From the NCBI RefSeq assembly GCF_002214585.1, contig NZ_CP014862.1, positions 558,001-622,000 of the forward strand: DNA of 64,000 nucleotides. The letters are read 5' to 3'. Shown piece after piece: positions 1 to 64,000 of this stretch (positions are counted from its first letter, which is position 1; each line of letters opens with the position of its first letter). The translations under genes and the position numbers were made by a program. The notes below the pieces were generated by a model. The model saw nothing but the letters and a program-made list of their open reading frames with translations, was not told where the DNA came from and made no database searches. The DNA is from Thermococcus profundus. GTDB lineage: Archaea; Methanobacteriota_B; Thermococci; Thermococcales; Thermococcaceae.

Positions 1-1127
1 TCATCTTCTCACTCAGCGGCGAGGGCTTGCAGCGCGACCACGGCGTTCCGGGCAGGGGCATGAAGTAGTGGGCGCGGACCTTTCCGCCCTTCGCCATTAT
101 CCATCTCATAAGTTCGATGCTCTTCCTCTGACTCTCCTCCGTCTCGTTGGGAAGGCCGACTATGAAGTCAACGACCGGCTCGAAGCTGTACTCCAGCATG
201 TACTCCACTGCCCTCTGGACGTGTTCGACCTTGTGAATCCTGTGCATTGCTTTCAGCATCGCATCGTCGCCGCTCTGGGCACCTATGGCCAACCTCCTGT
301 TGTCAGCGTAGTCTATTAAGAGTTCGAGCGTCTCAGGCAGGACGAACTCGGGTCTTACCTCGCTAGGGAAGGTGCCGTAGAACAGCCTCCTGCCTTCTTT
401 CCTCAGCGGTTGGAGGGCTTTGAGAAGGGCCTCAAGCTTGTTGAGCTTCAGTATGGCCCCGGGGCTTCCGTAGGCGAAGGCGTTCGGTGTTATGTAGCGC
501 ATGTCCTTCATCCTGCGCGAGTACTTCACGATTTGATCTATCGGTCTGTGCCTCATTCGGAGGCCCTTAATGTATGGAGTTTGACAGTAGTAGCAACCGA
601 AGGGACAGCCCCGGGTTATCTCTATTGGAGAGATCAGGCGAACGCTCTCTGGGTAAGGTGGAAAGCGCCAGAAGTCCTCCACTTTAGCAAAGCCCGTAAA
701 TGTGAACTCGCCGTTCAGGTAGAACGCGAGTCCTCTGATGCTGACTAGCTCCTTCGTTATTCTGTAGCCTGTCCTCTTCAGGGTCGTGAGAAGCTGATAG
801 AGAACCTCCTCGCCCTCGCCGATAACCGCGATATCAAACCCGAGCTGGTTGAGGGTGTGCCTAGGCATCGCTATCGCGTGGTAGCCGCCTGCAACGAGGA
901 GCGCTCCGGTTTCTTTTAGGAGTTTGACTTCTTCCCTCAGCGAACCCCATATCTCCTCAGTGAAAAAGGAGTACAGAACGACTTTTGGCTTGGCGTTCAG
1001 GATTTCGCGGAAGTCTTTGGTTATCAAAAGCTCGCTTAAATCGAACCCCTGGCTCTCCAGGGCTCCTAGGAGATGGACGAAAGCGTTGTGGTTTCTCTTT
1101 GTCATTCTGACGGCTATTTCCGGCATG
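1..1127 (-). CDS. B12-binding/radical SAM protein (MJ1487-like), C-terminus cut by window edge
   Basis: This minus-strand gene starts at the ATG at 1127 and runs off the left edge, so the stop is not seen. The first part reads as a cobalamin-binding-like Rossmann region (AGGYHAIAMP, then a DIAVIGEGEEV loop near residue 95). Around residue 172-180 comes the radical SAM cluster motif CPFGCYYC (CxxxCxxC), followed by a TIM-barrel-like region with FYGTFPSEVRPE and IGAQSGDDAMLKAMHR, typical of the family. The layout matches the archaeal B12-binding/radical SAM family first named for MJ1487. Substrate is unknown. The histone gene lies upstream on the same strand, with about 85 bp between. The fold is well supported; the exact subfamily is an inference. 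Confidence 0.8.
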
Positions 1128-1212
1128 GTTTGTGGGAGAAACAAGTTGCTTAAAACGATAACGGTACAAGAACGGGAACTTGGAAAGGAATGAAAAAAGG
1201 ACCAGAGGGCCT

Positions 1213-1416
1213 TCAGGTCCTGATGGCGAGCTTGATGTCCTCGGCCTTGACGGTCTTCCTGCCAGCGTGCCTGGCGAACTCAGCGGCCTTCCTGGCGACC
1301 TCAATAGCGTACTCCTCAAGGTGCTCGGCGAGAACCTTGGCGGCCTCCTCGCTGACCCTCTCGGCGCCAGCCTTCCTTATCAACCTGTCGATTGGAGCAA
1401 TCGGCAACTCAGCCAT
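1213..1416 (-). CDS. Archaeal histone
   Basis: A 67-residue histone-fold protein that wraps DNA as dimers and larger stacks. It begins [17 protein letters not shown] and ends AEDIKLAIR, with the paired loop residues (GAERVS and GRKTVKAED) and the three-helix core expected for HMf/HTk-type histones; the length matches the family. A GTG nine bases upstream could extend it by three residues, but the ATG at 1416 sits six bases after a strong GGAGGTG site, so it is preferred. The gene has its own TATA element (1468-1475). Thermococcus genomes usually carry two close histone paralogues; which one this is cannot be decided here. Confidence 0.96.
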
Positions 1417-1467
1417 TTCCCACACCTCCGTAAAGGGATTTTCAGTATCCTTTTAGCTACAGAAACT

Positions 1468-1475
1468 ATATAAAG
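1468..1475 (-). promoter_or_regulatory. TATA element of the histone gene
   Basis: On the minus strand the sequence reads CGAAACCTTTATATAG, an archaeal BRE plus TATA box. It lies about 55 bases before the ATG, predicting a start of transcription near 1445 and a short leader holding the GGAGGTG site. Confidence 0.6.
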
Positions 1476-1751
1476 GTTTCGGTGGATCGGGGGGTTCAGG
1501 GGGGTTCTATCAAACATCGGCCCGAGTGGGTGGGGGATGACAATAAAAAACCGGGATGTCTGGACGGTCCACTAAAAAAACGTGAAATGGGTGGAGTAAC
1601 GAACTCTCTTTAGCTCGCCCCAATCGGCATTTAAAGCTTGTAGCGCCTTTAGTATGACACCACCTATGTGGGGGTTGAACCCCTAGTTCGCAATCGACTC
1701 TGAACATCGGATCTGGCAGGGAGTTTTCTTTCATGGTTAAGAAAGCGGTGC

Positions 1752-1775
1752 TGAAACTTTGCCCAGCAAAGTTTC
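1752..1775. repeat. Inverted repeat, GAAACTTT...AAAGTTTC type, copy 1
   Basis: TGAAACTTTGCCCAGCAAAGTTTCA folds into a hairpin with arms of about 9 bases and a small loop. A second copy with the same arms lies at 2001-2024, directly after the tRNA-Val gene. Function is unknown; a transcript-end or processing hairpin is one option. Confidence 0.55.
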
Positions 1776-1896
1776 ATCAAAGTTCGCGGTTCTTGTTAGA
1801 GTGTTGCTTTTGGGAGGATTTTCTTTAGAAACTTGTTTTCTCGCCGTGAATTCCAATTCTTAGGGGCTTGTTGTCTGTGAGTTTGCTTTTTAATAG

Positions 1897-1911
1897 ACGC
1901 CCGAAGGGCGT
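1897..1911. repeat. Small hairpin ACGCCC-GAA-GGGCGT flanked by direct repeats
   Basis: A 6-bp-arm hairpin with a 3-base loop. The octamer CTGTGAGT occurs on each side (1875-1882 and 1916-1923), as a target duplication around a very small inserted piece would. It could instead be a chance repeat. Confidence 0.4.
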
Positions 1912-2000
1912 TATACTGTGAGTAAACCCCGTTAAAACTGCCAATTTGTGATGAGAATCACTGGAACCCAGCAGTTTAAAAAGAACATTCACTCTTTGAT

Positions 2001-2024
2001 GAAACTTTTCGCCAGAAAAGTTTC
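2001..2024. repeat. Inverted repeat, GAAACTTT...AAAGTTTC type, copy 2
   Basis: GAAACTTTTCGCCAGAAAAGTTTC lies two bases beyond the CCA end of tRNA-Val, on its downstream side, and is followed on the minus strand by a T-run near 1978-1984. It shares its arms with the copy at 1752-1775 and may act in ending or trimming the tRNA transcript. Confidence 0.55.
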
Positions 2025-2026
2025 TA

Positions 2027-2104
2027 TGGTGGGCCCGCGGGGATTCGAACCCCGGACCTCCACCTTGTCAGGGTGGCGTCATAACCAGTCTAGACCACGG
2101 GCCC
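2027..2104 (-). tRNA. tRNA-Val (anticodon GAC)
   Basis: The minus strand gives a full cloverleaf: acceptor GGGCCCG/CGGGCCC, D arm with GGTTATGAC, anticodon stem CCACC/GGTGG around loop CTGACAA (anticodon GAC), T arm CCGGGGTTCGAATCCCCG, discriminator A, and an encoded CCA. No intron is seen. It lies 9 bases downstream of tRNA-Ala and is probably co-transcribed with it. Confidence 0.95.
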
Positions 2105-2113
2105 GCCCAGGGA

Positions 2114-2191
<78 letters not shown>

Positions 2192-2227
2192 ACTCCCACC
2201 AACGCCGTAATCACCTATCAGGGTGGG

Positions 2228-2236
2228 TTTATAAAT
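2228..2236 (-). promoter_or_regulatory. TATA element of the tRNA-Ala/tRNA-Val unit
   Basis: Minus strand GCAAAATTTATAAACCC is a good archaeal BRE/TATA, about 40 bases before the mature 5' end of tRNA-Ala. It sits in the gap downstream of the AMP phosphorylase gene. Confidence 0.6.
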
Positions 2237-2278
2237 TTTGCGGTGTGGAGGGGAAAAGGAGGGAGGGAAAAGAAAGCA

Positions 2279-3790
2279 TCAGATGTTTCCTATTCTTTGA
2301 AGAACCATGCCCTCGATCTTGATGGGCTCGGTTCTCCTTGCAAATACTATCGCCTGATCGAGCCTAGCCTCGCTCTCGGCATGGACTGTGAAGAGCGGAT
2401 CCCCTTCCTTGACCTTCTCACCAACTTTGACGTAGAGTTCCACACCGGCTCCCTTGTCCTCGGGAGCGCCGGCGGCTCTGGCAATCCCCGTTATTGCCCT
2501 GTTGTCGATGCCGGTTACGTAGCCACTCGTCGGAGCGACGAAGGTGTAGGTCTTGTCTCCAACAGCTATGTCCTCCGGCTTGATGTCCGGGTTTCCTCCC
2601 TGTTCCTCTATGATCTCCCTCATCTTTTCATAGGCCTTTCCGCTCTCAAGGATCTCCCTAGCCATCTTCTTGCCCATTCCAGCGGGGGCAACGCCGCCCA
2701 TTTCGAGGAGTATCCCCGCGAGACCGAGGGCCTTTTCTATGAGGCTTCCAGGACCTTTGCCGGTCATGAGGGCCGAGAGGGCCTCCCTGGCTTCGAGTGC
2801 CGGGCCGACGGTGTGCCCTATCGGCTGGCCGCCGTAGGTTATTGCCACCTCAACGTACTGGCCGAGCCTCTTTCCGAGCTCAATGAAGTCCCTCGCAAGG
2901 CTCCTAGCCTGTTCAACGGTCTCCACTTTAACCCCCTTTCCGGTGGGGATGTCGATGAGGACGTACTGGCTCCCCATAGCGTACTTCTTCGACATTATGC
3001 TGGCGAGCATGAGGCCGGTCGGATCGACGCTGAGGGCGCGCTCGGACTTGATCGTTATATCATCTGCTGGAGCGAGGTTGAGGGCGCCTCCCCAGACCAT
3101 ACACGCCCCCACTTTTTCGACGATGCGCTTGATTTCCTCAAGCGAGAAGCTGACGTTCGTGAAAACTTCAACAACATCTGCAGTTCCCGCGGCGCTGGTG
3201 ATTGCCCTCGAGCTGGTTTTGGGTATAGTGAGGCCAGCCGCCGCCACTATTGGAACGACGAGGATGTTGGTCTTGTTTCCCGGGACGCCGCCTATGCTGT
3301 GGACGTCCATTATCGGCTTCCTGTCGATGTCGAGCATGTCACCGGTTTCCGCCATCGCTATGGTCAAAGCAGCTATCTCGTCCATATCAAGGCCGTTTAT
3401 CTCAAGGGCAGTCACGAAGGAGCTTATCTCGATGTCCCTGAGCTTTCTGTCAACGATGTCCCTCACGATGGCCTCTATCTCGACCTTTCTAAGTTTTTCA
3501 CCGTGCATCTTTTTCTTGATGTAGCGGACGCTCTCGGGGGTCCCAGCCGGGGCTATTTCGACGGCCTCCCCCTCCGAGAGGCTGTGGAGCTGGAGGATGT
3601 CCCTGCTTATCCCAACCTCCCCCGGGCCTACCAGGTTGCTTATAACGAGGCTCCCGTAGATGGGTTTCTTCCCGGACTCTATCCTGACGAGGTCATCCGG
3701 GTGGAGCTTCGCCTTCTTTGCCTCCTCCTCGTTTATGAAGACCGAGTACCTACCGCTGTACATGTCCAGTATCTTTACCTTGGCTCTCAT
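2279..3790 (-). CDS. AMP phosphorylase (nucleoside monophosphate phosphorylase)
   Basis: Splits AMP (also CMP and UMP) with phosphate into base and ribose 1,5-bisphosphate, feeding the archaeal route through R15P isomerase and type III RuBisCO. The protein of 503 residues has the family's length, an N-terminal archaeal domain of about 85 residues, then the thymidine-phosphorylase-like core: [30 protein letters not shown] and [17 protein letters not shown]. The start at 3790 is chosen because GGAGGG lies just upstream; 29 more in-frame codons upstream lack a ribosome site. It has its own promoter, divergent from RNase J. Function is strongly supported by whole-length motifs. Confidence 0.93.
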
Positions 3791-3839
3791 GCGGTTTCCC
3801 TCCTTCTTGCTGTGGCTGGCATAAAAGTAGGGCAGAACC

Positions 3840-3849
3840 CTATTTAACT
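3840..3849 (-). promoter_or_regulatory. TATA element of the AMP phosphorylase gene
   Basis: Minus strand GCAGTTAAATAGGG lies about 50 bases before the ATG at 3790. It falls inside the longer in-frame extension, which argues for the shorter start. Confidence 0.5.
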
Positions 3850-3879
3850 GCTTCGATAGGCTCCCCAATAAATGCACAC

Positions 3880-3890
3880 CTTTTTAAACC
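3880..3890 (+). promoter_or_regulatory. TATA element of the RNase J gene
   Basis: ACACCTTTTTAAACCCC lies about 75 bases before the ATG at 3961, giving a leader of some 45 bases. The leader holds an inverted repeat (GCCTC-AGGA-GAGGC, 3923-3936) before the GGAGGAA ribosome site. Confidence 0.5.
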
Positions 3891-3960
3891 CCCTGCCGCA
3901 ACTATGACCAACGCAGCCCCACGCCTCAGGAGAGGCCTGGGGGCGTAAGGAGGAATAGAC

Positions 3961-5295
3961 ATGATAAAAATCTACACCATAAGCGGTTACGAGGAAGTCG
4001 GCAAGAACATGACCGCCGTTGGGTATTCAAACGGCGGAAAGGAGGAAGTCGTTATAATCGACATGGGCATAAGGCTTGACAGGGTTCTCATCCATGAGGA
4101 CGTGAACATACAGGAGTTCCCGACGAAGGAGCTTCAGAAGCTCGGGGCGATCCCCGACGATTCGATTCTGCGAAACAAAAAAGTGGTTGCCATAACGTTC
4201 ACACACGGCCACCTTGACCACATTGGGGCAATTGGAAAGCTTGCCCCCCATTATCCAGACGTTCCCATCTACGGCACCCCCTACACAATAAAGCTCGCCA
4301 AGAGCGAGGTCAAGAGCGAGAAGTACTTTGAGGTCAAGAACCCGATGTACGAGACCGAATTCGGGGAGATAGTTCAGGTGAGCGAGAACCTCGCGATAGA
4401 GTTCGTCAGAATAACCCATTCGATACCCCAGGCTTCGATGGTGGTCGTTCACACGCCGGAGGGAGCCGTCATCCACACCGGGGACTTCAAGTTCGACAAC
4501 AACAGTCCCCTCGGGGAGAAGCCGGACTACAGAAGGCTCAAGGAGCTCGGAAAGGAGGGAGTCAAGGTCCTCATTCCCGAATCAACGCGCGTTTCTGAAC
4601 CCACCAAAACCCCGAGTGAAGCCGTTGCCCAGATGTTGCTTGAGGACTTCTTCCTCTACGAGGGCATGGAGGCAGACGGACTGATAGCAACTACCTTTGC
4701 AAGCCACATAGCCCGCCTCCAGGAGCTCATATGGATAGCAAACAAAATGGGAAGGCAGGCGGTCTTCATCGGCCGCTCTCTGGCAAAGTACACTGGTATA
4801 GCCAAGCAGCTGGGCCTAATCAAAATGAAGGGGTCGAGGGTTCTCAGGAGCCCGAACGCAATAAGAAAGGTCCTGGCGGAAGTTTCGGGGGCGAGGGAGA
4901 ACTACCTGCTCATAGTTACGGGCCACCAGGGCGAACAGGGGGCGGTCTTAACGAGGATGGCCAACGGCGAGCTCTACGACATCGGAAAGCGCGACACGGT
5001 GGTTTTCTCCGCCGGCACCATCCCCAACCCGCTCAACAGGGCCCAGCGCTACATCCTCGAGACCAAGCTCAGGATGAAGGGCGTTAGAATGATCAAGGAT
5101 CTTCACGTTTCTGGCCACGCCAGCAGGGAAGACCACCGCTACCTCCTTAGAATGCTCAACCCCGAAAACATAGTCCCTGCACACGGGGAGTTCCAGATGC
5201 TGACCCAGTACGCTGAGCTTGCCGAGGAGGAGGGATACCTGATCGGCAGGGACGTCTTCGTGTCGAGGAATGGATACACGGTCGAGATAAGGTGA
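3961..5295 (+). CDS. rnj: Ribonuclease J (archaeal beta-CASP exonuclease)
   Basis: A 5'-to-3' exoribonuclease of the metallo-beta-lactamase/beta-CASP group that turns over RNA with a 5' monophosphate. The 444-residue protein has the zinc motif FTHGHLDHIGAIG (HxHxDH) near residue 80-92, a second metal ligand in VIHTGDFKFDN near 177, and the beta-CASP C-terminal signature HVSGHAS near 380 followed by IVPAHGE. Length and order match archaeal RNase J. GGAGGAA sits eight bases before the ATG. A T8 run follows the stop. The prenyl diphosphate synthase gene lies downstream on the same strand. Confidence 0.93.
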   Translation: MIKIYTISGYEEVGKNMTAVGYSNGGKEEVVIIDMGIRLDRVLIHEDVNIQEFPTKELQKLGAIPDDSILRNKKVVAITFTHGHLDHIGAIGKLAPHYPDVPIYGTPYTIKLAKSEVKSEKYFEVKNPMYETEFGEIVQVSENLAIEFVRITHSIPQASMVVVHTPEGAVIHTGDFKFDNNSPLGEKPDYRRLKELGKEGVKVLIPESTRVSEPTKTPSEAVAQMLLEDFFLYEGMEADGLIATTFASHIARLQELIWIANKMGRQAVFIGRSLAKYTGIAKQLGLIKMKGSRVLRSPNAIRKVLAEVSGARENYLLIVTGHQGEQGAVLTRMANGELYDIGKRDTVVFSAGTIPNPLNRAQRYILETKLRMKGVRMIKDLHVSGHASREDHRYLLRMLNPENIVPAHGEFQMLTQYAELAEEEGYLIGRDVFVSRNGYTVEIR

Positions 5296-5320
5296 GGGCA
5301 AAACTGATAAAGGGTTCCTC

Positions 5321-5328
5321 TTTTTTTT
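5321..5328 (+). terminator. T-run terminator after RNase J
   Basis: Eight consecutive T residues 26 bases after the RNase J stop, the usual archaeal termination signal. The next gene starts 40 bases later, so readthrough into it is possible. Confidence 0.4.
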
Positions 5329-5368
5329 CCTTGGTTTAGACTCACACTCACTCTCATGGGGTGGTACG

Positions 5369-6400
5369 ATGAGGAAGTATGACGAGCTGTTCGCAAGGAT
5401 CAAGGAGAAGGCGAAAGACGTTGATAGGGTCATCTTAGAACTCGTTCCTGAAAAGGAGCCGCTTGAGCTTTACAAAGCTGCGAGGCACTATCCGCTCGCA
5501 GGGGGAAAGCGCGTAAGGCCCTTCGTCGTCCTCCGCGCGGCCGAGGCCGTTGGTGGCGACCCGGAGAAAGCACTCTACCCAGCGGCTGCCGTTGAGTTTA
5601 TCCACAACTACTCCCTCGTCCACGACGATATAATGGACATGGACGAGCTGAGAAGGGGGAAACCCACTGTCCACAAGGTCTGGGGCGTCAACATGGCGAT
5701 TTTGGCCGGAGACCTGCTCTTCAGCAAGGCCTTCGAGGCGGTAGCGAAGGCCGATGTTCCGTCTGAGAAGAAAGCGAGGATCCTCGATGTTCTCGTCAGG
5801 ACTTCCAATATGCTCTGCGAAGGCCAGGCCCTTGATATAGAGTTCGAGACGCGGGAAGAGGTCAGCGTTGAGGAATACCTCAGGATGATAAGCGGCAAGA
5901 CCGGGGCTCTCTTCCAGGGCTCGGCGGAGATAGGGGCCATAGTTGGAACCGACAACGAGGAGTACATTCAGGCCCTCTCAAAGTGGGGCATGAACGTCGG
6001 AATAGCCTTCCAGATATGGGACGACGTCCTCGATCTGATTGCAGACGAGGAGAAGCTCGGAAAACCCGTCGGAAGCGACATAAGGAAGGGCAAGAAGACC
6101 CTGATTGTCAGCCACTTCTTTGACCACGCGACCGAGGAGGATAAGGAGGAGTTCATGAAGGTCTTTGGCAAGTACGCGGGAGACGCTAAGGGTGACGCGC
6201 TGATACACGACGATAATGTGAAGGAAGAAGTCGGGAAGGCCATCGAACTCCTCAAGAAGTACGGCAGCATAGACTATGCGGCAGACTACGCCAAGAACCT
6301 GGTGAAAGAGGCCAACGAGGCCCTCAGGGTTCTTCCTGAGAGCGGAGCTAGGAGAGACCTGGAGCTTCTAGCAGAGTTCCTCGTCGAGAGGGAGTTCTGA
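5369..6400 (+). CDS. idsA: Geranylgeranyl/farnesyl diphosphate synthase
   Basis: Chain-elongating prenyltransferase that builds C15/C20 isoprenoid diphosphates for archaeal membrane lipids. The 343-residue protein has both aspartate-rich motifs: LVHDDIMDMD near residue 87 (with GGKRVRP before it) and FQIWDDVLDLIAD near 215, with KTGALFQ between them. These are the magnesium/diphosphate-binding residues of trans-prenyltransferases. The start follows GGGGTGG. It lies behind RNase J, a neighbour arrangement I recall from other Thermococcus genomes. Exact chain length cannot be read securely. Confidence 0.92.
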   Translation: MRKYDELFARIKEKAKDVDRVILELVPEKEPLELYKAARHYPLAGGKRVRPFVVLRAAEAVGGDPEKALYPAAAVEFIHNYSLVHDDIMDMDELRRGKPTVHKVWGVNMAILAGDLLFSKAFEAVAKADVPSEKKARILDVLVRTSNMLCEGQALDIEFETREEVSVEEYLRMISGKTGALFQGSAEIGAIVGTDNEEYIQALSKWGMNVGIAFQIWDDVLDLIADEEKLGKPVGSDIRKGKKTLIVSHFFDHATEEDKEEFMKVFGKYAGDAKGDALIHDDNVKEEVGKAIELLKKYGSIDYAADYAKNLVKEANEALRVLPESGARRDLELLAEFLVEREF

Positions 6401-6403
6401 GCC

Positions 6404-6409
6404 TTTTTT
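6404..6409 (+). terminator. T-run after idsA
   Basis: A T6 run directly after the idsA stop, followed by a second T-rich patch (CTCTTTTACC). It fits an archaeal T-rich terminator. Confidence 0.35.
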
Positions 6410-6476
6410 ACTCTTTTACCTCCCTGTTCCCCCACCCGCTAAATCCTTAAATACCATTTCGACACCTATCTTAACG

Positions 6477-7805
6477 GTGGTTGCCGTGGATGTTCTCGAA
6501 CTTCTCTCCAGGTTAGTGGCATTTGAGACTGTGAACGACCCAGAGAGGGGAATAAAGCCCTCCAAGGACTGTCCCGCCTTCATAAGAGACACGCTTGCCT
6601 CGTGGGGGATAGAGAGCGAGATAATAGAGCGCGACGGCTACTACGCGGTTTACGGGGGGGATAGGGGAAGGAAAGCCAAAGCTACTCTTCATGGCCCACT
6701 TCGACGTAGTGCCCGTAAACATGGAAGAGTGGGAGACCGACCCGTTCAAGCTCACAATCAAGGGGAACCGAGCCTACGGTAGGGGCAGCGCCGACGACAA
6801 GGGCAACGTTGCTTCAATAATGCTCGCACTGAAGGAGCTCTCGGAGGAGAAGCTCGATGGGAAGGTTCTATTTGCATTCACGGGCAATGAAGAGATCGGC
6901 GGCAGGATGGCCATGCACATCGCTGAAAAGCTCGCTCAGGAGGGCAATCTTCCAGGGTACCTGGTGAACGCCGACGGAACCGGGATGAAACCGATAATTA
7001 GGAGAAGGAAGGGCTTTGGAGTTACTATTCGCGTCCCTTCCGAAAAAACGAAAGTCAAGGGCACCGTAAGGAGAGAAACCTTTAGGATAAGAACGCCGGT
7101 GCTGGAGACGAGGCATTCTGCTTATTTCCTCTCCGGCGTTGATACTCACCCGCTCATAGCAGCCTCGCACTTCCTCAGGGGCAGAGAAGCGTTTGCCGTT
7201 TCTCTCGAGGGAAAGTTCCTCAAGGGCAACGTCGTGCCGAGCGAGGTGACCCTTACCTACGTGATCCCCGGTGAGGGCGAAGAGATGGAGGTTGACCTCG
7301 GCCTCACGGGGCTCCTCAGGGCGGTAGTGCCATTCGTGAGGGCTCCGATAAAAGCGGAGAAGTACAGTGATTACGGCATCTCGATCACACCCAACCTGTA
7401 CTTTATCGAAAATGGAAAGCATGTTCTAAAGTTCGACGTGAGGGCGATGAGCCGCTCGAAGGACGAGATTGAGCGGGCGATGAAGGAAGTGGTTGAGTTC
7501 AACCTTCCCGGGGCGGAAGTCAAAGTTGCCACCAACGAAAAGGCGGGATACCTCTTCACCCACCCGGAGGAGAAGATCGTCAAGATAACGCTGGAAGTTC
7601 TTGAGGAGCTCGGCGAGAAGGTGGAGCCTGCTGAGGGGCCTGGGCATCGGATTCAAGGTTCTTCACTCCCCATGGTGTAAAAGCCATAGACTTCGGCCCG
7701 CGGGGATGGAACATCCACGGCCCGAACGAGTACGTTGAGATAGACTCGCTCCAAAAGATGCCAGCGCTTTACGCGGAAGTGGCGAGGAGACTGGTGAAGG
7801 GATAG
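6477..7805 (+). pseudogene. M20 family metallopeptidase/deacylase (ArgE/DapE type), two frameshifts
   Basis: Three segments in different frames together spell one M20 peptidase of about 440 residues. Segment 1 (6477 to about 6660) ends in a run of seven G; the next frame continues with KLLFMAHFDVVPV, the first zinc histidine motif, then GRGSADDKGN and FTGNEEIGG, the metal and catalytic residues. Near 7640, around GAGGGGCC, the frame shifts again, and the last segment reads ASDSRFFTPHGV...FGPRGWNIHGPNEYV to a stop at 7805. Each break is one base in or beside a G-rich tract, so this is either a decaying gene or assembly error. The GTG at 6486 is an alternative start; a TATA-like TTAAATACC at 6446 suggests a nearly leaderless mRNA. 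Confidence 0.85.
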
Positions 7806-7815
7806 TTGGAGATGC

Positions 7816-8618
7816 TTATCTCTCGGCAACCAACCATCCCACAGGTGGATGCTTGGCTCCCTTTTTCCACTTTTTATAGGCCCTATTCCACCGCTCCAAA
7901 AGTTCAGCGCGTTTTTCCCTGTCTTTTATCCGTTCCACGTACTCTCGTGGAATGTAGGCGAGGTAGTGAGGAAGGTTGGGCTCAAAGACTCCGCTCTCGA
8001 TAATTTTCCCTCCGGCACGCTTTACAAATTCCTTCAGCTCTTCCATTGAGAAGTAGTGAAGGTCGTCCTTCTCACCGAAGAGAGCTTCAAATATCTCCTC
8101 CCTTAGATTGTATAAATCAAGGTGGGCCATCTGGCGCTCGTTGTTGGCTATCGGAAGGCTCTCTGCTATGAAGACCCTCTCGGAAACGCGGAGCATTTCG
8201 GAGATGACCTTGACGATGGTTTCTTCATTTTTCAGGCTTCTAACACCGTGGACGAGAACGGCCAGATCAAACGCCTTAAAGGGAAAGGGCAGTTCTCTTG
8301 CGTCAAGCTTCATGGGGATTACCCTGTGTTTCACTCCAGTTGCGGATGTTATTTCCTCGAAGAAGCGCCAGCGGGCTTTGTCTACGGCCACTACTCTGCC
8401 GGTTTCACCTACGAGGTAAGCGAGCGGAACGGTGGTTATCGCATGGGCACCACGCCGACTTCGAGAACGTTCATTCCTTCTTCCAGGGAAGAGAACCTGA
8501 GGACGCGAAAGCGTTCGAGCACCTCCTTATGAATCCAGTCTGGAGGTAAGGGTGGCTCGTTTCGGGGAGGAATTTTGGAAAGGACGTCTTTCTCAAACTT
8601 TTTCTCGATGGTGGGCAT
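7816..8618 (-). pseudogene. Class I SAM-dependent methyltransferase, one frameshift
   Basis: The N-terminal part (8618 to about 8445) ends in MNVLEVG, the start of SAM motif I. One base is missing where GCGAHAITTVPLAYLVG should follow; the remainder is in another frame, with VVAVDKARW (motif II), KLDARELPFPFKAFDLAVLVHG (motif III/IV region, here split for reading) and a C-terminal half typical of small-molecule or protein methyltransferases, ending WLVAER. Together the pieces make about 267 residues. The stop is 10 bases from the convergent M20 peptidase end. With the M20 gene this gives three single-base breaks in 2 kb, which suggests either local decay or sequence error. Substrate is unknown. 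Confidence 0.8.
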
Positions 8619-8748
8619 GGAGAACACCGGAGATGGCTAAAGTGCTTCCCTTTAAAGTGTTTTTGGAGAAAAGGTTTTATAATGTGGGGTTGAGTTTATG
8701 ACAGGCGAGAATTTTATATTTGAGAAAATTCCTTTACAAACTCTAGAA

Positions 8749-8772
8749 AACTTTTTAGTTGGTAACACCAAC
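8749..8772 (+). promoter_or_regulatory. Promoter and perfect palindrome upstream of the orphan gene
   Basis: AACTTTTTAG (8749-8758) is TATA-like and is followed at once by the perfect inverted repeat GTTGGT-AAC-ACCAAC (8758-8772), about 20 bases before the ATG. A protein bound there would cover the transcription start, so a repressor site is plausible. Another TATA-like element lies at 8708-8717. Confidence 0.45.
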
Positions 8773-8791
8773 CTGCTTATGGTGAAACAGG

Positions 8792-10276
8792 ATGTTACCT
8801 ATTAGCGAGTTGAAGCAAATTTTAGAGGGGGTTAAGAAGAACTCCAAAAATTCAATAGACTTATTCAGAGTCCCTCACACAGCCTGGGTAACTCATCCCG
8901 ATACCAAAATCTCATTAGAAATGCCTGTTCTTGTCGACTTCCCGAGGATCGCATACGAGACAATTGGAACTTTCATCATTAATTATGTCTCTGAGAAAAT
9001 TGAAGAAAGCGGGCTAAAAGAGGGATTACATAAGATTCTCGAGGAGAAAGAAGATTCCACTACACCAATTGGCTATGCAACCTCTGTATTACGGACGTTG
9101 GGCATTGAATGGGATGCGTATCCTTTGGGAGAAAAGTTGATACTAAGTGTTGACCCAGATGGATACTACAAAAATGTCTGGCCACATAAGATTCTAAGTT
9201 TTGTTAAACTGCTAAATGAGGGACAGGATTATCCGAGCAACATCTATGAAGTTGCCTCTATTCTGACACCTCAATTACCCCCAAGTGGCATTTCCACACC
9301 TTCAAAAGTTGCATTGCCTGCCATATTCTTTAATTTTGGCGCTACCACAGCCTTTAACGCGGTAATTGAATTGAATGCCCTTAAGAATGAGATACTTCAA
9401 CTATACAAGCTAACCATATCTATAGGTGAAACTCCCGAGGACTACGAGTGGCAGATAGCCACAAAGAATCACTTAATGAAAATATTTACAGACATGCTTA
9501 CCATTGTCCAGCATCTGGAGCTACTCTTAGAGTCCGGCCATTTTCACTCAGGATACTACCTAATGCGTTCACTCATAAGGGACTTGGGGGACGCTTTACT
9601 AACGGCCTCGCTCATTCAATACTATTCATTAATAGCTCCTAAGCTTGACGAAACCGCTCTAACAGAGGAAACAAAAGAAGATGCTGTTTGGAGTGGATTA
9701 ACTTATGTAAATGAGAATTTTATTGAAAAGTGGCTTAGGGTGTACTATGATAGTTATGGGAGGCCGTTTGTAGGAGAGGTTATTTTAGAAAATCCCGAAG
9801 AAGAATCAAAAGAATGGAAAATCAAGTCATTATCGGATCTTAGAGAGGAGTTCAAAAAAGACATATTTTACAAATTGTTTTCAACAGGTTTTATAGAAAG
9901 GAAAGCAAACAAGAAAGTCCAAAAATACTCCGTAGTCGGTTTTTCGGATAGGATTTGTTATGAGTCCGTGGACATGTTTATTAAGACAGGGAAATCCCCG
10001 ATAGATGTCGTTTTAGATGAGCATATTAAGTTGCCAACAAAAGCGAACCTTAAAGATACTTCCCAGTTTCCAGTTTCAAATGAGTATCACAAACTCAGTG
10101 ATGTAGTTCACAATCCGGTTTTAGTCGACTTTCCACCGTATAGTTCCACTATTGAATATCTTGGCTTTCTCCACCATTTGAAGATACTTAGAAAGATTTT
10201 TGATAATGTACTGAGGGCCTACTTAGAGAGACATAAGCGGGAAAGAAAGATTATGAGAAAAGAAGAGAAAAACTAA
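8792..10276 (+). CDS. Orphan AT-rich gene of unknown function
   Basis: A 494-residue protein with no recognised catalytic motif, signal peptide or clear membrane segment. Codons are rich in AAA, ATA and TTA, and the gene is visibly more AT-rich than everything around it, which suggests horizontal transfer. Two stretches recall the HEPN-like/DUF5677 style: ESGHFHSGYYLMRSLIRDLG (residues 247-266), similar to a helix pair ending in RSLxE/D, and YHKLSDVVHNP (432-442), like the YxxLSxxVH motif before a last helical pair. The C-terminus is strongly basic (KRERKIMRKEEKN). Its stop directly abuts the leuS stop. A stress or defence role is only a guess. Confidence 0.75.
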   Translation: MLPISELKQILEGVKKNSKNSIDLFRVPHTAWVTHPDTKISLEMPVLVDFPRIAYETIGTFIINYVSEKIEESGLKEGLHKILEEKEDSTTPIGYATSVLRTLGIEWDAYPLGEKLILSVDPDGYYKNVWPHKILSFVKLLNEGQDYPSNIYEVASILTPQLPPSGISTPSKVALPAIFFNFGATTAFNAVIELNALKNEILQLYKLTISIGETPEDYEWQIATKNHLMKIFTDMLTIVQHLELLLESGHFHSGYYLMRSLIRDLGDALLTASLIQYYSLIAPKLDETALTEETKEDAVWSGLTYVNENFIEKWLRVYYDSYGRPFVGEVILENPEEESKEWKIKSLSDLREEFKKDIFYKLFSTGFIERKANKKVQKYSVVGFSDRICYESVDMFIKTGKSPIDVVLDEHIKLPTKANLKDTSQFPVSNEYHKLSDVVHNPVLVDFPPYSSTIEYLGFLHHLKILRKIFDNVLRAYLERHKRERKIMRKEEKN

Positions 10277-13180
10277 TTACTCCACGAACACCGCAGGCTT
10301 CAGCGGCATGGCTTGCTTCTTCTTTCCTCCTTTGTCCTCCTCGGCGTTGATGACTATCTCGATGCCAAGTTCTTTCTCAATGAAGTCCTTGGCCTCCCTC
10401 AGCGCCTTCTCCTCGTTGATCCTCGTGACGTCAAAGGCTCTCTCCTTGATGAGTCTCTGTATCAGCTTGCTTACCTCCTTGCCGTGCTTCCTCATCTCTG
10501 GATCCTTCATCAGCTCTGACATAGCGGATTTGAAGTCCTTCTTTTCAGCAACAACCTCAACAACCTTCCACTTCCACTCCGGAGCGGTGTAGATGTATGC
10601 CCTCTTCGGGTTCTCTATCTTTGCAACGTTTATGATCTCCTTGATGTCCTCGATGAGGGACTTGACGAACTCCTCCTCTGCCTCAACGGTTTCGTTCCAC
10701 CACTCAGGAACCGGCTCGGGCCAGGGAGCGAGGCTCACGAAGCCCTCCCCGCCGAGCATCTCCCACAGCTCCTCGCTGATGTGCGGCGTGAACGGTGCCA
10801 TCAGCCTGACCCAGACGTCGGCGAGCTTTCTCAGGACGTAGCGCTTCGCCTCGTCGTCCCTCCCCTCGGTTCTCCTCATGTACCAGCGTAGATCGTTGAG
10901 AACTGTATAGAATGCCCACTGCACTGCTGTCCTCGTCCTGAACTCCTCAAGGGCCTTAGTTGCTCCATCAATGGCCTTGTTCAAACGGTGGAGCATCCAC
11001 CTGTCTATGTCCTTCAGCTCAACGCCTTCCTTGACATCGTAGGTTGCGAACTCGCTTATCAGCTCGTAGAAGCGCTCCACCTGCCTGCGGAGCTTTCCGA
11101 CTTCCTTCCTCTTCCAGTCGAAGTCGCTGTCGTGCTCGGCCAGTCCCATAATGTAGAGCCTGACAACATCCGCTCCGTTCTCCTCTATGGCATCAATGAA
11201 GTTCAGGACGTTGCCCTTGCTCTTGCTCATCTTCGTGCCTTCCAGCGTTCCGAAGCCGTTCACCGCTATTCCCTTGGGCCAGTGCTTCCTGTCGAAGATG
11301 GCAGTGTGGTTGAAGATGAAGAACGTCAGGTGGTTCGGTATGAGGTCTTTGGCGGAGCAGCGCCAGTCGAGCGGGTACCAGTACTCGAGCTCCTCCTTCA
11401 TCTCGTGGATAACCTCGGCAGGAATTCCGGTCTTCTCGCTCAGCCTCTTCTCCTTCTCCTTGTTGAACTCCTCCCTGAAGATGTAGTCGAAGAACTCCCT
11501 GTCAAGCTTCTCTGGGTCGAGCTTGCCCTCCTTCCTCAGCTGGTTCATGTGCCTGCTTATGGTGTAGTAAGCCATGTAGATGGTCGAGTCGCTCAGACTC
11601 TCGATTACCCAGTTCGGATCCCACGGGAGCGGCGTTCCAAGGCCGACCTTTCTGGCGCAGGCCTTCTTGTCGAGCCAGTCTATAACGGCTTCAAACTGTG
11701 CCCTCCTGCTCTCTGGATAGATGGTCATGTTCGCTAAAGCTTCCCTCGCCTTCTCCTTCCACTCTGGGTTTCCGTAGTCTATGAACCACTGGTCGTGGAT
11801 TATCTTGATGACCGCCTGGTTTCCGAACCTTGAGATGACCGGCTTTTCCGCGAACTCGTACATTATCTCTGCGATGCCCTTCTCCTGGAGCTCCTTCGCT
11901 ATCAGCTCCTTAGCCTCCTGGACAGGTTTGCCGGCATAGGGCTCAATCTTGAAAACTCCCTTGTGGTACTCGGCCTTGTAGATGTTCTTGGTCGCCTGCT
12001 CGAGCTTCTCAACATCCTTTTGGCTCTCAACACCGAGCTTCTCGGCCTCTTCGACAGCTGGGAACTCGCCGTAGCCTTCCAGCTTTATCAGCGAGATGTA
12101 GCTTATCTCCTCAACCACGCGCGGGTCGATGTCGTACTTGAGCAGAATCTCGGTCTCCTTCTTTAAGTCTTCAAGCGCTACATGGTCGAAGGGCGCGTGG
12201 GCAGGAACGCTCATAACAACTCCAGTTGCGTTGTCAGGGTCAACGAACTCCGCGGGTAGGATTATGACCTCGTCGCCGGTTACCGGGTTCTTGACGTACT
12301 TTCCGATGAGCCTCTCACCCTTGAACTTCTCAATGACCTCTATATCCCTGTCCTGGAAGGAGAGCTTGTAAGCGGCTTCCTTGCTGACGATCCAGGTCTC
12401 CTCTCTGTCGCCCTTCTTGACTTTGACCTTCACGTATGTGACTTCAGGGTTCAGCCACATGTTGGTGACGCCGTAGACAGTTTCGGGCCTCAGGGTGGCG
12501 GCCGGGAGATAGATTTCCTCGCCGTTTTCCTCGAGAACGAACTTGATTATGACGTATTCGAGTATCTGGACATCTTCACCCTCCATTATGTCGTGATCAC
12601 CAAGAGGAGTGCCAACGACCGGATCCCATCTGACCCTGTGCGCTCCCTTGACGACAAGACCCATATCCTTGAGCGTCCAGAACTGCCACTCTATGAACTT
12701 GCTGAAGGGCGGGAAGAGGTTTGTCGTGTGGAACTCGCGCGTCCAGTCAACGGAGAAGCCGGCCCTTATGAAGGTCTCCTTCGCTGCCTTCATGAAGTAC
12801 TTGACTATCTCCTTCGGATCCTCGAACTTCCAGAGGATGTCCTCGGGGACCTTGTAAACATCCCTGTAGATGTGGATGGTCTTGGGGTCGCGGTTCTTTA
12901 TCCTCTCGGCTATTCCGACTATCGGCGCGCCCGTGATGTGCCACGCCATCGGGAAGAGAACGTTGTAGCCCTGCATCCTCTTGAAGCGCGCTATAACGTC
13001 CGGTATCGTGTAGGTCCTCGCGTGGCCGACGTGGAGGTGGCCCGAAAGGTACGGGAACGCGACCGTTATGTAGAACTTCTTTTCCTTCGGCTTCGCGTTT
13101 CTGTCCGGCTCGAAAACCTTTTCCTCCATCCAGCGCTTCTGCCACTTCTCCTCAATCGCCTTGAAGTTGAGCTCAGCCAT
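10277..13180 (-). CDS. leuS: Leucyl-tRNA synthetase
   Basis: Charges tRNA-Leu with leucine. The 967-residue protein is the long archaeal/eukaryotic type of class Ia synthetase, with [16 protein letters not shown] near residue 45 (HIGH motif), an editing domain inserted in the Rossmann fold ([26 protein letters not shown]), [11 protein letters not shown] (KMSKS) near 650, the anticodon-binding helical domain, and a C-terminal extension. The ATG at 13180 lies eight bases after AAAGGAGG. Its stop touches the stop of the convergent orphan gene with no gap. The promoter lies far upstream, leaving a long leader. Confidence 0.97.
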
Positions 13181-13189
13181 GTCCAAAAC

Positions 13190-13360
13190 CTCCTTTAGCT
13201 TCGATTTTCAATCCTAAGGATCCATATGGAACTCCAAAAGAGCGAGACTTCAGAATAGGGGGGCTATCTAGGCAATCAGAGCGAAACGCCCGGTGAACGA
13301 TGGAGAAGGTACTCCCCCCTCATCGGCATCGGAGCGAGTAGCGGTTTTGGGTATTTAAGT
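13190..13360 (-). promoter_or_regulatory. Long leader and promoter of leuS
   Basis: The best TATA element (AACTTAAATACCC on the minus strand, 13349-13360) is about 170 bases before the leuS ATG, so the mRNA leader should be near 145 bases, unusually long for this organism group. It contains short GC-rich segments (GGGGGGAG with CTCCATCG) that could pair, but no known riboswitch is recognised. Confidence 0.35.
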
Positions 13361-13439
13361 TTTTTGGAGAAAGAAAGGAGAAAAGAAGTCATGCACTCCT
13401 CATGAAGAAACCGATATCCTCAGGCTAGACCGTCCAGTG

Positions 13440-14396
13440 TCAGTGCCCATTTCGGAAACCCTTTCCGTGGCCTCCCCTGTGAAGCTCCCTTTTTATAAAG
13501 TGGAGAGCTTTATAGAACTCCTTTATGGTCTCCCTATTGGCCATTATGATATTGAGGGCATCTGCATATTTTCCCTGATCCGAGAGTTCTTTGACCTGCT
13601 CGTAGACTCCCCTGAATGCATTCAGCCTTTCCTGGAGCCTTGCCGCGTTTCCACCGTTGGAGTTTACCCTCTCGATAACCCTCTGAGCGAACTCCATAGC
13701 CCTCTTCCCTCTTCTTAGGAATGCGTTGACGATTCTGTCCGCGTTTGCATAGGCGAGCTCCTTCCTTATCTCAACGAGCTTCTCATCCAGCTGCTTCTTG
13801 AGCTCTCTCGCCACTGCGAGGTCTTCCTTGGCTTTCTCAAGGTTCTTGTTCCGCATGTCCTCCATAACCTGTATGTAAGCCTCTTTAGTCTGGTTGAGGA
13901 GCTCAGGAGCGTTGCCAACGTCAATTCCCTGCTTCTGAGCCCTTTCAATTGTCTTCTCGGCGGCTTTGAAGTAGCCATTCATCCTTCTGATCTCCCCTGG
14001 AAGCTCCCGGAGTTCCTCTCTGGCGGTTTTCACAGCCTTAAGGATGACTTTGTAGTGCCTCATGGCGAGGATTCCGTTGGCTATGGCACCCTCGTAGTAA
14101 CCGTTCTGATAATCCCCAACGGCAGTTTTCCTGTACTCCTCAGCTTTCTGGTAGTGCTCGAAGATCGTTGAATTGGTGCTGACGTTCGCCTTCTCAATTA
14201 TTCCCGATGTTATGTTGTGGAGTCTCTCAAGGTTCGAGATTATCTTGCCCGCAACGAGCTCCATCTCCGTGGCGTTGGTGCCCTGGATCTCCTGCGGCAA
14301 CGAGCCCTTGCTGCTTTCATCCGCAAGGACGGCTCCCGCAGGTACTATGGCCGCCACCAGCAGCCCTATTATCAACAGTGCCTTCAGGCACTTCAT
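13440..14396 (-). CDS. Secreted helical protein, function unknown
   Basis: A 318-residue exported protein. The first 26 residues (MKCLKALLIIGLLVAAIVPA then GAVLA) are a signal peptide. The rest is almost entirely charged helix rich in E, K, R and A, with three repeated-looking blocks (AEEYRKTAVGDYQNGYYEGA, AKEDLAVARELKKQLDEKL, ADALNIIMANRETIKEFYKA) that suggest TPR-like or coiled-coil bundles. The tail HRGGHGKGFRNGH is rich in His and Gly and might bind metal. The start at 14396 is chosen because AGGTG lies seven bases before; two ATG/GTG codons further up are too close to it. No family was recognised. Confidence 0.8.
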   Translation of the reverse strand: MKCLKALLIIGLLVAAIVPAGAVLADESSKGSLPQEIQGTNATEMELVAGKIISNLERLHNITSGIIEKANVSTNSTIFEHYQKAEEYRKTAVGDYQNGYYEGAIANGILAMRHYKVILKAVKTAREELRELPGEIRRMNGYFKAAEKTIERAQKQGIDVGNAPELLNQTKEAYIQVMEDMRNKNLEKAKEDLAVARELKKQLDEKLVEIRKELAYANADRIVNAFLRRGKRAMEFAQRVIERVNSNGGNAARLQERLNAFRGVYEQVKELSDQGKYADALNIIMANRETIKEFYKALHFIKRELHRGGHGKGFRNGH

Positions 14397-14456
14397 AGCC
14401 ATCACCTCGATAGCGGATAGTGCCGAACTCCTATTTTAGGGACGCGGTGAAAAATT

Positions 14457-14478
14457 GGATGAAACGAACGTTTCAAGG
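14457..14478. repeat. Short inverted repeat GAAAC-GAAC-GTTTC
   Basis: GATGAAACGAACGTTTCAAGG lies in the AT-rich 180-bp gap between the prolidase and the secreted helical protein. Its arms resemble the inner part of the repeats at 1752 and 2001 and may be a decayed relative. The rest of the gap shows no gene. Confidence 0.3.
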
Positions 14479-14596
14479 GATTAAAGGTGTTTAATGGCAT
14501 TAAAAGCCCAACAAAAATTTCAAGAAATCTATCTCACCAGTTGAAACGATATGAACCGAATAAAAGTTAAAATTTCAAGGAATGGGGTAACAGGGG

Positions 14597-15673
14597 TCAG
14601 AGGACAACCAGCCCCCTGTCCGCCCTCGTCAGCCTTTTACCTCTACCATCCACAACCGCAACGTCGTCCTCTATCCTGACCCCACCGAGGCCTGGAACGT
14701 AGACCCCGGGCTCTATGGTGAAGGTCATGCCCTCTTCCAGGACTACCTCACCGTCGGGTCCTATGAAAGGCTCTTCGTGGACATCCAGACCGAGGCCGTG
14801 GCCCGTTCTGTGGGTGAAGTAGTCGCCGTAGCCGGCCTTCGCGATGATCTCCCTTGCGGCGGCGTCTATCTCCTTCGCCTTCTTCCCCACCTTAACTGCC
14901 CTGTAGGCCGTCTCCTGGGCTTCTTTGACAGTGTTGTAGATCTCAATCAGTTTCTCATCGGGTTTCCCAACTGCTATCGTCCGCGTTATGTCCGAACAGT
15001 AGCCCTTCCATCTTGCACCGTAGTCAAGGATAACCATGTCCCCCTCCCTTATCCTCCTGTCTCCCGGGGCGTGGTGCGGGTTGGCGGCGTTCTCCCCGCT
15101 GGCCACTATCGGCTCAAAGGATATCCCGTCACTCAGCTCCCGTATCCTGAGCTCGATATTTAGAGCAAGATCCCTCTCACGCATTCCAAGAAGATCCCAG
15201 CTCAGGATCTCTTCAAAAACGCGGTCAACTACTTTCGCCGCGTGCTTCATCATCTCAATTTCCTCTTCGTCCTTCCTCATGCGGAGCTCTCGGATTACAC
15301 TGCTGAGGGGATAGAACTCGAAGTTCCTGTTTCCGAGCCGGATGATGTTTATCAGCCAGTCTGCGCGCATGGTGTTCTCGATGAGAATCCTGCCGGATGA
15401 AAGCTCAAGTTCCCCGAGAATCCACGCGAGTTTGTGGTAGGGGTTCTCCCCATCCCTCCAGAACGTAGCCGGAAAGTTTCTCACGACGTTCTCGTAGAGG
15501 CTGGGTGCGAGCAGCTGATATTCCCCGTCGGCATTCACCGCCAAAACGGTAAGCCTCTCTCCAGTTTCGTGGAGATGCAGGCCCGTAAGGTAGTAGAGGT
15601 TCGTGCCTGGGCTTATGATGGCTCCACCGAACCCTCTTTCGTTCAGCAGGGAAACGAACTTTTCAAGGCGCAT
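14597..15673 (-). CDS. pepQ: Xaa-Pro dipeptidase/aminopeptidase (M24 family)
   Basis: Metallopeptidase that cleaves Xaa-Pro bonds in peptide breakdown. The 358-residue protein has an N-terminal creatinase-like domain and a pita-bread C-terminal domain with all five metal ligands in order: DYGARWKGYCSDITRT (two Asp), THRTGHGLGLDVHEEP (His), FTIEPGVYVPGLGG (Glu) and GVRIEDDVAV (Glu). Length is near that of the characterised Pyrococcus prolidase. The ATG at 15673 follows GGTGGTG. It lies six bases downstream of the PAP2 gene and is probably co-transcribed. Prolidase or aminopeptidase P activity cannot be separated by sequence reading. Confidence 0.9.
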   Translation of the reverse strand: MRLEKFVSLLNERGFGGAIISPGTNLYYLTGLHLHETGERLTVLAVNADGEYQLLAPSLYENVVRNFPATFWRDGENPYHKLAWILGELELSSGRILIENTMRADWLINIIRLGNRNFEFYPLSSVIRELRMRKDEEEIEMMKHAAKVVDRVFEEILSWDLLGMRERDLALNIELRIRELSDGISFEPIVASGENAANPHHAPGDRRIREGDMVILDYGARWKGYCSDITRTIAVGKPDEKLIEIYNTVKEAQETAYRAVKVGKKAKEIDAAAREIIAKAGYGDYFTHRTGHGLGLDVHEEPFIGPDGEVVLEEGMTFTIEPGVYVPGLGGVRIEDDVAVVDGRGKRLTRADRGLVVL

Positions 15674-15678
15674 TTTTT

Positions 15679-16338
15679 TCACCACCACCGAATACTCCCT
15701 GAGATTTTAACGCTTTTTGTCAGAAGAAACCAAATCCCAGCACCGAGGACTATCCCCGCAACCGTATCCCAGATCCAGTGCTCGGCCAGAAGAACCGTGG
15801 AAGGGGGCACCAGGAACGGAAAAAGCGAGAGGAACCTTGCACTTTTCTCCCGTCTCATGAAGAGGGCGAGGAAGCTCACAGTCGCTATCGTACAGTGGGG
15901 AGAAGGGAAAACGAACTGGGGCCTGGCTAGCCAGCTCGGAGGGGAATACTTTCTCGGAAGGTCAGGGTAAATATGGTGGGGAGCGTTTACGTGGGCAGTC
16001 AAGAATATTATTGAAAGTACAAGGAAGGAAAGGGCGTAGGCTTTGATAAGGATCTTGCATTCAGGGGGATCCCTCAGGAGGAGATAGAGGAACGCCACAA
16101 CCATCGGTCCGCTAAACCCGAAGTGATAGACCGCGTCCATAACGGTGTAGAGTACGGGATGGGACTTGGTCCACAGGAGAATGGACAGAACGAAATCCCT
16201 TGAAGTTCCCGGGAGCTCAAGGAGCAGACCGTTCCAGCTGATGCTCCAGCGGCCCAAAAAGGGGTAAACGATGCTGTAAACCTCCCAGAACAGATATACC
16301 GCAAGAAACTCCACTACGAGCCTCTTCCTGTCGTTCAT
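15679..16338 (-). CDS. PAP2 superfamily membrane phosphatase
   Basis: A 219-residue protein with about six membrane segments and the PAP2 signature in variant form: FPSPHCTIATVS (the PSGH-like motif with catalytic-side His) and LLAEHWIWDTVAGI (HxxxD, the nucleophile His and Asp), plus an upstream RKYSPPSW stretch. Such proteins remove phosphate from lipid or isoprenoid phosphates or move inositol phosphate groups. The start at 16338 is preferred over an upstream in-frame codon because AGGGGACG lies just before it. It precedes pepQ by six bases. Substrate is unknown. Confidence 0.82.
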   Translation of the reverse strand: MNDRKRLVVEFLAVYLFWEVYSIVYPFLGRWSISWNGLLLELPGTSRDFVLSILLWTKSHPVLYTVMDAVYHFGFSGPMVVAFLYLLLRDPPECKILIKAYALSFLVLSIIFLTAHVNAPHHIYPDLPRKYSPPSWLARPQFVFPSPHCTIATVSFLALFMRREKSARFLSLFPFLVPPSTVLLAEHWIWDTVAGIVLGAGIWFLLTKSVKISGSIRWW

Positions 16339-16393
16339 TGAATCGTCCCCTGAATGTAAAGGGACGCCCACTTAAAAAGCTCACCACCGTAAT

Positions 16394-16403
16394 CTTTATA
16401 AAT
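16394..16403 (+). promoter_or_regulatory. TATA element of the tRNA-Asn unit
   Basis: AATCTTTATAAATACTCC is a strong archaeal TATA box, about 30 bases before the mature 5' end of tRNA-Asn. It faces away from the PAP2 gene. Confidence 0.65.
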
Positions 16404-16431
16404 ACTCCACGCTTCCCATAACTTGGGTCGA

Positions 16432-16507
16432 GCCGCCGTAGCTTAGTTGGTAGAGCGCCGGACTGTTAATCCGGCGGTCCCCGGTTCGAATCCGGGCGGC
16501 GGCGCCA
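16432..16507 (+). tRNA. tRNA-Asn (anticodon GTT)
   Basis: Cloverleaf with acceptor GCCGCCG/CGGCGGC, D loop AGTTGGTAGA, anticodon stem CCGGA/TCCGG around CTGTTAA (anticodon GTT), T arm CCCGGTTCGAATCCGGG, discriminator G, encoded CCA. No intron. The next tRNA follows after 5 bases. Confidence 0.95.
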
Positions 16508-16512
16508 TCAGT

Positions 16513-16590
16513 GGGCCCGTAGCTCAGCCTGGTCAGAGCGCGCGGCTCATAACCGCGTGGTCGGGGGTTCAAAGCCCCCCGGGCCCACCA
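16513..16590 (+). tRNA. tRNA with CAT anticodon (probably Ile2, else elongator Met)
   Basis: Acceptor GGGCCCG/CGGGCCC, anticodon stem GCGG/CCGC around CTCATAA (anticodon CAT), T stem GGGGG/CCCCC, discriminator A, encoded CCA. It lacks the A1 and the anticodon-stem G-C triplet pattern of initiator tRNA-Met. The GGGCCCG acceptor with A73 resembles archaeal tRNA-Ile more than elongator tRNA-Met, so an agmatidine-modified isoleucine tRNA reading AUA is likely. This assignment is an inference. Confidence 0.9.
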
Positions 16591-16650
16591 TTACAGCCCT
16601 TGCTTGCGCAAGCGCTGGCGGAAGAGTGGTATGCGATTCTAACAAGCTAG

Positions 16651-16656
16651 TTTTTT
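16651..16656 (+). terminator. T-run after the tRNA pair
   Basis: A T6 run 60 bases beyond the second tRNA. Just downstream of the tRNA is the hairpin GCTTGCGCAAGC (16612-16623). Both fit the end of the tRNA transcript. Confidence 0.4.
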
Positions 16657-16684
16657 GTATATCCATGCTTTCTCCGGAGCTACC

Positions 16685-16694
16685 AAAAAAAAAA
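16685..16694 (-). terminator. T10 terminator of the aminotransferase-GDT1 unit
   Basis: Ten A residues on the plus strand are a T10 run on the minus strand, 35 bases after the stop of the small membrane protein at 16729. Confidence 0.55.
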
Positions 16695-16728
16695 GATCGA
16701 GCTTCTGATAAAGAAGTCGGTGGGGTTT

Positions 16729-17073
16729 TCAGAGCCTCCCCAGTATCTCGCCCTCCACTTCAGGATCGCTCAGGAGTATCAGGACGAGGGCGGAGAGAGC
16801 GAACAGCGTTGCTCCCTGGGCTATGACCCCGAGCATCATCCAGAGGAGTGAGAAGATAAGATCCACGAACGATATGTACTTTCCAAAGCCTATCCCCCAC
16901 TCTTCTCCTCTCCAGAGCCCCCATAGAATTGCTACGTGGAGGAGGCCCACAAAAACGCCTCCTGTGGCCTGGAGGGGGTAGTTTGTTGAGAGAGCGGCTA
17001 TGCCGAAGAAGTAGAGGGCTATTGAGAGGAAGGATACCATCACGGCACTCTTGGGTCTGATTCCAAACTTCAC
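16729..17073 (-). CDS. Small membrane protein, function unknown
   Basis: A 114-residue protein with four hydrophobic segments (about residues 11-28, 37-53, 64-84 and 86-102) and short charged loops (WRGEEWGIG). No catalytic motif is seen. It starts with GTG at 17073 after GAGGTGG, about ten bases behind the GDT1-like gene, so it is probably co-translated with it. A T10 run closes the unit. The frame and ribosome site make it a real gene; function cannot be assigned. Confidence 0.75.
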   Translation of the reverse strand: MKFGIRPKSAVMVSFLSIALYFFGIAALSTNYPLQATGGVFVGLLHVAILWGLWRGEEWGIGFGKYISFVDLIFSLLWMMLGVIAQGATLFALSALVLILLSDPEVEGEILGRL

Positions 17074-17082
17074 TATACCACC

Positions 17083-17346
17083 TCACAGTTTTCCGAGGAG
17101 CATGAGAAGTCCGAAGGCCACGAACAGAATCCCCGCCCCCTTGTGGAGGAGATCGACGGGAATGAAGTCTCCGAGCCTCTCACCGATGTACGCCCCGATA
17201 AAGTTCACAAGCGCCAGTCCAAGTATTGCCCCGATGAATGCTGTCTTCCATCCGTATTTAGTCGCAAATGCCATCGTGGCCAGCTGGGTCTTGTCGCCAA
17301 GCTCCGCGAGAAAAACTGCGACAAAAATGTAGAGAAGGGAATTCAT
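17083..17346 (-). CDS. TMEM165/GDT1-like (UPF0016) cation transporter, single-domain form
   Basis: An 87-residue membrane protein with the family signature FLAELGDKTQLATM near residue 12 and three hydrophobic segments. GDT1/MneA proteins move Mn2+ or Ca2+ and usually contain two such domains in one chain of about 200 residues; this one has only one, so it should work as a dimer. GAGGGGG precedes the ATG. It follows the aminotransferase by 11 bases and precedes another small membrane gene. Family is clear; the ion is not known. Confidence 0.85.
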   Translation of the reverse strand: MNSLLYIFVAVFLAELGDKTQLATMAFATKYGWKTAFIGAILGLALVNFIGAYIGERLGDFIPVDLLHKGAGILFVAFGLLMLLGKL

Positions 17347-17357
17347 GCTCCGCCCCC

Positions 17358-18536
17358 TCAGAGCGTTTCTAGGGCCTTCTCCATCCTGTCCATTGCCTCA
17401 ATCAGCTGTTCCTTCTTTGTGGCGTAGCTGATCCTTATCCAGCCTTCGCCCTGTTTTCCGAAGGCCGTTCCGGGGATGACAACTACTCCGGCGTTATCAA
17501 GGAGCCAGTTGGCGAAGTCTTCGCTGCTCATGTCAAGCTCTGGGTTTATCTTGGCCCAGATGTAGAAGGCTCCCTTGGGCCTGAAGGCCTCGATGTGCGG
17601 AATGGCCTTAAGTCCCTTCAAAACTAGCTTTCTTCTCTCCGCATAGGTCTCCCTCATTACTTTGAGGGCGTCCCAGCTCCTCTTGTCGCGGAGGGCGGTT
17701 ATCCCGGCTATCTGGATGAAGGATGTAACATTGCCAACGATGTAGGCGTGAAGCTTTATCATGTCCTTAATAACCTGGGGAGGGGCTATGGCGAATCCTA
17801 GCCTCCAGCCGGTCATGGCAAAGGTCTTTGAGAAGCTGTTGGCGAGAATTGTGTTGTCTGGGGCGTACTTTATCATCGGGTGGTGTTTAGCCCCCTCGTA
17901 CAAGAAGTGCTCGTAGGGCTCGTCGCTGAGGATGTATATGTTGTAGTCCTCCGCTATATCCGCTATCGCCTTTGCCGTTCGCTTGTCTATGGTTGCACCG
18001 GTCGGGTTGTTGGGGTAGTTCATCACAAGCATCCTGGTTCTCTTCGTCACCATCTCCACGAGTTCGTCCGGGTCGATACGAAATTCGTTCTCCTCCCTCA
18101 GAGGTATGCGGAGTATCCCAGCTTCCGCTATTTTTGCATCTTCTACGTAGCAGACGAAAGCCGGATCGGGGATGATAACATCGTCGCCCTGCTCCAGAAG
18201 GGATTCAAATGCCAGGTATGTCGCCTCATAAGCGCCGGCCGTGACTATTATGCTGTTCGGGTCAACGTCCACCTTGTAGAAGTCGCGGTAGTACTCCGCT
18301 ATGGCCTCCCTAAACTCGGGTATCCCCGCGTTGGGGGTGTAGTGGGTGTAACCCTCATCAAGGGCCCTTTTGGCGGCGTCCTTTATGACCTCTGGGGTGT
18401 CAAAATCAGGCTCCCCTATGCCGAGGGAAATGACGTTTTCCATCTTCCTTGCCTTCTCAAAAAGCTCCCTGATCTTGGATCTCTGGATGAGGTTTATCCT
18501 GCCGGCCATGAAGTACTTCCTTTTCTTGTATCTCAT
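17358..18536 (-). CDS. Class I/II PLP-dependent aminotransferase (aspartate/aromatic type)
   Basis: A 392-residue fold-type I aminotransferase. It shows SLGIGEPDFDTP near the N-terminus, THYTPNAGIPEFREA, the PLP-contact stretch NYPNNPTGA, YILSDEPYEHF, and the Schiff-base lysine in ANSFSKTFAMTGWRLG, with the substrate arginine in GEGWIRISYA near the end. The ATG at 18536 is preferred because it follows GAGGTGATC; an upstream in-frame codon lacks spacing. A TATA element (minus strand ACTTTATAAGG, about 18569-18578) gives a short leader. Amino-acid specificity is not certain. Confidence 0.9.
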   Translation of the reverse strand: MRYKKRKYFMAGRINLIQRSKIRELFEKARKMENVISLGIGEPDFDTPEVIKDAAKRALDEGYTHYTPNAGIPEFREAIAEYYRDFYKVDVDPNSIIVTAGAYEATYLAFESLLEQGDDVIIPDPAFVCYVEDAKIAEAGILRIPLREENEFRIDPDELVEMVTKRTRMLVMNYPNNPTGATIDKRTAKAIADIAEDYNIYILSDEPYEHFLYEGAKHHPMIKYAPDNTILANSFSKTFAMTGWRLGFAIAPPQVIKDMIKLHAYIVGNVTSFIQIAGITALRDKRSWDALKVMRETYAERRKLVLKGLKAIPHIEAFRPKGAFYIWAKINPELDMSSEDFANWLLDNAGVVVIPGTAFGKQGEGWIRISYATKKEQLIEAMDRMEKALETL

Positions 18537-18620
18537 GAAGATCACCTCAGCATTTCGAACTCAGGTGGGGGCTCCTTATAAAGTTAACCTGAAAGAAGGG
18601 TCGATTTATCGAAAATCGGC

Positions 18621-19028
18621 CTACAAAACCTCGACTAGGGCGGATTTTTCAAAATATATCTTCGCTTCTTCCTCTGTGCATTGAATCGGGAGGGTGGAAC
18701 TTAAACCAAGCCTCTTTACGACCTCCTCCGCCTCGTCTCCGGTACCGAAGACGACGAGGTAGTTGAGCCCCTTGCCGACACCGCGGGCTTTGATGGCGTC
18801 GCTTATCTGGAGGGTTCCCGCCAGTCGGAGCAGGAGCTCCCCCCCTAGAGTCTTTGCGTGGTTTGTTTTTCTCTCGAAGGCCCTTCTGGCGAGTATCGCC
18901 GCATGGACGACCTCTTGATAACACTTGGCCCTCACCAGCTGAACTTTCCCTCCGAGCAACGGAAGAACAGCCTCTGGATCTTCAACGATGACGGCCTCTA
19001 CGACTATTCCATCCGCGACCTCCCTCAT
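18621..19028 (-). CDS. cgi121: KEOPS complex subunit Cgi121
   Basis: Accessory subunit of KEOPS, which with Kae1, Bud32 and Pcc1 makes threonylcarbamoyl-adenosine on tRNAs. The protein reads QLVRAKCYQEVVHAAILARR, then the family signature NHAKTLGGELLLRLAGTLQI and AIKARGVGKG, covering nearly the full length. An ATG 30 bases upstream (19058) is in frame, but it overlaps a TATA-like GTTATAAA (19058-19065), and GGGGGAG lies before the ATG at 19028, so the shorter form (135 residues) is chosen. A small hairpin (CGATTT-ATCG-AAAATCG) follows the stop. Confidence 0.88.
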   Translation of the reverse strand: MREVADGIVVEAVIVEDPEAVLPLLGGKVQLVRAKCYQEVVHAAILARRAFERKTNHAKTLGGELLLRLAGTLQISDAIKARGVGKGLNYLVVFGTGDEAEEVVKRLGLSSTLPIQCTEEEAKIYFEKSALVEVL

Positions 19029-19155
19029 GCTCTCCCCCACTGAAAGTTGGATTCGCATTTATAACAATTGTCCTAGTATCATGTCCAGAATTATTCATCC
19101 AAAATTCTTTTTGTTAAATCGATAATATCCAAAAAATTTTTGAAAAAAATATTAT

Positions 19156-19194
19156 GTTAATATTATTAACAAGCCGCAAAGTATTTAACTACTT
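19156..19194 (+). promoter_or_regulatory. Promoter of cdrS-ftsZ with two inverted repeats
   Basis: The AT-rich gap holds GTTAATA-T-TATTAAC (19156-19170, perfect 7-bp arms) and, over the TATA element, AAGTA-TTTAAC-TACTT (19179-19194). The first would be upstream of the polymerase and the second on the TATA box, the arrangement of an activator site plus an autorepressor site. A ribbon-helix-helix gene follows. Confidence 0.45.
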
Positions 19195-19241
19195 AAATCA
19201 CTAACTAAAGTAGCGACTCACTGGACTGGGTGATACAGTAT

Positions 19242-19430
19242 ATGACAAAGATGCGCATCATAAGCGTGCAGGTGCCGCAGAGTTTCATCAACGCTATGGA
19301 TCAGCTCGTGAGGCGCGGTATCTATCCCAGCAGGAGCGAGATAATAAGGACCGCACTCAGAGAGTTCCTGAAAAGAGAGATGAACATAGAGCTTCCAGAG
19401 GACGAGGTTCCTGGGTATGTTATAAAATAA
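19242..19430 (+). CDS. cdrS: Ribbon-helix-helix regulator, CdrS-like
   Basis: A 62-residue CopG/MetJ-type DNA-binding protein: an N-terminal strand RIISVQVPQ, helix [13 protein letters not shown], the turn [19 protein letters not shown], and a short acidic tail. It lies 31 bases upstream of ftsZ on the same strand. In haloarchaea a short RHH protein called CdrS is co-transcribed with ftsZ2 and controls division genes; the same pairing, size and PSRSEIIR-type helix support this name here, but it is inferred. The ATG at 19242 follows GGGTGAT; a GTG at 19230 and an ATG at 19251 are alternatives. Confidence 0.85.
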
Positions 19431-19461
19431 TCCGCCGCACGATGGAGAGGGGGTAAGAAAT

Positions 19462-20727
19462 ATGGTGTTTAAACTGCTGGAGCAGGCCGGGATAAAACTG
19501 GATCTGGACGAGGGACCGAAGGTCGAGAAGAGGGAGGATTTCTTTGATGAAAACCTCGACGACTTCATAAAGATATCAATAGTCGGCGTTGGTGGCTCTG
19601 GAAATAATACTATCACCAGGCTCTACGAGCTCGGTGTTGAGGGTGCCGAGTTAATAGCCATGAACACCGATGCCCAGCACCTTTCAAGGGTCAAGGCCCA
19701 TAAGAAGCTCCTTCTCGGCAAGGAAATAACTCACGGAAAAGGATCTGGAGGAGATCCAACCGTTGGTTATAAGGCCGCCGAGGCGAGCGCCCACGAGATA
19801 GCCAAGACGATTGGGGACGTTGATCTGGTTTTCATAACCGCTGGTATGGGCAACGGTACCGGAACTGGAGCGGCTCCGGTGGTTGCGAAGGTCATCAAGG
19901 AGCACGCGAGGAACAGCGGCAGGTTTAGGGAGCCCCTAGTTGTCAGCGTTGTCACGTTCCCGTTCAAGACCGAGGGGACCATACGTCTCGAAAAGGCCCG
20001 CGCTGGAATAAAGGCCCTCCTTCAGTACTCTGACACCGTCATAATCATTGAGAACGACAAGCTCCTTAAGCTCGTGCCGAACCTCCCGATAAGCGCCGCC
20101 TTCCGCTTTGCCGACGAGATAATCGCCAGAATGGTTAAGGGAATAACCGAGACCATAAAGCTCCCCTCAATGGTTAACATAGACTTTGCCGATGTCTACA
20201 GCGTTATGAAGGACGGTGGAGCGGCTCTCATAGGAATTGGCGAGAGCGACTCCAAGAACAGGGCAGTTGAGGCGGTAAAGGCCGCCCTCGAGAACAAGAT
20301 GCTCGACGTCAAGTTCGGAAGCGGAAACAAGGCTCTCGTTCACTTCACCGTCGGTCCAGACGTTAACCTCGGGGAGATAAACGAGGCCATGGAGATCGTC
20401 TACAACAACCTCGGGGCTAAGTCTGAGATCAAGTGGGGAGCCAGGGTCGACGAGGACATGGGCAAAGTCGTCCGCGCAATGGTCATAATGACCGGTGTCG
20501 AGAGTCCGCACATCCTCGGTGGTGAAACTGCGCTCACCACTGAGAAAGACGCGGTCGTCGTTCCAAAGCCGACTTCATTCCCATTTGAGGGTTCCAAGTC
20601 AAGGGGCTCCAAGGACATATACTCAATCATCTCGGGGCAGGATGACAGGATAAAAGACAGGGCAAGTGATGAGAGAAAGAAGAGGATTGAGGAGATCTTT
20701 GCTAACTCTGGCATCGAGGAGCTTTGA
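19462..20727 (+). CDS. ftsZ: Cell division GTPase FtsZ
   Basis: Tubulin-like GTPase that forms the division ring. The 421-residue protein has a 35-residue acidic N-terminal extension, [17 protein letters not shown], the tubulin signature [16 protein letters not shown] near residue 132, [11 protein letters not shown], and the T7 catalytic loop [13 protein letters not shown] near 235. The C-terminal 60 residues form a flexible linker ending in a conserved-looking helix ([19 protein letters not shown]). GAGGGGG precedes the ATG. Since it follows a CdrS-like gene it may be the FtsZ2 type, but this was not tested. Confidence 0.96.
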
Positions 20728-20812
20728 TTCTTCCACTATTTAATTCCATAAAGTTTTTATCGTTCGAATCCTCAACTGGTTAGGCTTTAGTAGGAGAAGT
20801 GCGGGTGGTAGA

Positions 20813-21586
20813 ATGGCCGTTGTAATCAGTGTGGCCAACCAGAAGGGTGGCGTTGGAAAAACGACTCTGACCATGAACCTCGGCTACGGCCTTGCCAGGG
20901 CAGGCAGAAGGGTGCTTTTGATAGACGTTGATCCACAGTTCAACCTAACCTTCGGCCTCATAGGGATGGACGTTCTCAAGTACGAGGGCAACAACGTTGG
21001 AACCCTCATGAGCAGGGAGAGTGATGTTGAGGATGCCGTAGTAGAGGTCACCGAGAACCTTCATCTGATCCCGAGCCACCTCAACCTTTCTGCTAAGGAG
21101 ATAGAGATCATCAACGCATACAACAGAGAGAGGAGGCTCGTAAAGGCCATCTCGCCGATCCTGCCGGACTACGATTACGTTCTCATAGACAACCCCCCGA
21201 GCATGGGCATCTTCCTTGTCAACTCCCTCACTGCCTCGGACTACGTCCTGATACCCTTGGAGCTCAGCTACTTCGGCGTCATTGGCATGCAGCTCATGTT
21301 CAACCTCATGTCAATGATAAGGGAGGAGACCAACGAGAACCTCACCCTCATGGGCCTCGTGCCCAACAAGTTCACAAGGCAGACGAAGGTTCCCCAGACC
21401 CGGCTCAGAGAGCTCAAAGCGGCTTACCCGGACGCACCGATACTCACGACGATACCAAAGGCGGTAGCCCTTGAGAAGGCCCAGGGGGAGGGCGTTAACA
21501 TATTCGAATACGAGCCGGATGGAAGGGCCGCGCGGGCCTTTGAGAAGCTTACGAAAGAGGTGATTTCAATTGCCGAAGGAGAGTAA
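20813..21586 (+). CDS. ParA family ATPase (chromosome partition)
   Basis: A 257-residue deviant Walker ATPase of the ParA/Soj group. It has ANQKGGVGKTTLTMNLGYG (deviant Walker A with the signature lysine), LLIDVDPQFNLT (Walker A'), and YVLIDNPPSMG (Walker B), and it has no N-terminal HTH. GGGTGG precedes the ATG. Just downstream and overlapping by 17 bases is a small gene that probably encodes its partner. Standing behind cdrS-ftsZ, it fits a division/segregation block. Whether it moves chromosomes or another cargo cannot be read from sequence. Confidence 0.92.
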   Translation: MAVVISVANQKGGVGKTTLTMNLGYGLARAGRRVLLIDVDPQFNLTFGLIGMDVLKYEGNNVGTLMSRESDVEDAVVEVTENLHLIPSHLNLSAKEIEIINAYNRERRLVKAISPILPDYDYVLIDNPPSMGIFLVNSLTASDYVLIPLELSYFGVIGMQLMFNLMSMIREETNENLTLMGLVPNKFTRQTKVPQTRLRELKAAYPDAPILTTIPKAVALEKAQGEGVNIFEYEPDGRAARAFEKLTKEVISIAEGE

Positions 21587-21902
21587 AATTCCCAAGCTGT
21601 TTTCCGGTTCCGTTAACGATCTGACCAAACCTTCAAAACCCAAAAAGGAAAAGGACAAGGAGGATTTAAAGACCCAGAAGAAGCAGAAGACCCTCTACAT
21701 AAGCCTCGACATAAACCGGAAGCTCATCGAGCTCTACGGTGATGAAGGGAGGAGGCAGAGCATCATAGTTGAGGACGCCGTCAACCTCTACTACTACCTC
21801 AAACAGGCTCTCGGCGAGAAGAAGTTTGAGGAGCTTATGAGCGCAGTCAGGAGAGAAGACCCCGACTTCCTGAGGGACTACATGGGAAGGTTCCGCCTCT
21901 GA
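21570..21902 (+). CDS. Small ParA-linked protein, ParB-like partner candidate
   Basis: A 110-residue protein starting at TTG (21570) with GAGGTGA six bases upstream, overlapping the parA end by 17 bases, which implies coupled translation. The first 40 residues are a basic, disordered-looking tail (KPSKPKKEKDKEDLKTQKKQ). The rest has a strand TLYISLDINRKLIELYGDEG and a helix pair (RRQSIIVEDAVNLYYYLKQA), resembling a ribbon-helix-helix DNA-binding unit. A basic tail that stimulates the ATPase plus RHH DNA binding is how small ParB-like partners are built, so this role is inferred. Confidence 0.8.
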   Translation: MPKESKIPKLFSGSVNDLTKPSKPKKEKDKEDLKTQKKQKTLYISLDINRKLIELYGDEGRRQSIIVEDAVNLYYYLKQALGEKKFEELMSAVRREDPDFLRDYMGRFRL

Positions 21903-21911
21903 TGTTTTCTT

Positions 21912-22370
21912 TCATTCACAGAACTCCTCAACGATTCTCTGGAGGATTTTGCTAGTCTTTGCCCGGTCGCTCCGGTAGAGGTAGGGGATCCTTATGACCT
22001 CCGCGTTTATCCCATGCCTCCTCAGCTCCTCCTTTAACCTCCTGCAGTCGAAGGTCTGATCCGGCCCGATGGCCACTATGTCTGGGTTTATCCTCCTGAC
22101 CATATCGTAGTCTATCGCCCTGGGCGAACCTATGTAAACCTCATCGACGTATTTTATGGCCTTCAACAGCTCTGCCCTGTCCTCCGCCGGGTTCACGGGG
22201 TTTCTCCGTTTGTTCCTCCGGACGGTCTCGTCGTGGGCTACTATAACTACCAGCTCGTCCCCGAGCTCCTTTGCCTGTTTCAAGAAGTGGACGTGGCCCA
22301 CGTGGAGGATGTCGAAGACTCCCCCCACGAGAACCCGGATCTTCTTTTTCCCTCCCTCCGGCTTCTCCAT
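21912..22370 (-). CDS. ribL: FAD synthetase (archaeal RibL)
   Basis: Transfers AMP from ATP (or uses CTP) to FMN to make FAD. The 152-residue protein is a nucleotidyltransferase with [20 protein letters not shown] (HxGH motif) at residues 17-36 and the C-terminal ISSTK-like [14 protein letters not shown]. Archaeal RibL has the same size and two cysteines near the C-terminus, which are present here (DCRR and the final FCE). The gene is last in a tight minus-strand operon with the PUA protein, pyrF and a DUF4443 gene. It converges on the ParA partner with 9 bases between stops. Confidence 0.88.
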
Positions 22371-22371
22371 A

Positions 22372-22890
22372 TCAGCCCACCGTTAGCTCCCATATCCTAT
22401 CCTTGGCGTGGTGGATGTTCTTCACGGCCTTTCCTTTGGGCTTCTCTTTCATCGTCTTCCCGTCCATGAGGGCTATCCCTATCGCGAGGGGCCTTCCGTA
22501 GTCTTCCTCTACCACAAAGACGAAGTCTCCTTCTCTGATGTTCTCATCGGCGTCGGTTATTCCGGCGGCCATAACGTCCGCACCGTTTAGTATAAACTTG
22601 ACGGCACCTGAATCGACAACGACGCGCCTCGGCCACTTCCTCAGGTCTTCCTCGTTGGAGAGTTCGTAGAGCGCTATTACCAGTGGGAACAGGAGTTCCT
22701 TCCTCCTTATGAAGAAGGGCTTGCCGTTCACGAGGAGGATCTCGGTGGTCTTGTCGAACTCCGCTACCTCGACCCTGTCCTTTTTGTCCAGCATCTTCTT
22801 CGCTATCTCCTCACCAAAGATTTCGCCCATCTCGCGGATTATCTCCTTCACTTCCTTCTTGCTGAGCGGGTGCTTGACCTTCAGCTCCAC
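22372..22890 (-). CDS. PUA-domain RNA-binding protein (MCT-1-like)
   Basis: A 172-residue protein with an N-terminal alpha/beta part ([31 protein letters not shown]) and a C-terminal PUA domain ([45 protein letters not shown]). This two-part design is that of the archaeal relatives of eukaryotic MCT-1/Tma20, which bind tRNA or ribosomes in translation control. The gap to ribL is one base and to pyrF four bases, so the genes are co-transcribed. Molecular role is inferred from fold only. Confidence 0.83.
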
Positions 22891-22894
22891 CTTC

Positions 22895-23530
22895 TCACCC
22901 TCCTATCTCTTCGTATATTCTCTTTGCCGCTTTCCCTGGATTCTCACTCTCATAAATCGCGCGCCCGACGATTATATAATCCGCGCCCGCGTTGAGGGCT
23001 TCCCTGGCGCTTCCGCCCTGCACCCCAACTCCAGGAGTGATAACTTTAATCCCTGGCATAAGCTTTGACCGGGTATACCTCACCCTCTCGGGCCTCGTCG
23101 CGGGGGCGATTACGCCGAAGGGTCCAAGCTCGTTGGCGAGTTCAATAAGCCTGTCGGTTACGGGCTGGATGAACTCCTCCGCTCCAGGATGGCTCATTTC
23201 GACGACAATTATCGTCTTTCCAAGCTCCATGACTGCCTTAACGCTGTCCCTTCCAACGAAGCCGTGGGCGATGATATAGTCCGCCCCAGCCTCGAAGACC
23301 TTACTTGCTATCAGCCTGTTCGTGTTGGGTATGTCTGCGAGCTTCAGGTCGGCTATGACTGGAAGTCCGGTTCTTTCCTTTAGTTCGGTAATGATCTCCA
23401 AACCGGAGCCTATGATAAGGGGCCAGTTTACCTTAACCGCCCACAGGTATTCCGCAGTACTCTCCGCTATCTCCAGGGCTTTCTTGAGCTCGTAGACGTC
23501 GAGTGCTAGGATGAGTCTGCTGTTCCCCAT
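22895..23530 (-). CDS. pyrF: Orotidine 5'-phosphate decarboxylase
   Basis: Makes UMP from OMP in pyrimidine synthesis. The 211-residue TIM barrel opens with LILALDVYELKKAL, has the catalytic PVIADLKLADIPNTNR (the DxKxxD array), the phosphate-binding VITPGVGVQGGSAREAL, and GADYIIVGRAIYES at the end, all typical. Length matches archaeal PyrF. It lies between the DUF4443 regulator (4 bases upstream) and the PUA gene (4 bases downstream) in a four-gene operon. Confidence 0.95.
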   Translation of the reverse strand: MGNSRLILALDVYELKKALEIAESTAEYLWAVKVNWPLIIGSGLEIITELKERTGLPVIADLKLADIPNTNRLIASKVFEAGADYIIAHGFVGRDSVKAVMELGKTIIVVEMSHPGAEEFIQPVTDRLIELANELGPFGVIAPATRPERVRYTRSKLMPGIKVITPGVGVQGGSAREALNAGADYIIVGRAIYESENPGKAAKRIYEEIGG

Positions 23531-23534
23531 GGGT

Positions 23535-24137
23535 TCACCTCACGAGCGACTTTATTTCCTCTGGGATGTGTTCGCCCTTCAGGAAGAGTGCAACGTGATA
23601 GGCGCTCTTCATGGCATCCGCCGAGTTCTCGGCCCAGGTAACGACGACCATGTCACCATCTTCGGCTTCGAAGGCGTTCTTTATATCCTCGGCCAGCTCC
23701 GGCATCGTCTCGGAGAGGGCGCGCATGTCCTCGGGGAACACGGGCTCTCCGTCTTTAACGGTGAGAACCATGGCACCTTTGGCAAAGTACCTCACGGCCT
23801 CGTCTCGAAGCTCTATGCTCTTGAAGCTTCCTGGTTTTCTGATCAGAATGGCGTAGGCCGGGAACCCCTCCACCTTTCCTGCTTTGTGAACCTCGGAGAA
23901 GTGCTTCTCTATTTTTTCTAGAATCTCCTTTCCTCTATCGCTGAGCGAATGACCCCTTTGGGTGGATCTGATAAGATCAAGAAAGCCGAGCTTTTTCAGG
24001 ATCGTCCTGACGCTTCCCTCCCCGAGATCGAGCATCTCCGAGATGAGCTTTCTGCCGGTGGGTTCCTTAAGAAGAAACATGGTCGCTATAACGTCCTCGA
24101 GTGTGAACTCAGGATAGGCTCCTCTCTTCCAGCTCAT
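23535..24137 (-). CDS. Winged-helix DUF4443-type regulator
   Basis: A 200-residue protein. Residues 10-75 form a winged helix (FTLEDVIATMFLLKEPTGRK, GEGSVRTILKKLGFLDLIRS, LSDRGKEILEKIE). The rest matches the archaeal DUF4443 layout: AYAILIRKPGSFKSIELRDEAVRYF written in short pieces, GAMVLTVKDGEPVFPED, and GDMVVVTWAENSADAMKSAY, an alpha/beta domain that could sense a ligand. It is the first gene of the operon with pyrF, the PUA gene and ribL, so it may control nucleotide or flavin supply. That role is a guess. Confidence 0.75.
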   Translation of the reverse strand: MSWKRGAYPEFTLEDVIATMFLLKEPTGRKLISEMLDLGEGSVRTILKKLGFLDLIRSTQRGHSLSDRGKEILEKIEKHFSEVHKAGKVEGFPAYAILIRKPGSFKSIELRDEAVRYFAKGAMVLTVKDGEPVFPEDMRALSETMPELAEDIKNAFEAEDGDMVVVTWAENSADAMKSAYHVALFLKGEHIPEEIKSLVR

Positions 24138-24204
24138 CGGCTTCCCTCCGAAAGAACTAGGACGGGGAGAATTAAAAGTTTGTGGAGAAAAGAAGGAAGG
24201 GAAT

Positions 24205-25353
24205 TCAAAGCCACTTGGGCTTCAGTCCGGCCCACATCCTGGCCTTCTCGTGGGCGATTATCCTCGGTATGTTCGGCTTCTCCTTCGGTCCGGGGTTCTT
24301 CATGTAGAAGGCGTTGACCTCGTAGACCGTTCCGAACTCCTTCTTCTCAACGGCCATCTTTCCGAGCCTCACGAGGTCGACGAGCAGGCCGGCGAGGGCT
24401 GGGCTGTCGTTTATCCTTCCAGTGATGACGAGCTCATCGTGGGCGCCGTTGAAGCTGACGTACTCGATGTGCATGGCGATGAACTTCTTGTCGCCGAGGG
24501 GCTCGAGGAAACCGGTCGGCTTGATGTAGTGCGGGGCGTCGTAGCCGAGTAGATCCTTAACGATCGAGCTCTTCGTGAACTCCTTGCTCTTGTTCCTCTC
24601 CTTGTCGGTGAGTGCTAAGAAGTCGTTGTTGCCGCCGATGTTGAACTGGGCAACGTCGAGAACGTAGCGGTTCCTCTGGGCGAGGTGGCTGAGAACGTCT
24701 GCGGTGAGCGGTGTCGCACCGGTGGCTCCGTCGTCGCCGAAGATAACGAGGTTGCTCTCCTTTGCGAGCTCAATGTAGACCGGGTCGTTGGCTATGAGGG
24801 TTGGAATGGCGTTCACGAAGGCCGCTCCGCCGACTTCCTTGGCGTACTTGGCTGCCGCGTAGACGTAGACCTGGGTGGCGGTGAGCCTCTCGCGGTTGTC
24901 TTCCTCGATGGCCTTCTCGAGCTCCTCCCTGCTCTCGAAGGGGACGAATGCCTCGGTGGTGCAGACGTTGACGAAGACGTCCGGCTTGAGCTCCTTCCAC
25001 TCGCTAACGAGGTGCTCAACGGCCTCCTTGAGCGTTATCTCGTCGTCGAGGCCTGTTGCCTCAATCGGAAGGTTCCTGAGGCTCCTCAGGTGGATTCCCT
25101 TCCTCACGGTTATCCCCTTCAGGCTCTCCGGGGCCTCTGGATCGTAGGCCTTAACGACCTCGTGGAGGTCCTTTCCAACCTTGCTTGCGTCTACATCGTA
25201 GGAACCAACGATTTCGATGTCCTTTATCTTGATTGGGAGCTCGTCGGCCATTGGAACGCCGTAGGGCTCCATCTTCCCTGCCTTTATCTTCTCAAGTCCG
25301 CTCGCAAAAATGCTAGCAACGAATCCCTGTCCGAGTATAACAACCCTAACCAT
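24205..25353 (-). CDS. ino1: myo-Inositol-1-phosphate synthase
   Basis: Turns glucose 6-phosphate into inositol 1-phosphate with NAD, the first step to di-myo-inositol phosphate (a heat-protecting solute) and inositol lipids. The 382-residue protein has VVILGQGFVASIFASGLEK (Rossmann motif), VNVCTTEAFVPF, GDDGATGATPLTADVLSHLA, and NIGGNNDFLALTDKERNKSK with the catalytic lysines. The ATG at 25353 follows GGAGGTG by six bases; a codon nine bases up is less likely. The cytidylyltransferase/DIPP synthase gene lies 42 bases upstream on the same strand, so the pair makes one pathway unit. Confidence 0.94.
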   Translation of the reverse strand: MVRVVILGQGFVASIFASGLEKIKAGKMEPYGVPMADELPIKIKDIEIVGSYDVDASKVGKDLHEVVKAYDPEAPESLKGITVRKGIHLRSLRNLPIEATGLDDEITLKEAVEHLVSEWKELKPDVFVNVCTTEAFVPFESREELEKAIEEDNRERLTATQVYVYAAAKYAKEVGGAAFVNAIPTLIANDPVYIELAKESNLVIFGDDGATGATPLTADVLSHLAQRNRYVLDVAQFNIGGNNDFLALTDKERNKSKEFTKSSIVKDLLGYDAPHYIKPTGFLEPLGDKKFIAMHIEYVSFNGAHDELVITGRINDSPALAGLLVDLVRLGKMAVEKKEFGTVYEVNAFYMKNPGPKEKPNIPRIIAHEKARMWAGLKPKWL

Positions 25354-25394
25354 TTCATCCACCTCCTGTGCTGGTCTAAAATATTTTACAGCAG

Positions 25395-26693
25395 TTAAAT
25401 AGTTTTCGCTTGCAAAACTTTCTTTGAGATGAAATAAGCTGTCAGGAGAACACGGGTGTTTGTGAGCAGGGCCAGTGTGATGAAAAGAACTTTTATGGAA
25501 AGACCCGCTGGGTAGAGGAGGAACAGCATGGTCAGAAAGACCCTTTCGTCCCTCTTCCCGGGCAGTTTTCTGAGCGCTGGAACATCAGCGTAGGCATCCC
25601 TGCAGAATGCCCCCTTGAACCTCTCCGTCGAGTAGCTTACCATCACCGAGCCAAGGAGGGCCAGGAGCGCCACCAGATACCATACCGGCTCCCTGAGTGT
25701 GGTGTATGCGAGAAGCGCGAGAAAGCTCCCGTCCACGTAGCGATCCAGGAGGGAGTCTATGTACCCCCCAAGTTTGCTCGTTCTCAGCTGAGCCCTTGCC
25801 AGTTCCCCATCCACGCCGTCGAGGATTGAGCTGAGCTGGTAGAGTATCCCCGCTAGGGGCAGGTTTACGGGAGTTGTTAGCGCAGAGATAATGCCCAGGA
25901 AGAACGTTACCACCGTCATCTGATTCGGAGTGACCTTCTCCACAAGCAGTTCGCTGACTCTTGTTGAAACTCTCCTGTTCAGGTGTCTGCTTATGAACCC
26001 GTCCCCGGTTCCCTTCACCGCCGTCCTGATGAGCATTCTCCTCGCCCTTTTGATCTCTTCGGGGGTGTCAACATCAGTCCATCCGAGGCCGTCAACGAAA
26101 GTAACTGGAACCTTTGCGCGCCCGATAACTTCGCTCAGGGGGTAGTCGCCGTTCTTCTCGCTTTCGAGGATTGCTGTAACTTTGAAAATCCCCTCATCGA
26201 GGACGAAAAATCCGGTGTCTACGGCGTCCCACTCCTTGAGCCCCTTCCCTATCCTCAAGACCCTTCCGTCCTTTACCGTGACTTTTGTTGCCTCGTTGAT
26301 ATCAACCCACCTCGGCTCCCTGTCCGCTATCAGCCCCTCGCCCCTAACTGCCTTCTCGATGAACCCCCCCGAATACACGTGATCGCTCATCACGAGAACG
26401 AACTTTCCCTCAACCTTTTCCCTGGCGAGATGGAGCGAGTGGCCGTTGCCCTTCTCAGGCTCGGGGTTTACGACGAGCTCAGTGTCAAAGCCGTGCTTCT
26501 CTATGAACTCCCTGTAAAGTGGTGAGTACTTCTCGTTGGTAACCACTACGAACTTTTTGACGCCGCTTTCCTGGAGTAGTCTCATCGTTCTGTACAGAAT
26601 CTCCCTTCCCGCTATCTTGACCAGCCCCTTGGGTTTTCCACCCATCCTCGTCCCGAAGCCGGCTGCGAGAATCACTGCCGTCCCTGGCACCAT
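25395..26693 (-). CDS. Bifunctional inositol-1-P cytidylyltransferase/DIPP synthase
   Basis: A fusion of two enzymes for di-myo-inositol phosphate. The N-terminal 225 residues are a nucleotidyltransferase (AVILAAGFGTRMGGKPKGLV, VMSDHVYSG, LGWTDVDTPEE) that makes CDP-inositol. The C-terminal 200 residues are a membrane CDP-alcohol phosphotransferase with LDGVDGELARAQ...LGGYIDSLLDRYVD, the DGxxAR(x8)GxxxDxxxD motif, and several membrane segments. The ATG at 26693 is used because AAAGGTG lies six bases before; an earlier ATG overlaps the site. The fused form and the ino1 neighbour are as known in Thermococcales and Archaeoglobus. Confidence 0.92.
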   Translation of the reverse strand: MVPGTAVILAAGFGTRMGGKPKGLVKIAGREILYRTMRLLQESGVKKFVVVTNEKYSPLYREFIEKHGFDTELVVNPEPEKGNGHSLHLAREKVEGKFVLVMSDHVYSGGFIEKAVRGEGLIADREPRWVDINEATKVTVKDGRVLRIGKGLKEWDAVDTGFFVLDEGIFKVTAILESEKNGDYPLSEVIGRAKVPVTFVDGLGWTDVDTPEEIKRARRMLIRTAVKGTGDGFISRHLNRRVSTRVSELLVEKVTPNQMTVVTFFLGIISALTTPVNLPLAGILYQLSSILDGVDGELARAQLRTSKLGGYIDSLLDRYVDGSFLALLAYTTLREPVWYLVALLALLGSVMVSYSTERFKGAFCRDAYADVPALRKLPGKRDERVFLTMLFLLYPAGLSIKVLFITLALLTNTRVLLTAYFISKKVLQAKTI

Positions 26694-26771
26694 CCCCATC
26701 ACCTTTTTAAGTGTGGCTCTAAGTCCGGTAATGTTAAGGTGGCCATGATTTGAAGCTTTCGGGTGAGAGAG

Positions 26772-27449
26772 ATGCGCGTTGCAGTCCTCTACTCAGGCGG
26801 GAAAGACTCGAACTACGCCCTCTACTGGGCTTTGAAGAAGGGCTTTGAGGTTAAGTACCTCGTCTCGATGGTGAGCGAGAGTGAAGAGAGCTACATGTAC
26901 CACGTGCCTAACATCCACCTCACCGAGCTTCAGGCTAAAGCTGTTGGAATCCCCCTCGTCAAGGGCTTCACCTCCGGCGAGAAGGAGAAGGAAGTCGAGG
27001 ACATGAAGGCCGTTCTCGAGGGGCTGAAGATCGATGGGGTAGTTGCAGGTGCTTTAGCGAGCGAGTATCAGAAGCAGAGGGTCGATAGAGTTGCAAAGGA
27101 GCTGGGCATTGAGAGCTTTGCTCCTGCCTGGCACCGTGATCCAGTCGATTACATGAGAGAGATAATCAGCATCTTTGATGTTGTCATAGTCGGAACCGCC
27201 GCCTACGGTCTCGACCAGAGCTGGCTCGGCAGGAGGATAGACGAGAAGGCCTTTGAAGAGCTGATAAAGCTCAATGAGAAGTACAAGGTTCACGTTGCCG
27301 GGGAGGGCGGCGAGTTCGAAACCTTCGTGAGGGACGCACCGTTCTTCAGGGCGAGGATAGTCTTCGACGAGGTTGAAAAGAAGTGGGACGAGTGCAGCTA
27401 TTCGGGCGTGCTGGAGGTGAAGGGGGCACATCTGGAGCCGAAGGGGTGA
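26772..27449 (+). CDS. dph6: Diphthine-ammonia ligase
   Basis: Last step of diphthamide synthesis on elongation factor 2: ATP-driven amidation of diphthine. The 225-residue protein opens with [17 protein letters not shown], the PP-loop SGGKDS, and has [36 protein letters not shown] and [12 protein letters not shown], the conserved C-terminal motif of this family. The ATG at 26772 lies just after GGGTGAG; a codon three triplets earlier is an alternative. It is divergent from the DIPP synthase gene, with about 70 bases between. Confidence 0.9.
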
Positions 27450-27488
27450 ACTGCCGCTGGTAAAAAGTGATAGCGGATAAAGTGAGGC

Positions 27489-29717
27489 TCAGCCGAACAG
27501 CCACCTCCGTATCCAGGAGCGCCTTCCCATGTCTCTTTTGACCAGGATTACCGTTTTCCTGCATTCCTTTCCGACCTCCACTGGAACTTCACCGAACAGA
27601 GCCTTCCGGAGAAACGTTCCCTCCGATGCCCCCATTATCACCATGTCGTACTCCTCGCATCTGGAAAGGATTGCCCGCTTGGGGTTCTCGGCCCTGATTA
27701 TTTCCAGGTGTCCCCTGGCACCGTTTAATAACCTCATAATCGGCTCAAGACGGCGCTCTATCCTCTTTCTGTCTTCTCCCTCTCTGTCCACGTAGAGGAT
27801 CGTGACACTTGCATTGTTCTTAATGGAAAATATCCTTGCCACATCTGCGGCCAGAAGGCTGTGAGGTCCACCGCTAGTGGGGAAAAGGATTTTCTTGATC
27901 TCCTCATCTTTACCTGGCTTCACGAGGAGAACGTCGCATGGGACTTCCACCAGCCTGTCGAGGTTGCTCCCGAGGATGTAGCCCAGCCTAGAGCGTCCCC
28001 TCCAGCCGAGGATGAGCAAATCTGGGTTTTTATTCCGTATAGCGCTCATTATTCCACGGTAGACGCTGTGGGCGTAGTAAACGACTCCCCTGATGTTTAC
28101 CTTTCCACTCAACGAGGCTTTGACTTCTCTAATCAGCTCGAACGCAGGCCCGGCAAAGCGGCGTGCCTCCTCAAGCGGCGTCTGCTCCGGGACAGTAACG
28201 ACGGTAACTATCGCCAGTTCTCCGTTTTTAGCTTCTGCTATCGTCTCACCGATTTTGGCAATGTAAGGGGCAGTCTTGGGGTTTGAGACCGCTGCAAGAA
28301 CCTTGTAGCCCTCGGGAAGCCACTCCCCGAAGACCACCTCCCTTTCGTGCGTCTTCCTTGCCTCCTTTGCTCCCTTGTACTTCGTGCTTATGACGAGGCC
28401 CAGTCCCAGCCAGCCCAGGGTTACGAGCCATGCGGTTGGGCTGACGTTGAAGACCCATACTGAGAGAACTGCCTGGAGAATTATGGCTATTATCGGAATG
28501 GCCGGGAAGTAAGGCATTAGGAAGCCGTATTCGAGTTCGCTTCCCCTCTCGTGCCTTATCTTTATGACAGCCGCGTTGACGAGGAGGAATATGAGGAGGA
28601 ATACTATGTCGGCGCTAGCGGCTACATCCTCTATCGGGAGGGCCATCGCAACGGTTATGATTATGATCGAGGAGAGGGCGAGGGCTATGTGAGGCACCCT
28701 CCTAACTGGATGAATTCTCGAGGCGAACTTCGGAAGCCTTCCGTCTCTGCTTATAGCGAACAGAACCCTCGTTGAGGAGTATATGGTGGCGTTGAGGGCG
28801 GAGGTGGAGGAGAATATCGCCGCCAGCGTTATCAACAATCCACCATAGGGCATCAAATCCTTTATCGCCTCGCCCATCCCAACGGCACCGTGGGAAGCGA
28901 ACCACGCTGTTAGGTTCTCTGGAGAAACGTCCGCTCCGACTATCGCGGCGAAGGCGAAGAGGAGGTATGTTGTAGTTACTGCAACGACCGAGTAGAGGAT
29001 GGCCTTTGGGATGCTCTCCTTGGGGTCAAAGGCTTCCTCTCCGGCGTGGGCTATGACCTCGTAACCTTCAAAGCCGACGTAGGTGAATCCCATCGCCGCC
29101 AGAACCTTGCCCCAGCCGTTGGGGACGAAGTAGGTGAAATGTGAAAGCCTTTCCGGGTGTAAAATCGTGTAGAAGACTGCGAACAGGCCTATGAATATGA
29201 GCGTTGACATCTGGCCGATGGTTATGAGGTTCTCTATGTTTCCTGTCTCGGAGACACCGATGTAATTGATGGCCACAAAGACGATTATTATGAAAAGGGC
29301 CAGCGCCTTTATGGCCAGCTCGCTCCCGATTCCGAGGGAGGAAAACCAGTCCGTTCCTTCGAGGAGGAACACTGTGTAGGTTGCGAAGGTTATAGCGTAC
29401 AAACTCCCTGCAACCGTTAGGGCGAACCAGTTGAGCCAGCCTGAAAGAAAACCTACCAGCCCCTTAAAGGCCTCGTCTATGTAGGTGTAAGCTCCACCCG
29501 CCGTTGGAATGGCGGAGGCAAGCTCTGCGAAGGCCATTGCCGAGAAGAGCGCCACGAGACCGTTTAAAGCGAAGGCCACGAGGATTCCGCCGGGGCCAGC
29601 GAAGCCAATCGAGATTCCCGTTGCCACGAAAACCCCAGCCCCTATCATCATCCCCATGCCCATCATCATGAGGTGCCATATTGACAATCCCCTGGACAGC
29701 TGGACTTCCTCCTCCAT
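27489..29717 (-). CDS. APC-family amino acid permease with two C-terminal USP domains
   Basis: A 742-residue transporter. Residues 1-420 hold about twelve membrane segments with the APC signature GMMIGAGVFVATG near 20 and ASAIPTAGGAYTYIDEAFKG near 68. Two cytoplasmic universal-stress-protein domains follow: about 465-605 (LAAVSNPKTAPYIAKIGE, DLLILGWRGRSRLGYILGSN) and about 608-735 (KKILFPTSGGPHSLLAA, DMVIMGASEGTFLRKALFG), each ending in a G-x9-G(S)-like nucleotide loop. Such fusions let the carrier sense ATP or nucleotide state. GGAGGCGG precedes the ATG. A 61-residue membrane gene lies directly upstream. Substrate is unknown. Confidence 0.9.
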   Translation of the reverse strand: MEEEVQLSRGLSIWHLMMMGMGMMIGAGVFVATGISIGFAGPGGILVAFALNGLVALFSAMAFAELASAIPTAGGAYTYIDEAFKGLVGFLSGWLNWFALTVAGSLYAITFATYTVFLLEGTDWFSSLGIGSELAIKALALFIIIVFVAINYIGVSETGNIENLITIGQMSTLIFIGLFAVFYTILHPERLSHFTYFVPNGWGKVLAAMGFTYVGFEGYEVIAHAGEEAFDPKESIPKAILYSVVAVTTTYLLFAFAAIVGADVSPENLTAWFASHGAVGMGEAIKDLMPYGGLLITLAAIFSSTSALNATIYSSTRVLFAISRDGRLPKFASRIHPVRRVPHIALALSSIIIITVAMALPIEDVAASADIVFLLIFLLVNAAVIKIRHERGSELEYGFLMPYFPAIPIIAIILQAVLSVWVFNVSPTAWLVTLGWLGLGLVISTKYKGAKEARKTHEREVVFGEWLPEGYKVLAAVSNPKTAPYIAKIGETIAEAKNGELAIVTVVTVPEQTPLEEARRFAGPAFELIREVKASLSGKVNIRGVVYYAHSVYRGIMSAIRNKNPDLLILGWRGRSRLGYILGSNLDRLVEVPCDVLLVKPGKDEEIKKILFPTSGGPHSLLAADVARIFSIKNNASVTILYVDREGEDRKRIERRLEPIMRLLNGARGHLEIIRAENPKRAILSRCEEYDMVIMGASEGTFLRKALFGEVPVEVGKECRKTVILVKRDMGRRSWIRRWLFG

Positions 29718-29718
29718 G

Positions 29719-29904
29719 TTACCGCCTCCTCGAGATTACTGCGCTCCTAACAGAGTGCACCTTTTGCCTGATCCGGCGCTTTCTCAAAGATTCTCTCTGT
29801 TTCTTTAGTCCTTCGATTATCCTCCGGGATTTCTGGAGCAGATAGAGCATGAACGCGTACGAGCCCGAGATTATTGTTATTCCTATTATTTGAGAGCCGT
29901 TCAA
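29719..29904 (-). CDS. Small single-span membrane protein linked to the permease
   Basis: A 61-residue protein from a TTG start (29904) with a strong GGAGGGGG site seven bases upstream. It has one membrane span (IIGITIISGSYAFMLYLLQ) and then a very basic helix (KSRRIIEGLKKQRESLRKRR). The stop lies one base before the permease start, so both are translated from one mRNA. A longer in-frame reading (to 30078) has no ribosome site and is rejected. A regulatory or assembly subunit for the permease is possible but unproven. Confidence 0.65.
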   Translation of the reverse strand: MNGSQIIGITIISGSYAFMLYLLQKSRRIIEGLKKQRESLRKRRIRQKVHSVRSAVISRRR

Positions 29905-30161
29905 GTTACCCCCTCCTTTGGCTAGGTTGTTCTCTGTTAATATCTTTAAGATGAACGATGAAGTTAAAAACAGTTCGGGTTCTTGATAACTTTTCCAAAA
30001 TGCGCATGCTGGTCTCGAGTCCTTTTGATGTTGCCCAGATGACTCCTGAGGGGTTTGATCTGGCTTCTGGTTTATCACGGTCCTATTATGCCCCTTGAGA
30101 AATGAATGTATCCACCCTGCTGTTCTGGATATTAAGAAGGCCCCGCCGGAGCCGAAGTGAG

Positions 30162-30509
30162 TTAGAGCTTCGATATCCTTATTTTATCCTCGTGAACCGT
30201 AACTATCTTGCCGTAGAAATCGATGTCTCGCGTGACCACGTTTTTGAGCATCGTGTAGATAAAATTGATGTTTTTCGGTTGGAACCTGAGCAGGATGAGG
30301 CCGGGTATTTTCAGACCTTCGACGAACACTATCATCCCAAAATCTTTGTCAAAGGTCACTAGAACTCTGTTTTCCTCGGTGGCCATCCTTGCGACTTCTT
30401 CATCGGTGATGCCCCGCTTTATATCGTAAACTGAGACAATGTCTATTCCTTCCCTTTTCAGCCGCCTGACGACTCCGTAAGGGACGTTTTCGTCAGCCAG
30501 AAACCTCAA
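30162..30509 (-). CDS. PIN-like toxin, DUF5615 (VapC45-like)
   Basis: A 115-residue Mut7-C/DUF5615 nuclease-like protein: MRFLADENVPYGVVRRLKRE (first acidic residues D and E), VYDIKRGITDEEVARMA, and LVTFDKDFG (acidic pair), the metal-binding layout of these PIN relatives. It overlaps the upstream DUF433 gene by 17 bases, the usual antitoxin-toxin order. It should cleave RNA when free of its partner. Target is unknown. The C-terminal half (VVTRDIDFYGKIVTVHEDKI) is intact, so the toxin looks functional. Confidence 0.85.
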   Translation of the reverse strand: MRFLADENVPYGVVRRLKREGIDIVSVYDIKRGITDEEVARMATEENRVLVTFDKDFGMIVFVEGLKIPGLILLRFQPKNINFIYTMLKNVVTRDIDFYGKIVTVHEDKIRISKL

Positions 30510-30720
30510 CGTACTGCTCCTCCTTGAGAATTATACTTGCGTATCGTATCGCCGCGAGAATGTCCTCCTTAGTGAGTTGGGGGTAGTTTTCAAGGATTTC
30601 CTCAAAGCTCCAGCCGTTGGCAAGAAGTTCGAGTATAAAGTAGACCGGGATTCTGGTGCCCTTTATTACGGGTTTCCCCCCCATCTTTTTTGGATCTATC
30701 TCTATCCTCTCCATCATCAT
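30493..30720 (-). CDS. DUF433 antitoxin (VapB45-like)
   Basis: A 75-residue protein with the DUF433 signature: RIEIDPKKMGGKPVIKGTRI then PVYFILELLANGWSFEEILE and NYPQLTKEDILAAIRYA, a helix-turn-helix-like fold, plus a C-terminal tail that would bind the toxin. The TATA element at 30744-30753 places the transcript start within a few bases of ATGATGATG at 30720, so the mRNA is essentially leaderless and either of the three ATGs might be used. It lies first in the pair. Confidence 0.85.
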   Translation of the reverse strand: MMMERIEIDPKKMGGKPVIKGTRIPVYFILELLANGWSFEEILENYPQLTKEDILAAIRYASIILKEEQYVEVSG

Positions 30721-30743
30721 CGGAGACTGATAGTCAGGGGGGG

Positions 30744-30753
30744 CTTAAATACC
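30744..30753 (-). promoter_or_regulatory. TATA element of the VapBC45-like pair
   Basis: Minus strand AAGGTATTTAAGCCCCC, about 25 bases before ATGATGATG. It implies a leaderless transcript, with no ribosome site between. Confidence 0.55.
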
Positions 30754-30779
30754 TTGCGAAGGGAGAAAGGAAGGAGGCA

Positions 30780-33362
30780 TCAGCCTCCTCTGACGTCCAG
30801 CCCGAACCACACCTTCGAGCAGCCTCCTGAAACACCGCAGACGTCGAAGTCCAGCGACCAGTACTTGCTCGGGATTCCCGATGTTGAATCCCAGTCGAAG
30901 TAGTCGTCGTCGAAGACTACCGTTATCCCAACGTTGCCCATCGGGTCGTCGTCGTTGCCCCACTTTCCGGAATCCTCTTCCCAGCCGGAGTACTCCATGT
31001 AGAGGAAGGGAACCCTCGCGTCGTCGCGCTCCAGCATAGCCAAGCTAGGCTTCAAGGAGAGCTTGTTCCCGCCGATGTGCTTGTGGAAGAGCTTTGACGC
31101 TGAGCAGGGCTGGCGGTTGAAGGTTGCCCCCTCACTTGAGCTCACCGGATAGGAGTAGGCGTATCCAATGGGGACCAGAACATCAACCTCGACGTTGTGG
31201 AGCCCTTCCGTTTCGCCAAGGCTCTCGAAGCCGGAACAGGCTCGGGCGTAGTAGTAATACTCGTCGTCCCCAATCTCGGTATCCTTCGTGAAGTCCACCT
31301 CCAGGAGCTCTGCCTTGATGTTGTCGTACTTGAGGAGCTTTGGCACTTCCACCTCGTAGATGAGGTAAGTTACCCGCATGTTGCCGTCCTTCGACTCTGC
31401 AACCACGCGGTAGCCCCTCGTGAAGTCGGCCTCGTTCGGATGGAGCACGTAGACTGCGTTTCCAACCTTGTCCGGCTCGGCACCGGCCAGCCAGTTGAAG
31501 ACGCTCCCCCACAGCTCGTCCCCGCTCTGGCCCGTCGCCAGCCAGTTCATCCAGGTGGCCCCTTTGTATGCGTAGTCCGCAGCGGTTCCAATCTCCCCGG
31601 TCGCCATTCCCACGGCGAAGTCCGTGAGGTAGCCGGCAGTCTTGGTGACGTATTCCCCTGGCTCGTCCCTGTCCCATCCTGCAGTCTCGAGGACTATAAT
31701 CTTGTACTTCTTCGCCTCATCCATGGGCATCGCGAGGATTGGGTAGCCGTTCACGAACGGCCTGCCGAGCGAGCCGGTCATCCTCTCGTCGTGATACAAA
31801 AGTCTGCTGTTGTCCTCAGCCTCGACCCAGTGGCCGATTGGGTAGCCGAAGGTGTAGAGAGAGCTGTGGTTTATCGGGTAGGCCTTTCCCTCGGGCCAGG
31901 TCATCCCGTAGGCCCACGAAGAGAGCTGTATCTCTCCCTCTGCGTAGTCCCCGTTTTCTTTTATAAAAACGTCCTCCACAACCGCCACCAGGTAGCGGTC
32001 AACGTCCTTCTCGATGCCCATTCCCTCGCTCGCGTCAACCCAGAGGTTGCTTTTGGATGGGAAGCGTTCAATCCAGTTCGTTGCCCAGAAGCGGAACTTC
32101 CTCCACGGGACGAGGCTGTAGAAGTTCTCTATCCTGAGGCTGACCTTCTTTCCGAGCTGGGTGTCCTCAACGGTTACGTTTCCATCCCGGAAAAGGCTCC
32201 CAGACCCGTCCTTCAGCTCGTAGCTCCCATCCTTAACCTCGAGTATCCAGTCTGCTTTTCCCTCGTCGCTGCTGTCTATGAAGCCCGTGAAGGATAGCCA
32301 GTTCTCTTTCCTCAGGTAGAACTCCAAAATCAGGTCGTAACCGTTGCTCGTGGCTCTGATGCTCACCGGCTCATCCTCGATACCAAAGAAGGCGCTGGTG
32401 TAGTAGTCTATCCTGCCCTCTTTAGCCTTGATAACGAAGCTCTCCTTTGAGGGGTAGCTGAAGGTCTGGAGCTTGGAGCTCATCGGAACGGCCTCTACGC
32501 TCATGTATGTCTTCTCCGGAAAGATTGATGAGAAGTTCTCTATCGTGAAGCTCGCAGAGGAGCCTTTCAGCTCAACCTTTCCCTCCTGGAGCTTCAGAAG
32601 GCCGTTTCCGGTGATCTCGTAGAGCGTGAAGCTCCCCTCGCTTATCCCGCCGTAGAGGTGGACCTCCCAGCGCTTCCCAAACTCGTTTCCATCGCTCAAC
32701 TTCACTACAGTTGGCCGGTATGTTATCTTCTTTCCGGTTACGGGGTCCATGATGAAGGGGACGTGGATATACTCCCCGAGGAGGCTCTCGTTCCTGAAGT
32801 GGAGAGTTAGAGTCACGCTTTTTCCGGGTTCTTTTGATGGCGTAACCAGGCCAACCCACTCGATAACTTCCTTTTCACTTGGAACGCTTGCCATCGAGCT
32901 CAAAGGGCCAACGTAGGTCATGTTAAGGGGGTTTATGGGGGCAAGCTGGAGAACGGGCTGGAGGGTTATGTTCAGGACTATGTCCTCCGGTAGGGAGAAG
33001 CCCGGCCCACTTCCCTCGATGGTCTTGTTGTCCTCGCATCCGAGGTCTTCGTCCATATCCCCCGCGCATATTGGCAGTCCATCTTCGTCGAACTGGACGC
33101 TCCCGTTCGACACCGGGGTCTCGGTTGTTGTTTCCGTAACCGTTCCAGTGCCGGTTGTGGTGGTTTTGGTTGTGGTTGTCGTCTCGGTGTCTGTCTCGGT
33201 TACGCCTCCCGTGGAAGTTCTCTCGCTCGTTCCGGTCTCTGAGGGTGTTCCGCTGGTCGTCTGCCCCCCTCCATTCGAGGTGGGGCCGTTGCTTATGCAC
33301 CCGCCGATGATGACTAATGCAACCATCAGAATAAAAATCAGAACACCATAGGTTCTTTTCAT
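30780..33362 (-). CDS. Large surface lipoprotein, function unknown
   Basis: An 860-residue exported protein. The N-terminus (MKRTYGVLIFILMVALVIIG) is a signal peptide ending in a lipobox-like IIGGC, so the cysteine at about 23 may carry a lipid anchor. A Thr/Ser/Gly-rich linker follows (about 25-85, with TTTTTKTTTTGTGTVTETTT), then large mostly beta regions without a catalytic motif I recognise (VTLTLHFRNESLLGEYIHVP, ASFTIENFSSIFPEKTY). A middle part has HPNEADFTRGYRV and the end has paired cysteines (DVCGVSGGCSKVWFG). GGAGGTG precedes the ATG at 33362. It is the largest unassigned protein in the window. Confidence 0.85.
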   Translation of the reverse strand: MKRTYGVLIFILMVALVIIGGCISNGPTSNGGGQTTSGTPSETGTSERTSTGGVTETDTETTTTTKTTTTGTGTVTETTTETPVSNGSVQFDEDGLPICAGDMDEDLGCEDNKTIEGSGPGFSLPEDIVLNITLQPVLQLAPINPLNMTYVGPLSSMASVPSEKEVIEWVGLVTPSKEPGKSVTLTLHFRNESLLGEYIHVPFIMDPVTGKKITYRPTVVKLSDGNEFGKRWEVHLYGGISEGSFTLYEITGNGLLKLQEGKVELKGSSASFTIENFSSIFPEKTYMSVEAVPMSSKLQTFSYPSKESFVIKAKEGRIDYYTSAFFGIEDEPVSIRATSNGYDLILEFYLRKENWLSFTGFIDSSDEGKADWILEVKDGSYELKDGSGSLFRDGNVTVEDTQLGKKVSLRIENFYSLVPWRKFRFWATNWIERFPSKSNLWVDASEGMGIEKDVDRYLVAVVEDVFIKENGDYAEGEIQLSSWAYGMTWPEGKAYPINHSSLYTFGYPIGHWVEAEDNSRLLYHDERMTGSLGRPFVNGYPILAMPMDEAKKYKIIVLETAGWDRDEPGEYVTKTAGYLTDFAVGMATGEIGTAADYAYKGATWMNWLATGQSGDELWGSVFNWLAGAEPDKVGNAVYVLHPNEADFTRGYRVVAESKDGNMRVTYLIYEVEVPKLLKYDNIKAELLEVDFTKDTEIGDDEYYYYARACSGFESLGETEGLHNVEVDVLVPIGYAYSYPVSSSEGATFNRQPCSASKLFHKHIGGNKLSLKPSLAMLERDDARVPFLYMEYSGWEEDSGKWGNDDDPMGNVGITVVFDDDYFDWDSTSGIPSKYWSLDFDVCGVSGGCSKVWFGLDVRGG

Positions 33363-33534
33363 CACGACACCTCCGCTCCAAACCAAGGCGAGAAAAGGAA
33401 ATCGAATGCCTACAGCGGTTTGGATTATATCCATTTTGTTCCCATTTTATTTAAAAGTTTCCTCCTGGGTGCGTCAGTTGGCGTCGTGAACTGCAATATA
33501 AAGGCTTTCGAACGTTAAGACTTGAATAGAAAAG

Positions 33535-33563
33535 ACTTTTATTTGAGATGGTGTTCATCTTAA
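33535..33563 (+). promoter_or_regulatory. osmC promoter with inverted repeat
   Basis: GACTTTTATTTG (33533-33544) is TATA-like. It is followed by TTGAGATG-GTGTT-CATCTTAA (33543-33563), arms matching at 7 of 8 positions, 13 bases before the ATG. A repressor there would block transcription start. A TATA element for the divergent lipoprotein gene lies at about 33445-33458. Confidence 0.45.
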
Positions 33564-33575
33564 ATCGGTGGTGTT

Positions 33576-33992
33576 ATGGAGCGTCTTGAGTATTCGGCGC
33601 ACTTAAAGTGGGACGGCAACGTCGGCAGCATGGCGAAGGTCAGAGAGTTCGAGTTTTCCATAGACACGAACACAGACGGCCATAACGCCGGCCCAAATCC
33701 TACAGAGTATCTATTGGCGGCAATCGGGGGCTGTTTAACCGTCAACTGGGGCAGGCTGATTAGGAAGATGCGCCTCGACGTGCGGGGCTTTGAGCTGGAG
33801 GTCAGGGGCTGGCGCGGGCTTGATGAACCCCAGCTGAAAGAGATAACCTACAAGATCACCGTTTTTACAAACGAAGCTGAGAAGAAGATTATGCGCGTTA
33901 AGGAGCTGGCTGAGAAGTACGGGACGGTCTTCAACACCGTAGGTGCAGAGAAAATCAGGGGGGAGGTGAAGATAGTAAAGCCATCCCCATAA
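33576..33992 (+). CDS. OsmC/Ohr family peroxide-defence protein
   Basis: A 138-residue OsmC-fold protein. These are thiol peroxidases acting on organic hydroperoxides, though some relatives lack the activity. The family stretch GPNPTEYLLAAIGGCLTVNW (residues 42-61) carries the first conserved cysteine; the second conserved cysteine of classic OsmC is not obvious in the following half (VFNTVGAEKIRGEVKIV has none), so this may be a one-cysteine member. The promoter holds an inverted repeat. It lies beside a flavin oxidoreductase gene, in keeping with a redox role. Confidence 0.87.
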   Translation: MERLEYSAHLKWDGNVGSMAKVREFEFSIDTNTDGHNAGPNPTEYLLAAIGGCLTVNWGRLIRKMRLDVRGFELEVRGWRGLDEPQLKEITYKITVFTNEAEKKIMRVKELAEKYGTVFNTVGAEKIRGEVKIVKPSP

Positions 33993-34158
33993 ATCATTTC
34001 CCTTGCATTCCAGCGCCTTTTCGGAGCCCCTCGGTTTAATCTCTCTTCCCATGCATCTCCGCTGCAACGGTTGTTGTACTCTCCTCTTCGTATTTTCTTT
34101 TTCCCTTTTCAAATTCACCAAATATTTTTCATGTAAATCCCAATTCAATCGAACCAAT

Positions 34159-34167
34159 GTTTATAAG
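34159..34167 (+). promoter_or_regulatory. TATA element of the old-yellow-enzyme gene
   Basis: CCAATGTTTATAAGTCC overlaps the first possible start codon of the frame (34157), so transcription starts near 34190 and translation must begin at the ATG at 34199. Confidence 0.6.
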
Positions 34168-34198
34168 TCCCTCAGATCCCCACTGTTCGGTGAGCCTA

Positions 34199-36028
34199 AT
34201 GAAGGAAGATTATCCAAAGTTATTTGAACCGATAAACATCGGAAAGGTCCAGCTCATGAACAGGGCCGTTTTTCCACCGATATCCACGAACTTCGCCCTT
34301 GAGAACGGCCGCCTAACAGAGAGGTTCGTCAGGCACTACGAGAGGAGAGCTAGGGGAGGAGTCGGCCTCATAATCGTCGAGAACACATCGATAGACTTCC
34401 CAGAGGGCAAGCACATGCCCTTTCAGCCGAGGATAGACTCAAAGGCCGTCCTCAAGGACTGGGAGTGGCTGGCTTTTGAGGTTCACAAGTACGAGGACGT
34501 CAAGCTCTCCATAGAGCTCGCCCACGAGGGCTGGAAAAAGGACGGAGTTGACTACCTCTCCCCCGAGAAGATAGAGGAGTTGGTGGAAAAGTTCGCATAC
34601 TCCGCCAGATTAGCGATGGAAGCCGGCTTCGACATGGTGGAGATACAGGGCGCTCACGGTCTTCTCGTGAACCAGTTCCTCTCACCGCTGACCAACCACC
34701 GCGACGACGAGTGGGGACAGAAGACGCGCTTCGCCAAGGTCGTCAGGAAGCGGATAGCTCAAGAATGCGGCTGGGACTTCCCGGTGACGATAAGGCTGGC
34801 AGTTGATGACTTCCTCGAAGGCGGAATAAACCTCACGATGGGAAGGGAGATAGCGCTGGAGCTGGCGAAAGCCGGCTACGACATGATACAGGCGGATATC
34901 GGTCTCGGTCCGAAGGAGAAGCGCCTTGAGCCTATGCACTACTCGCAGGCCTGGCGCGCCTATCTCGCTGAGAAGATCCGCCCGCTTCCGGTTCCGGTTG
35001 CAGCCGTTGGAATGATAAGGGAGCCCGCCGTTGCGGAGAGGGTTCTCGAAACGCAGGCCGACCTGGTGGTCCTAGGAAGGACTCTCATAGCCGACCCCGA
35101 CTGGGTGAAGAAGGTCGCCGAGGGAAAGGAACATCTGATAAGGAGATGCATCGGCTGTAGCGAGTGCATCAAGGCAGTTCACGACGAGAAGGGGCCGATA
35201 AGGTGCGGAGCTAACCCGAACGTCGGAAACGAGGAGGAGATAACTCCAGCTCCCGAGAAGCGCGTAATAGCTATCATAGGCGCCGGACCGGGCGGACTTG
35301 AGGCAGCTAGGGTTGCCGCGTTGAGGGGTCACGAGGTTCACCTGTTCTACGAGACCTTCGGAGGACAGCTCGTTCTGGCGAAGGTTCCACCTGGGAAGGA
35401 CAAGATAGGATGGCTCATAGAGTACTACCGCAACGTCCTGAGCGAGCTTCCGAACGTCCACCTCCACGAGGGAATGGCCACAAAGGAGGACGTCCTCGCC
35501 GTAAAGCCCGATGCGGTCGTCATAGCCACCGGGGCAAAGCCGTTCCTCCCGTGCAGTGGGGAGCGCGGGCTGATAACTCCCTTTGACAAAATCCTACGCG
35601 GGGAGGTCAAGGTCGAGAACAAGAACGTCCTCATAGGTGGCGGAGGCCTTGTCGGCGTCGAGACAGCTATCTACCTCTCCCAGTTTAACAACAGGATAAA
35701 GATAATCAAGCGCAGTCCAGCCATACTGCCAAACGTCGAGAGGATTACGCGCGGATACCTACTCCGCGAGCTTGAGGAGAAGGGAATTCCGATAATTGTC
35801 AACAGGCGCTTCGTGAGTGCGGGAGAGGGCTACGCGATAGTTGAGAACACCGAGACAGGGGAGAAAGAGATGATCGAGTGCGACGTCATAGTCGGGGCCT
35901 TCGGCATGCGCCCGTACGTTCCCTTCGTCATAGACGGAACCGACTACCACATAATAGGCGATGCGAAATCCGTCAGGAACATTGCCAGCGCCGTTCGCGA
36001 GGGCTATGAGGTCGGAAAGAGGCTCTGA
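34199..36028 (+). CDS. Old-yellow-enzyme/dienoyl-CoA-reductase-type NADH:flavin oxidoreductase
   Basis: A 609-residue flavoprotein of three parts: an FMN TIM barrel (LFEPINIGKVQLMNRAVFPP, EIQGAHGLLVNQFLSPLTNH), an iron-sulfur cluster region CIGCSECIKAVHDEKGPIRC (CxxCxxx...C, near residue 320), and an FAD/NAD(P)H domain pair (AIIGAGPGGLEAARVAALRG, VLIGGGGLVGVETAIYL). Such enzymes reduce enoyl or other activated bonds, or act as NADH oxidases. The start at 34199 follows GGTGAGCC; the promoter rules out the longer frame. The last base of its stop is the first base of the next gene. Substrate is unknown. Confidence 0.9.
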   Translation: MKEDYPKLFEPINIGKVQLMNRAVFPPISTNFALENGRLTERFVRHYERRARGGVGLIIVENTSIDFPEGKHMPFQPRIDSKAVLKDWEWLAFEVHKYEDVKLSIELAHEGWKKDGVDYLSPEKIEELVEKFAYSARLAMEAGFDMVEIQGAHGLLVNQFLSPLTNHRDDEWGQKTRFAKVVRKRIAQECGWDFPVTIRLAVDDFLEGGINLTMGREIALELAKAGYDMIQADIGLGPKEKRLEPMHYSQAWRAYLAEKIRPLPVPVAAVGMIREPAVAERVLETQADLVVLGRTLIADPDWVKKVAEGKEHLIRRCIGCSECIKAVHDEKGPIRCGANPNVGNEEEITPAPEKRVIAIIGAGPGGLEAARVAALRGHEVHLFYETFGGQLVLAKVPPGKDKIGWLIEYYRNVLSELPNVHLHEGMATKEDVLAVKPDAVVIATGAKPFLPCSGERGLITPFDKILRGEVKVENKNVLIGGGGLVGVETAIYLSQFNNRIKIIKRSPAILPNVERITRGYLLRELEEKGIPIIVNRRFVSAGEGYAIVENTETGEKEMIECDVIVGAFGMRPYVPFVIDGTDYHIIGDAKSVRNIASAVREGYEVGKRL

Positions 36029-36378
36029 TGCCTTTTTCTCTTCTTAATTTAGTCATGGAAAAGTTGATTAAGTCTCACTTCGATTTTGATTCAGTGACCG
36101 AAATGCTCGGGATGGGCTGCTGTAAAAAAGCTAAGAGGGGTGTAACCCCTGAGGTGCGGGAGAAGGTCAGGGAGCTTTTAAGCAGGGCCGAACTCGTGGA
36201 GAAAGGTGGTAAAGTCGTCGTCTTCGTGGACGGGAGGAAGGTTGGGAAGCTAAAGTTCATAGCACCAGTCGAGGAACTCCAGGTTGAGAGCGTCTGGAAG
36301 AGTCCCTTTGGAACTAAAGTGGAGCTGAGCTGGAACGGGAGGTTCGTCGGCAGTTTACTGCTGAGGGAAGGTCTATGA
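36028..36378 (+). CDS. Small protein with CC motif, paralogue of the gene at 44173
   Basis: A 116-residue protein with no known family. Near residue 29-36 is GMGCCKKAK with adjacent cysteines; then a helix (TPEVREKVRELLSRAELVEK). The C-terminal 55 residues have VDGRKVGKLKFIAPVEEL and FGTKVELSWNGRFVGSLLL, two similar strand-turn-strand units. The same pattern (VDGRIIGEL, FGKWGTKVQL, DGRVVGFIW) ends the 104-residue protein at 44173, so the two are paralogues. It starts in the stop of the flavin enzyme (TGATG) and overlaps the MFS gene (ATGA), so the three are translated together. An ATG at 36055 is an alternative start. Confidence 0.75.
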   Translation: MPFSLLNLVMEKLIKSHFDFDSVTEMLGMGCCKKAKRGVTPEVREKVRELLSRAELVEKGGKVVVFVDGRKVGKLKFIAPVEELQVESVWKSPFGTKVELSWNGRFVGSLLLREGL

Positions 36379-37517
36379 AAGAAGAGGCGAAGAAGCTACT
36401 AAAGTTCGAGTTCCTCAGTCAGGGAGCTCTCGGCGGTGCCGAAGGGCTCGCGGAGGCGTTCTTTGAGGTGATAATCACAAGGATGGGAGCATCCCCCTTC
36501 ATGATAGGCCTCCTCGGGAGCAGTGCCTACGTCTCGAACCTCTTCTCCCCACTCTGGGCAAGGAGCTCGCGGAAATTCGGAGCGAAGAAGCTCGTAATAA
36601 TCTCCATGCTTCTGGCGTCGCTTTTCATATTCCTTTCCGCGTTCTCCCAGAGCGCCTTAGCGTTTCTCATTTTCGTCTTCCTTTACTACATCGCCTACGG
36701 TGTCAGGGAAGTCCTCTACCCCCTGATAGTTGAGAAGGTCTACATGGACATCCAAATCCTTGGCCATGCGGAGGCGACTTACACGATACTCTACACCATC
36801 GCCGTTGGAGTTGCTGGTTACATAATGGACGTCGAAAGCTACAAGCTCGCATTCATCCTGGCTGCGGGCCTGCTCTTCATCGCGGCCCTCTCAAGGCTCC
36901 CCTTCCCAGACGTTAGGGAGGGTGAAGAGGAGGACCTCGAGCTACCGTACAGGGATAAGCTGATTCTGGGTATGGTGGCAATGTTCATGGTAGCTGGGAC
37001 AGGAATGCTGATGATGCTTCCTGCCATTCCAATCCTAGAGGTCAGGGTTCTAAACCTCTCCAACGCCGTAATCGGAATTGCAATGGCAGTAAACAGCATG
37101 ACGTACGTTTTCTTTTCCGAGCTGTGGGGCAGGGTCATTGAAAAGCCGTCCCATGTAATCAGAGTCTTCCAGCTCGGTTTCATTGCCATCGGTGCCATGG
37201 CAGTGGTTTACTTTCTTAGTACCTCCGCTTGGTATGTTTACCTCGCGAGTGCCCTCTGCGCCATCGGAGGCTCGGCCGTCTCGATAGGCTGGCAGGCCTT
37301 CTCGATGGGGATCCCCGATTACAGGACGGAGGACCTCTCGGCGCTCCACCTGACGACCTGTGGGATACGGGGGCTTTACGCGCCCCTGCTTGGGAGCCTC
37401 TTTATTGAGCTCGTCGGCGTTAGATGGACTTTTATAATCGCTTCAGTCCTCGTTGTGAGCTCTCTCTTCATAGCTGAAGCCTTAATAAAGCCTCTAAGGG
37501 AGCGGTTTGAGCTCTAG
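36375..37517 (+). CDS. MFS transporter
   Basis: A 380-residue membrane protein with about eleven or twelve hydrophobic segments, charged cytoplasmic loops (RSSRKFGAKK between spans 2 and 3, the MFS loop motif region, and KPLRERFEL at the end). It overlaps the preceding small gene by four bases (ATGA), so it is in the flavin enzyme operon. Substrate cannot be read from the sequence. The usual MFS length is near 400, so it is complete. Confidence 0.85.
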   Translation: MKEEAKKLLKFEFLSQGALGGAEGLAEAFFEVIITRMGASPFMIGLLGSSAYVSNLFSPLWARSSRKFGAKKLVIISMLLASLFIFLSAFSQSALAFLIFVFLYYIAYGVREVLYPLIVEKVYMDIQILGHAEATYTILYTIAVGVAGYIMDVESYKLAFILAAGLLFIAALSRLPFPDVREGEEEDLELPYRDKLILGMVAMFMVAGTGMLMMLPAIPILEVRVLNLSNAVIGIAMAVNSMTYVFFSELWGRVIEKPSHVIRVFQLGFIAIGAMAVVYFLSTSAWYVYLASALCAIGGSAVSIGWQAFSMGIPDYRTEDLSALHLTTCGIRGLYAPLLGSLFIELVGVRWTFIIASVLVVSSLFIAEALIKPLRERFEL

Positions 37518-37560
37518 ACTTCTCATTTTTGTCCAAAACCTTAGGTTTATGTTTGAAAAG

Positions 37561-37584
37561 CTTTTTATATGAATTTAAATTCAT
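37561..37584 (+). promoter_or_regulatory. Promoter and perfect 16-bp palindrome before the tungsten oxidoreductase unit
   Basis: CTTTTTATAT (37561-37570) is TATA-like. Overlapping it is ATGAATTTAAATTCAT (37569-37584), a perfect 16-base palindrome, about 20 bases before the ATG. Its place over the predicted start region suggests a repressor site. Confidence 0.5.
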
Positions 37585-37602
37585 TAGAATTGGGCGATTG
37601 CA

Positions 37603-38094
37603 ATGTCAGTCAAGGGTACAGTCTTCATAGATTTTTCAAGATGTGTTGGGTGCAAGCTCTGCGAGATTGCTTGCTCTCTAACCCATGAAGGAGTAATCTC
37701 CCCAAACCTGTCAAGAATCCACGTACTAAACTACAACTGGTTCAACATCCCTCTTAACTGCCGCCATTGCGAGAAGGCTCCCTGTGTTGAGGTCTGCCCA
37801 ACTGGAGCACTCTTCAAAGACGAAGACGGCGTAGTGATGATCAACCAAGAAAAGTGCATTGGATGTAAAATGTGTGCAATAGCCTGCCCCTTTGGAATTC
37901 CACAGTTTGATGAGGTCACTGGTGTCATGTTCAAGTGCGATCTCTGTGCAGACAGAATAGCTAAAGGAGAACTTCCAGCGTGTGTTGAAGCGTGCCCTAT
38001 GGATGCCCTTATGTTCGGTGACATAAACGAGATAGTCGCTAACAAGAGAATCAAAAAGGCTGAAGACATCGGGAAATCGCTAAAGATAATTTGA
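37603..38094 (+). CDS. Ferredoxin-like subunit with four [4Fe-4S] motifs
   Basis: A 163-residue electron-transfer protein like HycB or the small subunits of tungsten enzymes. It has four cysteine clusters in order: CVGCKLCEIAC, CRHCEKAPCVEVCP, CIGCKMCAIACP and CDLCADRIAKGELPACVEACP, matching four [4Fe-4S] centres. It is directly upstream of the tungsten oxidoreductase gene (58 bases) and shares its promoter, so it very likely passes electrons from that enzyme. Similar pairs are known for WOR-type enzymes in Pyrococcus. Confidence 0.93.
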   Translation: MSVKGTVFIDFSRCVGCKLCEIACSLTHEGVISPNLSRIHVLNYNWFNIPLNCRHCEKAPCVEVCPTGALFKDEDGVVMINQEKCIGCKMCAIACPFGIPQFDEVTGVMFKCDLCADRIAKGELPACVEACPMDALMFGDINEIVANKRIKKAEDIGKSLKII

Positions 38095-38152
38095 GATTTG
38101 TACAACAAGGTATGGAGGAGATGTTAGAACTCTTCATGGGAGGATGCTGAAG

Positions 38153-39904
38153 ATGTCTGGATACACTGGGGAAATACTCTTCGTTGATTTGAGTTCTGGG
38201 ACTTTTAGGACAGAACCAACGGAGAAATACGCCAAGGACTTCCTTGGTGGGAGGGGAATCGCCACCAGAATCCTCTATGAAAATCCCGACGCACTGGCCT
38301 TTATGACCGGACCACTGACCTCGTTCGTGCCTTCTGGTTCAAGAATGGACGTGGTAGGGATATCTCCAGTAACGGGACTGATCGGGGGAAGCAGTACGGG
38401 TGGTGAGTTCCCCGTTGCCCTGAAGTTCGCAGGCTACGACGGAATAGTGGTAACCGGAAAGAGCGAAAAGCCCGTTTTCATAAGAATAGAAGACAGTGAA
38501 GTCTCGATAGAGAGCGCGGGGGAACTCTGGGGCCTCAACGCTTTTGAGACCATAGATACACTCACTAAAGACGACCCAGATCTTAAAGTTGCATGCATAG
38601 GCAGGGCAGGCGAAAACGGCGTGAAGTTCGCGGGGATAGCATTCTCCCACAGAAACCTCGCCTCAAGGGGTGGACTCGGTGCCGTCATGGGCGCCAAAAA
38701 ACTCAAGGCCATCGTCGTTCATGGTACAAAGGCGGTCAGTCCCCACGATCCCAATGAGCTTATGTCCATCTTTGAGAAGATAAAAGAGAGCATAGTGAAC
38801 AGTGGAGAGTTCCTACGCTTCAAGGACTGGCACGTGAACTTCGTCCCAACGATCCTAAAGCTGAAGATGCCCTACTTCGGGGACTATGAGAGAGAGTGGG
38901 AAAAGGCTGAAGAGGCCGCCATGAAAGCTAAAGAATGGTTTGAAAGGCACACGGTCGGTAGGGCCAGCTGCTTCTCCTGCCCGCTGAGATGCTGGGGAGT
39001 AGTGAACTACGAGGGAGAAACCCTGCCCATAAACCTCTGTCAGGGAACTTTTCCGGCCGTAACCTTCACTCTCAAAACGGAGGATCCAGAGCTCGCCTGG
39101 AGAATTTACCGGAAGTGCCAGAGCGAAGGACTGGACATGATGAGTGCAACTGCTGTTATTGCCTACGCCTCCCGTCTTGGCTTAGTGAGGCTCGGAACCG
39201 AGGAAGTCCTTGAGCTTATCGAGAAGATAGTGACCAGGCAGGATGAAGGCAACATTCTTGCCGAGGGCATTAAAAAGGCAAGCGAGCACTTCGGCGTTCC
39301 AGCAGTTTACATGAAAGGGGGAATGGAGTCCTGGAGCAGCGATGTAAGGCCCTTCGTTGGTTCTGCACTCGCAGCTGCAGTGGCGGACTCAGGAAGCGTC
39401 AACCGTGCCCTCTACGGCTTTCCCGAGTTCTACTACCACATAAAGAAGGAGCAAGCCGAGATGATGGCAACCAGGTTCGTCGGGGACGTTGAGGCAGCCT
39501 ATCCGTGGAGCTACTCGGAGAGCAAAGTCCGCTTTGCAGTCCTCTGGGAGAACCTTCACATCATAGCTGACTCCCTTGGGGTCTGTGTGATAGCGCTCCT
39601 CACCACGCCGCTGAAGCTGTGGGCGGAGGCCTACGAGGCCGTGACTGGGGAGAAGATAGCTGAGGAGGAGCTCATGACAGCGGCTGAGAGGATAAGAACC
39701 CTTGAGAGGCTCTTCACCCTCAAGCACGGAGACGGAAGGGACGACCTCTCCCCAAGGCTCTTCAAGGACGAGCCGAGGTTGGATAAGGAGAAGCTGGAGG
39801 AGATGAAGCGTGTTTATTACTCCTTGCGCGGCTGGGACGAGAAAGGAGTTCCCAAGCCTGAGACGATTGAAAAACTCGGGATAAGTGGCCTGGTAGAACT
39901 TTAG
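38153..39904 (+). CDS. Tungsten-containing aldehyde:ferredoxin oxidoreductase family
   Basis: Oxidises an aldehyde to the acid with a tungstopterin centre. The 583-residue protein begins SGYTGEILFVDLSSG, has LGGRGIATRILYE and GLIGGSSTGGEFP (pterin domain), the iron-sulfur cysteines ASCFSCPLRC near residue 268-277, and a late cysteine in DSLGVCVIALLT near 470, all in the AOR order and length (about 600). GGAGG precedes the ATG at 38153 with nine bases between. The ferredoxin subunit lies just upstream. Substrate range is unknown; sequence suggests the AOR/WOR5 group. Confidence 0.93.
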   Translation: MSGYTGEILFVDLSSGTFRTEPTEKYAKDFLGGRGIATRILYENPDALAFMTGPLTSFVPSGSRMDVVGISPVTGLIGGSSTGGEFPVALKFAGYDGIVVTGKSEKPVFIRIEDSEVSIESAGELWGLNAFETIDTLTKDDPDLKVACIGRAGENGVKFAGIAFSHRNLASRGGLGAVMGAKKLKAIVVHGTKAVSPHDPNELMSIFEKIKESIVNSGEFLRFKDWHVNFVPTILKLKMPYFGDYEREWEKAEEAAMKAKEWFERHTVGRASCFSCPLRCWGVVNYEGETLPINLCQGTFPAVTFTLKTEDPELAWRIYRKCQSEGLDMMSATAVIAYASRLGLVRLGTEEVLELIEKIVTRQDEGNILAEGIKKASEHFGVPAVYMKGGMESWSSDVRPFVGSALAAAVADSGSVNRALYGFPEFYYHIKKEQAEMMATRFVGDVEAAYPWSYSESKVRFAVLWENLHIIADSLGVCVIALLTTPLKLWAEAYEAVTGEKIAEEELMTAAERIRTLERLFTLKHGDGRDDLSPRLFKDEPRLDKEKLEEMKRVYYSLRGWDEKGVPKPETIEKLGISGLVEL

Positions 39905-40151
39905 CGGGAACTCTCCCGAATTCTTTATCTTTTTGCCCTAGATGAATGTTAGGAACCTCAGTTTCTGGTAGGAGCAAGTGGTGCTCTGTAGGATGACGCT
40001 GTTCTTCAATGATGCACTTGAGACCATGTTCACGCCAGTTCTTGCCGAAAGGGGAAGTGTCACTGCCCCCATACTGCGCGGTCCGATATATTATAAACAT
40101 GGTTTTCTCTTTGTCAGAACATCATGTTACAACCAGAAACATGTATAAAGG
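39905..40151. other. Intergenic stretch without a clear gene
   Basis: About 250 bp between the oxidoreductase stop and the ABC permease stop. The sequence is not AT-rich, and a minus-strand frame runs through it into the oxidoreductase gene, with no ribosome site or family. A TATA-like GATATATTATAAAC (40084-40097) is present. It might be a remnant of a lost gene. Confidence 0.4.
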
Positions 40152-40898
40152 CTAAGTAAACCTCCTTTCAAGTACTTTTTTGTGTATCCCCGAGCCGGTC
40201 AGGAAGAATGCCACTGCAAAGAGAGCCAGCATTGTCAAATCAAGCCAGACCGGTAAGTAGCCGCCCCCAAGGGAGTGCCTCACTGCATCCACATAGTAGG
40301 TCAGCGGCGAGACGAAGGAGAGGGCCCTTCCATAGGTCGGTAGCTTATCCAGTGGGACGAAGATGCCGCTTATGAAGAGTAGCGAGAACTTGACGAGCGA
40401 GGAGAGCATCATGACGTCGGCTGGAACGTCCGTCGGCGGGTAGGAGGACATCAGTACGGTCATTGCCGAGAAGCATGCTAGGGCAAAGAGTGTGCTTCCA
40501 AGGAAGAGGGCAAACCCCGGGTGTATCCCGAGGTAGAGCATCGTCGGTACTGAGACGGCTAGAGAAACGCCGAGCCCGAAGTAGAACGAGGCCTGAAAGT
40601 CACCCAGGAGGACCGTGGCGAGCGAGACCGGGGCGGTTATAAGCCTCTCGAAGGTTCTTCCCCTGCACTCCCAGGGTATTATAGTCGGCCCAACGGCGGT
40701 CGAGGTGAAGAAGACCGTCATTCCCATCAGCCCGGCGAAGAGGGTCTCCCCGCTCAGGTTCCTCCCGATTACAAAGGCCAGGAACAGAAAGAACGGGAAG
40801 AGCAATCCCATTATCACGACCGGCCCTTTGAGATAGAATATGAGCATGTCCTTCTTGGCTATCGCAAAGGAGCGCTTGAACTGGTCAATCGCGTTCAT
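40152..40898 (-). CDS. ABC-2 type transporter permease
   Basis: A 248-residue membrane protein with six hydrophobic segments and the ABC-2 features: a large N-terminal loop (ISLARNLSGE-like NLSGETLFAG), WECRGRTFERLITAPVSLAT between spans 2 and 3, and the final SPLTYYVDAVRH before the last span. The ATG at 40898 follows GGTGGTAAG. It overlaps the ATPase gene end by 14 bases, so the two form an exporter. Cargo is unknown; many such pairs export drugs or lipids. Confidence 0.9.
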   Translation of the reverse strand: MNAIDQFKRSFAIAKKDMLIFYLKGPVVIMGLLFPFFLFLAFVIGRNLSGETLFAGLMGMTVFFTSTAVGPTIIPWECRGRTFERLITAPVSLATVLLGDFQASFYFGLGVSLAVSVPTMLYLGIHPGFALFLGSTLFALACFSAMTVLMSSYPPTDVPADVMMLSSLVKFSLLFISGIFVPLDKLPTYGRALSFVSPLTYYVDAVRHSLGGGYLPVWLDLTMLALFAVAFFLTGSGIHKKVLERRFT

Positions 40899-41817
40899 TC
40901 TTACCACCCACCAGCTCGACGAAAACGTCCTCGAGGGAGGGCGTCAGCGTCTTTAAGCTCACTATCCTCAGCTTATTCTCCTCCGCGTAGCGGACGATCT
41001 CCTTTATCGTTGCGTCCGGATCCTCTGTTTGAATTCTAAGCTTATCGCCCTTTCTCTCGATCTTTGACGCGCTGGAGATCCGAATTTCCGAGGGCATCGG
41101 TTCAAAGCTGGCCTCCACGAAGATGTGCTTCTTGCTCAGGGTTTTGAGCCTCTCAGGGGTGTCTATCGCTATCAGCTTTCCCCGCCTGATTATCGCCACT
41201 CTGTCACAGAGCTCGTTTACGTCGGCCATGTTGTGGCTCGTAACGAAAACAGTCTTCCCGTTCTTTCTCTCCTCCTGGATTATCTCCTTTATCATCCTAG
41301 CGCTGATGACGTCGAGCCCGCTCGTGGGTTCGTCGAGGAAGTAGAGCTCAGGATCGGCTATCATGGCCATCGCCAGACTTAAGCGCTGCCTCATGCCCTT
41401 CGAGAAGCCCCTCACCTTGGTGTCCCTCTTCTCGTAGAGGTCAAAGAGCTTGAGGAGCTCTATCGAGCGCTTCTCTATCTCCGTTTTGGGCATACCATAG
41501 AGCTCGCCCATGAGCTTTAGGTTCTGCATGGCCGTTAAGTCCACGTACGGGTTGGCAGTCTCGGGCACTATTCCCATCCTCTCCCTAGCTCTTATCTTCT
41601 CGCCCTCGTTGAGCATATCGTAGCCGAGAACCCGCACTTCGCCCGAGCTCGGCTTTAAAACCCCCGTCAGCATCCTTATGGTTGTTGTCTTTCCAGCACC
41701 ATTGGGCCCGAGGAAGCCGAAGATTTCGTTCTCCTTAACTGAAAAGCTCACGCCGTCAACTGCCAGAAACGAGCCGTAGTACTTGGTAAGATTAACGGCC
41801 TCTATTGCGTTTTTCAT
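40885..41817 (-). CDS. ABC transporter ATPase (DrrA-like)
   Basis: A 311-residue ATP-binding subunit with Walker A GPNGAGKTTTIRML near 40, the LSxGQ-like GFSKGMRQRLSLAM near 142, Walker B ELYFLDEPTSGLD near 165, and the H-loop VFVTSHNMADVN. The last 80 residues form the small C-terminal domain of DrrA-type exporters. AGGGG precedes the ATG at 41817 with eight bases; an ATG two codons earlier is too close. It is followed by the permease. Confidence 0.93.
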   Translation of the reverse strand: MKNAIEAVNLTKYYGSFLAVDGVSFSVKENEIFGFLGPNGAGKTTTIRMLTGVLKPSSGEVRVLGYDMLNEGEKIRARERMGIVPETANPYVDLTAMQNLKLMGELYGMPKTEIEKRSIELLKLFDLYEKRDTKVRGFSKGMRQRLSLAMAMIADPELYFLDEPTSGLDVISARMIKEIIQEERKNGKTVFVTSHNMADVNELCDRVAIIRRGKLIAIDTPERLKTLSKKHIFVEASFEPMPSEIRISSASKIERKGDKLRIQTEDPDATIKEIVRYAEENKLRIVSLKTLTPSLEDVFVELVGGKNERD

Positions 41818-41890
41818 TTTCATTCCCCTATGAAGTCTATTTCAGACATACTAAAAAAGTTGGGGTCAAATAAGAAAAGTTGAAGGGACA

Positions 41891-42916
41891 TCACGGGGAG
41901 GGAATTCCCTCCTCGACCACCGCTCTGCACTTCCAGAGGCCGGCTATGCTCCTCCAGGCTTTCACGTAGCCGACCAGGAACGGTATCTGGACGATTGGAG
42001 TGACCGCCGGTGCTATAGCCATCAGCCCGGTTCCGGCGGCGAGTGCTATTGCCATGGCCGTTCCCTCGTTCTTTCCGACTGAGGTGAAGGTCATCGCCAT
42101 GTGGTCTTTGTATGGTATGCCTATGGCCCTGTCAACGAAGGTCATGAAGAGCAGGGCGAGGGTGTAGTAGAGAACCAGCGGGACGAGGGCGAGGCCAACT
42201 ATGCTCGGCTTGCTGGCTATGAGCCTGGCCTTCTCCATGAAGATGAGGAAGACGATGGTGTACATACCGAGGAGCGAGATGGCCGGGAATGCCGGCTTTA
42301 TCCTGAGGAATCCCTCCGTTCCGAGCTTTTTGATTAGGTACCACCTTGTCAAAACGCCGAGTATCATTGGGGTTATGACGACTATGAGGATGGTCTTTAT
42401 GAGGAGCCAGACGGATATGCTGACGTGGTAGCTTGAGGCAAAGATCTTGAGCCATCCCGGAACTGTAACTATTGCCAGCGTGAAGCTGAGGGCGACGACG
42501 ATCGTTGCGAGCTCTATGTTGCCCTTCGTAAAGCCGGTGTAGGCTATGCTCATCGAGGAGCACGGAACGACAACGGCCAGGAGAAGGCCGAGGGCGAGCT
42601 GGTGGTTGATCGGGCGGAAGAGTTCGGTGAGCCATATCGCTCCGTACATGATGAGCGGCGAAATGATGAGACCCATTGTGAGGGCTATGGTGAGCTGCTT
42701 CCCGAGCTTCGCGCTGTTCTTGAGCTCGCCGAGGCGAAGGTTGATCATCATCGGGTAGATCATGCTGATGACGACGAGCATGTTGAGGGTTTTGAGAGTG
42801 CCCTTGTACTTCTCCACCTCGGCGTGAGTGCCGACGTAAAAGCCGGCTATCATAGCGAGAGTAACGTAAACCGGAAGGTATTTGTCTAGATGGTTCTTCA
42901 GCTTAAGCCAGTTCAT
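41891..42916 (-). CDS. ACR3/bile-acid symporter family carrier (arsenite efflux type)
   Basis: A 341-residue membrane protein of about ten spans. It has IYPMMINLRLGEL, the conserved VVPCSSMSIAYTGFTKGNIE (cysteine in the half-helix, the ACR3 ion site), SVGKNEGTAMAIALAAGTG and the repeat fold of the family. ACR3 members pump arsenite; other members move small organic anions. The gene overlaps the upstream universal-stress gene by four bases, so it belongs to that operon. A debris piece of a similar carrier lies 1 kb upstream. Confidence 0.82.
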   Translation of the reverse strand: MNWLKLKNHLDKYLPVYVTLAMIAGFYVGTHAEVEKYKGTLKTLNMLVVISMIYPMMINLRLGELKNSAKLGKQLTIALTMGLIISPLIMYGAIWLTELFRPINHQLALGLLLAVVVPCSSMSIAYTGFTKGNIELATIVVALSFTLAIVTVPGWLKIFASSYHVSISVWLLIKTILIVVITPMILGVLTRWYLIKKLGTEGFLRIKPAFPAISLLGMYTIVFLIFMEKARLIASKPSIVGLALVPLVLYYTLALLFMTFVDRAIGIPYKDHMAMTFTSVGKNEGTAMAIALAAGTGLMAIAPAVTPIVQIPFLVGYVKAWRSIAGLWKCRAVVEEGIPSP

Positions 42917-43401
42917 TCCCCTTCACCTCCGCACCTGCATTTTGGTTTGAGGAGCAATACCGGCCGGAAGGTCTTCTTCACGACGCGCATGGCTGTTGAG
43001 CCGAGGAGCTCCTTGGAGAAGCCGAGCTTCCCGTGGGTCGGGAGGAGTATGAGCGAAACGTCCTCTTCTTCAGCAACCTTAACTATCTCCTCCCAGGGAA
43101 CTCCGAATCTAACAACGGGCTTGACCTTCTCGGTCTTGAAAACCCTCTTGACGTCCTCCACTTTGGCTTGGAGCTTTTCCATGACCTTTTCCCTGAGCTT
43201 CTCTTCAACATCTTTCAGCTCGAGCTCCTCATTCTCGTAGAGGAGGGAGTAGCCGTTCATGAGATCCTCAATGGTTCCCTCGTCTATGACGTGGAGCAGG
43301 ATAACCTCGCCCACGGGCACTTCGTTGACCTTTTCGAACCGCTTGGCGGCCTTCTCGGCCCCATCACTGAAATCAGTCGGAAACAACACTTTCCGAAACA
43401 T
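42913..43401 (-). CDS. Universal stress protein
   Basis: A 162-residue UspA-fold protein: FRKVLFPTDFSDGAEKAAKR at the start (nucleotide-contact Asp), SLILLPTHGKLGFSKELLGS near 120 (G-x2-G-x9-GS ATP loop) and VLLLKPKCRCG at the end with two cysteines. The ATG at 43401 follows GAGGTGAGATC; ten upstream in-frame codons lack a site. Its stop overlaps the start of the ACR3-like gene, so they are co-translated; a link between carrier and stress domain also exists in the permease at 27489. Confidence 0.88.
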   Translation of the reverse strand: MFRKVLFPTDFSDGAEKAAKRFEKVNEVPVGEVILLHVIDEGTIEDLMNGYSLLYENEELELKDVEEKLREKVMEKLQAKVEDVKRVFKTEKVKPVVRFGVPWEEIVKVAEEEDVSLILLPTHGKLGFSKELLGSTAMRVVKKTFRPVLLLKPKCRCGGEGE

Positions 43402-43520
43402 GGATCTCACCTCATTTGGCAATTTTTTCACTCCAAATTGATTTCATCTTTAGGGTAGCCTAATCATTTAAAAGCATTGCTGGTCAAAATTGGGTAAGGT
43501 GTGGTAAAACATGGGATTGA

Positions 43521-43895
43521 TTAGAGCTTCTCGAGAATCGCCTTAACCCTCTCTACTAAATGGACCGCGGCCAGTCCAACATCGTCTACGACCTCAACGG
43601 AAGGCTTCTTTGAGCAGGGCATTTTAATGCCTAATGCCTTCTCGAGATTGAGATGCTCGTCGTAGTGTACTCCAAGAGCTTTAGCACGCTTTTTACCGCA
43701 CTCCTCGGAACAGGAGTCCACAACTACCACGTATTCCGCATTTTTCGTGTTATTTGTGGGGCCCCTAACTTCCGCGGCATCCTCACTCAACGGACAGAGG
43801 GCGACATCACTACCGAGCTCTTTAAGGGACTCCCTGGCAACCAGCTCGGAGAGAGAATCCTCACACACGATTATGCACACTTTGGGAGCCTTCAT
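43521..43895 (-). CDS. Cysteine-rich putative zinc-binding (DGC-like) protein
   Basis: A 124-residue protein with scattered cysteines: VCIIVCEDSLSEL at the start, ALCPLSEDAAEV, SCSEECGKKRAKALG and IKMPCSKK, a spacing like that of DGC-domain putative zinc or metal-binding proteins. The ATG at 43895 follows GGTGG and overlaps the end of the frameshifted carrier remnant; the frame runs further upstream only through that debris. It ends in a helix (VHLVERVKAILEKL). Link to metal or arsenic handling is suggested by the neighbours only. Confidence 0.7.
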   Translation of the reverse strand: MKAPKVCIIVCEDSLSELVARESLKELGSDVALCPLSEDAAEVRGPTNNTKNAEYVVVVDSCSEECGKKRAKALGVHYDEHLNLEKALGIKMPCSKKPSVEVVDDVGLAAVHLVERVKAILEKL

Positions 43896-43897
43896 GG

Positions 43898-44087
43898 TCA
43901 ACCACCGGCAATGTTCTCTTCTGCTCCAACCCGTATATGCCTTTTCATCATCCACGCAAAGAGCCTGACGAAGAGTATCATCAGGAGCATGTCGCTGAAG
44001 GGGCCGCCCAAGGCAGTCCCAACCGCGGCCATTGGGCCGGAACGTCCCTATTGCTATGGCCGTTGCGAGTGTCATGTTTGAGCCGGT
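43898..44087 (-). pseudogene. C-terminal remnant of an ACR3-like carrier
   Basis: Two frames together read STGSNMTLATAIAIGTFRP then AAVGTALGGPFSDMLLMILF VRLFAWMMKR, ending with a stop at 43898. One base change joins the frames near 44035. The text resembles the last two spans of the intact ACR3-like carrier at 41891 (GKNEGTAMAIALAAG). The 5' part of the gene is missing, ending where an IS605-like hairpin begins. So the gene was probably truncated by an insertion or deletion. The longer frame covering both this debris and the cysteine-rich gene is not one protein. Confidence 0.6.
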
Positions 44088-44130
44088 GGATTGACATCTT
44101 TCCCGCCCTGAAGGGCGAGGCTTTCGGAAG
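44085..44130 (+). mobile_element. IS200/IS605-like end remnant (hairpin CGCCC-TGAA-GGGCG)
   Basis: TTTCCCGCCCTGAAGGGCGAGGCTTTCGG with its hairpin at 44104-44117 resembles the right-end stem-loops of archaeal IS605/TnpB elements (also the end of their guide RNA). No transposase or TnpB is present. It sits exactly at the broken edge of the carrier remnant. The resemblance is from memory and short, so this is tentative. Confidence 0.35.
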
Positions 44131-44172
44131 AAAAAGTAATATTTTTCATATTTATGCCCAAAAATAAAAGGC

Positions 44173-44487
44173 TCAGGCGAGCCAGATGAAGCCGACAACC
44201 CTTCCGTCCTTTACTAGCTGGACTTTGGTTCCCCACTTCCCGAACCAGTAGGCACCAACTTCAACTTCCTTCGGGTCAACGTCCTCCCAGAGTTCCCCTA
44301 TTATTCTCCCATCAACGACGATGGGAATGTGAACGCTCCCCCACTTTCCGATCCATCTTGCGCCCTTGCTGGCTTTTGAGAGGACTTCCTTGGCTCTGGC
44401 CTTTATCTCCTCGTAGTCCGGCTCACTCTCCATGGTGTAGCCGAATCTCCCAACCTTCCACTTCCAGCCCGGGACCCCAAACGGCAT
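44173..44487 (-). CDS. Small protein of unknown function, paralogue of the gene at 36028
   Basis: A 104-residue protein rich in W, G and K. It contains two similar units: WIGKWGSVHIPIVVDGRIIG and WFGKWGTKVQLVKDGRVVGF, each a strand pair after a WxGKWG motif. The last part aligns with the C-terminal part of the protein at 36028 (VDGRxxG...FGTKVxLxxxGRxVG). No cysteines. The ATG at 44487 follows GGAGGTG. It lies 46 bases downstream of a TSUP exporter gene on the same strand. Role is unknown; a binding domain for a surface or partner protein is a guess. Confidence 0.75.
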   Translation of the reverse strand: MPFGVPGWKWKVGRFGYTMESEPDYEEIKARAKEVLSKASKGARWIGKWGSVHIPIVVDGRIIGELWEDVDPKEVEVGAYWFGKWGTKVQLVKDGRVVGFIWLA

Positions 44488-44533
44488 CTCAACCACCTCC
44501 GCAGGGTTTTCAAATCATCAAACAACGAAAGAG

Positions 44534-45379
44534 TCATGGAGCAGGGAGGGCCTTCCTCCTTCCCCTAAGCTTCTTGCCCGTTCCGTAGAGGAACGCGAGC
44601 AGGCCAGCTCCCACAGCCCCAACGCTGACCGCGTAGAGCATCTCCGGAACCCTAGCGGCGAATATCTTCGCGGTTATCTCAACGAAGGCCAGGCTGAGTA
44701 TTGCGAGCATGGTGTAGCGGACGTAGAGCGGCTTTATCCTGTGCATGAGGAGTGCTCCAGTTATTCCGCCGAGGAATCCCGCGGTCGCTATTGCCACCAG
44801 GGTTCCCGTCGCTATCGGTATGCTCGGCAGGAGAACCAGGTATGTCGCAAGGGTGACGCTCGAAACGCCGAGAGCTGCTGCAGCGGTGTTCGCTGAGACC
44901 TTCTTCGGGTTTCCGAAGAGGTAGGAGAACGCTATGAGCGCTATTGGAGCCGCGTCCATGCCTATCAGTCCAGCGGTAAAGCCCTCCACCGCTCCAAGGA
45001 GGTATATCTTCCAGCCGTCGCTGCTCTCAATCCTTCCGGACGAGAGCATGCGATAGAGCGCGAAGAGCAGGAAGAGCGCAAATGCCACCAGCACGAGAAC
45101 CCTCGGGATGTGGATGTTTATGTACGCTCCGAGAGGGACGAAGATAGCAGCTGGAACGAAGACTTTTGCCACCTTTCTCCATTCAATAAGGCCCCTCTTC
45201 CAGTTCAGACCGGTTGCCACCGTCAGCTCGGCCGTGTTCTGAGTGAGTCCGAGGAGCATTGCGGCGTGGACGCTCAGACCGAGGGCTATGTAGTTTGGTA
45301 TGAGCACTCCAGCTGCTCCCATGCCGGCTATTGCGAAGATGCTCGCGAGGATGTAGGTCAGGATCGCAACGCCTATCAT
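44534..45379 (-). CDS. TSUP family (TauE/SafE) anion exporter 1
   Basis: A 281-residue membrane protein with about eight spans in two halves, carrying the TSUP-type ends GVLIPNYIALGLSVHAAML and EGFTAGLIGMDAAPIALIAF. TSUP proteins export sulfite, sulfoacetate or other sulfur anions. The ATG follows GAGGTGTG. It is divergent from a winged-helix gene at 45517, with TATA elements for both in the gap; a minus-strand TATAAATACTTT lies at about 45420-45435. The small W/K-rich gene lies downstream. Substrate is inferred from family. Confidence 0.85.
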   Translation of the reverse strand: MIGVAILTYILASIFAIAGMGAAGVLIPNYIALGLSVHAAMLLGLTQNTAELTVATGLNWKRGLIEWRKVAKVFVPAAIFVPLGAYINIHIPRVLVLVAFALFLLFALYRMLSSGRIESSDGWKIYLLGAVEGFTAGLIGMDAAPIALIAFSYLFGNPKKVSANTAAAALGVSSVTLATYLVLLPSIPIATGTLVAIATAGFLGGITGALLMHRIKPLYVRYTMLAILSLAFVEITAKIFAARVPEMLYAVSVGAVGAGLLAFLYGTGKKLRGRRKALPAP

Positions 45380-45516
45380 CTTTCACACCTCCAGCTTTTT
45401 CTCCACTTTGTAATATCACAAAAGTATTTATAAAGTTTTCTATAATATTGTAGCTAGACTTGTCCTAAAGCGGTAATTTTATAAGGTTTAAGGGTTAACA
45501 AATAACGGTGAGGAAG

Positions 45517-45846
45517 ATGCCTAGGTGGATGATGGCTGAGATGGGGAACCTGAAGACGCTCATGATGCTCCTCAAGCCACTTCTGGCCGAACCGAGGAGG
45601 AGCATCATTACAATCCTGAGTGAAGGCGTTAAGGGTACCAACGAGATTTATCAAGCACTTCAGGCAAGAGGTCTAAACATGCCCCGCTCAACGCTCTACT
45701 ACCACCTCTCCGCCCTTGAGGATGCGGGAATAATCGAGATGGCCGGCTACCGTGAGGAAGGGGGTGGTGCCCCGGAGAAGCTCTGGAAGCTGAAGGTCAG
45801 GAGGATCGGGATAGACCTCGTAACCGGGGAGATATTCAAGGAGTGA
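45517..45846 (+). CDS. Winged-helix (PadR/ArsR-like) regulator
   Basis: A 109-residue DNA-binding protein: LLAEPRRSIITILSEGVKGT, EIYQALQARGLNMPRSTLYYH (recognition helix), LSALEDAGIIEMAGYREEGG (wing), GGAPEKLWKLKVRRI. The ATG at 45517 lies three bases after GGTGAGG. It is divergent from the TSUP gene and overlaps by no bases the NifX-like gene downstream, so it probably controls both. Ligand is unknown; no metal-binding cysteine pair is present. Confidence 0.82.
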   Translation: MPRWMMAEMGNLKTLMMLLKPLLAEPRRSIITILSEGVKGTNEIYQALQARGLNMPRSTLYYHLSALEDAGIIEMAGYREEGGGAPEKLWKLKVRRIGIDLVTGEIFKE

Positions 45847-45905
45847 AGACGTGCATATGCACAAGGTTTATATTTGAAGAAACTTTCATAGAAGGTGGTG
45901 ATGGC

Positions 45906-46295
45906 ATGAGGATCGCACTTCCTGTTGATGAAAACCTCGGACTGGAAAGCCCGATGAGCGGGCACTTCGGAAGGGCTAAGTACTTTGCCTTTGTGGACGT
46001 GGAAGACAATGAGATAAAAGGAATTGAAGTCGTTCCCGTTCCCTTTGAGGAGCACGGCCCGGGTGATCTGCCGAACTTCATGAGGGAAAACGGCGCCGAG
46101 GTCGTCATCGTCTATGGAATGGGAAGAAGGGCGATGGAATACTTCAACCAGTTTGGAATAACTGTCGTAACCGGGGCCTACGGAAAAGTCGGGGATGTTG
46201 TTAAGGCGTTCATCGAGCAGGTTCTCGAAGTCGACCCGTACTGGAAGGAAAAGATAGAGCGGGAAAAGGAGAAGAGGGGCCACTGCGAACATTGA
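45906..46295 (+). CDS. NifX/NifB-C-terminal-like protein 1 (iron-molybdenum cofactor family)
   Basis: A 129-residue RNase-H-like fold protein: RIALPVDENLGLESPMSGHF then GRAKYFAFVDVEDNEIKGIE, DLPNFMRENGAEVVIVYGMG. The SGHFGRA stretch is the cofactor-binding loop of the dinitrogenase cofactor biosynthesis family, which carries metal-sulfur clusters. The ATG at 45906 follows GGTGGTGATGG; an upstream in-frame piece overlaps the TATA element TTTATATTTG (45869-45878). The tail EKEKRGHCEH has a Cys and two His. It follows the winged-helix gene. There is no nitrogenase here, so another cluster is the cargo. Confidence 0.85.
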   Translation: MRIALPVDENLGLESPMSGHFGRAKYFAFVDVEDNEIKGIEVVPVPFEEHGPGDLPNFMRENGAEVVIVYGMGRRAMEYFNQFGITVVTGAYGKVGDVVKAFIEQVLEVDPYWKEKIEREKEKRGHCEH

Positions 46296-46348
46296 ACGTT
46301 GTTGCCCTTTTGCGCTCTTAATTTTGAGCCTCTTTTGGATTTTAAAGT

Positions 46349-47083
46349 TCAAAGAATCTTGAGAATCATCTTCAGTGCTATCAGGTAGAGAATCACTCCG
46401 ATTATCTGTTTCACCTGCTCTGAGCTCATCTTGAAGTGCATGAGGTGGGTTCCAAGCCAGCCGCCCGCTATCGCTGAGATGGAAACAACCCCCAGGAGCT
46501 TCCAGTCGAGGGCACCCATACCCCAGTAAGTTAGGAAGCCGCTCAGAGATGAGAAGAAGACCACCAGAGCTGTTGTGGCGGCCACCTTTTTCGGCTCGTA
46601 TCCGAGCATTATGAGGGTCGGACTTATTATACCGCCCCCGCCGACGCCGAGCAGTCCGCCGAGGAATCCCGCCAGCCCTCCGATGAGCGAGCCCTCGACG
46701 ATGTGGTTTCCACTTCCCTCCCTCGGCCTCGGTCTGAAGAAGATCATCATGGTTCCGGAGTACAGGAGGAAGGCGATGAAGACCCAGAGAACGTACTTCT
46801 TGGGTATTAACTTCCCGGAGTATGCCCCGAGGGGGGCGAAAATCGTGGCCATAATCAATATTGGGAGGCCGAAGCGGTGGTCGAGCTTGCCGTGCTTGAT
46901 GTTTTTAACCGTCGCCGAGAGCATTGAGAGGGTGTTTATAAAGAGGCCGGTGGGCTTTGCCACCATGAGCGGTATTCCGAGCCACGTCATAGTTGGAACT
47001 ATGGCTATCGCGCTTCCGACTCCTCCAATGGAGAAGACAACGCTCAGAATGAACGCTATGATGCCGATAGCTATGTAGTCCAT
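46349..47083 (-). CDS. TSUP family (TauE/SafE) anion exporter 2
   Basis: A 244-residue membrane protein of about eight spans with both TSUP half-motifs: VVFSIGGVGSAIAIVPTMTW near the N-terminus and GLAGFLGGLLGVGGGGIISP after the middle loop. Like exporter 1 it should move a small sulfur-containing anion. The ATG at 47083 follows GGGTGGGC; a GTG three codons before is less likely. The 5' gap to the divergent TDT-type gene at 47230 holds the promoters of both. Confidence 0.87.
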   Translation of the reverse strand: MDYIAIGIIAFILSVVFSIGGVGSAIAIVPTMTWLGIPLMVAKPTGLFINTLSMLSATVKNIKHGKLDHRFGLPILIMATIFAPLGAYSGKLIPKKYVLWVFIAFLLYSGTMMIFFRPRPREGSGNHIVEGSLIGGLAGFLGGLLGVGGGGIISPTLIMLGYEPKKVAATTALVVFFSSLSGFLTYWGMGALDWKLLGVVSISAIAGGWLGTHLMHFKMSSEQVKQIIGVILYLIALKMILKIL

Positions 47084-47229
47084 TAGGCCCACCCATTTTG
47101 ATTGTTCCTCCGAATGAAATTAGATCCATTTAAAAAAGTTTTGAGGCGTTGAATTATTTTGGTGGGAAAACTTTTTTAAGTCCACCTAAACCCCGTCGTG
47201 TGGAATAAAGAACAGACGGGGGGAGGTTC

Positions 47230-48234
47230 ATGGAAAAGCTGAGGGAGTTCAATCCAGCGGTGTTCGCCAGCGTCATGGGGACGGGGGCAGCGGCCATAGC
47301 ATCATACCGCTATGCAGGCTACCTGAGCTGGTTGCGGGAAGTTGGGATGGGGCTAACTTACTTAAACTTTGCTCTGTACTTTATCCTGCTCGTTCCGTGG
47401 CTTTTGAGGTGGGTGTTCTACAGGCACGAAGCTTTGGAAGACCTCAGGCATCCCTCCAAGGGCCACTTCTACGGCACCAGCGGAGCGGCGACCATAGTTC
47501 TTTCGGCCCAGGCATTGGCCATACTGAAAAACCAGACCCTAGCATGGTACCTGTGGCTCTGGGGACTGGTTCTGACGTTCATATTCGCGTTCTGGATGTC
47601 ATATGAGGTCTTCATAGCGGGTGAAGTTGACCTCAGGCATCTCTCGCCCGCCTGGTACATACCGCCCGTTGCGCTGGTCATAGTTCCCTTCGGAGCGGCC
47701 TTCATGAGAACGACTTCGGGCTACACTCAGGAATTAACCGTCATCGTTAACTACCTCGGCTGGGGAGCCGGCTTCTTCCTCTACCTGGTGCTCTATGCAG
47801 TTGTCACACTGCGCTTCATCAGGCACGAACTCATGCCTCCCCAGATGGCCCCCCTGATCTGGATGAACCTCGGTCCCATCGGGGCAAGTATAACGGCCCT
47901 CTTTGCCCTGATAGAGAATTCCACGATTCCGATACCGAAAGAACCCTTCATGGCGTTCGCCTTTTTCCTCTGGGGGCTCGGCTTCTGGTGGCTCGTAATG
48001 GCAACCGCTATGACACTCCACTACATCAAGAATCTGAGTCTTCCGTACAGCGGCTCGTGGTGGGCCTTCGTTTTCCCGCTGGGGGCCTTTGTGAACGCCA
48101 CAAAAGACCTGGGGAGTACTTTTGGATTGAACCTCATGTCCTACTTTGGATTCCTGCTTCTCTGGCCGCTCTTGACAATCTGGCTGGTGACCATAATAAA
48201 AATGGTCAGTCCTGTGAGGGGCGAGAGGAGCTGA
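47230..48234 (+). CDS. TDT family anion channel/sulfite exporter (TehA/SSU1-like)
   Basis: A 334-residue protein of ten spans. It starts EKLREFNPAVFASVMGTGAA, the TDT/voltage-dependent anion-channel signature (NP..F..VMGTG), and has YGTSGAATIVLS and a central Phe-rich pore helix pattern (WYIPPVALVIVPFGAAFM). Members export sulfite (SSU1), dicarboxylates or tellurite. GGGAGG precedes the ATG. It is divergent from TSUP exporter 2 and its 3' end overlaps the GbsR-like gene by 29 bases on the other strand. Three anion exporters in one region point to sulfur metabolism. Confidence 0.87.
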   Translation: MEKLREFNPAVFASVMGTGAAAIASYRYAGYLSWLREVGMGLTYLNFALYFILLVPWLLRWVFYRHEALEDLRHPSKGHFYGTSGAATIVLSAQALAILKNQTLAWYLWLWGLVLTFIFAFWMSYEVFIAGEVDLRHLSPAWYIPPVALVIVPFGAAFMRTTSGYTQELTVIVNYLGWGAGFFLYLVLYAVVTLRFIRHELMPPQMAPLIWMNLGPIGASITALFALIENSTIPIPKEPFMAFAFFLWGLGFWWLVMATAMTLHYIKNLSLPYSGSWWAFVFPLGAFVNATKDLGSTFGLNLMSYFGFLLLWPLLTIWLVTIIKMVSPVRGERS

Positions 48235-48694
48235 TGCACTCGCTCTCTTTCTCCTCCAGTTCTATTATTTTTCTAAGTATGCACTCGAGGACGTCCAGTT
48301 CCTTCTTGATTCCTTCAAACTGACGTTTTCTGTCCTCATCTGCTTCGTTCACGAGCTTTTCCACGATCTCCTTTAGGGGCTTTATCTCCCTCTCAAGCGT
48401 GTCCTTGGGTATCTTCAGGAACTTCTCCAGGAAGATCGGCATGGCCGTAAAGTACTTTATCCTGCCCCGTCTCCTGCAGGCCACGAGGTACTCCCTTGTA
48501 AGCTTGCTGAGGGCTATTGAAATCGAGGATCTGCTCAGTCCTGTTTCTTCCGCGAGGGTGGATATCGTCATTGGTTTTCCATGGAAAAGAAGAACGGCAT
48601 AGACCCTGGCCTCGGTTGAACCGTAGCCCCATCTTGTAAGCATCCTCTCAATTATCTCCACGAACTTTGTCTTGTCCTTTGCCTTCACTGACAT
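48206..48694 (-). CDS. GbsR/MarR-like winged-helix regulator
   Basis: A 162-residue protein with an N-terminal winged helix: LTRWGYGSTEARVYAVLLFH, PMTISTLAEETGLSRSSISI, ALSKLTREYLVACRRRGRIK. The C-terminal half is a long charged coiled coil (LEREIKPLKEIVEKLVNEAD) ending with ECISS. It fits the GbsR group. The gene converges on and overlaps the TDT exporter end by 29 bases. Its targets may be the nearby exporters, but this is not shown by sequence. Confidence 0.82.
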   Translation of the reverse strand: MSVKAKDKTKFVEIIERMLTRWGYGSTEARVYAVLLFHGKPMTISTLAEETGLSRSSISIALSKLTREYLVACRRRGRIKYFTAMPIFLEKFLKIPKDTLEREIKPLKEIVEKLVNEADEDRKRQFEGIKKELDVLECILRKIIELEEKESECISSSRPSQD

Positions 48695-48787
48695 TCTTCG
48701 TCCCCCTCACAGATTAAGATTTTAGAACGCTCCCTATAAAACTCTTACCCAAAAAGAAAAACGAAAAGAGTTTGGAAATCGAAGGAA

Positions 48788-49105
48788 TCATTCCTTGGCA
48801 GTGGCTATTATGGCACCGCCTATTAGTGCGATCCATGCACCGATAGTCCAGAAGCCGCCATCGAAGGGCATCGTTATAAGAGCCAGGATGACGATCGTCC
48901 ATCCAACCGCTCCGGGGCTCTTCTTGTAGTAGTAGGCCAGGCCCATCATGATCAGGCTCAGGATTATCTCCGTCCAGCCGACGACGCTGGCACTTCCATA
49001 GTGCCAGCCGTAGAACGACTTGTTAGCCAGGACGACTATACCATCGAGCAGTATCAACAGGGCACCTGTAAGGGCCGTCCAGAGACCGGTTTTCGCAGAG
49101 GCCAT
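48788..49105 (-). CDS. Small four-span membrane protein, function unknown
   Basis: A 105-residue protein with four hydrophobic segments (about residues 7-24, 37-55, 62-78 and 83-100) and short loops (KSFYGWHYGS, YYYKKSPGA). The ATG at 49105 follows GGAGGTGATTGG. The gene has its own TATA element (minus strand AATTTAAATAG about 49150) and is divergent from the radical SAM gene. No family was recognised. Confidence 0.78.
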   Translation of the reverse strand: MASAKTGLWTALTGALLILLDGIVVLANKSFYGWHYGSASVVGWTEIILSLIMMGLAYYYKKSPGAVGWTIVILALITMPFDGGFWTIGAWIALIGGAIIATAKE

Positions 49106-49245
49106 CCCAATCACCTCCAGGGGTTTTCATTATACGGTCTCTTTAATACTATTTAAATTTTTCGGTTATTTTTGATATGTCAGAAATAACTAACATAACG
49201 AAAACTTTATACGTAAATGTCATCGACCCTCTATCGGTGGTGGGG

Positions 49246-50877
49246 ATGAGCGCTGGAGAGGGTGTTGAAGCTGAAATTAGAGAGTCAGGGGGAAATCAAC
49301 TCAGCACCGCATTAACCGCTTTCAAACTCATACTCGGGAATCCGCTGGCGAGGGCTCTGTTGCGTCCGACTTTGAAGAAGTACAACATAAACGGCAGAGA
49401 ACTGCCTGCCCTCTACTGGGCGCTCAGCGTCTATGCCGGCGAGAGCCTCAACGAGCCGATGATGATACGCTTTCAGGCAGACGTCCTCAAGGTTCTCCTC
49501 AAGCTGGGCATAAAACTCGCAAGAGGTGACGAAGAGGCAGTAAAGGAAGCCCTGCTGAGGGACCCACACATAAGGCGCGGCATCTGGGTAGTTCTGGAGG
49601 GGATAGCCAAATACGGAATAACCGTTCCGCAAAAGTTAGCCGGACCGTTCCTCATAGTTTGGAACTTCACCAACATGTGCAACTTTCGGTGCAAGCACTG
49701 CTACCAGAGAGCTGACAGGCCACTTCCTAGCGAGCTCTCCTTGGAGGAGAAGCTGAACCTCGTTGACCAGCTCGACAAGGCTGGAGTCGCGGCGGTAGCT
49801 ATAAGCGGTGGCGAGCCAACTATTCACCCGGACTTCTACCGCATCGTTAAAGAACTCGCCAGCAGGGGGATCCACACTTCAGTTGCCACGAACGGCTGGA
49901 CGTTCGCCGACAAGGAGAAGCTACAGAAGGCGGTTGACCTTGGTCTGAAGTACGTCGAGGTGAGCGTTGACTCTGCAAAGCCGGAGAAGCACGACGAGTT
50001 CCGCGGAATTCCAGGGGCGTGGGAGCACGCTACAAAAGCCCTTGAGAACGCTGTTGAGCTGGGCATCAGCCACGGGATGGCAGTGGTTATGGACAAGGAA
50101 ACCTTCCAGGAGATAGACGACATCCTGGATTTGGCAGAGAACATAGGAGTGAAGCGCGTCATATTCTTCAACCTCGTTCCAACGGGAAGGGCGGAGGAGA
50201 TGGTGAAGGTCGACCTAACGCCAGAAGAGCGCGAGGAGTTCATGAAGGAGGTGTACCACCAGATGAAGAAGAGGAAGCTGGAGATACTGACGACGGCACC
50301 GCAGTACGCAAGGGTTACGCTCCTTGAGAGCAAGGGAAAGAACATCACCCCAGCCCACTTCTACATAGGGGAAAACAACGCCGTCAAAACCCTGGCGGAG
50401 TTCATCGGCGGTTGTGGCGCCGGAAGGATATACGCGGGCATAGAACCGGATGGAAGCGTCGTCCCATGTGTCTTTCTGCCGTTGCCAGTTGGAAACGTGA
50501 GAACCAGAAACTTCAAGGACATCTGGGAGAACAGCAGAATATTCAACCTGCTGAGGGACAGGGACAACTTTACCGGCCAGTGCAGGAACTGTCCCTACAG
50601 GAACATCTGCGGCGGCTGTAGGGCGAGGGCATACCACTACACCCTCGATTTACTCGGCGACGACCCAGGATGCATAATCAACAAGCGCCTCTGGGAGCAG
50701 ATCGTGAAGGAAGGAAAGCCCAAGGGCATCAGTGAGGTCAGCTGGGTGGACGAGAGCGTCGTCCTGAGGGGGCCGGCCCTCTACATACCGAGCTATTACA
50801 AAGCCGTTGAAGTAACCGGGGAGAAGCTCCTCTCCTCGGTCTCAACGGGTCAAGGAGTCAAGGCCTATCGCCGCTAA
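49246..50877 (+). CDS. Radical SAM/SPASM domain protein
   Basis: A 543-residue enzyme. After an N-terminal 140-residue helical region the radical SAM motif CNFRCKHC (CxxxCxxC) lies at about residue 144-151, with AISGGEPTIHPDFYRI after it. The C-terminal SPASM part has GCGAGRIYAGIEPDGSVVPC then NFTGQCRNCPYRNICGGCRA and CII, enough cysteines for two more clusters. Such enzymes often modify peptides or build cofactors. The ATG at 49246 is chosen because a TATA element (ACTTTATACG, 49204-49213) lies inside the longer frame and GGTGGTG precedes the ATG. The neighbours include Suf and NifX genes. Substrate is unknown. Confidence 0.9.
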   Translation: MSAGEGVEAEIRESGGNQLSTALTAFKLILGNPLARALLRPTLKKYNINGRELPALYWALSVYAGESLNEPMMIRFQADVLKVLLKLGIKLARGDEEAVKEALLRDPHIRRGIWVVLEGIAKYGITVPQKLAGPFLIVWNFTNMCNFRCKHCYQRADRPLPSELSLEEKLNLVDQLDKAGVAAVAISGGEPTIHPDFYRIVKELASRGIHTSVATNGWTFADKEKLQKAVDLGLKYVEVSVDSAKPEKHDEFRGIPGAWEHATKALENAVELGISHGMAVVMDKETFQEIDDILDLAENIGVKRVIFFNLVPTGRAEEMVKVDLTPEEREEFMKEVYHQMKKRKLEILTTAPQYARVTLLESKGKNITPAHFYIGENNAVKTLAEFIGGCGAGRIYAGIEPDGSVVPCVFLPLPVGNVRTRNFKDIWENSRIFNLLRDRDNFTGQCRNCPYRNICGGCRARAYHYTLDLLGDDPGCIINKRLWEQIVKEGKPKGISEVSWVDESVVLRGPALYIPSYYKAVEVTGEKLLSSVSTGQGVKAYRR

Positions 50878-50896
50878 ACTCTTTTCAATTTTCCTT

Positions 50897-51847
50897 TCAT
50901 TTACCCAGCAGACCTTTGATTATCAGCCCCGTTGCTTCTTCCTCGGTTAATCCCTTGGCCATCAGTTGGATAAGCTGGGCGTCGTTTATCCTGCCTATGG
51001 AAGCTTCGTGTGTAAGCTCCGCCTTATCGTTCTTCACCCTCAGGAGCGGCACAGTTTGAACGTCCGCGTTCCCTTTAACTATCTCGTGGCACTCCACATG
51101 GCCTTTCGCATAGTCCCCCAAGCCGTAGGCCTCGTTCACGACGTTCACCTTAGCTTCGTCGAAGGCTATGACAGTGCTCTTGAGGTTGGCCCTTGAGTGG
51201 GCTCCCTCAAGGTAGGCGACCTCCCTGATCTCAACGGAGTCATCTTTAACCGCCTTGACCCTCGACTCGAGCTCAAGGACTGCCCTCTCGCCGAGCTTGA
51301 CTATCATCTCAAGCTTCAGCTCCTTAGCCCTGTGCTTTGTAAGTGAGAACTTTCCAGTGTAGCGGGCGTTTCTTTCGAGTTCAACCTCCGTCTTTGATAT
51401 CATCCTCACGCCTTCGCCATGAATATGCTCATCTTCGTAGGAAATCCGGGAGTTCTCACCGGCTTTTATAACCGTTAGAGCCTCGTGGGTAAAGTCCTTC
51501 GCGTAGGGGAAGATGCAGTGGGAAAGGAACTTCACCTTAGAGTTCCTGCCGGCCTTGATGTTGAAGACGATCTTCTGATAGCCCTCACTCTTCAGGTAGC
51601 CTGTGCAGAGGTGTATCGGGAACGGAAGCTCTACATTGTCTTCTATCTCAACATCCGCCTTGACGCCGTTCTCTATCTCCTCTCCCTTTATCCGAACCCC
51701 TGGGGCGTTGTTGAAGCCGATTATCTTCTCCCCGCTTATGATTATCGCCGCTATCCTGTCGCCGAAGAGAGAGGTGTCGAGGCCCTCCTTCTCGTAAACA
51801 TCTATTAAGGCCTCGTACTCCTTAACGCGGTCAATCCTTATCGTCAT
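50897..51847 (-). CDS. sufB: SufB/SufD family Fe-S scaffold
   Basis: A 316-residue beta-helix protein that with SufC assembles iron-sulfur clusters. It has DNVELPFPIHLCTGYLKSEG, SKVKFLSHCIFPYAKDFTHE, SRISYEDEHIHGEGVRMISK and the late motif GRINDAQLIQLMAKGLTEEE with ATGLIIKGLLG, the usual SufB/D C-terminal helices. Archaeal SufB/D proteins of this short form are common. It overlaps the sufC end by 17 bases on the same strand. Whether it acts as B or D, or alone, is not clear. Confidence 0.92.
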   Translation of the reverse strand: MTIRIDRVKEYEALIDVYEKEGLDTSLFGDRIAAIIISGEKIIGFNNAPGVRIKGEEIENGVKADVEIEDNVELPFPIHLCTGYLKSEGYQKIVFNIKAGRNSKVKFLSHCIFPYAKDFTHEALTVIKAGENSRISYEDEHIHGEGVRMISKTEVELERNARYTGKFSLTKHRAKELKLEMIVKLGERAVLELESRVKAVKDDSVEIREVAYLEGAHSRANLKSTVIAFDEAKVNVVNEAYGLGDYAKGHVECHEIVKGNADVQTVPLLRVKNDKAELTHEASIGRINDAQLIQLMAKGLTEEEATGLIIKGLLGK

Positions 51848-52562
51848 CCCCCACCATCCCCGTCAGAAAGCATCTTCCACAGGTCTTCTTGTAGTAATCG
51901 ACCACCTCACGGGAGAACCCCTTCTTGAGGAGCCTGCCGGCGCAGACGAAGTAAGCAAAATCCGTCTTGGCCGCTATCTCTTCGTGGTGGGTGATGAGAA
52001 TCACAGTGGTTCCCACCTTTCTGAAGTACTCCAGAACGTTCTCAATGAGTTCTCCCGCTGTTATGTCGAGGCCAGAATCAGGTTCATCGAGTATCGCATA
52101 CCTGGACCTCAGCAGGAGGAGGGATGCCAGCTCAATCCTCTTTCTCTCGCCGCCGCTCAGGCTCTTATCAACGAAGCGGTGGGCGTAAAGTTCGTAGGGG
52201 AGCCCAACTAGCTCGAGGACTTCTTTAAGTTCGTTTTTGTCCACTTTGACCTTTCCGCCGAGGGTGAGGTACTCCTTAACCGTTATCCCGTCGTAGCGTG
52301 CAGGCTCCTGCCAGAGCAGAGTAATCCCGAGCCTCGCTCGCTCTGTTACGTTCAGCCCGGTTATATCTCGCTCATCAAGCAGAACTTCGCCCCCGGTGGG
52401 CTTCACGACTCCCATTAAAACCTGGGCTATGGTCGATTTTCCCGCCCCGTTGGGGCCAAGGATGGAATAGCTCATGCCCTCTTGGAACTTCATGTTTATT
52501 TCGCTTAGAATCCTCCGCCCGTTCCTCTCGTAGGTGATGTCCCTTAAACACAGCATAGGCAT
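51831..52562 (-). CDS. sufC: SufC ATPase for Fe-S cluster assembly
   Basis: A 244-residue ABC-type ATPase without membrane part. It has Walker A GPNGAGKSTIAQVLMG, the signature KSLSGGERKRIELASLLL, Walker B AILDEPDSGLDI, and VILITHHEEI. The residue context (SGLDI) is that of SufC. TATA at about 52584-52592 (minus strand AATTTTAAATTTC) puts the start of transcription near 52562, so the ATG at 52562 or 52556 is leaderless. The promoter carries a 22-base near-palindrome. It forms an operon with sufB. Confidence 0.93.
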   Translation of the reverse strand: MPMLCLRDITYERNGRRILSEINMKFQEGMSYSILGPNGAGKSTIAQVLMGVVKPTGGEVLLDERDITGLNVTERARLGITLLWQEPARYDGITVKEYLTLGGKVKVDKNELKEVLELVGLPYELYAHRFVDKSLSGGERKRIELASLLLLRSRYAILDEPDSGLDITAGELIENVLEYFRKVGTTVILITHHEEIAAKTDFAYFVCAGRLLKKGFSREVVDYYKKTCGRCFLTGMVGDDDKD

Positions 52563-52583
52563 CAAAAGAATCTCATATGAAAG

Positions 52584-52617
52584 AAATTTAAAATTTTCTG
52601 GACAGTTCTGCCCAGAA
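52584..52617 (-). promoter_or_regulatory. sufCB promoter with 22-base near-palindrome
   Basis: The site TTCTGG-ACAGTTCTGC-CCAGAA (52596-52617) matches its reverse complement at 18 of 22 positions. It lies just upstream of the TATA box of sufC and about 80 bases before the divergent ferredoxin gene, whose TATA-like TTTTAAATAAATG is at 52653-52665. One regulator, for example of iron or redox state, could act on both directions. The regulator is not identified. Confidence 0.5.
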
Positions 52618-52691
52618 CCCTTGGTTGGAAACTAAGACATATGAAAAAGATTTTAAATAAATGTAACCTAGCATAAACTGAGGTGAGTGAA

Positions 52692-53108
52692 ATGGCCGAC
52701 GTTAAGGCCCCGATCATTGGAAAGGATGCCCTCGGGCGCGAAGTCAAGGATCTGAGCGTTATTCCATGGTGGGGCATTGATAGAAAGGAGATAGAATGGT
52801 ATCCAAAAATAAACTACAGTGTCTGCGCCCGCTGTGGCCTCTGCTTCGTTACCTGTGGGAGGAGGGTCTTTGACTGGGACACCGAGGAGGGGAAGCCAGT
52901 CGTTGCTAGGCCCTACAACTGTCTCGTAGGGTGCAACACGTGCGCGATGGTCTGCCCCTGCAACGCCATTGAGTTCCCGCCGAAGGAGTACGTTAAGAAG
53001 CTCGTCGTGGAGCATGGAGTCATAAGAAAAGCCTTCGAAATAACGAAGCCCCTGACGAAGAAGAGGGAAGAGAGCACCAACGGAGCGGAGAGCGTGTTCA
53101 ATCCCTGA
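52692..53108 (+). CDS. Dicluster ferredoxin-like protein
   Basis: A 138-residue iron-sulfur protein: CARCGLCFVTC near residue 42 (CxxCxxCxxxC) and NCLVGCNTCAMVCPCNAIEF near 75, enough cysteines for two [4Fe-4S] clusters. The 30-residue basic tail (VRKAFEITKPLTKKREES-like) is unusual. The ATG at 52692 follows GAGGTGAG. It is divergent from sufC with a shared control region, and its end overlaps the NifX-like gene by 11 bases on the other strand. It may carry electrons or clusters for Suf assembly. Confidence 0.87.
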   Translation: MADVKAPIIGKDALGREVKDLSVIPWWGIDRKEIEWYPKINYSVCARCGLCFVTCGRRVFDWDTEEGKPVVARPYNCLVGCNTCAMVCPCNAIEFPPKEYVKKLVVEHGVIRKAFEITKPLTKKREESTNGAESVFNP

Positions 53109-53424
53109 GAAGGTTTAGAACGTCTTTAACATTTTTCCCAGCTTCCACCTTGATTATTCTGACTCCACCAGCGTCAAGTATCGCCTTTCCCTTCGGGCAG
53201 TCCATTGGGGTTAACAGCACGTTCACCCCAAGGTTGACCAGAAAAAGAGCCACCTTGGAGCCGGCACCGTAGGGCTCTCTTCGGTATGGGTTCTCGACAA
53301 CTTCCACGTTTTTCACTTCCCCATCCTCAAGCTCAACAACTGTGAAAGTTTCAGCCCTTACGAGGCTCTCATGAACCCCATCATCCAATCCGCCTTTCGA
53401 AGTCGGAATGGCCACTCTAGTCAT
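53098..53424 (-). CDS. NifX/NifB-C-terminal-like protein 2
   Basis: A 108-residue relative of the dinitrogenase cofactor biosynthesis family: TRVAIPTSKGGLDDGVHESL, VRAETFTVVELEDGEVKNVE, GAGSKVALFLVNLGVNVLLT, PMDCPKGKAILDAGG. It lacks the SGHFGRA loop of the protein at 45906. The ATG at 53424 follows GGTGAG, eight bases inside the CDF gene end, so it is co-transcribed with the CDF exporter. Its end overlaps the convergent ferredoxin gene by 11 bases. Confidence 0.83.
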   Translation of the reverse strand: MTRVAIPTSKGGLDDGVHESLVRAETFTVVELEDGEVKNVEVVENPYRREPYGAGSKVALFLVNLGVNVLLTPMDCPKGKAILDAGGVRIIKVEAGKNVKDVLNLLRD

Positions 53425-54313
53425 TCTTCTCACCGCAGATCGTGTTTTTATCTTCGCACCTTCCAGCCTCAAGCTGAACGGTTACGTGGGTTATTCCAAA
53501 GCGTTTAAGCTTTTCCTCAACCTCGTCTATGAACCTCTGCGCCTCCCTTATAGGCATGTCGTCGACTTCGACGTGGCACTCGAAGTGGATTTCCTTTTCC
53601 CCTATCCGCCAGACGTGGAAGTGGTGGGCGTTCCTGATGCCGGGGATGGCCTCGATCTCTTTTTTGATCTCGTTTAGATCAATATCCGGTGCCGCCTCCA
53701 TAAGCACTTCAATGCTCTCCTTTAATATCTCGTAGCCCTCTTTGAAGATGTAGAGCGAGATCAGAATCGTAACGAGGGGGTCTACCCAGAGGACCTTCCA
53801 CCGTATTATCGCGATTCCGCCGACAACAACCGCAACCGATGAGAGGGTGTCGCTAAGGAGGTGCAGATAGGCGGAGCGGACGTTCATGCTCTCGTGTGCG
53901 TGACTGTGAAGGAGGAGAACTGAGATCAAGTTGGCGAAGAGGCCTATCAAAGCAACGCCGAGCATAAGCGGGCCGTCTATCGGCTCCGGGTTCTTGAAGC
54001 GTCTGTATGCTTCAATGAGAAGGAAGAGCGCAACACCGACCAGAACAGCGGAATTAACGAACGCTACCAGAATCTCGGCCCTCTTGTAGCCAAAGGTATA
54101 CTTCTCGTTCCTCTCCCTTTCGCCGATCTTTATGGCCAGATAGCTCGCGAGGATGCTCATAGAGTCGCTGAAGTTGTGGAGGGAATCGCTGAGGAGGGCG
54201 AGACTTCCAGAGATTATGCCGCCGATGACCTCGGCTAGGGTTATTACAATGTTGAGGGCAAAGGAAAACAGCATCCTGCCCTTAAGCTCGCCGTGGTGAT
54301 GATGGTGGGCCAT
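53417..54313 (-). CDS. Cation diffusion facilitator (metal exporter)
   Basis: A 298-residue CDF carrier with a His-rich start (MAHHHHHGELKGR), six membrane spans with the metal-site Asp and His pairs (SDSLHNFSDSMSILASY and HLLSDTLSSVAVVVGG), and a C-terminal cytoplasmic domain (GIRNAHHFHVWRIGEKEIHF, ECHVEVDD) of the zinc-sensing ferredoxin fold. The His tail probably aids Zn, Fe or Mn binding. It lies upstream of the NifX-like gene on the same strand and divergent from hypA. Ion preference is not clear. Confidence 0.92.
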   Translation of the reverse strand: MAHHHHHGELKGRMLFSFALNIVITLAEVIGGIISGSLALLSDSLHNFSDSMSILASYLAIKIGERERNEKYTFGYKRAEILVAFVNSAVLVGVALFLLIEAYRRFKNPEPIDGPLMLGVALIGLFANLISVLLLHSHAHESMNVRSAYLHLLSDTLSSVAVVVGGIAIIRWKVLWVDPLVTILISLYIFKEGYEILKESIEVLMEAAPDIDLNEIKKEIEAIPGIRNAHHFHVWRIGEKEIHFECHVEVDDMPIREAQRFIDEVEEKLKRFGITHVTVQLEAGRCEDKNTICGEKND

Positions 54314-54358
54314 TTTCTTCCACCATTTCGATCTATGTTCACCCGTTAAAAAGATTTT

Positions 54359-54383
54359 CGTTATGTGAACGGATAGTTTAAAA
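54359..54383 (+). promoter_or_regulatory. hypA promoter with SurR-like site
   Basis: GTTATGTGAACGGATAGTT (54359-54377) contains GTT-n5-AAC-n5-GTT. SurR, the sulfur-response regulator of Thermococcales, prefers GTT-n3-AAC-n5-GTT, so the second half fits exactly and the first spacing differs. It overlaps the TATA-like AGTTTAAAACTC of hypA. The link is suggestive only. Confidence 0.35.
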
Positions 54384-54429
54384 CTCAGCCATTTTTAAGG
54401 TGGCGCTACTAAAGCACTTCGGTGATACC

Positions 54430-54849
54430 ATGCACGAGTGGGCGCTTGCCGATGCTATAGTGAGGACAGTCCTCGATTATGCCCAAAGAGAGGGAGCAAG
54501 CAGGGTGAAGGCGGTTAGGGTTGTTCTCGGTGAACTTCAGGACGTTGCCGAAGACATCGTGAAGTTCGCGATGGAGCAGCTCTTCGCAGGGACGATCGCG
54601 GAAGGAGCTGAAATAGAGTTCGTTGAGGAAGAGGCAGTATTCAGATGCAGGAACTGTAACTACGAGTGGAAGCTCAAGGAGGTAAAGGAGGAGTTCGACG
54701 AGAGGATCAAGGAGGACATACACTTCATTCCTGAGGTGGTTCATGCATTCCTCGCCTGTCCCAAGTGCGGAAGCCACGACTTCGAGGTCGTTAAGGGAAG
54801 GGGCGTTTACGTGGCAGGCATAAAGATCGAGAAGGAGGGGGAGGCATGA
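54430..54849 (+). CDS. hypA: Hydrogenase nickel-insertion protein HypA
   Basis: A 139-residue nickel metallochaperone for NiFe-hydrogenase. It starts MHEWALADAIV, with the N-terminal nickel-binding Met-His-Glu, and has the zinc site CRNCNYEW (near 72) and LACPKCGSHDF (near 113), the four cysteines of HypA with a longer archaeal insert between them. GGTGATACC precedes the ATG; ten extra in-frame codons upstream are not used because the nickel site must be at the start. It overlaps hypB by four bases. Confidence 0.95.
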   Translation: MHEWALADAIVRTVLDYAQREGASRVKAVRVVLGELQDVAEDIVKFAMEQLFAGTIAEGAEIEFVEEEAVFRCRNCNYEWKLKEVKEEFDERIKEDIHFIPEVVHAFLACPKCGSHDFEVVKGRGVYVAGIKIEKEGEA

Positions 54850-55577
54850 ACGCGATAGACCCGAGGGAGATAGCGATAAACGCGAGGCTCGAGAGAGTTA
54901 AGCGCATCATCCCGGTGGTCAGCGGAAAGGGAGGTGTCGGAAAGTCCCTCGTCTCAACGACCCTCGCCCTAGTTCTCGCGGAGAAGGGCTACAAGGTCGG
55001 CCTCCTCGACCTCGACTTTCACGGGGCAAGCGATCACGTGATTTTGGGTTTTGAGCCCAAGGAGTTCCCGGAAGAGGACAGAGGGGTTGTTCCTCCGACG
55101 GTTCATGGAGTAAAGTTCATGACGATAGCCTATTACACTGAGGACAGACCGACCCCCCTTCGCGGGAAGGAGATAAGCGACGCCCTCATTGAGTTGCTCA
55201 CGATAACTCGCTGGGACGAGCTGGATTACCTCGTCATCGACATGCCGCCTGGCCTCGGCGACCAGCTCCTCGACGTTCTGCGCTTCCTCAAGCGTGGAGA
55301 GTTCCTCGTCGTCGCTACACCTTCAAAGCTCTCCCTCAACGTCGTAAGGAAGCTCATCGAACTCCTAAAGGAGGAGGGGCACAAGGTCATCGGCGTCGTC
55401 GAGAACATGAAGCTGGACGATGAGAAGGACGTTGAAAGGCTCGCTGGGGAGTTCGATGTTCCCTACATGGTGGGCATACCGTTCTATCTCGACCTCGACT
55501 CGAAGATTGGAAACGTTGAAGAGTTGATGAAGACGGAGTTCGCGGGGAAGATAAGGGAGCTGGCGGGGAAGCTTTGA
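54846..55577 (+). CDS. hypB: HypB, Mrp/MinD-type ATPase
   Basis: A 243-residue deviant Walker ATPase: VVSGKGGVGKSLVSTTLALV, LLDLDFHGASDHVILG, VIDMPPGLGDQL. This MinD-type protein replaces the classic GTPase HypB in Thermococcales and works with HypA in nickel insertion; characterised Thermococcus kodakarensis HypB is of this kind. It lies between hypA (4-base overlap) and hycI. It is therefore named for context and not for similarity to bacterial HypB. Confidence 0.92.
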   Translation: MNAIDPREIAINARLERVKRIIPVVSGKGGVGKSLVSTTLALVLAEKGYKVGLLDLDFHGASDHVILGFEPKEFPEEDRGVVPPTVHGVKFMTIAYYTEDRPTPLRGKEISDALIELLTITRWDELDYLVIDMPPGLGDQLLDVLRFLKRGEFLVVATPSKLSLNVVRKLIELLKEEGHKVIGVVENMKLDDEKDVERLAGEFDVPYMVGIPFYLDLDSKIGNVEELMKTEFAGKIRELAGKL

Positions 55578-55606
55578 CTTCCCTTATTTTATTTCCGGTG
55601 ATTGAA

Positions 55607-56077
55607 ATGAACGCCCTTGAGGAAGTTTTCTCCGGAAAGAAGAGGATCGTGATATGCGGAATCGGCAACGAGGTAAGGGGCGACGACGCCTTCGGCGTCC
55701 TCGTTGCGGAGAGGCTGAAAGAGCTGGTGAAAAATCCCGACGTTCTTGTCCTCAACTGCGGCGAGATGCCTGAGAGCCATGTAGGAAAGATCACAGACTT
55801 CAGACCGGATTTAGTGGTGTTCGTTGACGCAATACACTTTGAAGGAGAAGTGGGGGAAATCATAATCGCAGACCCGCTGAAAACATTGGGGGAGGTCATA
55901 TCAACCCACAAGCTTCCTCTGAGGCTTGTGGCGAGCTATCTGAAAGAACAAACTGGAAGTGATGCAGTCCTTATCGGCTGTCAACCGGGTTCGACGGGCC
56001 TCTTTGAGGAGCCGAGTGAGCTGATAAGGGAGCGGGCTGAGAAGCTAGCCAGGCTTCTCGCCGAGATTTTGAGGTGA
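55607..56077 (+). CDS. hycI: NiFe-hydrogenase maturation protease
   Basis: Cuts the C-terminal tail of a hydrogenase large subunit after nickel insertion. The 156-residue protein has VICGIGNEVRGDDAFGVLVA (the metal-binding Glu of GNxxRxDD), FVDAIHFEG (Asp) and STHKLPLRLVASYL (His), the three nickel-site residues of HycI/HyaD proteases. The ATG at 55607 follows GGTGATTG; an upstream in-frame piece overlaps hypB. The next gene overlaps its stop by a few bases. Confidence 0.92.
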   Translation: MNALEEVFSGKKRIVICGIGNEVRGDDAFGVLVAERLKELVKNPDVLVLNCGEMPESHVGKITDFRPDLVVFVDAIHFEGEVGEIIIADPLKTLGEVISTHKLPLRLVASYLKEQTGSDAVLIGCQPGSTGLFEEPSELIRERAEKLARLLAEILR

Positions 56078-56079
56078 CT

Positions 56080-56316
56080 ATGGTGGATGCCTCGATTATC
56101 TGGCTTGTGGCGGGAATATTTGCCCTAGTCTCATTCGCTCTGGACTTCAGGGCTGAGGAGAATGTTAGCCAGAAGCTAGTGGATCTCTTCCTTGGGCTGG
56201 GCTTTCTCGCCTGGTACATCGGAAGGGATTACGCAGGGGCAGTCTTCATGCTTGCTGCAGCCATTTTGTACTACCCTCAACTCAAAAGGAAGTTGATCAG
56301 GTGGAGGCACGGGTGA
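56080..56316 (+). CDS. Small membrane protein in the hyp cluster
   Basis: A 78-residue protein with two or three hydrophobic segments ([37 protein letters not shown]) and a basic end ([12 protein letters not shown]). The ATG at 56080 follows GAGGTGAC, and the frame starts next to the hycI stop, so it is co-translated with it. Its end overlaps the convergent mobA end by 20 bases. No family was recognised. Confidence 0.7.
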
Positions 56317-56878
56317 GTCTCCTCAAATCCCCCCTCGTGTTCACGTTGAAAAAGCTCTCCCGCCAGTCCTCCGGCAGTTTTTCGATCTCGATGTAGCAGG
56401 CGTCGCTCTCCCTTATCGCCTGGTTTATAGCGTAGTTTCCTGACTTTATCCGTTTCTCCAGAAAGTCCCTAAAAGAACCCGAGTAAGCGGCGTGGAGGGG
56501 TTCAAGGTAACCGTTGCTCCACCTCGGTACGCAGGCGGACTTTTTGGCCTCTTCAAAGCGCTCAATGATGAAGTCTACGAACTCAGGAACGAGGAGCGGC
56601 ATGTCGCCGGCAACGAGAAAGGCATCCCCGAGGCTCAAAGCCGTGTAAATACCGCCCATCGGCCCAACCATCAGCTCATCGACCACAACATCGTACCCAA
56701 AGCCCTCCATCTTCTCCGCGTTTTCCTTTGAGGCAACTAGGATTATCTCGTCTATTCTCCTAGCCTGCTCCAGTCTCTCAAGGGTGTAAAGAAGGAGGGA
56801 CTTCCCGTTGATCCTGAATAAAAGCTTGTCCCCGCCGAAACGCTTTGCCCTGCCTCCGGCCAAAACAGCACCCATCAT
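56297..56878 (-). CDS. mobA: Molybdopterin-guanine dinucleotide synthase MobA-like
   Basis: A 193-residue nucleotidyltransferase: [20 protein letters not shown] (GGxSxRxG-type loop with the K), [20 protein letters not shown], and [12 protein letters not shown], typical of MobA and relatives. It would attach GMP (or another nucleotide) to a molybdenum or tungsten pterin, linking it to the tungsten enzyme upstream. Two ATGs in a row (56878, 56875) are the best starts. It lies alone on the minus strand between hycI/membrane gene and hypC. Confidence 0.85.
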
Positions 56879-56962
56879 GACCATCACGCGATTTGAGGTT
56901 CTAAACCACTGGTTTTAAAAAGCCCTATAAGAGCCTTGCCCAACTTCAGAACGGTGGGGAAA

Positions 56963-57190
56963 ATGTGTCTCGCAGTGCCTGGAAAGATCATCGAGGTCAA
57001 CGGCCCGGTCGCGGTGGTTGATTTCGGGGGAATAAAGAGGGAGGTGAGGCTCGACCTCCTGCCCAATGTTAAGCCCGGAGACTGGGTGATAGTCCATACC
57101 GGCTTTGCAATAGAAAAGCTGGACGAGAAGAGAGCGATGGAAATCCTGGAAGCCTGGGCAGAGGTTGAGAACGCGCTGGGGGGATTCTGA
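56963..57190 (+). CDS. hypC: Hydrogenase maturation chaperone HypC
   Basis: A 75-residue HypC with the essential N-terminal MCLAVPGKIIEV (catalytic cysteine at position 2) and DFGGIKREVRLDLLPNVKPG then DWVIVHTGFAIEKLDE, the beta-barrel of the family. Nine upstream in-frame codons are dismissed since the cysteine must be at position 2. GGTGGGG lies before the ATG. Its stop overlaps the hypD start (TGATG). Confidence 0.95.
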   Translation: MCLAVPGKIIEVNGPVAVVDFGGIKREVRLDLLPNVKPGDWVIVHTGFAIEKLDEKRAMEILEAWAEVENALGGF

Positions 57191-58308
57191 TGGAGAACCC
57201 CTTCAGTAGCTACCGCTCCCGCGAAGTCGCCTCCAAGCTCGTGGAGAGGATCAAAGAGGAAGCAAAAACCCTCGACGGCGAAATCAGAATAATGCACGTC
57301 TGCGGAACCCATGAGGACACGATAACGAGGCACGGGATTAGATCTCTCCTCCCGGAGAACGTCAAAGTAGTCAGCGGGCCGGGCTGCCCCGTCTGCATAA
57401 CCCCCGTTGAGGACATCGTGGCGATGCAGCTCATAATGAGGAAGGCGAGGGAAGAGGGTGAAGACATCATCCTGACGACCTTCGGGGATATGTACAAGAT
57501 TCCAACGCCAGTGGGGAGCTTCGCCGACCTAAAGAGCGAGGGCTTCGACGTCAGGATCGTGTACGGCATCTATGACACCTACAGGATAGCGAAGGAGAAC
57601 CCGGACAAGACGGTCGTTCACTTCTCACCGGGCTTTGAGACGACCACCGCTCCGGCGGCCGGAATGCTGAACTCAGTAGCCCAGGAGGGGCTTGAGAACT
57701 TCAAAATCTACTCAGTTCACCGCTTAACCCCTCAGGGAATCGAGGTTTTGATAAAGCAGAAGAGCAGGATAGATGCACTCATAGATGCCGGCCACGTCTC
57801 TACTATAATCGGTGTGAAGGGCTGGGAGTTCCTGAGCGAGAAGTATGGAATTCCCCAGGTCGTTGCGGGCTTCGAGCCTAACGACGTCCTTATGGCGATA
57901 CTCATGCTCATAAGGATGTACAAAGAGGGCGACGCGAGGGTCGTGAACGAGTACGAGAGGGCAGTTAAGTATGAGGGCAACGTTGTGGCACAACAGCTGA
58001 TCGACAAGTACTTCAAGGTCGTCGATGCCAAATGGAGGGCCTTAGGGATCTTCCCCGGAACGGGCCTTGAGGTCAGGGACGAGTGGAGGGACTTTGAGAT
58101 AAGGAACTTCTACAAGGTCGAGATTCCGAAGAACCTGCCGGATCTTGAGAAGGGATGCCTCTGCGGCGCCGTGCTGAGAGGCTTGGCGATGCCAACGGAC
58201 TGCCCGCACTTCGGAAAGACCTGCACGCCGAGACACCCCGTCGGGCCCTGCATGGTGTCCTATGAGGGAACCTGCCAGATATTCTACAAATACGGAGTGC
58301 TGTTTTAA
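57190..58308 (+). CDS. hypD: Hydrogenase maturation protein HypD
   Basis: A 372-residue iron-sulfur protein that with HypC builds the Fe(CN)2CO group. It has IMHVCGTHEDTITRHGIRSL, VSGPGCPVCITPVEDIV, FSPGFETTTAP (the GFETT motif), and a C-terminal cluster set CLCGAVLRG, DCPHFGKTCTPRHPVGPCMV, matching the conserved [4Fe-4S] and active-site cysteines. Starts in the hypC stop. Length agrees with archaeal HypD. Confidence 0.96.
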   Translation: MENPFSSYRSREVASKLVERIKEEAKTLDGEIRIMHVCGTHEDTITRHGIRSLLPENVKVVSGPGCPVCITPVEDIVAMQLIMRKAREEGEDIILTTFGDMYKIPTPVGSFADLKSEGFDVRIVYGIYDTYRIAKENPDKTVVHFSPGFETTTAPAAGMLNSVAQEGLENFKIYSVHRLTPQGIEVLIKQKSRIDALIDAGHVSTIIGVKGWEFLSEKYGIPQVVAGFEPNDVLMAILMLIRMYKEGDARVVNEYERAVKYEGNVVAQQLIDKYFKVVDAKWRALGIFPGTGLEVRDEWRDFEIRNFYKVEIPKNLPDLEKGCLCGAVLRGLAMPTDCPHFGKTCTPRHPVGPCMVSYEGTCQIFYKYGVLF

Positions 58309-58400
58309 CACCAAAGGTTCAAAACTCCCCTACCGTTTTCAACTTTTGGTTTTGGAAACCTATAAAGCCTCCAAAGCCCCAATGAAAAGCGGTGGGAGGA

Positions 58401-60719
58401 ATGAGGGCTTATCATTTTCACGTTCAGGGAATCGTTCAGGCGGTCGGGTTTCGGCCGTTCGTCTATCGGATAGCCCACGAGCACAACCTTCGGGGCTACG
58501 TGAAGAACCTCGGCGATGCAGGCGTTGAGATAGTCGTTGAGGGGAGAGAGGAAGACATCGAGGCCTTCGTCGAAGACCTCCATAGAAAGAAGCCCCCATT
58601 GGCGAGGATTGACAGGATTGAGAAGAATGAGATTCCACCCCAGGGATTCGACCGCTTCTACATCGAGAAGAGCTCCAAGGGTGGAACGGGAGGGGACTCG
58701 ATAATCCCGCCTGACATAGCGATCTGCGACGACTGCCTGAGGGAGCTCTTTGACCCGACCAACAAGCGGTACATGTATCCCTTTATCGTCTGCACGAATT
58801 GCGGGCCAAGGTTCACGATAATAGAGGATCTCCCCTACGACAGGGAAAACACCACGATGAAGGAGTTCCCGATGTGCGACTTCTGCCGGAGCGAATACGA
58901 GGATCCGCTCGACAGGCGCTACCATGCTGAACCAACGGCCTGTCCCGTCTGCGGCCCTTCCTACAGACTCTACACCAATGACGGGCAGGAGATATACGGC
59001 GACCCGCTCAGGAAGGCGGCCGAGCTGATTGACAGGGGCTACATCGTGGCAATCAAGGGGATCGGCGGAATACACCTGGCTTGCGATGCAACAAACGAGG
59101 AGTCCGTTGCCGAGCTGAGGAGGAGAACCTTCAGGCCACAGAAGCCCTTTGCTATAATGGCCAAAGACCTCGAGACCATCAAAAGCTTCGCCTACGTCAG
59201 TAAAGAAGAAGAGGAGGAGCTGACCTCCTACAGGCGACCGATACTAACGCTCCGCAAGAGGGAACCCTTCCCGCTCCCGGAGAACCTCGCGCCGGGCCTC
59301 CATACCATCGGAGTCATGCTCCCCTACGCTGGAACCCACTACATTCTCTTCCACTGGAGCAGGAGCAAGGTCTACGTCATGACGTCAGCCAACTACCCTG
59401 GGATGCCGATGGTTAAGGACAACGATAGGGCCTTCCAGGAGCTTAAGGAGATGGCAGACTACCTGCTCCTCCACAATAGGAAGATACTGAACCGCGCCGA
59501 CGACAGCGTGATAAGGTTCGTCGACGGAAAGAGAGCCGTGATAAGGCGCTCCCGCGGTTTCGTGCCCCTCCCGATAGAGATACCCTTCGAGTACAACGGC
59601 TTAGCCGTTGGGGCTGAGCTCATGAACGCCTTCGGTGTGGCAAAGAACAGGAAGGTCTACCCGAGCCAGTACATAGGCAACACTGGGAAGGTCGAAGTCC
59701 TAGAGTTCATGAGAAATGCCATAGCCCACTTCAGGAAGATTCTGAGGGTTAAGAGCCTCGACCTAATCGTAGCCGACCTCCACCCGACATACAACACAAC
59801 TAAGCTTGCGATGGAAATGGCGAACGAGCTGGACGTTGAGCTTCTCCAGGTTCAGCACCATTACTCTCACATAGCGAGCGTTATGGCGGAGAGGAACCTA
59901 GATTCGGTCATCGGGATAGCGCTCGACGGCGTTGGCTACGGAACCGATGGGAACACGTGGGGTGGCGAAGTCTTGTACTTGGGCTACGAGGACGTCGAAA
60001 GATTAGCCCACATTGATTACTATCCCCTCCCTGGAGGAGATTTGGCGAGTTACTACCCTCTGAGGGCCCTTATGGGGATACTGAGCAAAGTTTACCCGAT
60101 TGACGAGCTTGAAGGGATAATAGGGCGTTGCTGTCCGAAGGCCGTCGATAGCCTCAAGTACGGAAGGGTAGAGTTCAACGTGGTTTTAAACCAGCTTGCC
60201 AAGGGGATAAACACCGCATACGCCTCGTCAACTGGAAGGGTCCTCGATGCAATAGCCGTTCTCCTCAACGTCGCATATAGGAGGCACTACGAGGGAGAGC
60301 CGGCTATGAAGCTCGAGAGCTTCGCCTTCAAGGGCAAGAACGACCTGAAGTTTGAGGTTCCAGTTGAAGGAGAGCTGATAAAGGGCGAGGAGCTGTTTGA
60401 GGAGATTCTTGAGGTGGTTGAGAGGGCCCCACCAGCGGACATAGCTTATTCCTCCCACCTCGCCCTCGCGAGGGCCTTCGCCCAAACAGCAGTGGAGAAG
60501 GCGAGGGAGTTCGGGGTGAGGAACGTGGCTTTAAGCGGTGGCGTAGCCTACAACGAGCTGATAACCAAGACAATAAGGAAGGTCGTGGAGGCGAACGGGC
60601 TTAACTTCCACGTGACAACCGAGGTTCCGAGGGGCGACAACGGGATAAACGTCGGCCAGGCCTTCCTCGGGGGTCTTTACCTAGAGGGATACCTGAAGAA
60701 GGAGGATCTGATGCTGTGA
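58401..60719 (+). CDS. hypF: Carbamoyltransferase HypF
   Basis: Makes the thiocarbamate that supplies the cyanide ligands of the hydrogenase iron. The 772-residue protein has an acylphosphatase domain (GIVQAVGFRPFVYRIAHEHN), two zinc fingers (ICDDCLRELF...CTNCG and CDFCRSE...CPVCG), a YrdC-like domain (IVAIKGIGGIHLACDATNEE, RRRTFRPQKPFAIM), and a Kae1-like domain (VQHHYSHIASVMAE, IALDGVGYGTDG, SGGVAYNELITKTI). The ATG at 58401 follows GGTGGGAGG. A TATA-like CCTATAAAGCC near 58359 gives it its own transcript. Confidence 0.96.
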   Translation: MRAYHFHVQGIVQAVGFRPFVYRIAHEHNLRGYVKNLGDAGVEIVVEGREEDIEAFVEDLHRKKPPLARIDRIEKNEIPPQGFDRFYIEKSSKGGTGGDSIIPPDIAICDDCLRELFDPTNKRYMYPFIVCTNCGPRFTIIEDLPYDRENTTMKEFPMCDFCRSEYEDPLDRRYHAEPTACPVCGPSYRLYTNDGQEIYGDPLRKAAELIDRGYIVAIKGIGGIHLACDATNEESVAELRRRTFRPQKPFAIMAKDLETIKSFAYVSKEEEEELTSYRRPILTLRKREPFPLPENLAPGLHTIGVMLPYAGTHYILFHWSRSKVYVMTSANYPGMPMVKDNDRAFQELKEMADYLLLHNRKILNRADDSVIRFVDGKRAVIRRSRGFVPLPIEIPFEYNGLAVGAELMNAFGVAKNRKVYPSQYIGNTGKVEVLEFMRNAIAHFRKILRVKSLDLIVADLHPTYNTTKLAMEMANELDVELLQVQHHYSHIASVMAERNLDSVIGIALDGVGYGTDGNTWGGEVLYLGYEDVERLAHIDYYPLPGGDLASYYPLRALMGILSKVYPIDELEGIIGRCCPKAVDSLKYGRVEFNVVLNQLAKGINTAYASSTGRVLDAIAVLLNVAYRRHYEGEPAMKLESFAFKGKNDLKFEVPVEGELIKGEELFEEILEVVERAPPADIAYSSHLALARAFAQTAVEKAREFGVRNVALSGGVAYNELITKTIRKVVEANGLNFHVTTEVPRGDNGINVGQAFLGGLYLEGYLKKEDLML

Positions 60720-60723
60720 GAAA

Positions 60724-60732
60724 GGATATAAG
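60724..60732 (+). promoter_or_regulatory. TATA element of the MNT-HEPN pair
   Basis: AAAGGATATAAGCAG lies directly after the hypF stop and about 40 bases before the ATG at 60767. It overlaps the longer in-frame reading of the nucleotidyltransferase, supporting the shorter start. Confidence 0.5.
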
Positions 60733-60766
60733 CAGTGGAGACTTAGAAGTTTGGGGGAGAGCGCGA

Positions 60767-61093
60767 ATGCCGATCCTAGAGAGGAATGAGCTCGAAGGAA
60801 TACTCAGGGAGGTGAAGGCAAAGCTCCAAGAGATTCTTGGGGAAAACCTAGTTGAGGTTATCCTCTTCGGCTCCTATGCGAGGGGGGAAGCTGAAGAGTG
60901 GAGCGACGTGGATGTTCTCGTCGTTGTGAGGCAGTGGCCAACGCTTGAGGAGCTCGACAGAATGGCAGAGGCGACTAACAAATATGCCATCGAAAAAGGA
61001 GTGGTGATAGCGCTCATACCCTACGTCGAGAAATCGGAGATGAGCTCGGACCCACTAATACTTAACGTGATGAGGGAGGGCATAAGGGTATGA
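60767..61093 (+). CDS. Minimal nucleotidyltransferase (MNT) antitoxin
   Basis: A 108-residue MNT of the DNA polymerase beta superfamily: VILFGSYARGEAEEWSDVDV with LVVV after it, the GSxxxGxxxxxSDxD catalytic motif intact. In MNT-HEPN pairs this protein inactivates the HEPN RNase by nucleotide transfer. The ATG at 60767 follows GGGGGAGA. It overlaps the HEPN gene by four bases. It is inserted between hypF and hypE, with its own TATA element. Confidence 0.88.
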   Translation: MPILERNELEGILREVKAKLQEILGENLVEVILFGSYARGEAEEWSDVDVLVVVRQWPTLEELDRMAEATNKYAIEKGVVIALIPYVEKSEMSSDPLILNVMREGIRV

Positions 61094-61481
61094 TCAATTA
61101 TCCTGCCATAATACACAAGGCCGAGGAAAGCCTGGAAGCGGCCAAGGCTCTTCTAGAAAAAGGGGCCTATGAATTCGCTGTTTCCAGGGCGTATTACACG
61201 ATGTTCTACTGCGCAGAGGCCATCTTATTAACAAAAGGCATCTCGGTTTCGAAACACTCTGCCGTCATAGCACTCCTCGGGAAGGAGCTCGTGAAAACTG
61301 GGGAAATCCCATATAAGTTCTTCACCTATCTGAGGCTGGCCTTCCAACTTAGACCGGTGGCAGATTACTCCTTTGAGACCCACCTGTCGGAAAAGACGCC
61401 AGCGCCCAAATCAAAAGGGCAAAGGAGTTTTTGGACTTCACGCGCTCATACCTGAGGGAGAAAGGCCTGATAGGTGATTGA
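61090..61481 (+). pseudogene. HEPN-domain toxin, frameshifted near its end
   Basis: The frame starts at 61090 (overlap with MNT) and reads ALLEKGAYEFAVSRAYYTMF, SKHSAVIALLGKELVKTG, LRLAFQLRPVADYSFETHLS: a HEPN helical bundle with the late RxxxDY-like motif in place of the classic RxxxxHxY. Near 61392, in an A-run, one base is missing; the other frame continues DASAQIKRAKEFLDFTRSYL to a stop at 61481, just before hypE. With the shift the last helix would be lost. It may be inactive, or the base may be a sequence error. Confidence 0.78.
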
Positions 61482-61482
61482 G

Positions 61483-62499
61483 ATGGGTGAAAAAATAAAG
61501 CTCGAACACGGAGCCGGCGGAGAGATAATGGAGGAGCTTTTGAGGGACGTTATCCTCAAAACTCTGACGCTGAAGTCAGCCGGCGGAATAGGGTTGGATG
61601 CACTAGACGACGGTGCCACAATACCATTCGGGGACAAGCACATGGTATTCACCATAGACGGGCACACGGTAAGGCCCCTCTTCTTCCCCGGCGGGGACAT
61701 AGGTCGCCTAGCGGTCAGCGGGACGGTGAACGATCTGGCCGTTATGGGAGCTGAGCCGATAGCTCTCGCCAACTCGATGATAATCGGCGAGGGCCTCGGC
61801 ATGGAGATACTGAAGAGGGTTCTCAAGTCGATGGACGAGACGGCAAGGGAAGTCCCGGTTCCAATAGTCACGGGCGACACCAAGGTCGTTGAAGATAAGA
61901 TTGAGATGTTCGTGGTAACAGCCGGAATAGGAATCGCGGAACACCCGGTGAGCGACGCCGGGGCGAAGGTCGGTGACGTTGTGTTGGTCAGCGGGACGAT
62001 AGGCGACCACGGCATAGCGCTGATGAGCCACAGGGAGGGCATAGCCTTCGAGACCGAGCTGAAGAGCGACGTCGCACCGATATGGGACGTTGTTAAGGCC
62101 GTTGCCGACTCAATCGGCTGGGAGAAGGTCCACGCGATGAAGGACCCGACGAGGGCCGGTCTGAGCAATGCGCTCAACGAGATCGCCCGTAAGAGCAACG
62201 TCGGAATCCTCGTAAGGGAAGCTGACATCCCGATAAGGCCTGAGGTGAGAGCGGCGAGCGAGATGCTCGGTATAAGCCCCTACGATGTCGCCAACGAGGG
62301 CAAGGTGGTTATGGTCGTCGCGAGGGAGTACGCGGAAGAAGCTCTTGAAGCCATGAGAAAGACCGAAAAGGGCAGGAACGCGGCAATAATCGGCGAGGTG
62401 ATAGACGACTACCGCGGCAAGGTTCTGCTCGAGACGGGAATAGGTGGAAAAAGGTTCATGGAACCCCCGGAGGGAGACCCCGTTCCGAGGATATGCTGA
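61483..62499 (+). CDS. hypE: Hydrogenase maturation protein HypE
   Basis: Dehydrates the S-carboxamide on its C-terminal cysteine to thiocyanate for HypC/D. The 338-residue PurM-like protein has LEHGAGGEIMEELLRD near the start, DDGATIPFGDKHMVFTIDGH, GVNDLAVMGAEP-like VNDLAVMGAEPIALANSMII, and the essential C-terminal PVPRIC. The ATG at 61483 follows AGGTGATTG and begins one base after the corrected HEPN stop; so hypE may be read from the hypF or MNT-HEPN transcript. Confidence 0.97.
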   Translation: MGEKIKLEHGAGGEIMEELLRDVILKTLTLKSAGGIGLDALDDGATIPFGDKHMVFTIDGHTVRPLFFPGGDIGRLAVSGTVNDLAVMGAEPIALANSMIIGEGLGMEILKRVLKSMDETAREVPVPIVTGDTKVVEDKIEMFVVTAGIGIAEHPVSDAGAKVGDVVLVSGTIGDHGIALMSHREGIAFETELKSDVAPIWDVVKAVADSIGWEKVHAMKDPTRAGLSNALNEIARKSNVGILVREADIPIRPEVRAASEMLGISPYDVANEGKVVMVVAREYAEEALEAMRKTEKGRNAAIIGEVIDDYRGKVLLETGIGGKRFMEPPEGDPVPRIC

Positions 62500-62503
62500 T
62501 CCC

Positions 62504-63670
62504 TCACTTTTCTTCCCTTGAGAACAGCCTCCAGAAGGAGACCATCGAGGCGCCGTAGAGAATACCCGTTACGAGGAACGGGATCGTGAGAGAGCGGTCG
62601 AAGATTAAGCCGCCGACGTACTGGCCAATTCCAAAGGTGGCCGTCCAGGAGAGGTTTCTCAATGCTAAGGCAGTTGAGCGCTCCTCGGTGGAGAAGAAGC
62701 GCATCATGAATGCGTCCCATATTGGGTTCACTATGTTCATGAGGATCGTCCTCACGATGTAAACTAGGGCCGCCAACGGAAAGGTCGGCAGGAAGGGCAT
62801 TCCTGCTATCAGGACTGTTGCGCTGCCGTTGAAGCCAACTATGGTCTTAACGCTCCCGAGCTTATCTGCTAAAGCCGGAAGGAGGAAGGTGCCGAGGCCC
62901 ATTATGAACTGCTGAATCGCGAAGAGGCCGCCTATGCTCTCCAAGCTGGTGCCGAACTTCCTGTTGAACCACAGACCCATGTATGGAATCGTTACACCGG
63001 CCCCGAGGCCTATTAATGCACTGGGAAGCGAGAATTTGAGAATCTTGATCACAGTCTCGCGCTCAAATTTTATCTGCCGTCCCTTCCTGTCAAGTATCGG
63101 ATGTACAAGGGAGATAACAGCCAGTTGGAGGAAGATAAAGCCTACCGATACCATCAGCGTATCCCTGTACGGGTTCTCGCCGTCCAGGACTCCTGGGAGG
63201 AAACCTCCAAGGAAGGTTCCAAAGGCGGCTCCGAAGGTTCCCATAGCTGAGTTGAGGGAAAAGAGGTAGTGTCTGTTCTCATCTCTCGCCTCCTCGCTGA
63301 GGAGGGACATTAAGGCGGGCCCCTCGAGAGCCATGCCCACGCCGAGGAGCACGGATGCAATGGCCAGGAATAGAAATTCCGGTAAGAATACCTGGATGAG
63401 TCTTCCCGAGGCGAAGAATGTAAGGGCGAGGATTATGCTCCTCTTGTAGCCGATCTTCACCGAGAGCGGGCCTGTAAAAAGAAGGAGAACCGCCTGGGCT
63501 ATCGTGGAGAGTGAGAAGAGCACGCCCATGTTCGTATAATCCATACCGAGGGACTTGAAGTAGAACGGGACTATGAACCAGGCTATATTGCCCCCTAACC
63601 AGCCGAAGAAGGAGTACAAAACCACTAGATAGGCGTCGCGGCTGAACCCTGCGTATCTGCTCAGCGGCAT
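62504..63670 (-). CDS. MFS transporter
   Basis: A 388-residue carrier with twelve hydrophobic segments; the loop between spans 2 and 3 reads GPLSVKIGYKRS, the MFS G-x-x-x-D/R-x-G-x-[RK]-[RK] pattern in relaxed form. The ATG at 63670 lies about 25 bases after a TATA box (63691-63702), so the mRNA is nearly leaderless; the longer in-frame piece overlaps that promoter and is not translated. It converges on hypE, with 4 bases between stops. Substrate is unknown. Confidence 0.87.
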   Translation of the reverse strand: MPLSRYAGFSRDAYLVVLYSFFGWLGGNIAWFIVPFYFKSLGMDYTNMGVLFSLSTIAQAVLLLFTGPLSVKIGYKRSIILALTFFASGRLIQVFLPEFLFLAIASVLLGVGMALEGPALMSLLSEEARDENRHYLFSLNSAMGTFGAAFGTFLGGFLPGVLDGENPYRDTLMVSVGFIFLQLAVISLVHPILDRKGRQIKFERETVIKILKFSLPSALIGLGAGVTIPYMGLWFNRKFGTSLESIGGLFAIQQFIMGLGTFLLPALADKLGSVKTIVGFNGSATVLIAGMPFLPTFPLAALVYIVRTILMNIVNPIWDAFMMRFFSTEERSTALALRNLSWTATFGIGQYVGGLIFDRSLTIPFLVTGILYGASMVSFWRLFSREEK

Positions 63671-63690
63671 GGGGAAAGCTCTGAACTTCC

Positions 63691-63702
63691 GTTTATAAAT
63701 TT
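63691..63702 (-). promoter_or_regulatory. TATA element of the MFS gene
   Basis: Minus strand CGACAAATTTATAAACGG, centred about 27 bases before the ATG, as expected for a leaderless archaeal mRNA. Confidence 0.6.
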
Positions 63703-63833
63703 GTCGAAACGATGAGATACAAATAGCACCCATGAGCTATTTTTGGAATGGCTGCCAGTTGGTTTCGTAGAGTGTGTCTCTGGGCTTGAAGGCACTTTTT
63801 ATAGGGGGAGCCCCAAAGTAGGGCGGTGGTATC

Positions 63834-64000
63834 ATGGCAATCATGGGGCTGTGGCACGGCACGTACAGGGGAGAAAGGTTGCCTAAGGAGAGATGAAGGG
63901 AGCGAGACCCACTTCTTACTCGTGACGATGTGGGATTCCATCAAGAAGTTCGCGGGTGAGAATCCAGAGTTGGCGAAGTACTGCCAGGAAGACGACGAGT
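63834..64000 (+). pseudogene. Monooxygenase-like (ABM) protein, damaged and cut by the window edge
   Basis: From the ATG at 63834 (site GGTGG) the frame reads AIMGLWHGTYRGERLPKER and stops at once. In another frame the text THFLLVTMWDSIKKFAGENP then ELAKYCQEDDE follows, the core strand and helix of antibiotic-biosynthesis-monooxygenase (ABM) superfamily proteins. Around 50 codons that should link the pieces are missing, so an internal deletion with frameshift is the simplest reading. A TATA box lies at about 63795 (CTTTTTATAGG). The end is beyond the window. Confidence 0.6.

Follow-up and report, generated by a model that had tools for sequence, protein, structure and literature searches.

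The systems closest to the locus described here are the uncharacterised DUF5677 family (PF18928), the HEPN superfamily of ribonucleases and toxins (PMC3710099), and the archaeal 'dark matter islands' (PMC4158269). With DUF5677, the 494-aa protein that is the subject of this work and its relatives seem to have in common a pair of helical motifs whose order is kept, LL-x2-G...R-S-L and then Y-x3-S-x3-H, and DUF5677 is patchy in archaea, too, with an occurrence in 11 of the 247 genomes of the phylum to which genome G202 (see below) belongs. Unlike DUF5677, the family has its own N-terminal domain with a V-D-F-P motif, an insert between the two motifs, and a P-x-S-S-x2-E motif in the tail, and, unlike DUF5677 proper, none of the 13 family members is matched by the DUF5677 model. 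The features shared with the HEPN superfamily are a predicted helical core, an invariant histidine near a predicted helix end, and the defence-related or mobile neighbourhood of the relatives (PMC3710099). In contrast to that superfamily, the family has no conserved arginine of the Rx4-6H motif and no match to a HEPN model, and a HEPN fold is putative here. The likeness to the dark matter islands concerns the locus: a narrowly spread, fast-evolving gene resides in a species-variable slot, and this slot also harbors clusters of secreted paralogues. In a text search of PMC4158269, tRNA synthetase and HEPN were found to be unmentioned; thus, the leuS slot and the 494-aa family seem not to be described there.

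An earlier note on this DNA of Thermococcus profundus had proposed that an AT-rich gene adjoining leuS, with a palindromic promoter of its own and HEPN-like motifs, may be a new single-gene stress or defence element. Here, we report the analysis of this gene, its relatives, and its genomic location. The window is the whole 64-kb stretch of DNA that was analysed, and genomes are designated by G numbers, G000 being the genome of the window.

Results

An intact gene with alien codon usage adjoins leuS

The gene starts with ATG, has an intact frame, and encodes 494 aa. Its stop codon directly adjoins that of leuS, as had been claimed, with leuS occupying the minus strand from the next nucleotide onward (Table 1). 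The composition was compared with that of 47 non-overlapping ORFs of at least 150 aa within the 64-kb window. The GC content of the gene is 0.391 and its GC3 is 0.405, versus means of 0.538 +/- 0.032 and 0.683 +/- 0.074, respectively, for the reference ORFs. Among the 47 window ORFs, the gene ranks last in codon-usage score. The AT-richness relative to the neighbours was thus confirmed. The earlier note was also correct in that the protein has no recognised domain, given that sequence searches of Pfam, PADLOC, NCBIfam, PHROGs, and PDB yielded no convincing match. The best PDB profile match, 7rdr ('circular tendon repeat protein', 2.5e-8), was dismissed as a repeat artefact, since no stretch in it passes alone. 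No PADLOC profile matched the window protein, and its relatives gave weak matches only, to PDC-M22A (E 0.0016) and Cas10 (E 0.0038), in one member each. A comparison with the orthologue in G031 resulted in a dS of 0.22 and a dN of 0.046, that is, a ratio of 0.21; the gene is under purifying selection.

The methyltransferase gene upstream is divergent and leuS is convergent, and, therefore, the 494-aa gene must have its own promoter. A possible archaeal TATA-like box, TTTTATAT, was read by eye upstream of the gene. The palindrome that the earlier note had described as part of the promoter, GTTGGTAACACCAAC, is present at that place; it occurs once in the window and in 0 of 100 shuffles, and the pattern GTTGGTN3ACCAAC has 2 sites in the 2.04-Mb genome. 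Its status as a defining part of the element was not supported: the G031 orthologue, at 90% identity, carries GTTGGTAACACTAAC, and in the remaining three Thermococcaceae orthologues no palindrome can be seen ahead of the gene, so that a role as a conserved operator was rejected. A 6-bp inverted repeat close to a start codon is fairly often expected by chance (0.1-0.2 by our estimate), and the palindrome is probably incidental or a lineage-specific operator. It includes a GTTn3AAC pattern, which we take to be a SurR-like site and which occurs 26 times in the window.

The methyltransferase gene (7816-8630) is split into ORFs of 191 aa and 63 aa in the window and is whole in G031 (284 aa) and G056 (271 aa), which indicates a frameshift, a pseudogene, or a sequencing error. 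A peptidase gene (6477-7680, M20-like by eye) is likewise split, into ORFs of 101 aa and 329 aa, whereas its relatives mostly have about 440-476 aa; it is probably a pseudogene.

Table 1. Positions of the gene, its conserved motifs, its upstream region, and leuS in the window
Feature	Position	Strand	Basis
Possible archaeal TATA-like box upstream of the gene	8712..8719	+	Candidate, read by eye
Inverted repeat GTTGGT-AAC-ACCAAC upstream of the start codon	8758..8772	.	One mismatch in G031; not visible in G067, G056, G073
Orphan gene of the accessory family, short subfamily	8792..10276	+	Intact ORF; codon-usage outlier; dN/dS 0.21 versus G031; homologues
Motif 1, RSLIRDLG, residues 259-266; core G249...Y255-x3-R259, predicted helix	9566..9589	+	Conservation; ungapped alignment with the DUF5677 motif
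Motif 2, YHKLSDVVHNP, residues 432-442; core Y432-x3-S436-x3-H440, then P449, S451, S452, E455	10085..10117	+	Alignment A8
leuS (leucyl-tRNA synthetase), conserved; 3' end borders the insertion slot	10277..13186	-	ORF; same border in all five Thermococcaceae occurrences

The gene is rare in Thermococcaceae and always resides next to leuS

In a tblastn-type search of 94 Thermococcaceae genomes, the gene was found in five: G000, G031, G067, G056, and G073. The identities to the window protein are 90% in G031, 54% in G067, 52% in G056, and 32% in G073, which represents another genus; in G056 the frame is broken into two pieces. Weak matches in G086, G087, and similar genomes (E ~0.01) were treated as chance. 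All five copies lie at the 3' end of leuS and are convergent to it. leuS itself was found in 86 of the 94 genomes, and, therefore, the absence of the gene is not the absence of the locus. In G028, the C-terminal domain of leuS is the most similar (95%), yet the gene is missing and other cargo is found at the same site.

The divergence of the gene differs from that of leuS. Between G000 and G031, leuS has a dS of 0.50 (ratio 0.085), while that of the gene is less than half as high, indicating that the gene copies parted more recently than leuS, unless recombination inflated the leuS value. The protein identities in G031 are 90% for the gene and 92% for leuS, and the corresponding values in G073 are 32% and 79%. 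As a separate observation, the leuS genes of G076 and G001 are about 90% identical to that of G000 despite different genera, possibly due to whole-gene transfer. Patchy presence, a variable site, and deviant composition characterize the 494-aa gene as a mobile accessory gene in a hotspot.

The leuS 3' end is a hypervariable insertion slot

For a survey of this site, 75 leuS loci (L007-L095) were oriented and the genes downstream of leuS were clustered. The first gene belongs to 32 different families and is convergent to leuS in 59 of the 75 loci, and idsA lies 0.7 to 9.4 kb away from leuS. At a nearby junction, idsA-c2, the gene after idsA is unchanged in 48 of 52 loci. The 3' end of leuS in Thermococcaceae is a hypervariable insertion slot. 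In G018 and G057, just 108 bp separate leuS from the methyltransferase start, which represents an empty site. Among the cargo are, in G041, a NACHT/NB-ARC-like (STAND) protein of 1510 aa that carries TPR repeats, in G086 a HEPN protein, and in G023 a PLD protein; much of the cargo looks, by eye, secreted or membrane-bound and not clearly defensive. The slot families c5 (~400 aa), c14 (~187 aa), c36, and c47 are recurrent paralogous secreted or membrane proteins, which resemble the Thermococcus-specific secreted arCOG clusters of PMC4158269 without a match of sequence or arCOG number.

A sequence of about 25-35 bp from the leuS end is repeated inside the slot before the next cargo in G037 (L066), G038 (L077), and G029 (L073), in these cases ahead of c14, and such a repeat is present in a displaced copy in G080 (L012). 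Longer leuS 3' fragments were found elsewhere in the chromosome in G080 (L012), G076 (L014), G077 (L016), G072 (L018), and G008 (L021), and several of the displaced fragments carry the same slot cargo (c14, c5). These repeats and fragments suggest that cargo was stacked, or moved together with leuS ends. Flanking leuS-end repeats that could represent integration scars were not found for the 494-aa gene, though they are present for other cargo. A 67-bp leuS repeat was also seen in G012, 0.75 kb downstream of leuS.

Several distant relatives reside in mobile and defence-related neighbourhoods

A profile of four orthologues detected relatives in other archaeal groups, in G337 and G202. The G337 relative is full length (480 aa) and convergent to an enolase gene at a distance of 6 bp, while the G202 relative (L099) is broken, with a degenerate middle. 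A wider profile revealed a second subfamily, with members in G451, G664, G535, G604, G718, G594, and G517 as well as on the haloarchaeal plasmids NZ_CP134950 and NC_006394 (Haloarcula pNG600, L112). Some members have a long N-terminal extension, and the pNG600 copy is annotated as two ORFs. This is a rare family, found so far in archaea alone. The broken frame in G056 (L010/L035), the degenerate middle in G202, and the two ORFs on pNG600 indicate that the gene decays in some hosts.

In G202, the relative adjoins a phage-type integrase, and AbiEii, GmrSD_N, and TrwB/HerA-like genes lie within the same 19 kb. In G451, the relative is followed after 54 bp by the start of a tyrosine recombinase that has a phage-integrase SAM-like domain, and in G604 the relative is found near an AAA_15/OLD-TOPRIM protein of 951 aa and an integrase-like ORF. 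The 951-aa protein (L123:1526-4381) combines a prenyltransferase-like alpha-alpha toroid, an AAA_15 ATPase, and an OLD-like TOPRIM domain, an unusual, defence-like architecture. Neighbour genes of ~98 aa and ~225 aa are common to G202 and G718, and the two haloarchaeal plasmids have a conserved gene block around the relative, with CBS and orc1/cdc6 among its genes. The 494-aa gene was not found to be accompanied by any known antitoxin, sensor, or partner. Such neighbourhoods are typical of both defence genes and mobile-element genes and do not separate the two roles.

The main rival to a defence or stress role is maintenance of mobile elements: the protein could serve the replication, partition, or integration of archaeal plasmids or islands and have been stranded at the leuS slot after decay of the element. 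The directly adjoining tyrosine recombinases in G202 and G451, the common neighbourhood on the two plasmids, and the shared small neighbours in G202 and G718 would all be expected for such a protein. However, in six genomes, that is, the five Thermococcaceae and G337, no recognised recombinase or replication gene directly adjoins the gene, and the frame is nevertheless intact in five of the six, with the dN/dS ratio indicating selection. In addition, the window protein had no match in collections of plasmids, phages, and viral contigs. Scans of viral contigs with the family detected no relatives, one scan returning a single 29-residue match, and the matches in phage collections were at chance level. 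We consider the maintenance role unlikely, although it is the best of the alternatives.

The conserved core and its possible relation to DUF5677 and HEPN proteins

Residue conservation was evaluated in an alignment of 13 members (A8). Besides M1, the residues Y255, Y432, H440, P449, S452, and E455 are invariant, and D49, P51, G249, R259, L274, S436, and S451 are nearly invariant. The residue positions that had been given for RSLIRDLG and YHKLSDVVHNP are right (Table 1), and the protein is predicted to be mostly helical. The short and the long subfamily have their cores in register, with an hhalign E of 8.4e-5 in the region of motif 1, and the two subfamilies are connected by three collinear hits, one at each of the two motifs and one at V-D-[FI]-P.

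DUF5677 members from archaeal genomes were aligned and the resulting profile was compared with the family (hhalign). The short subfamily reached a score of 30.9 (E 0.005) with DUF5677, whereas the maximum was 24.8 among 102 unrelated families and 19.3 among 100 column shuffles. In this alignment, motif 1 is ungapped and motif 2 comes second, so that the order is kept. The similarity was weaker for the whole family (24.6, E 0.048; maximum of 60 shuffles 20.1), and the long subfamily alone does not stand out (E 0.23). Even with a cutoff of E = 10, none of the 13 members was matched by the Pfam models for HEPN and DUF5677 (the PF18928 gathering score is 27.1 bits). AlphaFold models were unusable, with a pLDDT of 36 for one sequence and 43 for four sequences; at these values, the Foldseek search, which returned no match with E <= 0.001, is uninformative.

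An arginine at x6 spacing before H440 is present in 3 of 14 members (G718, G594, and G517). Position 433 varies between H, K, G, N, and R, with one of the first four in most members; thus, the family does not conserve the catalytic arginine of Rx4-6H. In the short subfamily, K434 is constant. From the HEPN/DUF5677 hint of the earlier note, what stands is that the short-subfamily profile ranks DUF5677 first of 103 families with collinear motifs; a Pfam match, a conserved Rx4-6H arginine, and a usable structure model could not be added to it. We regard the hint as a reasonable lead with one quantitative test behind it, not as membership, and the core of the family is a probable remote relative of the helical, HEPN-like proteins of the DUF5677 type.

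An active, metal-independent HEPN ribonuclease toxin that acts alone could explain the invariance of H440 in all 13 members of A8, the arginines of G718, G594, and G517, the constant K434, and the remote similarity to DUF5677, and some HEPN families do retain the histidine without the arginine (review, PMC3710099). Nevertheless, with a variable residue 433, no HEPN model match, and no antitoxin partner, such a toxin appears improbable.

Discussion

The reading that we favour, and to which we give about an even chance, is that of a horizontally acquired, selected, monocistronic accessory gene, which encodes a member of a rare archaeal family, namely an effector or sensor that acts as a single protein in defence or stress. 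What the earlier note had proposed as a new single-gene element is indeed a single accessory gene that moves horizontally: it is patchily present in the leuS hotspot, is intact and selected, has alien codon usage and a conserved core, and several of its relatives have recombinase or defence neighbours. A specific identity as a HEPN ribonuclease was not supported. For the protein, we infer a DUF5677/HEPN-like fold, some catalytic activity if there is any, and, from gene context, a role in defence.

A further alternative is that the gene is ancient in Thermococcaceae, was inherited vertically at leuS and lost in most lineages, and has a host function unrelated to conflict. This would accommodate the same place in all five occurrences and the similar G031 identities of the gene and leuS, and it is made quite improbable by the presence in only five genomes together with a relative of full length that belongs to another archaeal group, the discordant G073 identities, the dS below that of leuS, the alien codon usage, and the clean spacing between leuS and the methyltransferase gene in G018 and G057.

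For the favoured defence or stress effector, the following course of events can be envisaged. The family travels on integrative elements and plasmids, and the gene is lodged in the variable slot, with the stop codon of leuS on one side and the promoter of the conserved methyltransferase gene on the other. In the protein core, a helix with G-x5-Y-x3-R, followed by Y-x3-S-x3-H and then P-x-S-S-x2-E, may bring together the R, Y, S, H, and E residues in a functional site. Once triggered, the protein would most likely act through its Arg259/His440 region on RNA, nucleotides, or another cell component, and the outcome would be that the cell or an invader (virus, plasmid) is halted, or a stress response.

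A more specific version is put forward tentatively, as possible though doubtful: the protein would be an undescribed archaeal single-gene defence effector, a divergent DUF5677/HEPN-like branch that lacks the canonical catalytic arginine and uses a Y-x3-R / Y-x3-S-x3-H...P-x-S-S-x2-E centre instead, and that spreads between archaeal groups via integrative elements and via a leuS 3'-end hotspot in which cassettes are stacked with leuS-end repeats.

Taken together, our results delineate a hitherto uncatalogued family of archaeal proteins, which has a conserved core and a specific set of invariant residues. The leuS 3' end of Thermococcaceae is a hotspot that can be mined for more accessory and defence genes. 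Should the link to DUF5677/HEPN-like proteins be true, the family would offer a first approach to the function of DUF5677-type proteins in archaea.

Follow-up and report, generated by a model that had tools for sequence, protein, structure and literature searches.

Two archaeal activators are the closest described parallels to the element analysed here. Tar of Thermococcus kodakarensis (TK0271) is an activator of aromatic amino acid operons, with the operator TGGACA-N8-TGTCCA located ahead of BRE/TATA (PMC6737238). In Pyrococcus furiosus, copA is stimulated by CopR, which recognizes TTNNCAWWWTGNNAA immediately before BRE and is concerned with a copper regulon (PMC7830388). According to the latter paper, the genes that copper induces in P. 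furiosus include some for Fe-S assembly. For a third regulator, SurR, the consensus GTTn3AACn5GTT is given in the available part of PMC12162507.

The window, i.e. the whole stretch of 64,000 nucleotides of Thermococcus profundus DNA analysed in this work, contains at 52596-52617 the 22-bp near-palindrome TTCTGGACAGTTCTGCCCAGAA, which is symmetric at 18 of its 22 positions, with arms TTCTGG/CCAGAA, just as described in an earlier note. It is located within a divergent promoter region, flanked by a sufC-like ATPase gene on the minus strand (51831-52562, start at 52562 or 52556) and by a 4Fe-4S dicluster ferredoxin gene on the plus strand (52692-53108, ATG at 52692; PF12838, 27.8 bits, cut-off 27). 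The position by the sufC TATA box, also claimed in that note, is borne out: a TATA-like TTTTAAAT is found at 52593-52586 of the minus strand, 2 bp from the palindrome, preceded by the BRE GAAAA (52598-52594, minus strand), so that the proximal outer arm of the palindrome is the BRE of sufC. A TATA-like TTTTAAAT is also recognizable from the sequence upstream of the ferredoxin gene, at 52651-52658 of the plus strand.

Downstream of the sufC-like gene lies a SufBD-core gene of 316 aa (50897-51847, minus strand; PF01458, 84 bits, cut-off 27). The best family match of the ATPase is TIGR01978, whose cut-off of 212.8 is not reached (145.6 bits). A SufC protein was detected at E <= 1e-40 in at least 43 of 94 family genomes, a lower bound with 29 candidates scored per genome, and a SufBD-core partner in 41 of the 94 at the same threshold. 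Since the score falls under the cut-off, the pair is found in less than half of the genomes and P. furiosus is described, in the available text, as having SufB, SufC and SufD, the SufC and SufBD of the window are probably an accessory pair. Beside the ferredoxin gene, a small gene (53098-53472, minus strand) looks by eye like a dinitrogenase-cofactor (NifX-like) gene; similar genes, which we also take by eye to be NifX-like, adjoin the ferredoxin gene in relatives (e.g. L031:1036-1407).

The symmetry as such was dropped as evidence, because near-palindromes are as frequent in the window as in shuffled sequences: 22-mers symmetric at 18 or more positions number 12, against 3 to 13 in ten Markov shuffles. 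In the 2.04-Mb genome, there is a single occurrence of the exact arms at this spacing, and two matches with up to one mismatch are found in the window, against 0.43 expected. What does stand above the chance level is the conservation in relatives of the core and of its register to the TATA box. The conserved unit is TGGNCR-N4-YGNCCA, 16 bp in length, located at 52599-52614 (TGGACAGTTCTGCCCA, found here as TGGACA-N4-TGCCCA) in a fixed register with the sufC BRE/TATA; of the 22 bp originally proposed, it is the inner 16 that form this unit.

The core resembles the Tar operator in its half-sites, TGGACA/TGTCCA, and in its place directly upstream of BRE/TATA, but the spacer is 4 instead of 8 and the targets of Tar are aromatic amino acid operons. 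With its half-sites equal to those of Tar but 4 bp apart, 52599-52614 does not qualify as a Tar operator; the idea of a Tar relative as the regulator is a lead, not a result. With the CopR operator, which can lie between divergent promoters, it shares a CA...TG dyad directly upstream of BRE; the spacer is 3 for CopR and 4 here, the flanking bases are different and the CopR regulon is concerned with copper. TTNNCAWWWTGNNAA was rejected on both CA-TG distance and flanks. The Ptr2 motif of M. jannaschii, GGACGATTTTCGTCC, was also considered, and its spacing is off by one base. The place of the core immediately before BRE, at a constant register, is the one expected of a BRE-proximal activator site. 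The motif is not described in the available text of PMC6737238, PMC12162507, PMC10746257, PMC7830388, PMC6316755 and PMC3407056, nor in the rest of the partially accessible literature searched, which lies mostly outside subscription journals and is no proof of its being unpublished.

A SurR-type long site, AACCCTTGGTTGGAAAC, which fits GTTn3AACn5GTT, is found at 52616-52632 of the plus strand and overlaps the distal arm of the palindrome by 2 bp, whereas the palindrome core is not of the SurR type. The half-consensus GTTn3AAC is found at the same position in 33 of 41 distinct sufC upstream regions. Other SurR-type long sites of the window are found at 54368, 56898 and 58335, within a region of hydrogenase-maturation-like genes.

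The sufC upstream regions were gathered from the 94 family genomes, by using protein-search loci and sequence stretches, and comprise the 41 distinct sequences. Palindrome, BRE and TATA can be aligned across them without gaps. The earlier note had proposed that absence of the motif from the suf promoters of close relatives would speak against it; the opposite was found, as 38 of the 41 regions match at least 16 of the 18 positions of YGNCCANNAANNYTTAAA, which covers the TATA-proximal half and the TATA box. This half is the better conserved one, and symmetry over the palindrome reaches at least 14 of 22 positions in 22 regions and at least 16 in 15. The site is lost in three regions (L007, L112 and L113). 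In one genome (G065, L008) the place of sufC as divergent partner of the ferredoxin gene is taken by the universal stress gene described below, with the operator still present between the two. In L014, L016 and L017 the palindrome is retained though sufC is not beside the ferredoxin gene. In these three loci the ferredoxin gene is followed (about 960-3390) by what appear by eye to be arsenate-reductase-like and ACR3-like genes. In a further genome, an accessory sufC match (G090:C3:80181-80870, L114) contains five in-frame stops, and the TATA-proximal half-site is still recognizable.

For genome-wide searches, core, BRE and TATA were joined in the composite pattern TGGNCRNNNNYGNCCANNAANNYTTAWA, which the sufC promoter of the window matches without mismatches (52587-52614, minus strand). 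The pattern was built from the promoters of sufC, of DUF438/TusA, of a membrane protein (L062/L077) and of a Pyrococcus-side molybdopterin protein (L301), and the matches at these promoters are therefore not independent. With up to one mismatch, 178 strand matches were found in 68 of the 94 family genomes, against none in all 94 for the reversed pattern, which is the only genome-wide control used; no matches were found in the genera g5 (7 genomes) and g6 (1 genome). In the T. profundus genome, good matches are found only at suf and DUF438/TusA. A looser pattern, TTCTGGNCNNNNNNGNCCAGAA, and the bare core also exceed their reversed control. However, bare-core sites number 18 in the own genome and 12 of the 15 with loci fall inside ORFs, and for this reason the excess was not used: the decisive step is the addition of BRE/TATA to the core. 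A matrix of 28 sites, being picked by the pattern itself, is illustrative only. A scan of genome contigs with TTCTGGNCANNNNTGNCCAGAA, which yielded almost only bacteria among the matches listed, was set aside.

Of all the composite loci, 26 were inspected: recurrent or functionally related genes have their promoters at 23 of them, and 3 look stray. Sequences and translations were sorted into operon classes by eye, and family tests were performed afterwards on selected proteins only. The next-best match in the own genome, with two mismatches, has a DUF438-hemerythrin-PAS gene on one side and a TusA/DUF1858 gene on the other; here the composite matches in both directions, with the core midway between two TATA boxes. 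Of 31 upstream regions of the DUF438 gene, 24 have, by eye, the core directly in front of it. In the other seven the gene comes after another one, and the core is found before that first gene in L309, L315 and L316; in L309 the first gene is flavodiiron-like.

Outside the building set, the targets include DUF59, SufT, canonical suf, PfpI, NadA, maturase, reductase and universal stress protein genes. The composite is carried by the promoters of a FeS_assembly_P (DUF59) pair, with rubrerythrin nearby in L440, of a SufT-like protein, of the DJ-1/PfpI deglycase, of NadA and of a molybdopterin Fe4S4 oxidoreductase, all assigned by family tests. A looser composite scan (up to two mismatches, 11 genomes) added a tungsten-cofactor radical-SAM maturase, a CoA-disulfide reductase, a universal stress protein with a SBF/ACR3-like transporter and, in two genomes only, a canonical sufC (TIGR01978, 274 bits, cut-off 212.8), with the families again tested. 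The DUF59 pair, the SufT-like gene and canonical sufC extend the targets to further Fe-S assembly operons. A poorer fit to the Fe-S theme is seen for two other targets, RuBisCO and a sulfite-oxidase-like molybdopterin protein. Matches which are chance-like or unexplained are L366, L393 and L396 (up to one mismatch), whose labels are by eye, and L436 and L439 from the looser scan. Away from suf, the distal half may be degenerate or a direct copy; the latter often replaces the inverted one at promoters of PfpI, radical-SAM and universal-stress genes. In one genome (G001), an iron-sulfur gene with CDGSH and Fer4_19 domains (L062:763-1449) is divergent from the small membrane-protein gene, with the composite between them.

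A second, weaker composite site is found in the window itself, at 43469-43496 of the minus strand (three mismatches), before a universal stress protein gene (42913-43401, minus strand; PF00582, 87.7 bits), which is overlapped by a co-directional SBF/ACR3-like transporter gene (41891-42916, minus strand; PF01758, 154 bits). Orthologous universal-stress promoters (L433-L435) match the composite with one to two mismatches, and a TTAGG-like palindrome adjoins it. In the window, a DtxR-like palindrome, TTAGGGTAGCCTAA, lies just beyond the TATA box of this promoter (43450-43463); it is the single exact match in the window to the DtxR-like motif TTAGGN4CCTAA, and none is present at suf.

The core is conserved, keeps its register and recurs before functionally related genes, and the palindrome is very probably, as judged from sequence comparison, a real gene-control site. 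Its presence at one fixed promoter distance before many Fe-S assembly and redox-stress genes of Thermococcus and Pyrococcus relatives points to a shared control protein; the earlier note had suggested that it may be the site of an Fe-S or iron regulator, and the element does precede further genes of Fe-S assembly and redox functions, as expected of an Fe-S regulator. The reading which we favour, with somewhat better than even confidence, is that the palindrome holds the operator of a probably dimeric factor, most likely an activator, for a Thermococcaceae Fe-S, redox and metal-stress regulon. Such a sequence-specific transcription factor would read TGNNCA-N4-TGNCCA, in which the two half-sites are separated by roughly a helical turn, and would bind immediately before BRE, at a constant register to TATA. 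As with Tar and CopR, which occupy the same place, it would most likely activate sufC by aiding TFB/TBP; the signal would be Fe-S, thiol or metal stress. The predicted regulon would take in genes for Fe-S cluster assembly, for Fe-S enzymes and for redox/metal stress, and the SurR-type site over the distal arm suggests that, at sufC/ferredoxin, this DNA also serves sulfur and redox control by SurR. Against the regulon reading stand the three sufC promoters which lack the site, the lack of matches in g5 and g6, the small number of good matches in the own genome, the restriction of canonical sufC to two genomes, the poor thematic fit of RuBisCO and the sulfite-oxidase-like protein and the use of the reversed pattern as the single genome-wide control. 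The regulator gene for the operator was not found.

We thus favour activation over repression, and consider an alternative TFB possible. A factor binding the same operator might instead cover the BRE edge and block TFB, to be released by stress of the Fe-S, redox or metal kind, much as SufR or IscR repress in bacteria, where suf regulators are often repressors. The proximal half does abut and overlap the BRE, but TATA and start are left uncovered and the known archaeal activators bind directly upstream of BRE, which leaves repression rather unlikely. The rigid register to TATA, the weaker conservation of the distal half and the two facing copies at DUF438/TusA could also be accounted for by an extended BRE for an alternative TFB, with no separate regulator, the dyad arising from two such promoters in head-to-head arrangement. 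At sufC, however, the distal half is kept without an adjoining TATA box, and the distal TGNNCA is kept in most sampled classes (28 sites, a set picked by the pattern), so that we regard this explanation as improbable. That the palindrome is fortuitous, and only the SurR site and BRE/TATA are conserved, would suit the common occurrence of comparable symmetry in the window and the overlap of both outer arms with other elements; it is contradicted by the inter-arm core, a conserved element found again before unrelated operons, including DUF438, at an unchanged distance from TATA, and is very hard to sustain.

A candidate regulator, a 128-aa HTH protein encoded beside the TusA-like gene, was also considered. 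Its gene adjoins one target, its three cysteines are conserved in 34 of 34 distinct sequences and, in a few genomes (L323-L325, L330, L376), the core precedes the TATA box of its own promoter. Yet no full-length match was found in G019, G041, G062, G066 and G067, all with the composite at sufC, by which the protein is excluded as sole regulator, and a different, ATTCCRNNYGTCAT-like motif is found in its promoter in 30 of 34 cases; its identity with the factor is accordingly rated as highly doubtful. The gene (L179:2150-2533; G000:C1:1167889-1168272) encodes a C-terminal Cys-x2-His...Cys-x2-Cys and largely co-occurs with DUF438, and the protein is a candidate redox or Fe-S sensor. The motif ATGACNNNNGTCAT or ATTCCRNNYGTCAT, found in the 30 HTH promoters and twice at DUF438/TusA (L179, about 1450-1560), is likely the operator of the HTH protein itself.

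To our knowledge, the control of Fe-S cluster assembly in anaerobic hyperthermophilic archaea is poorly known. The bacterial IscR/SufR regulons have the same kind of targets as the one proposed here (suf, DUF59/SufT, Fe-S enzymes), and their operator sequence differs from the present operator. There is perhaps an even chance that a single factor, acting in the BRE/TATA register, governs a new Fe-S and thiol/metal stress regulon of Thermococcaceae, an archaeal counterpart of IscR/SufR with a different operator. Its members would be the canonical and accessory suf genes, DUF59/SufT, the flavodiiron-DUF438-TusA unit, DJ-1 and NadA, with SurR layered on it at suf/ferredoxin and possibly DtxR at the universal stress gene. 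Operator, register and list of target promoters would make the regulator directly accessible by DNA affinity pull-down, and the target promoters would offer a natural series for the study of archaeal BRE-proximal control. Scattered genes of unclear role, such as DUF438, the TusA-like gene, the accessory SufC/SufBD pair and DJ-1, would be brought together into one testable regulon.
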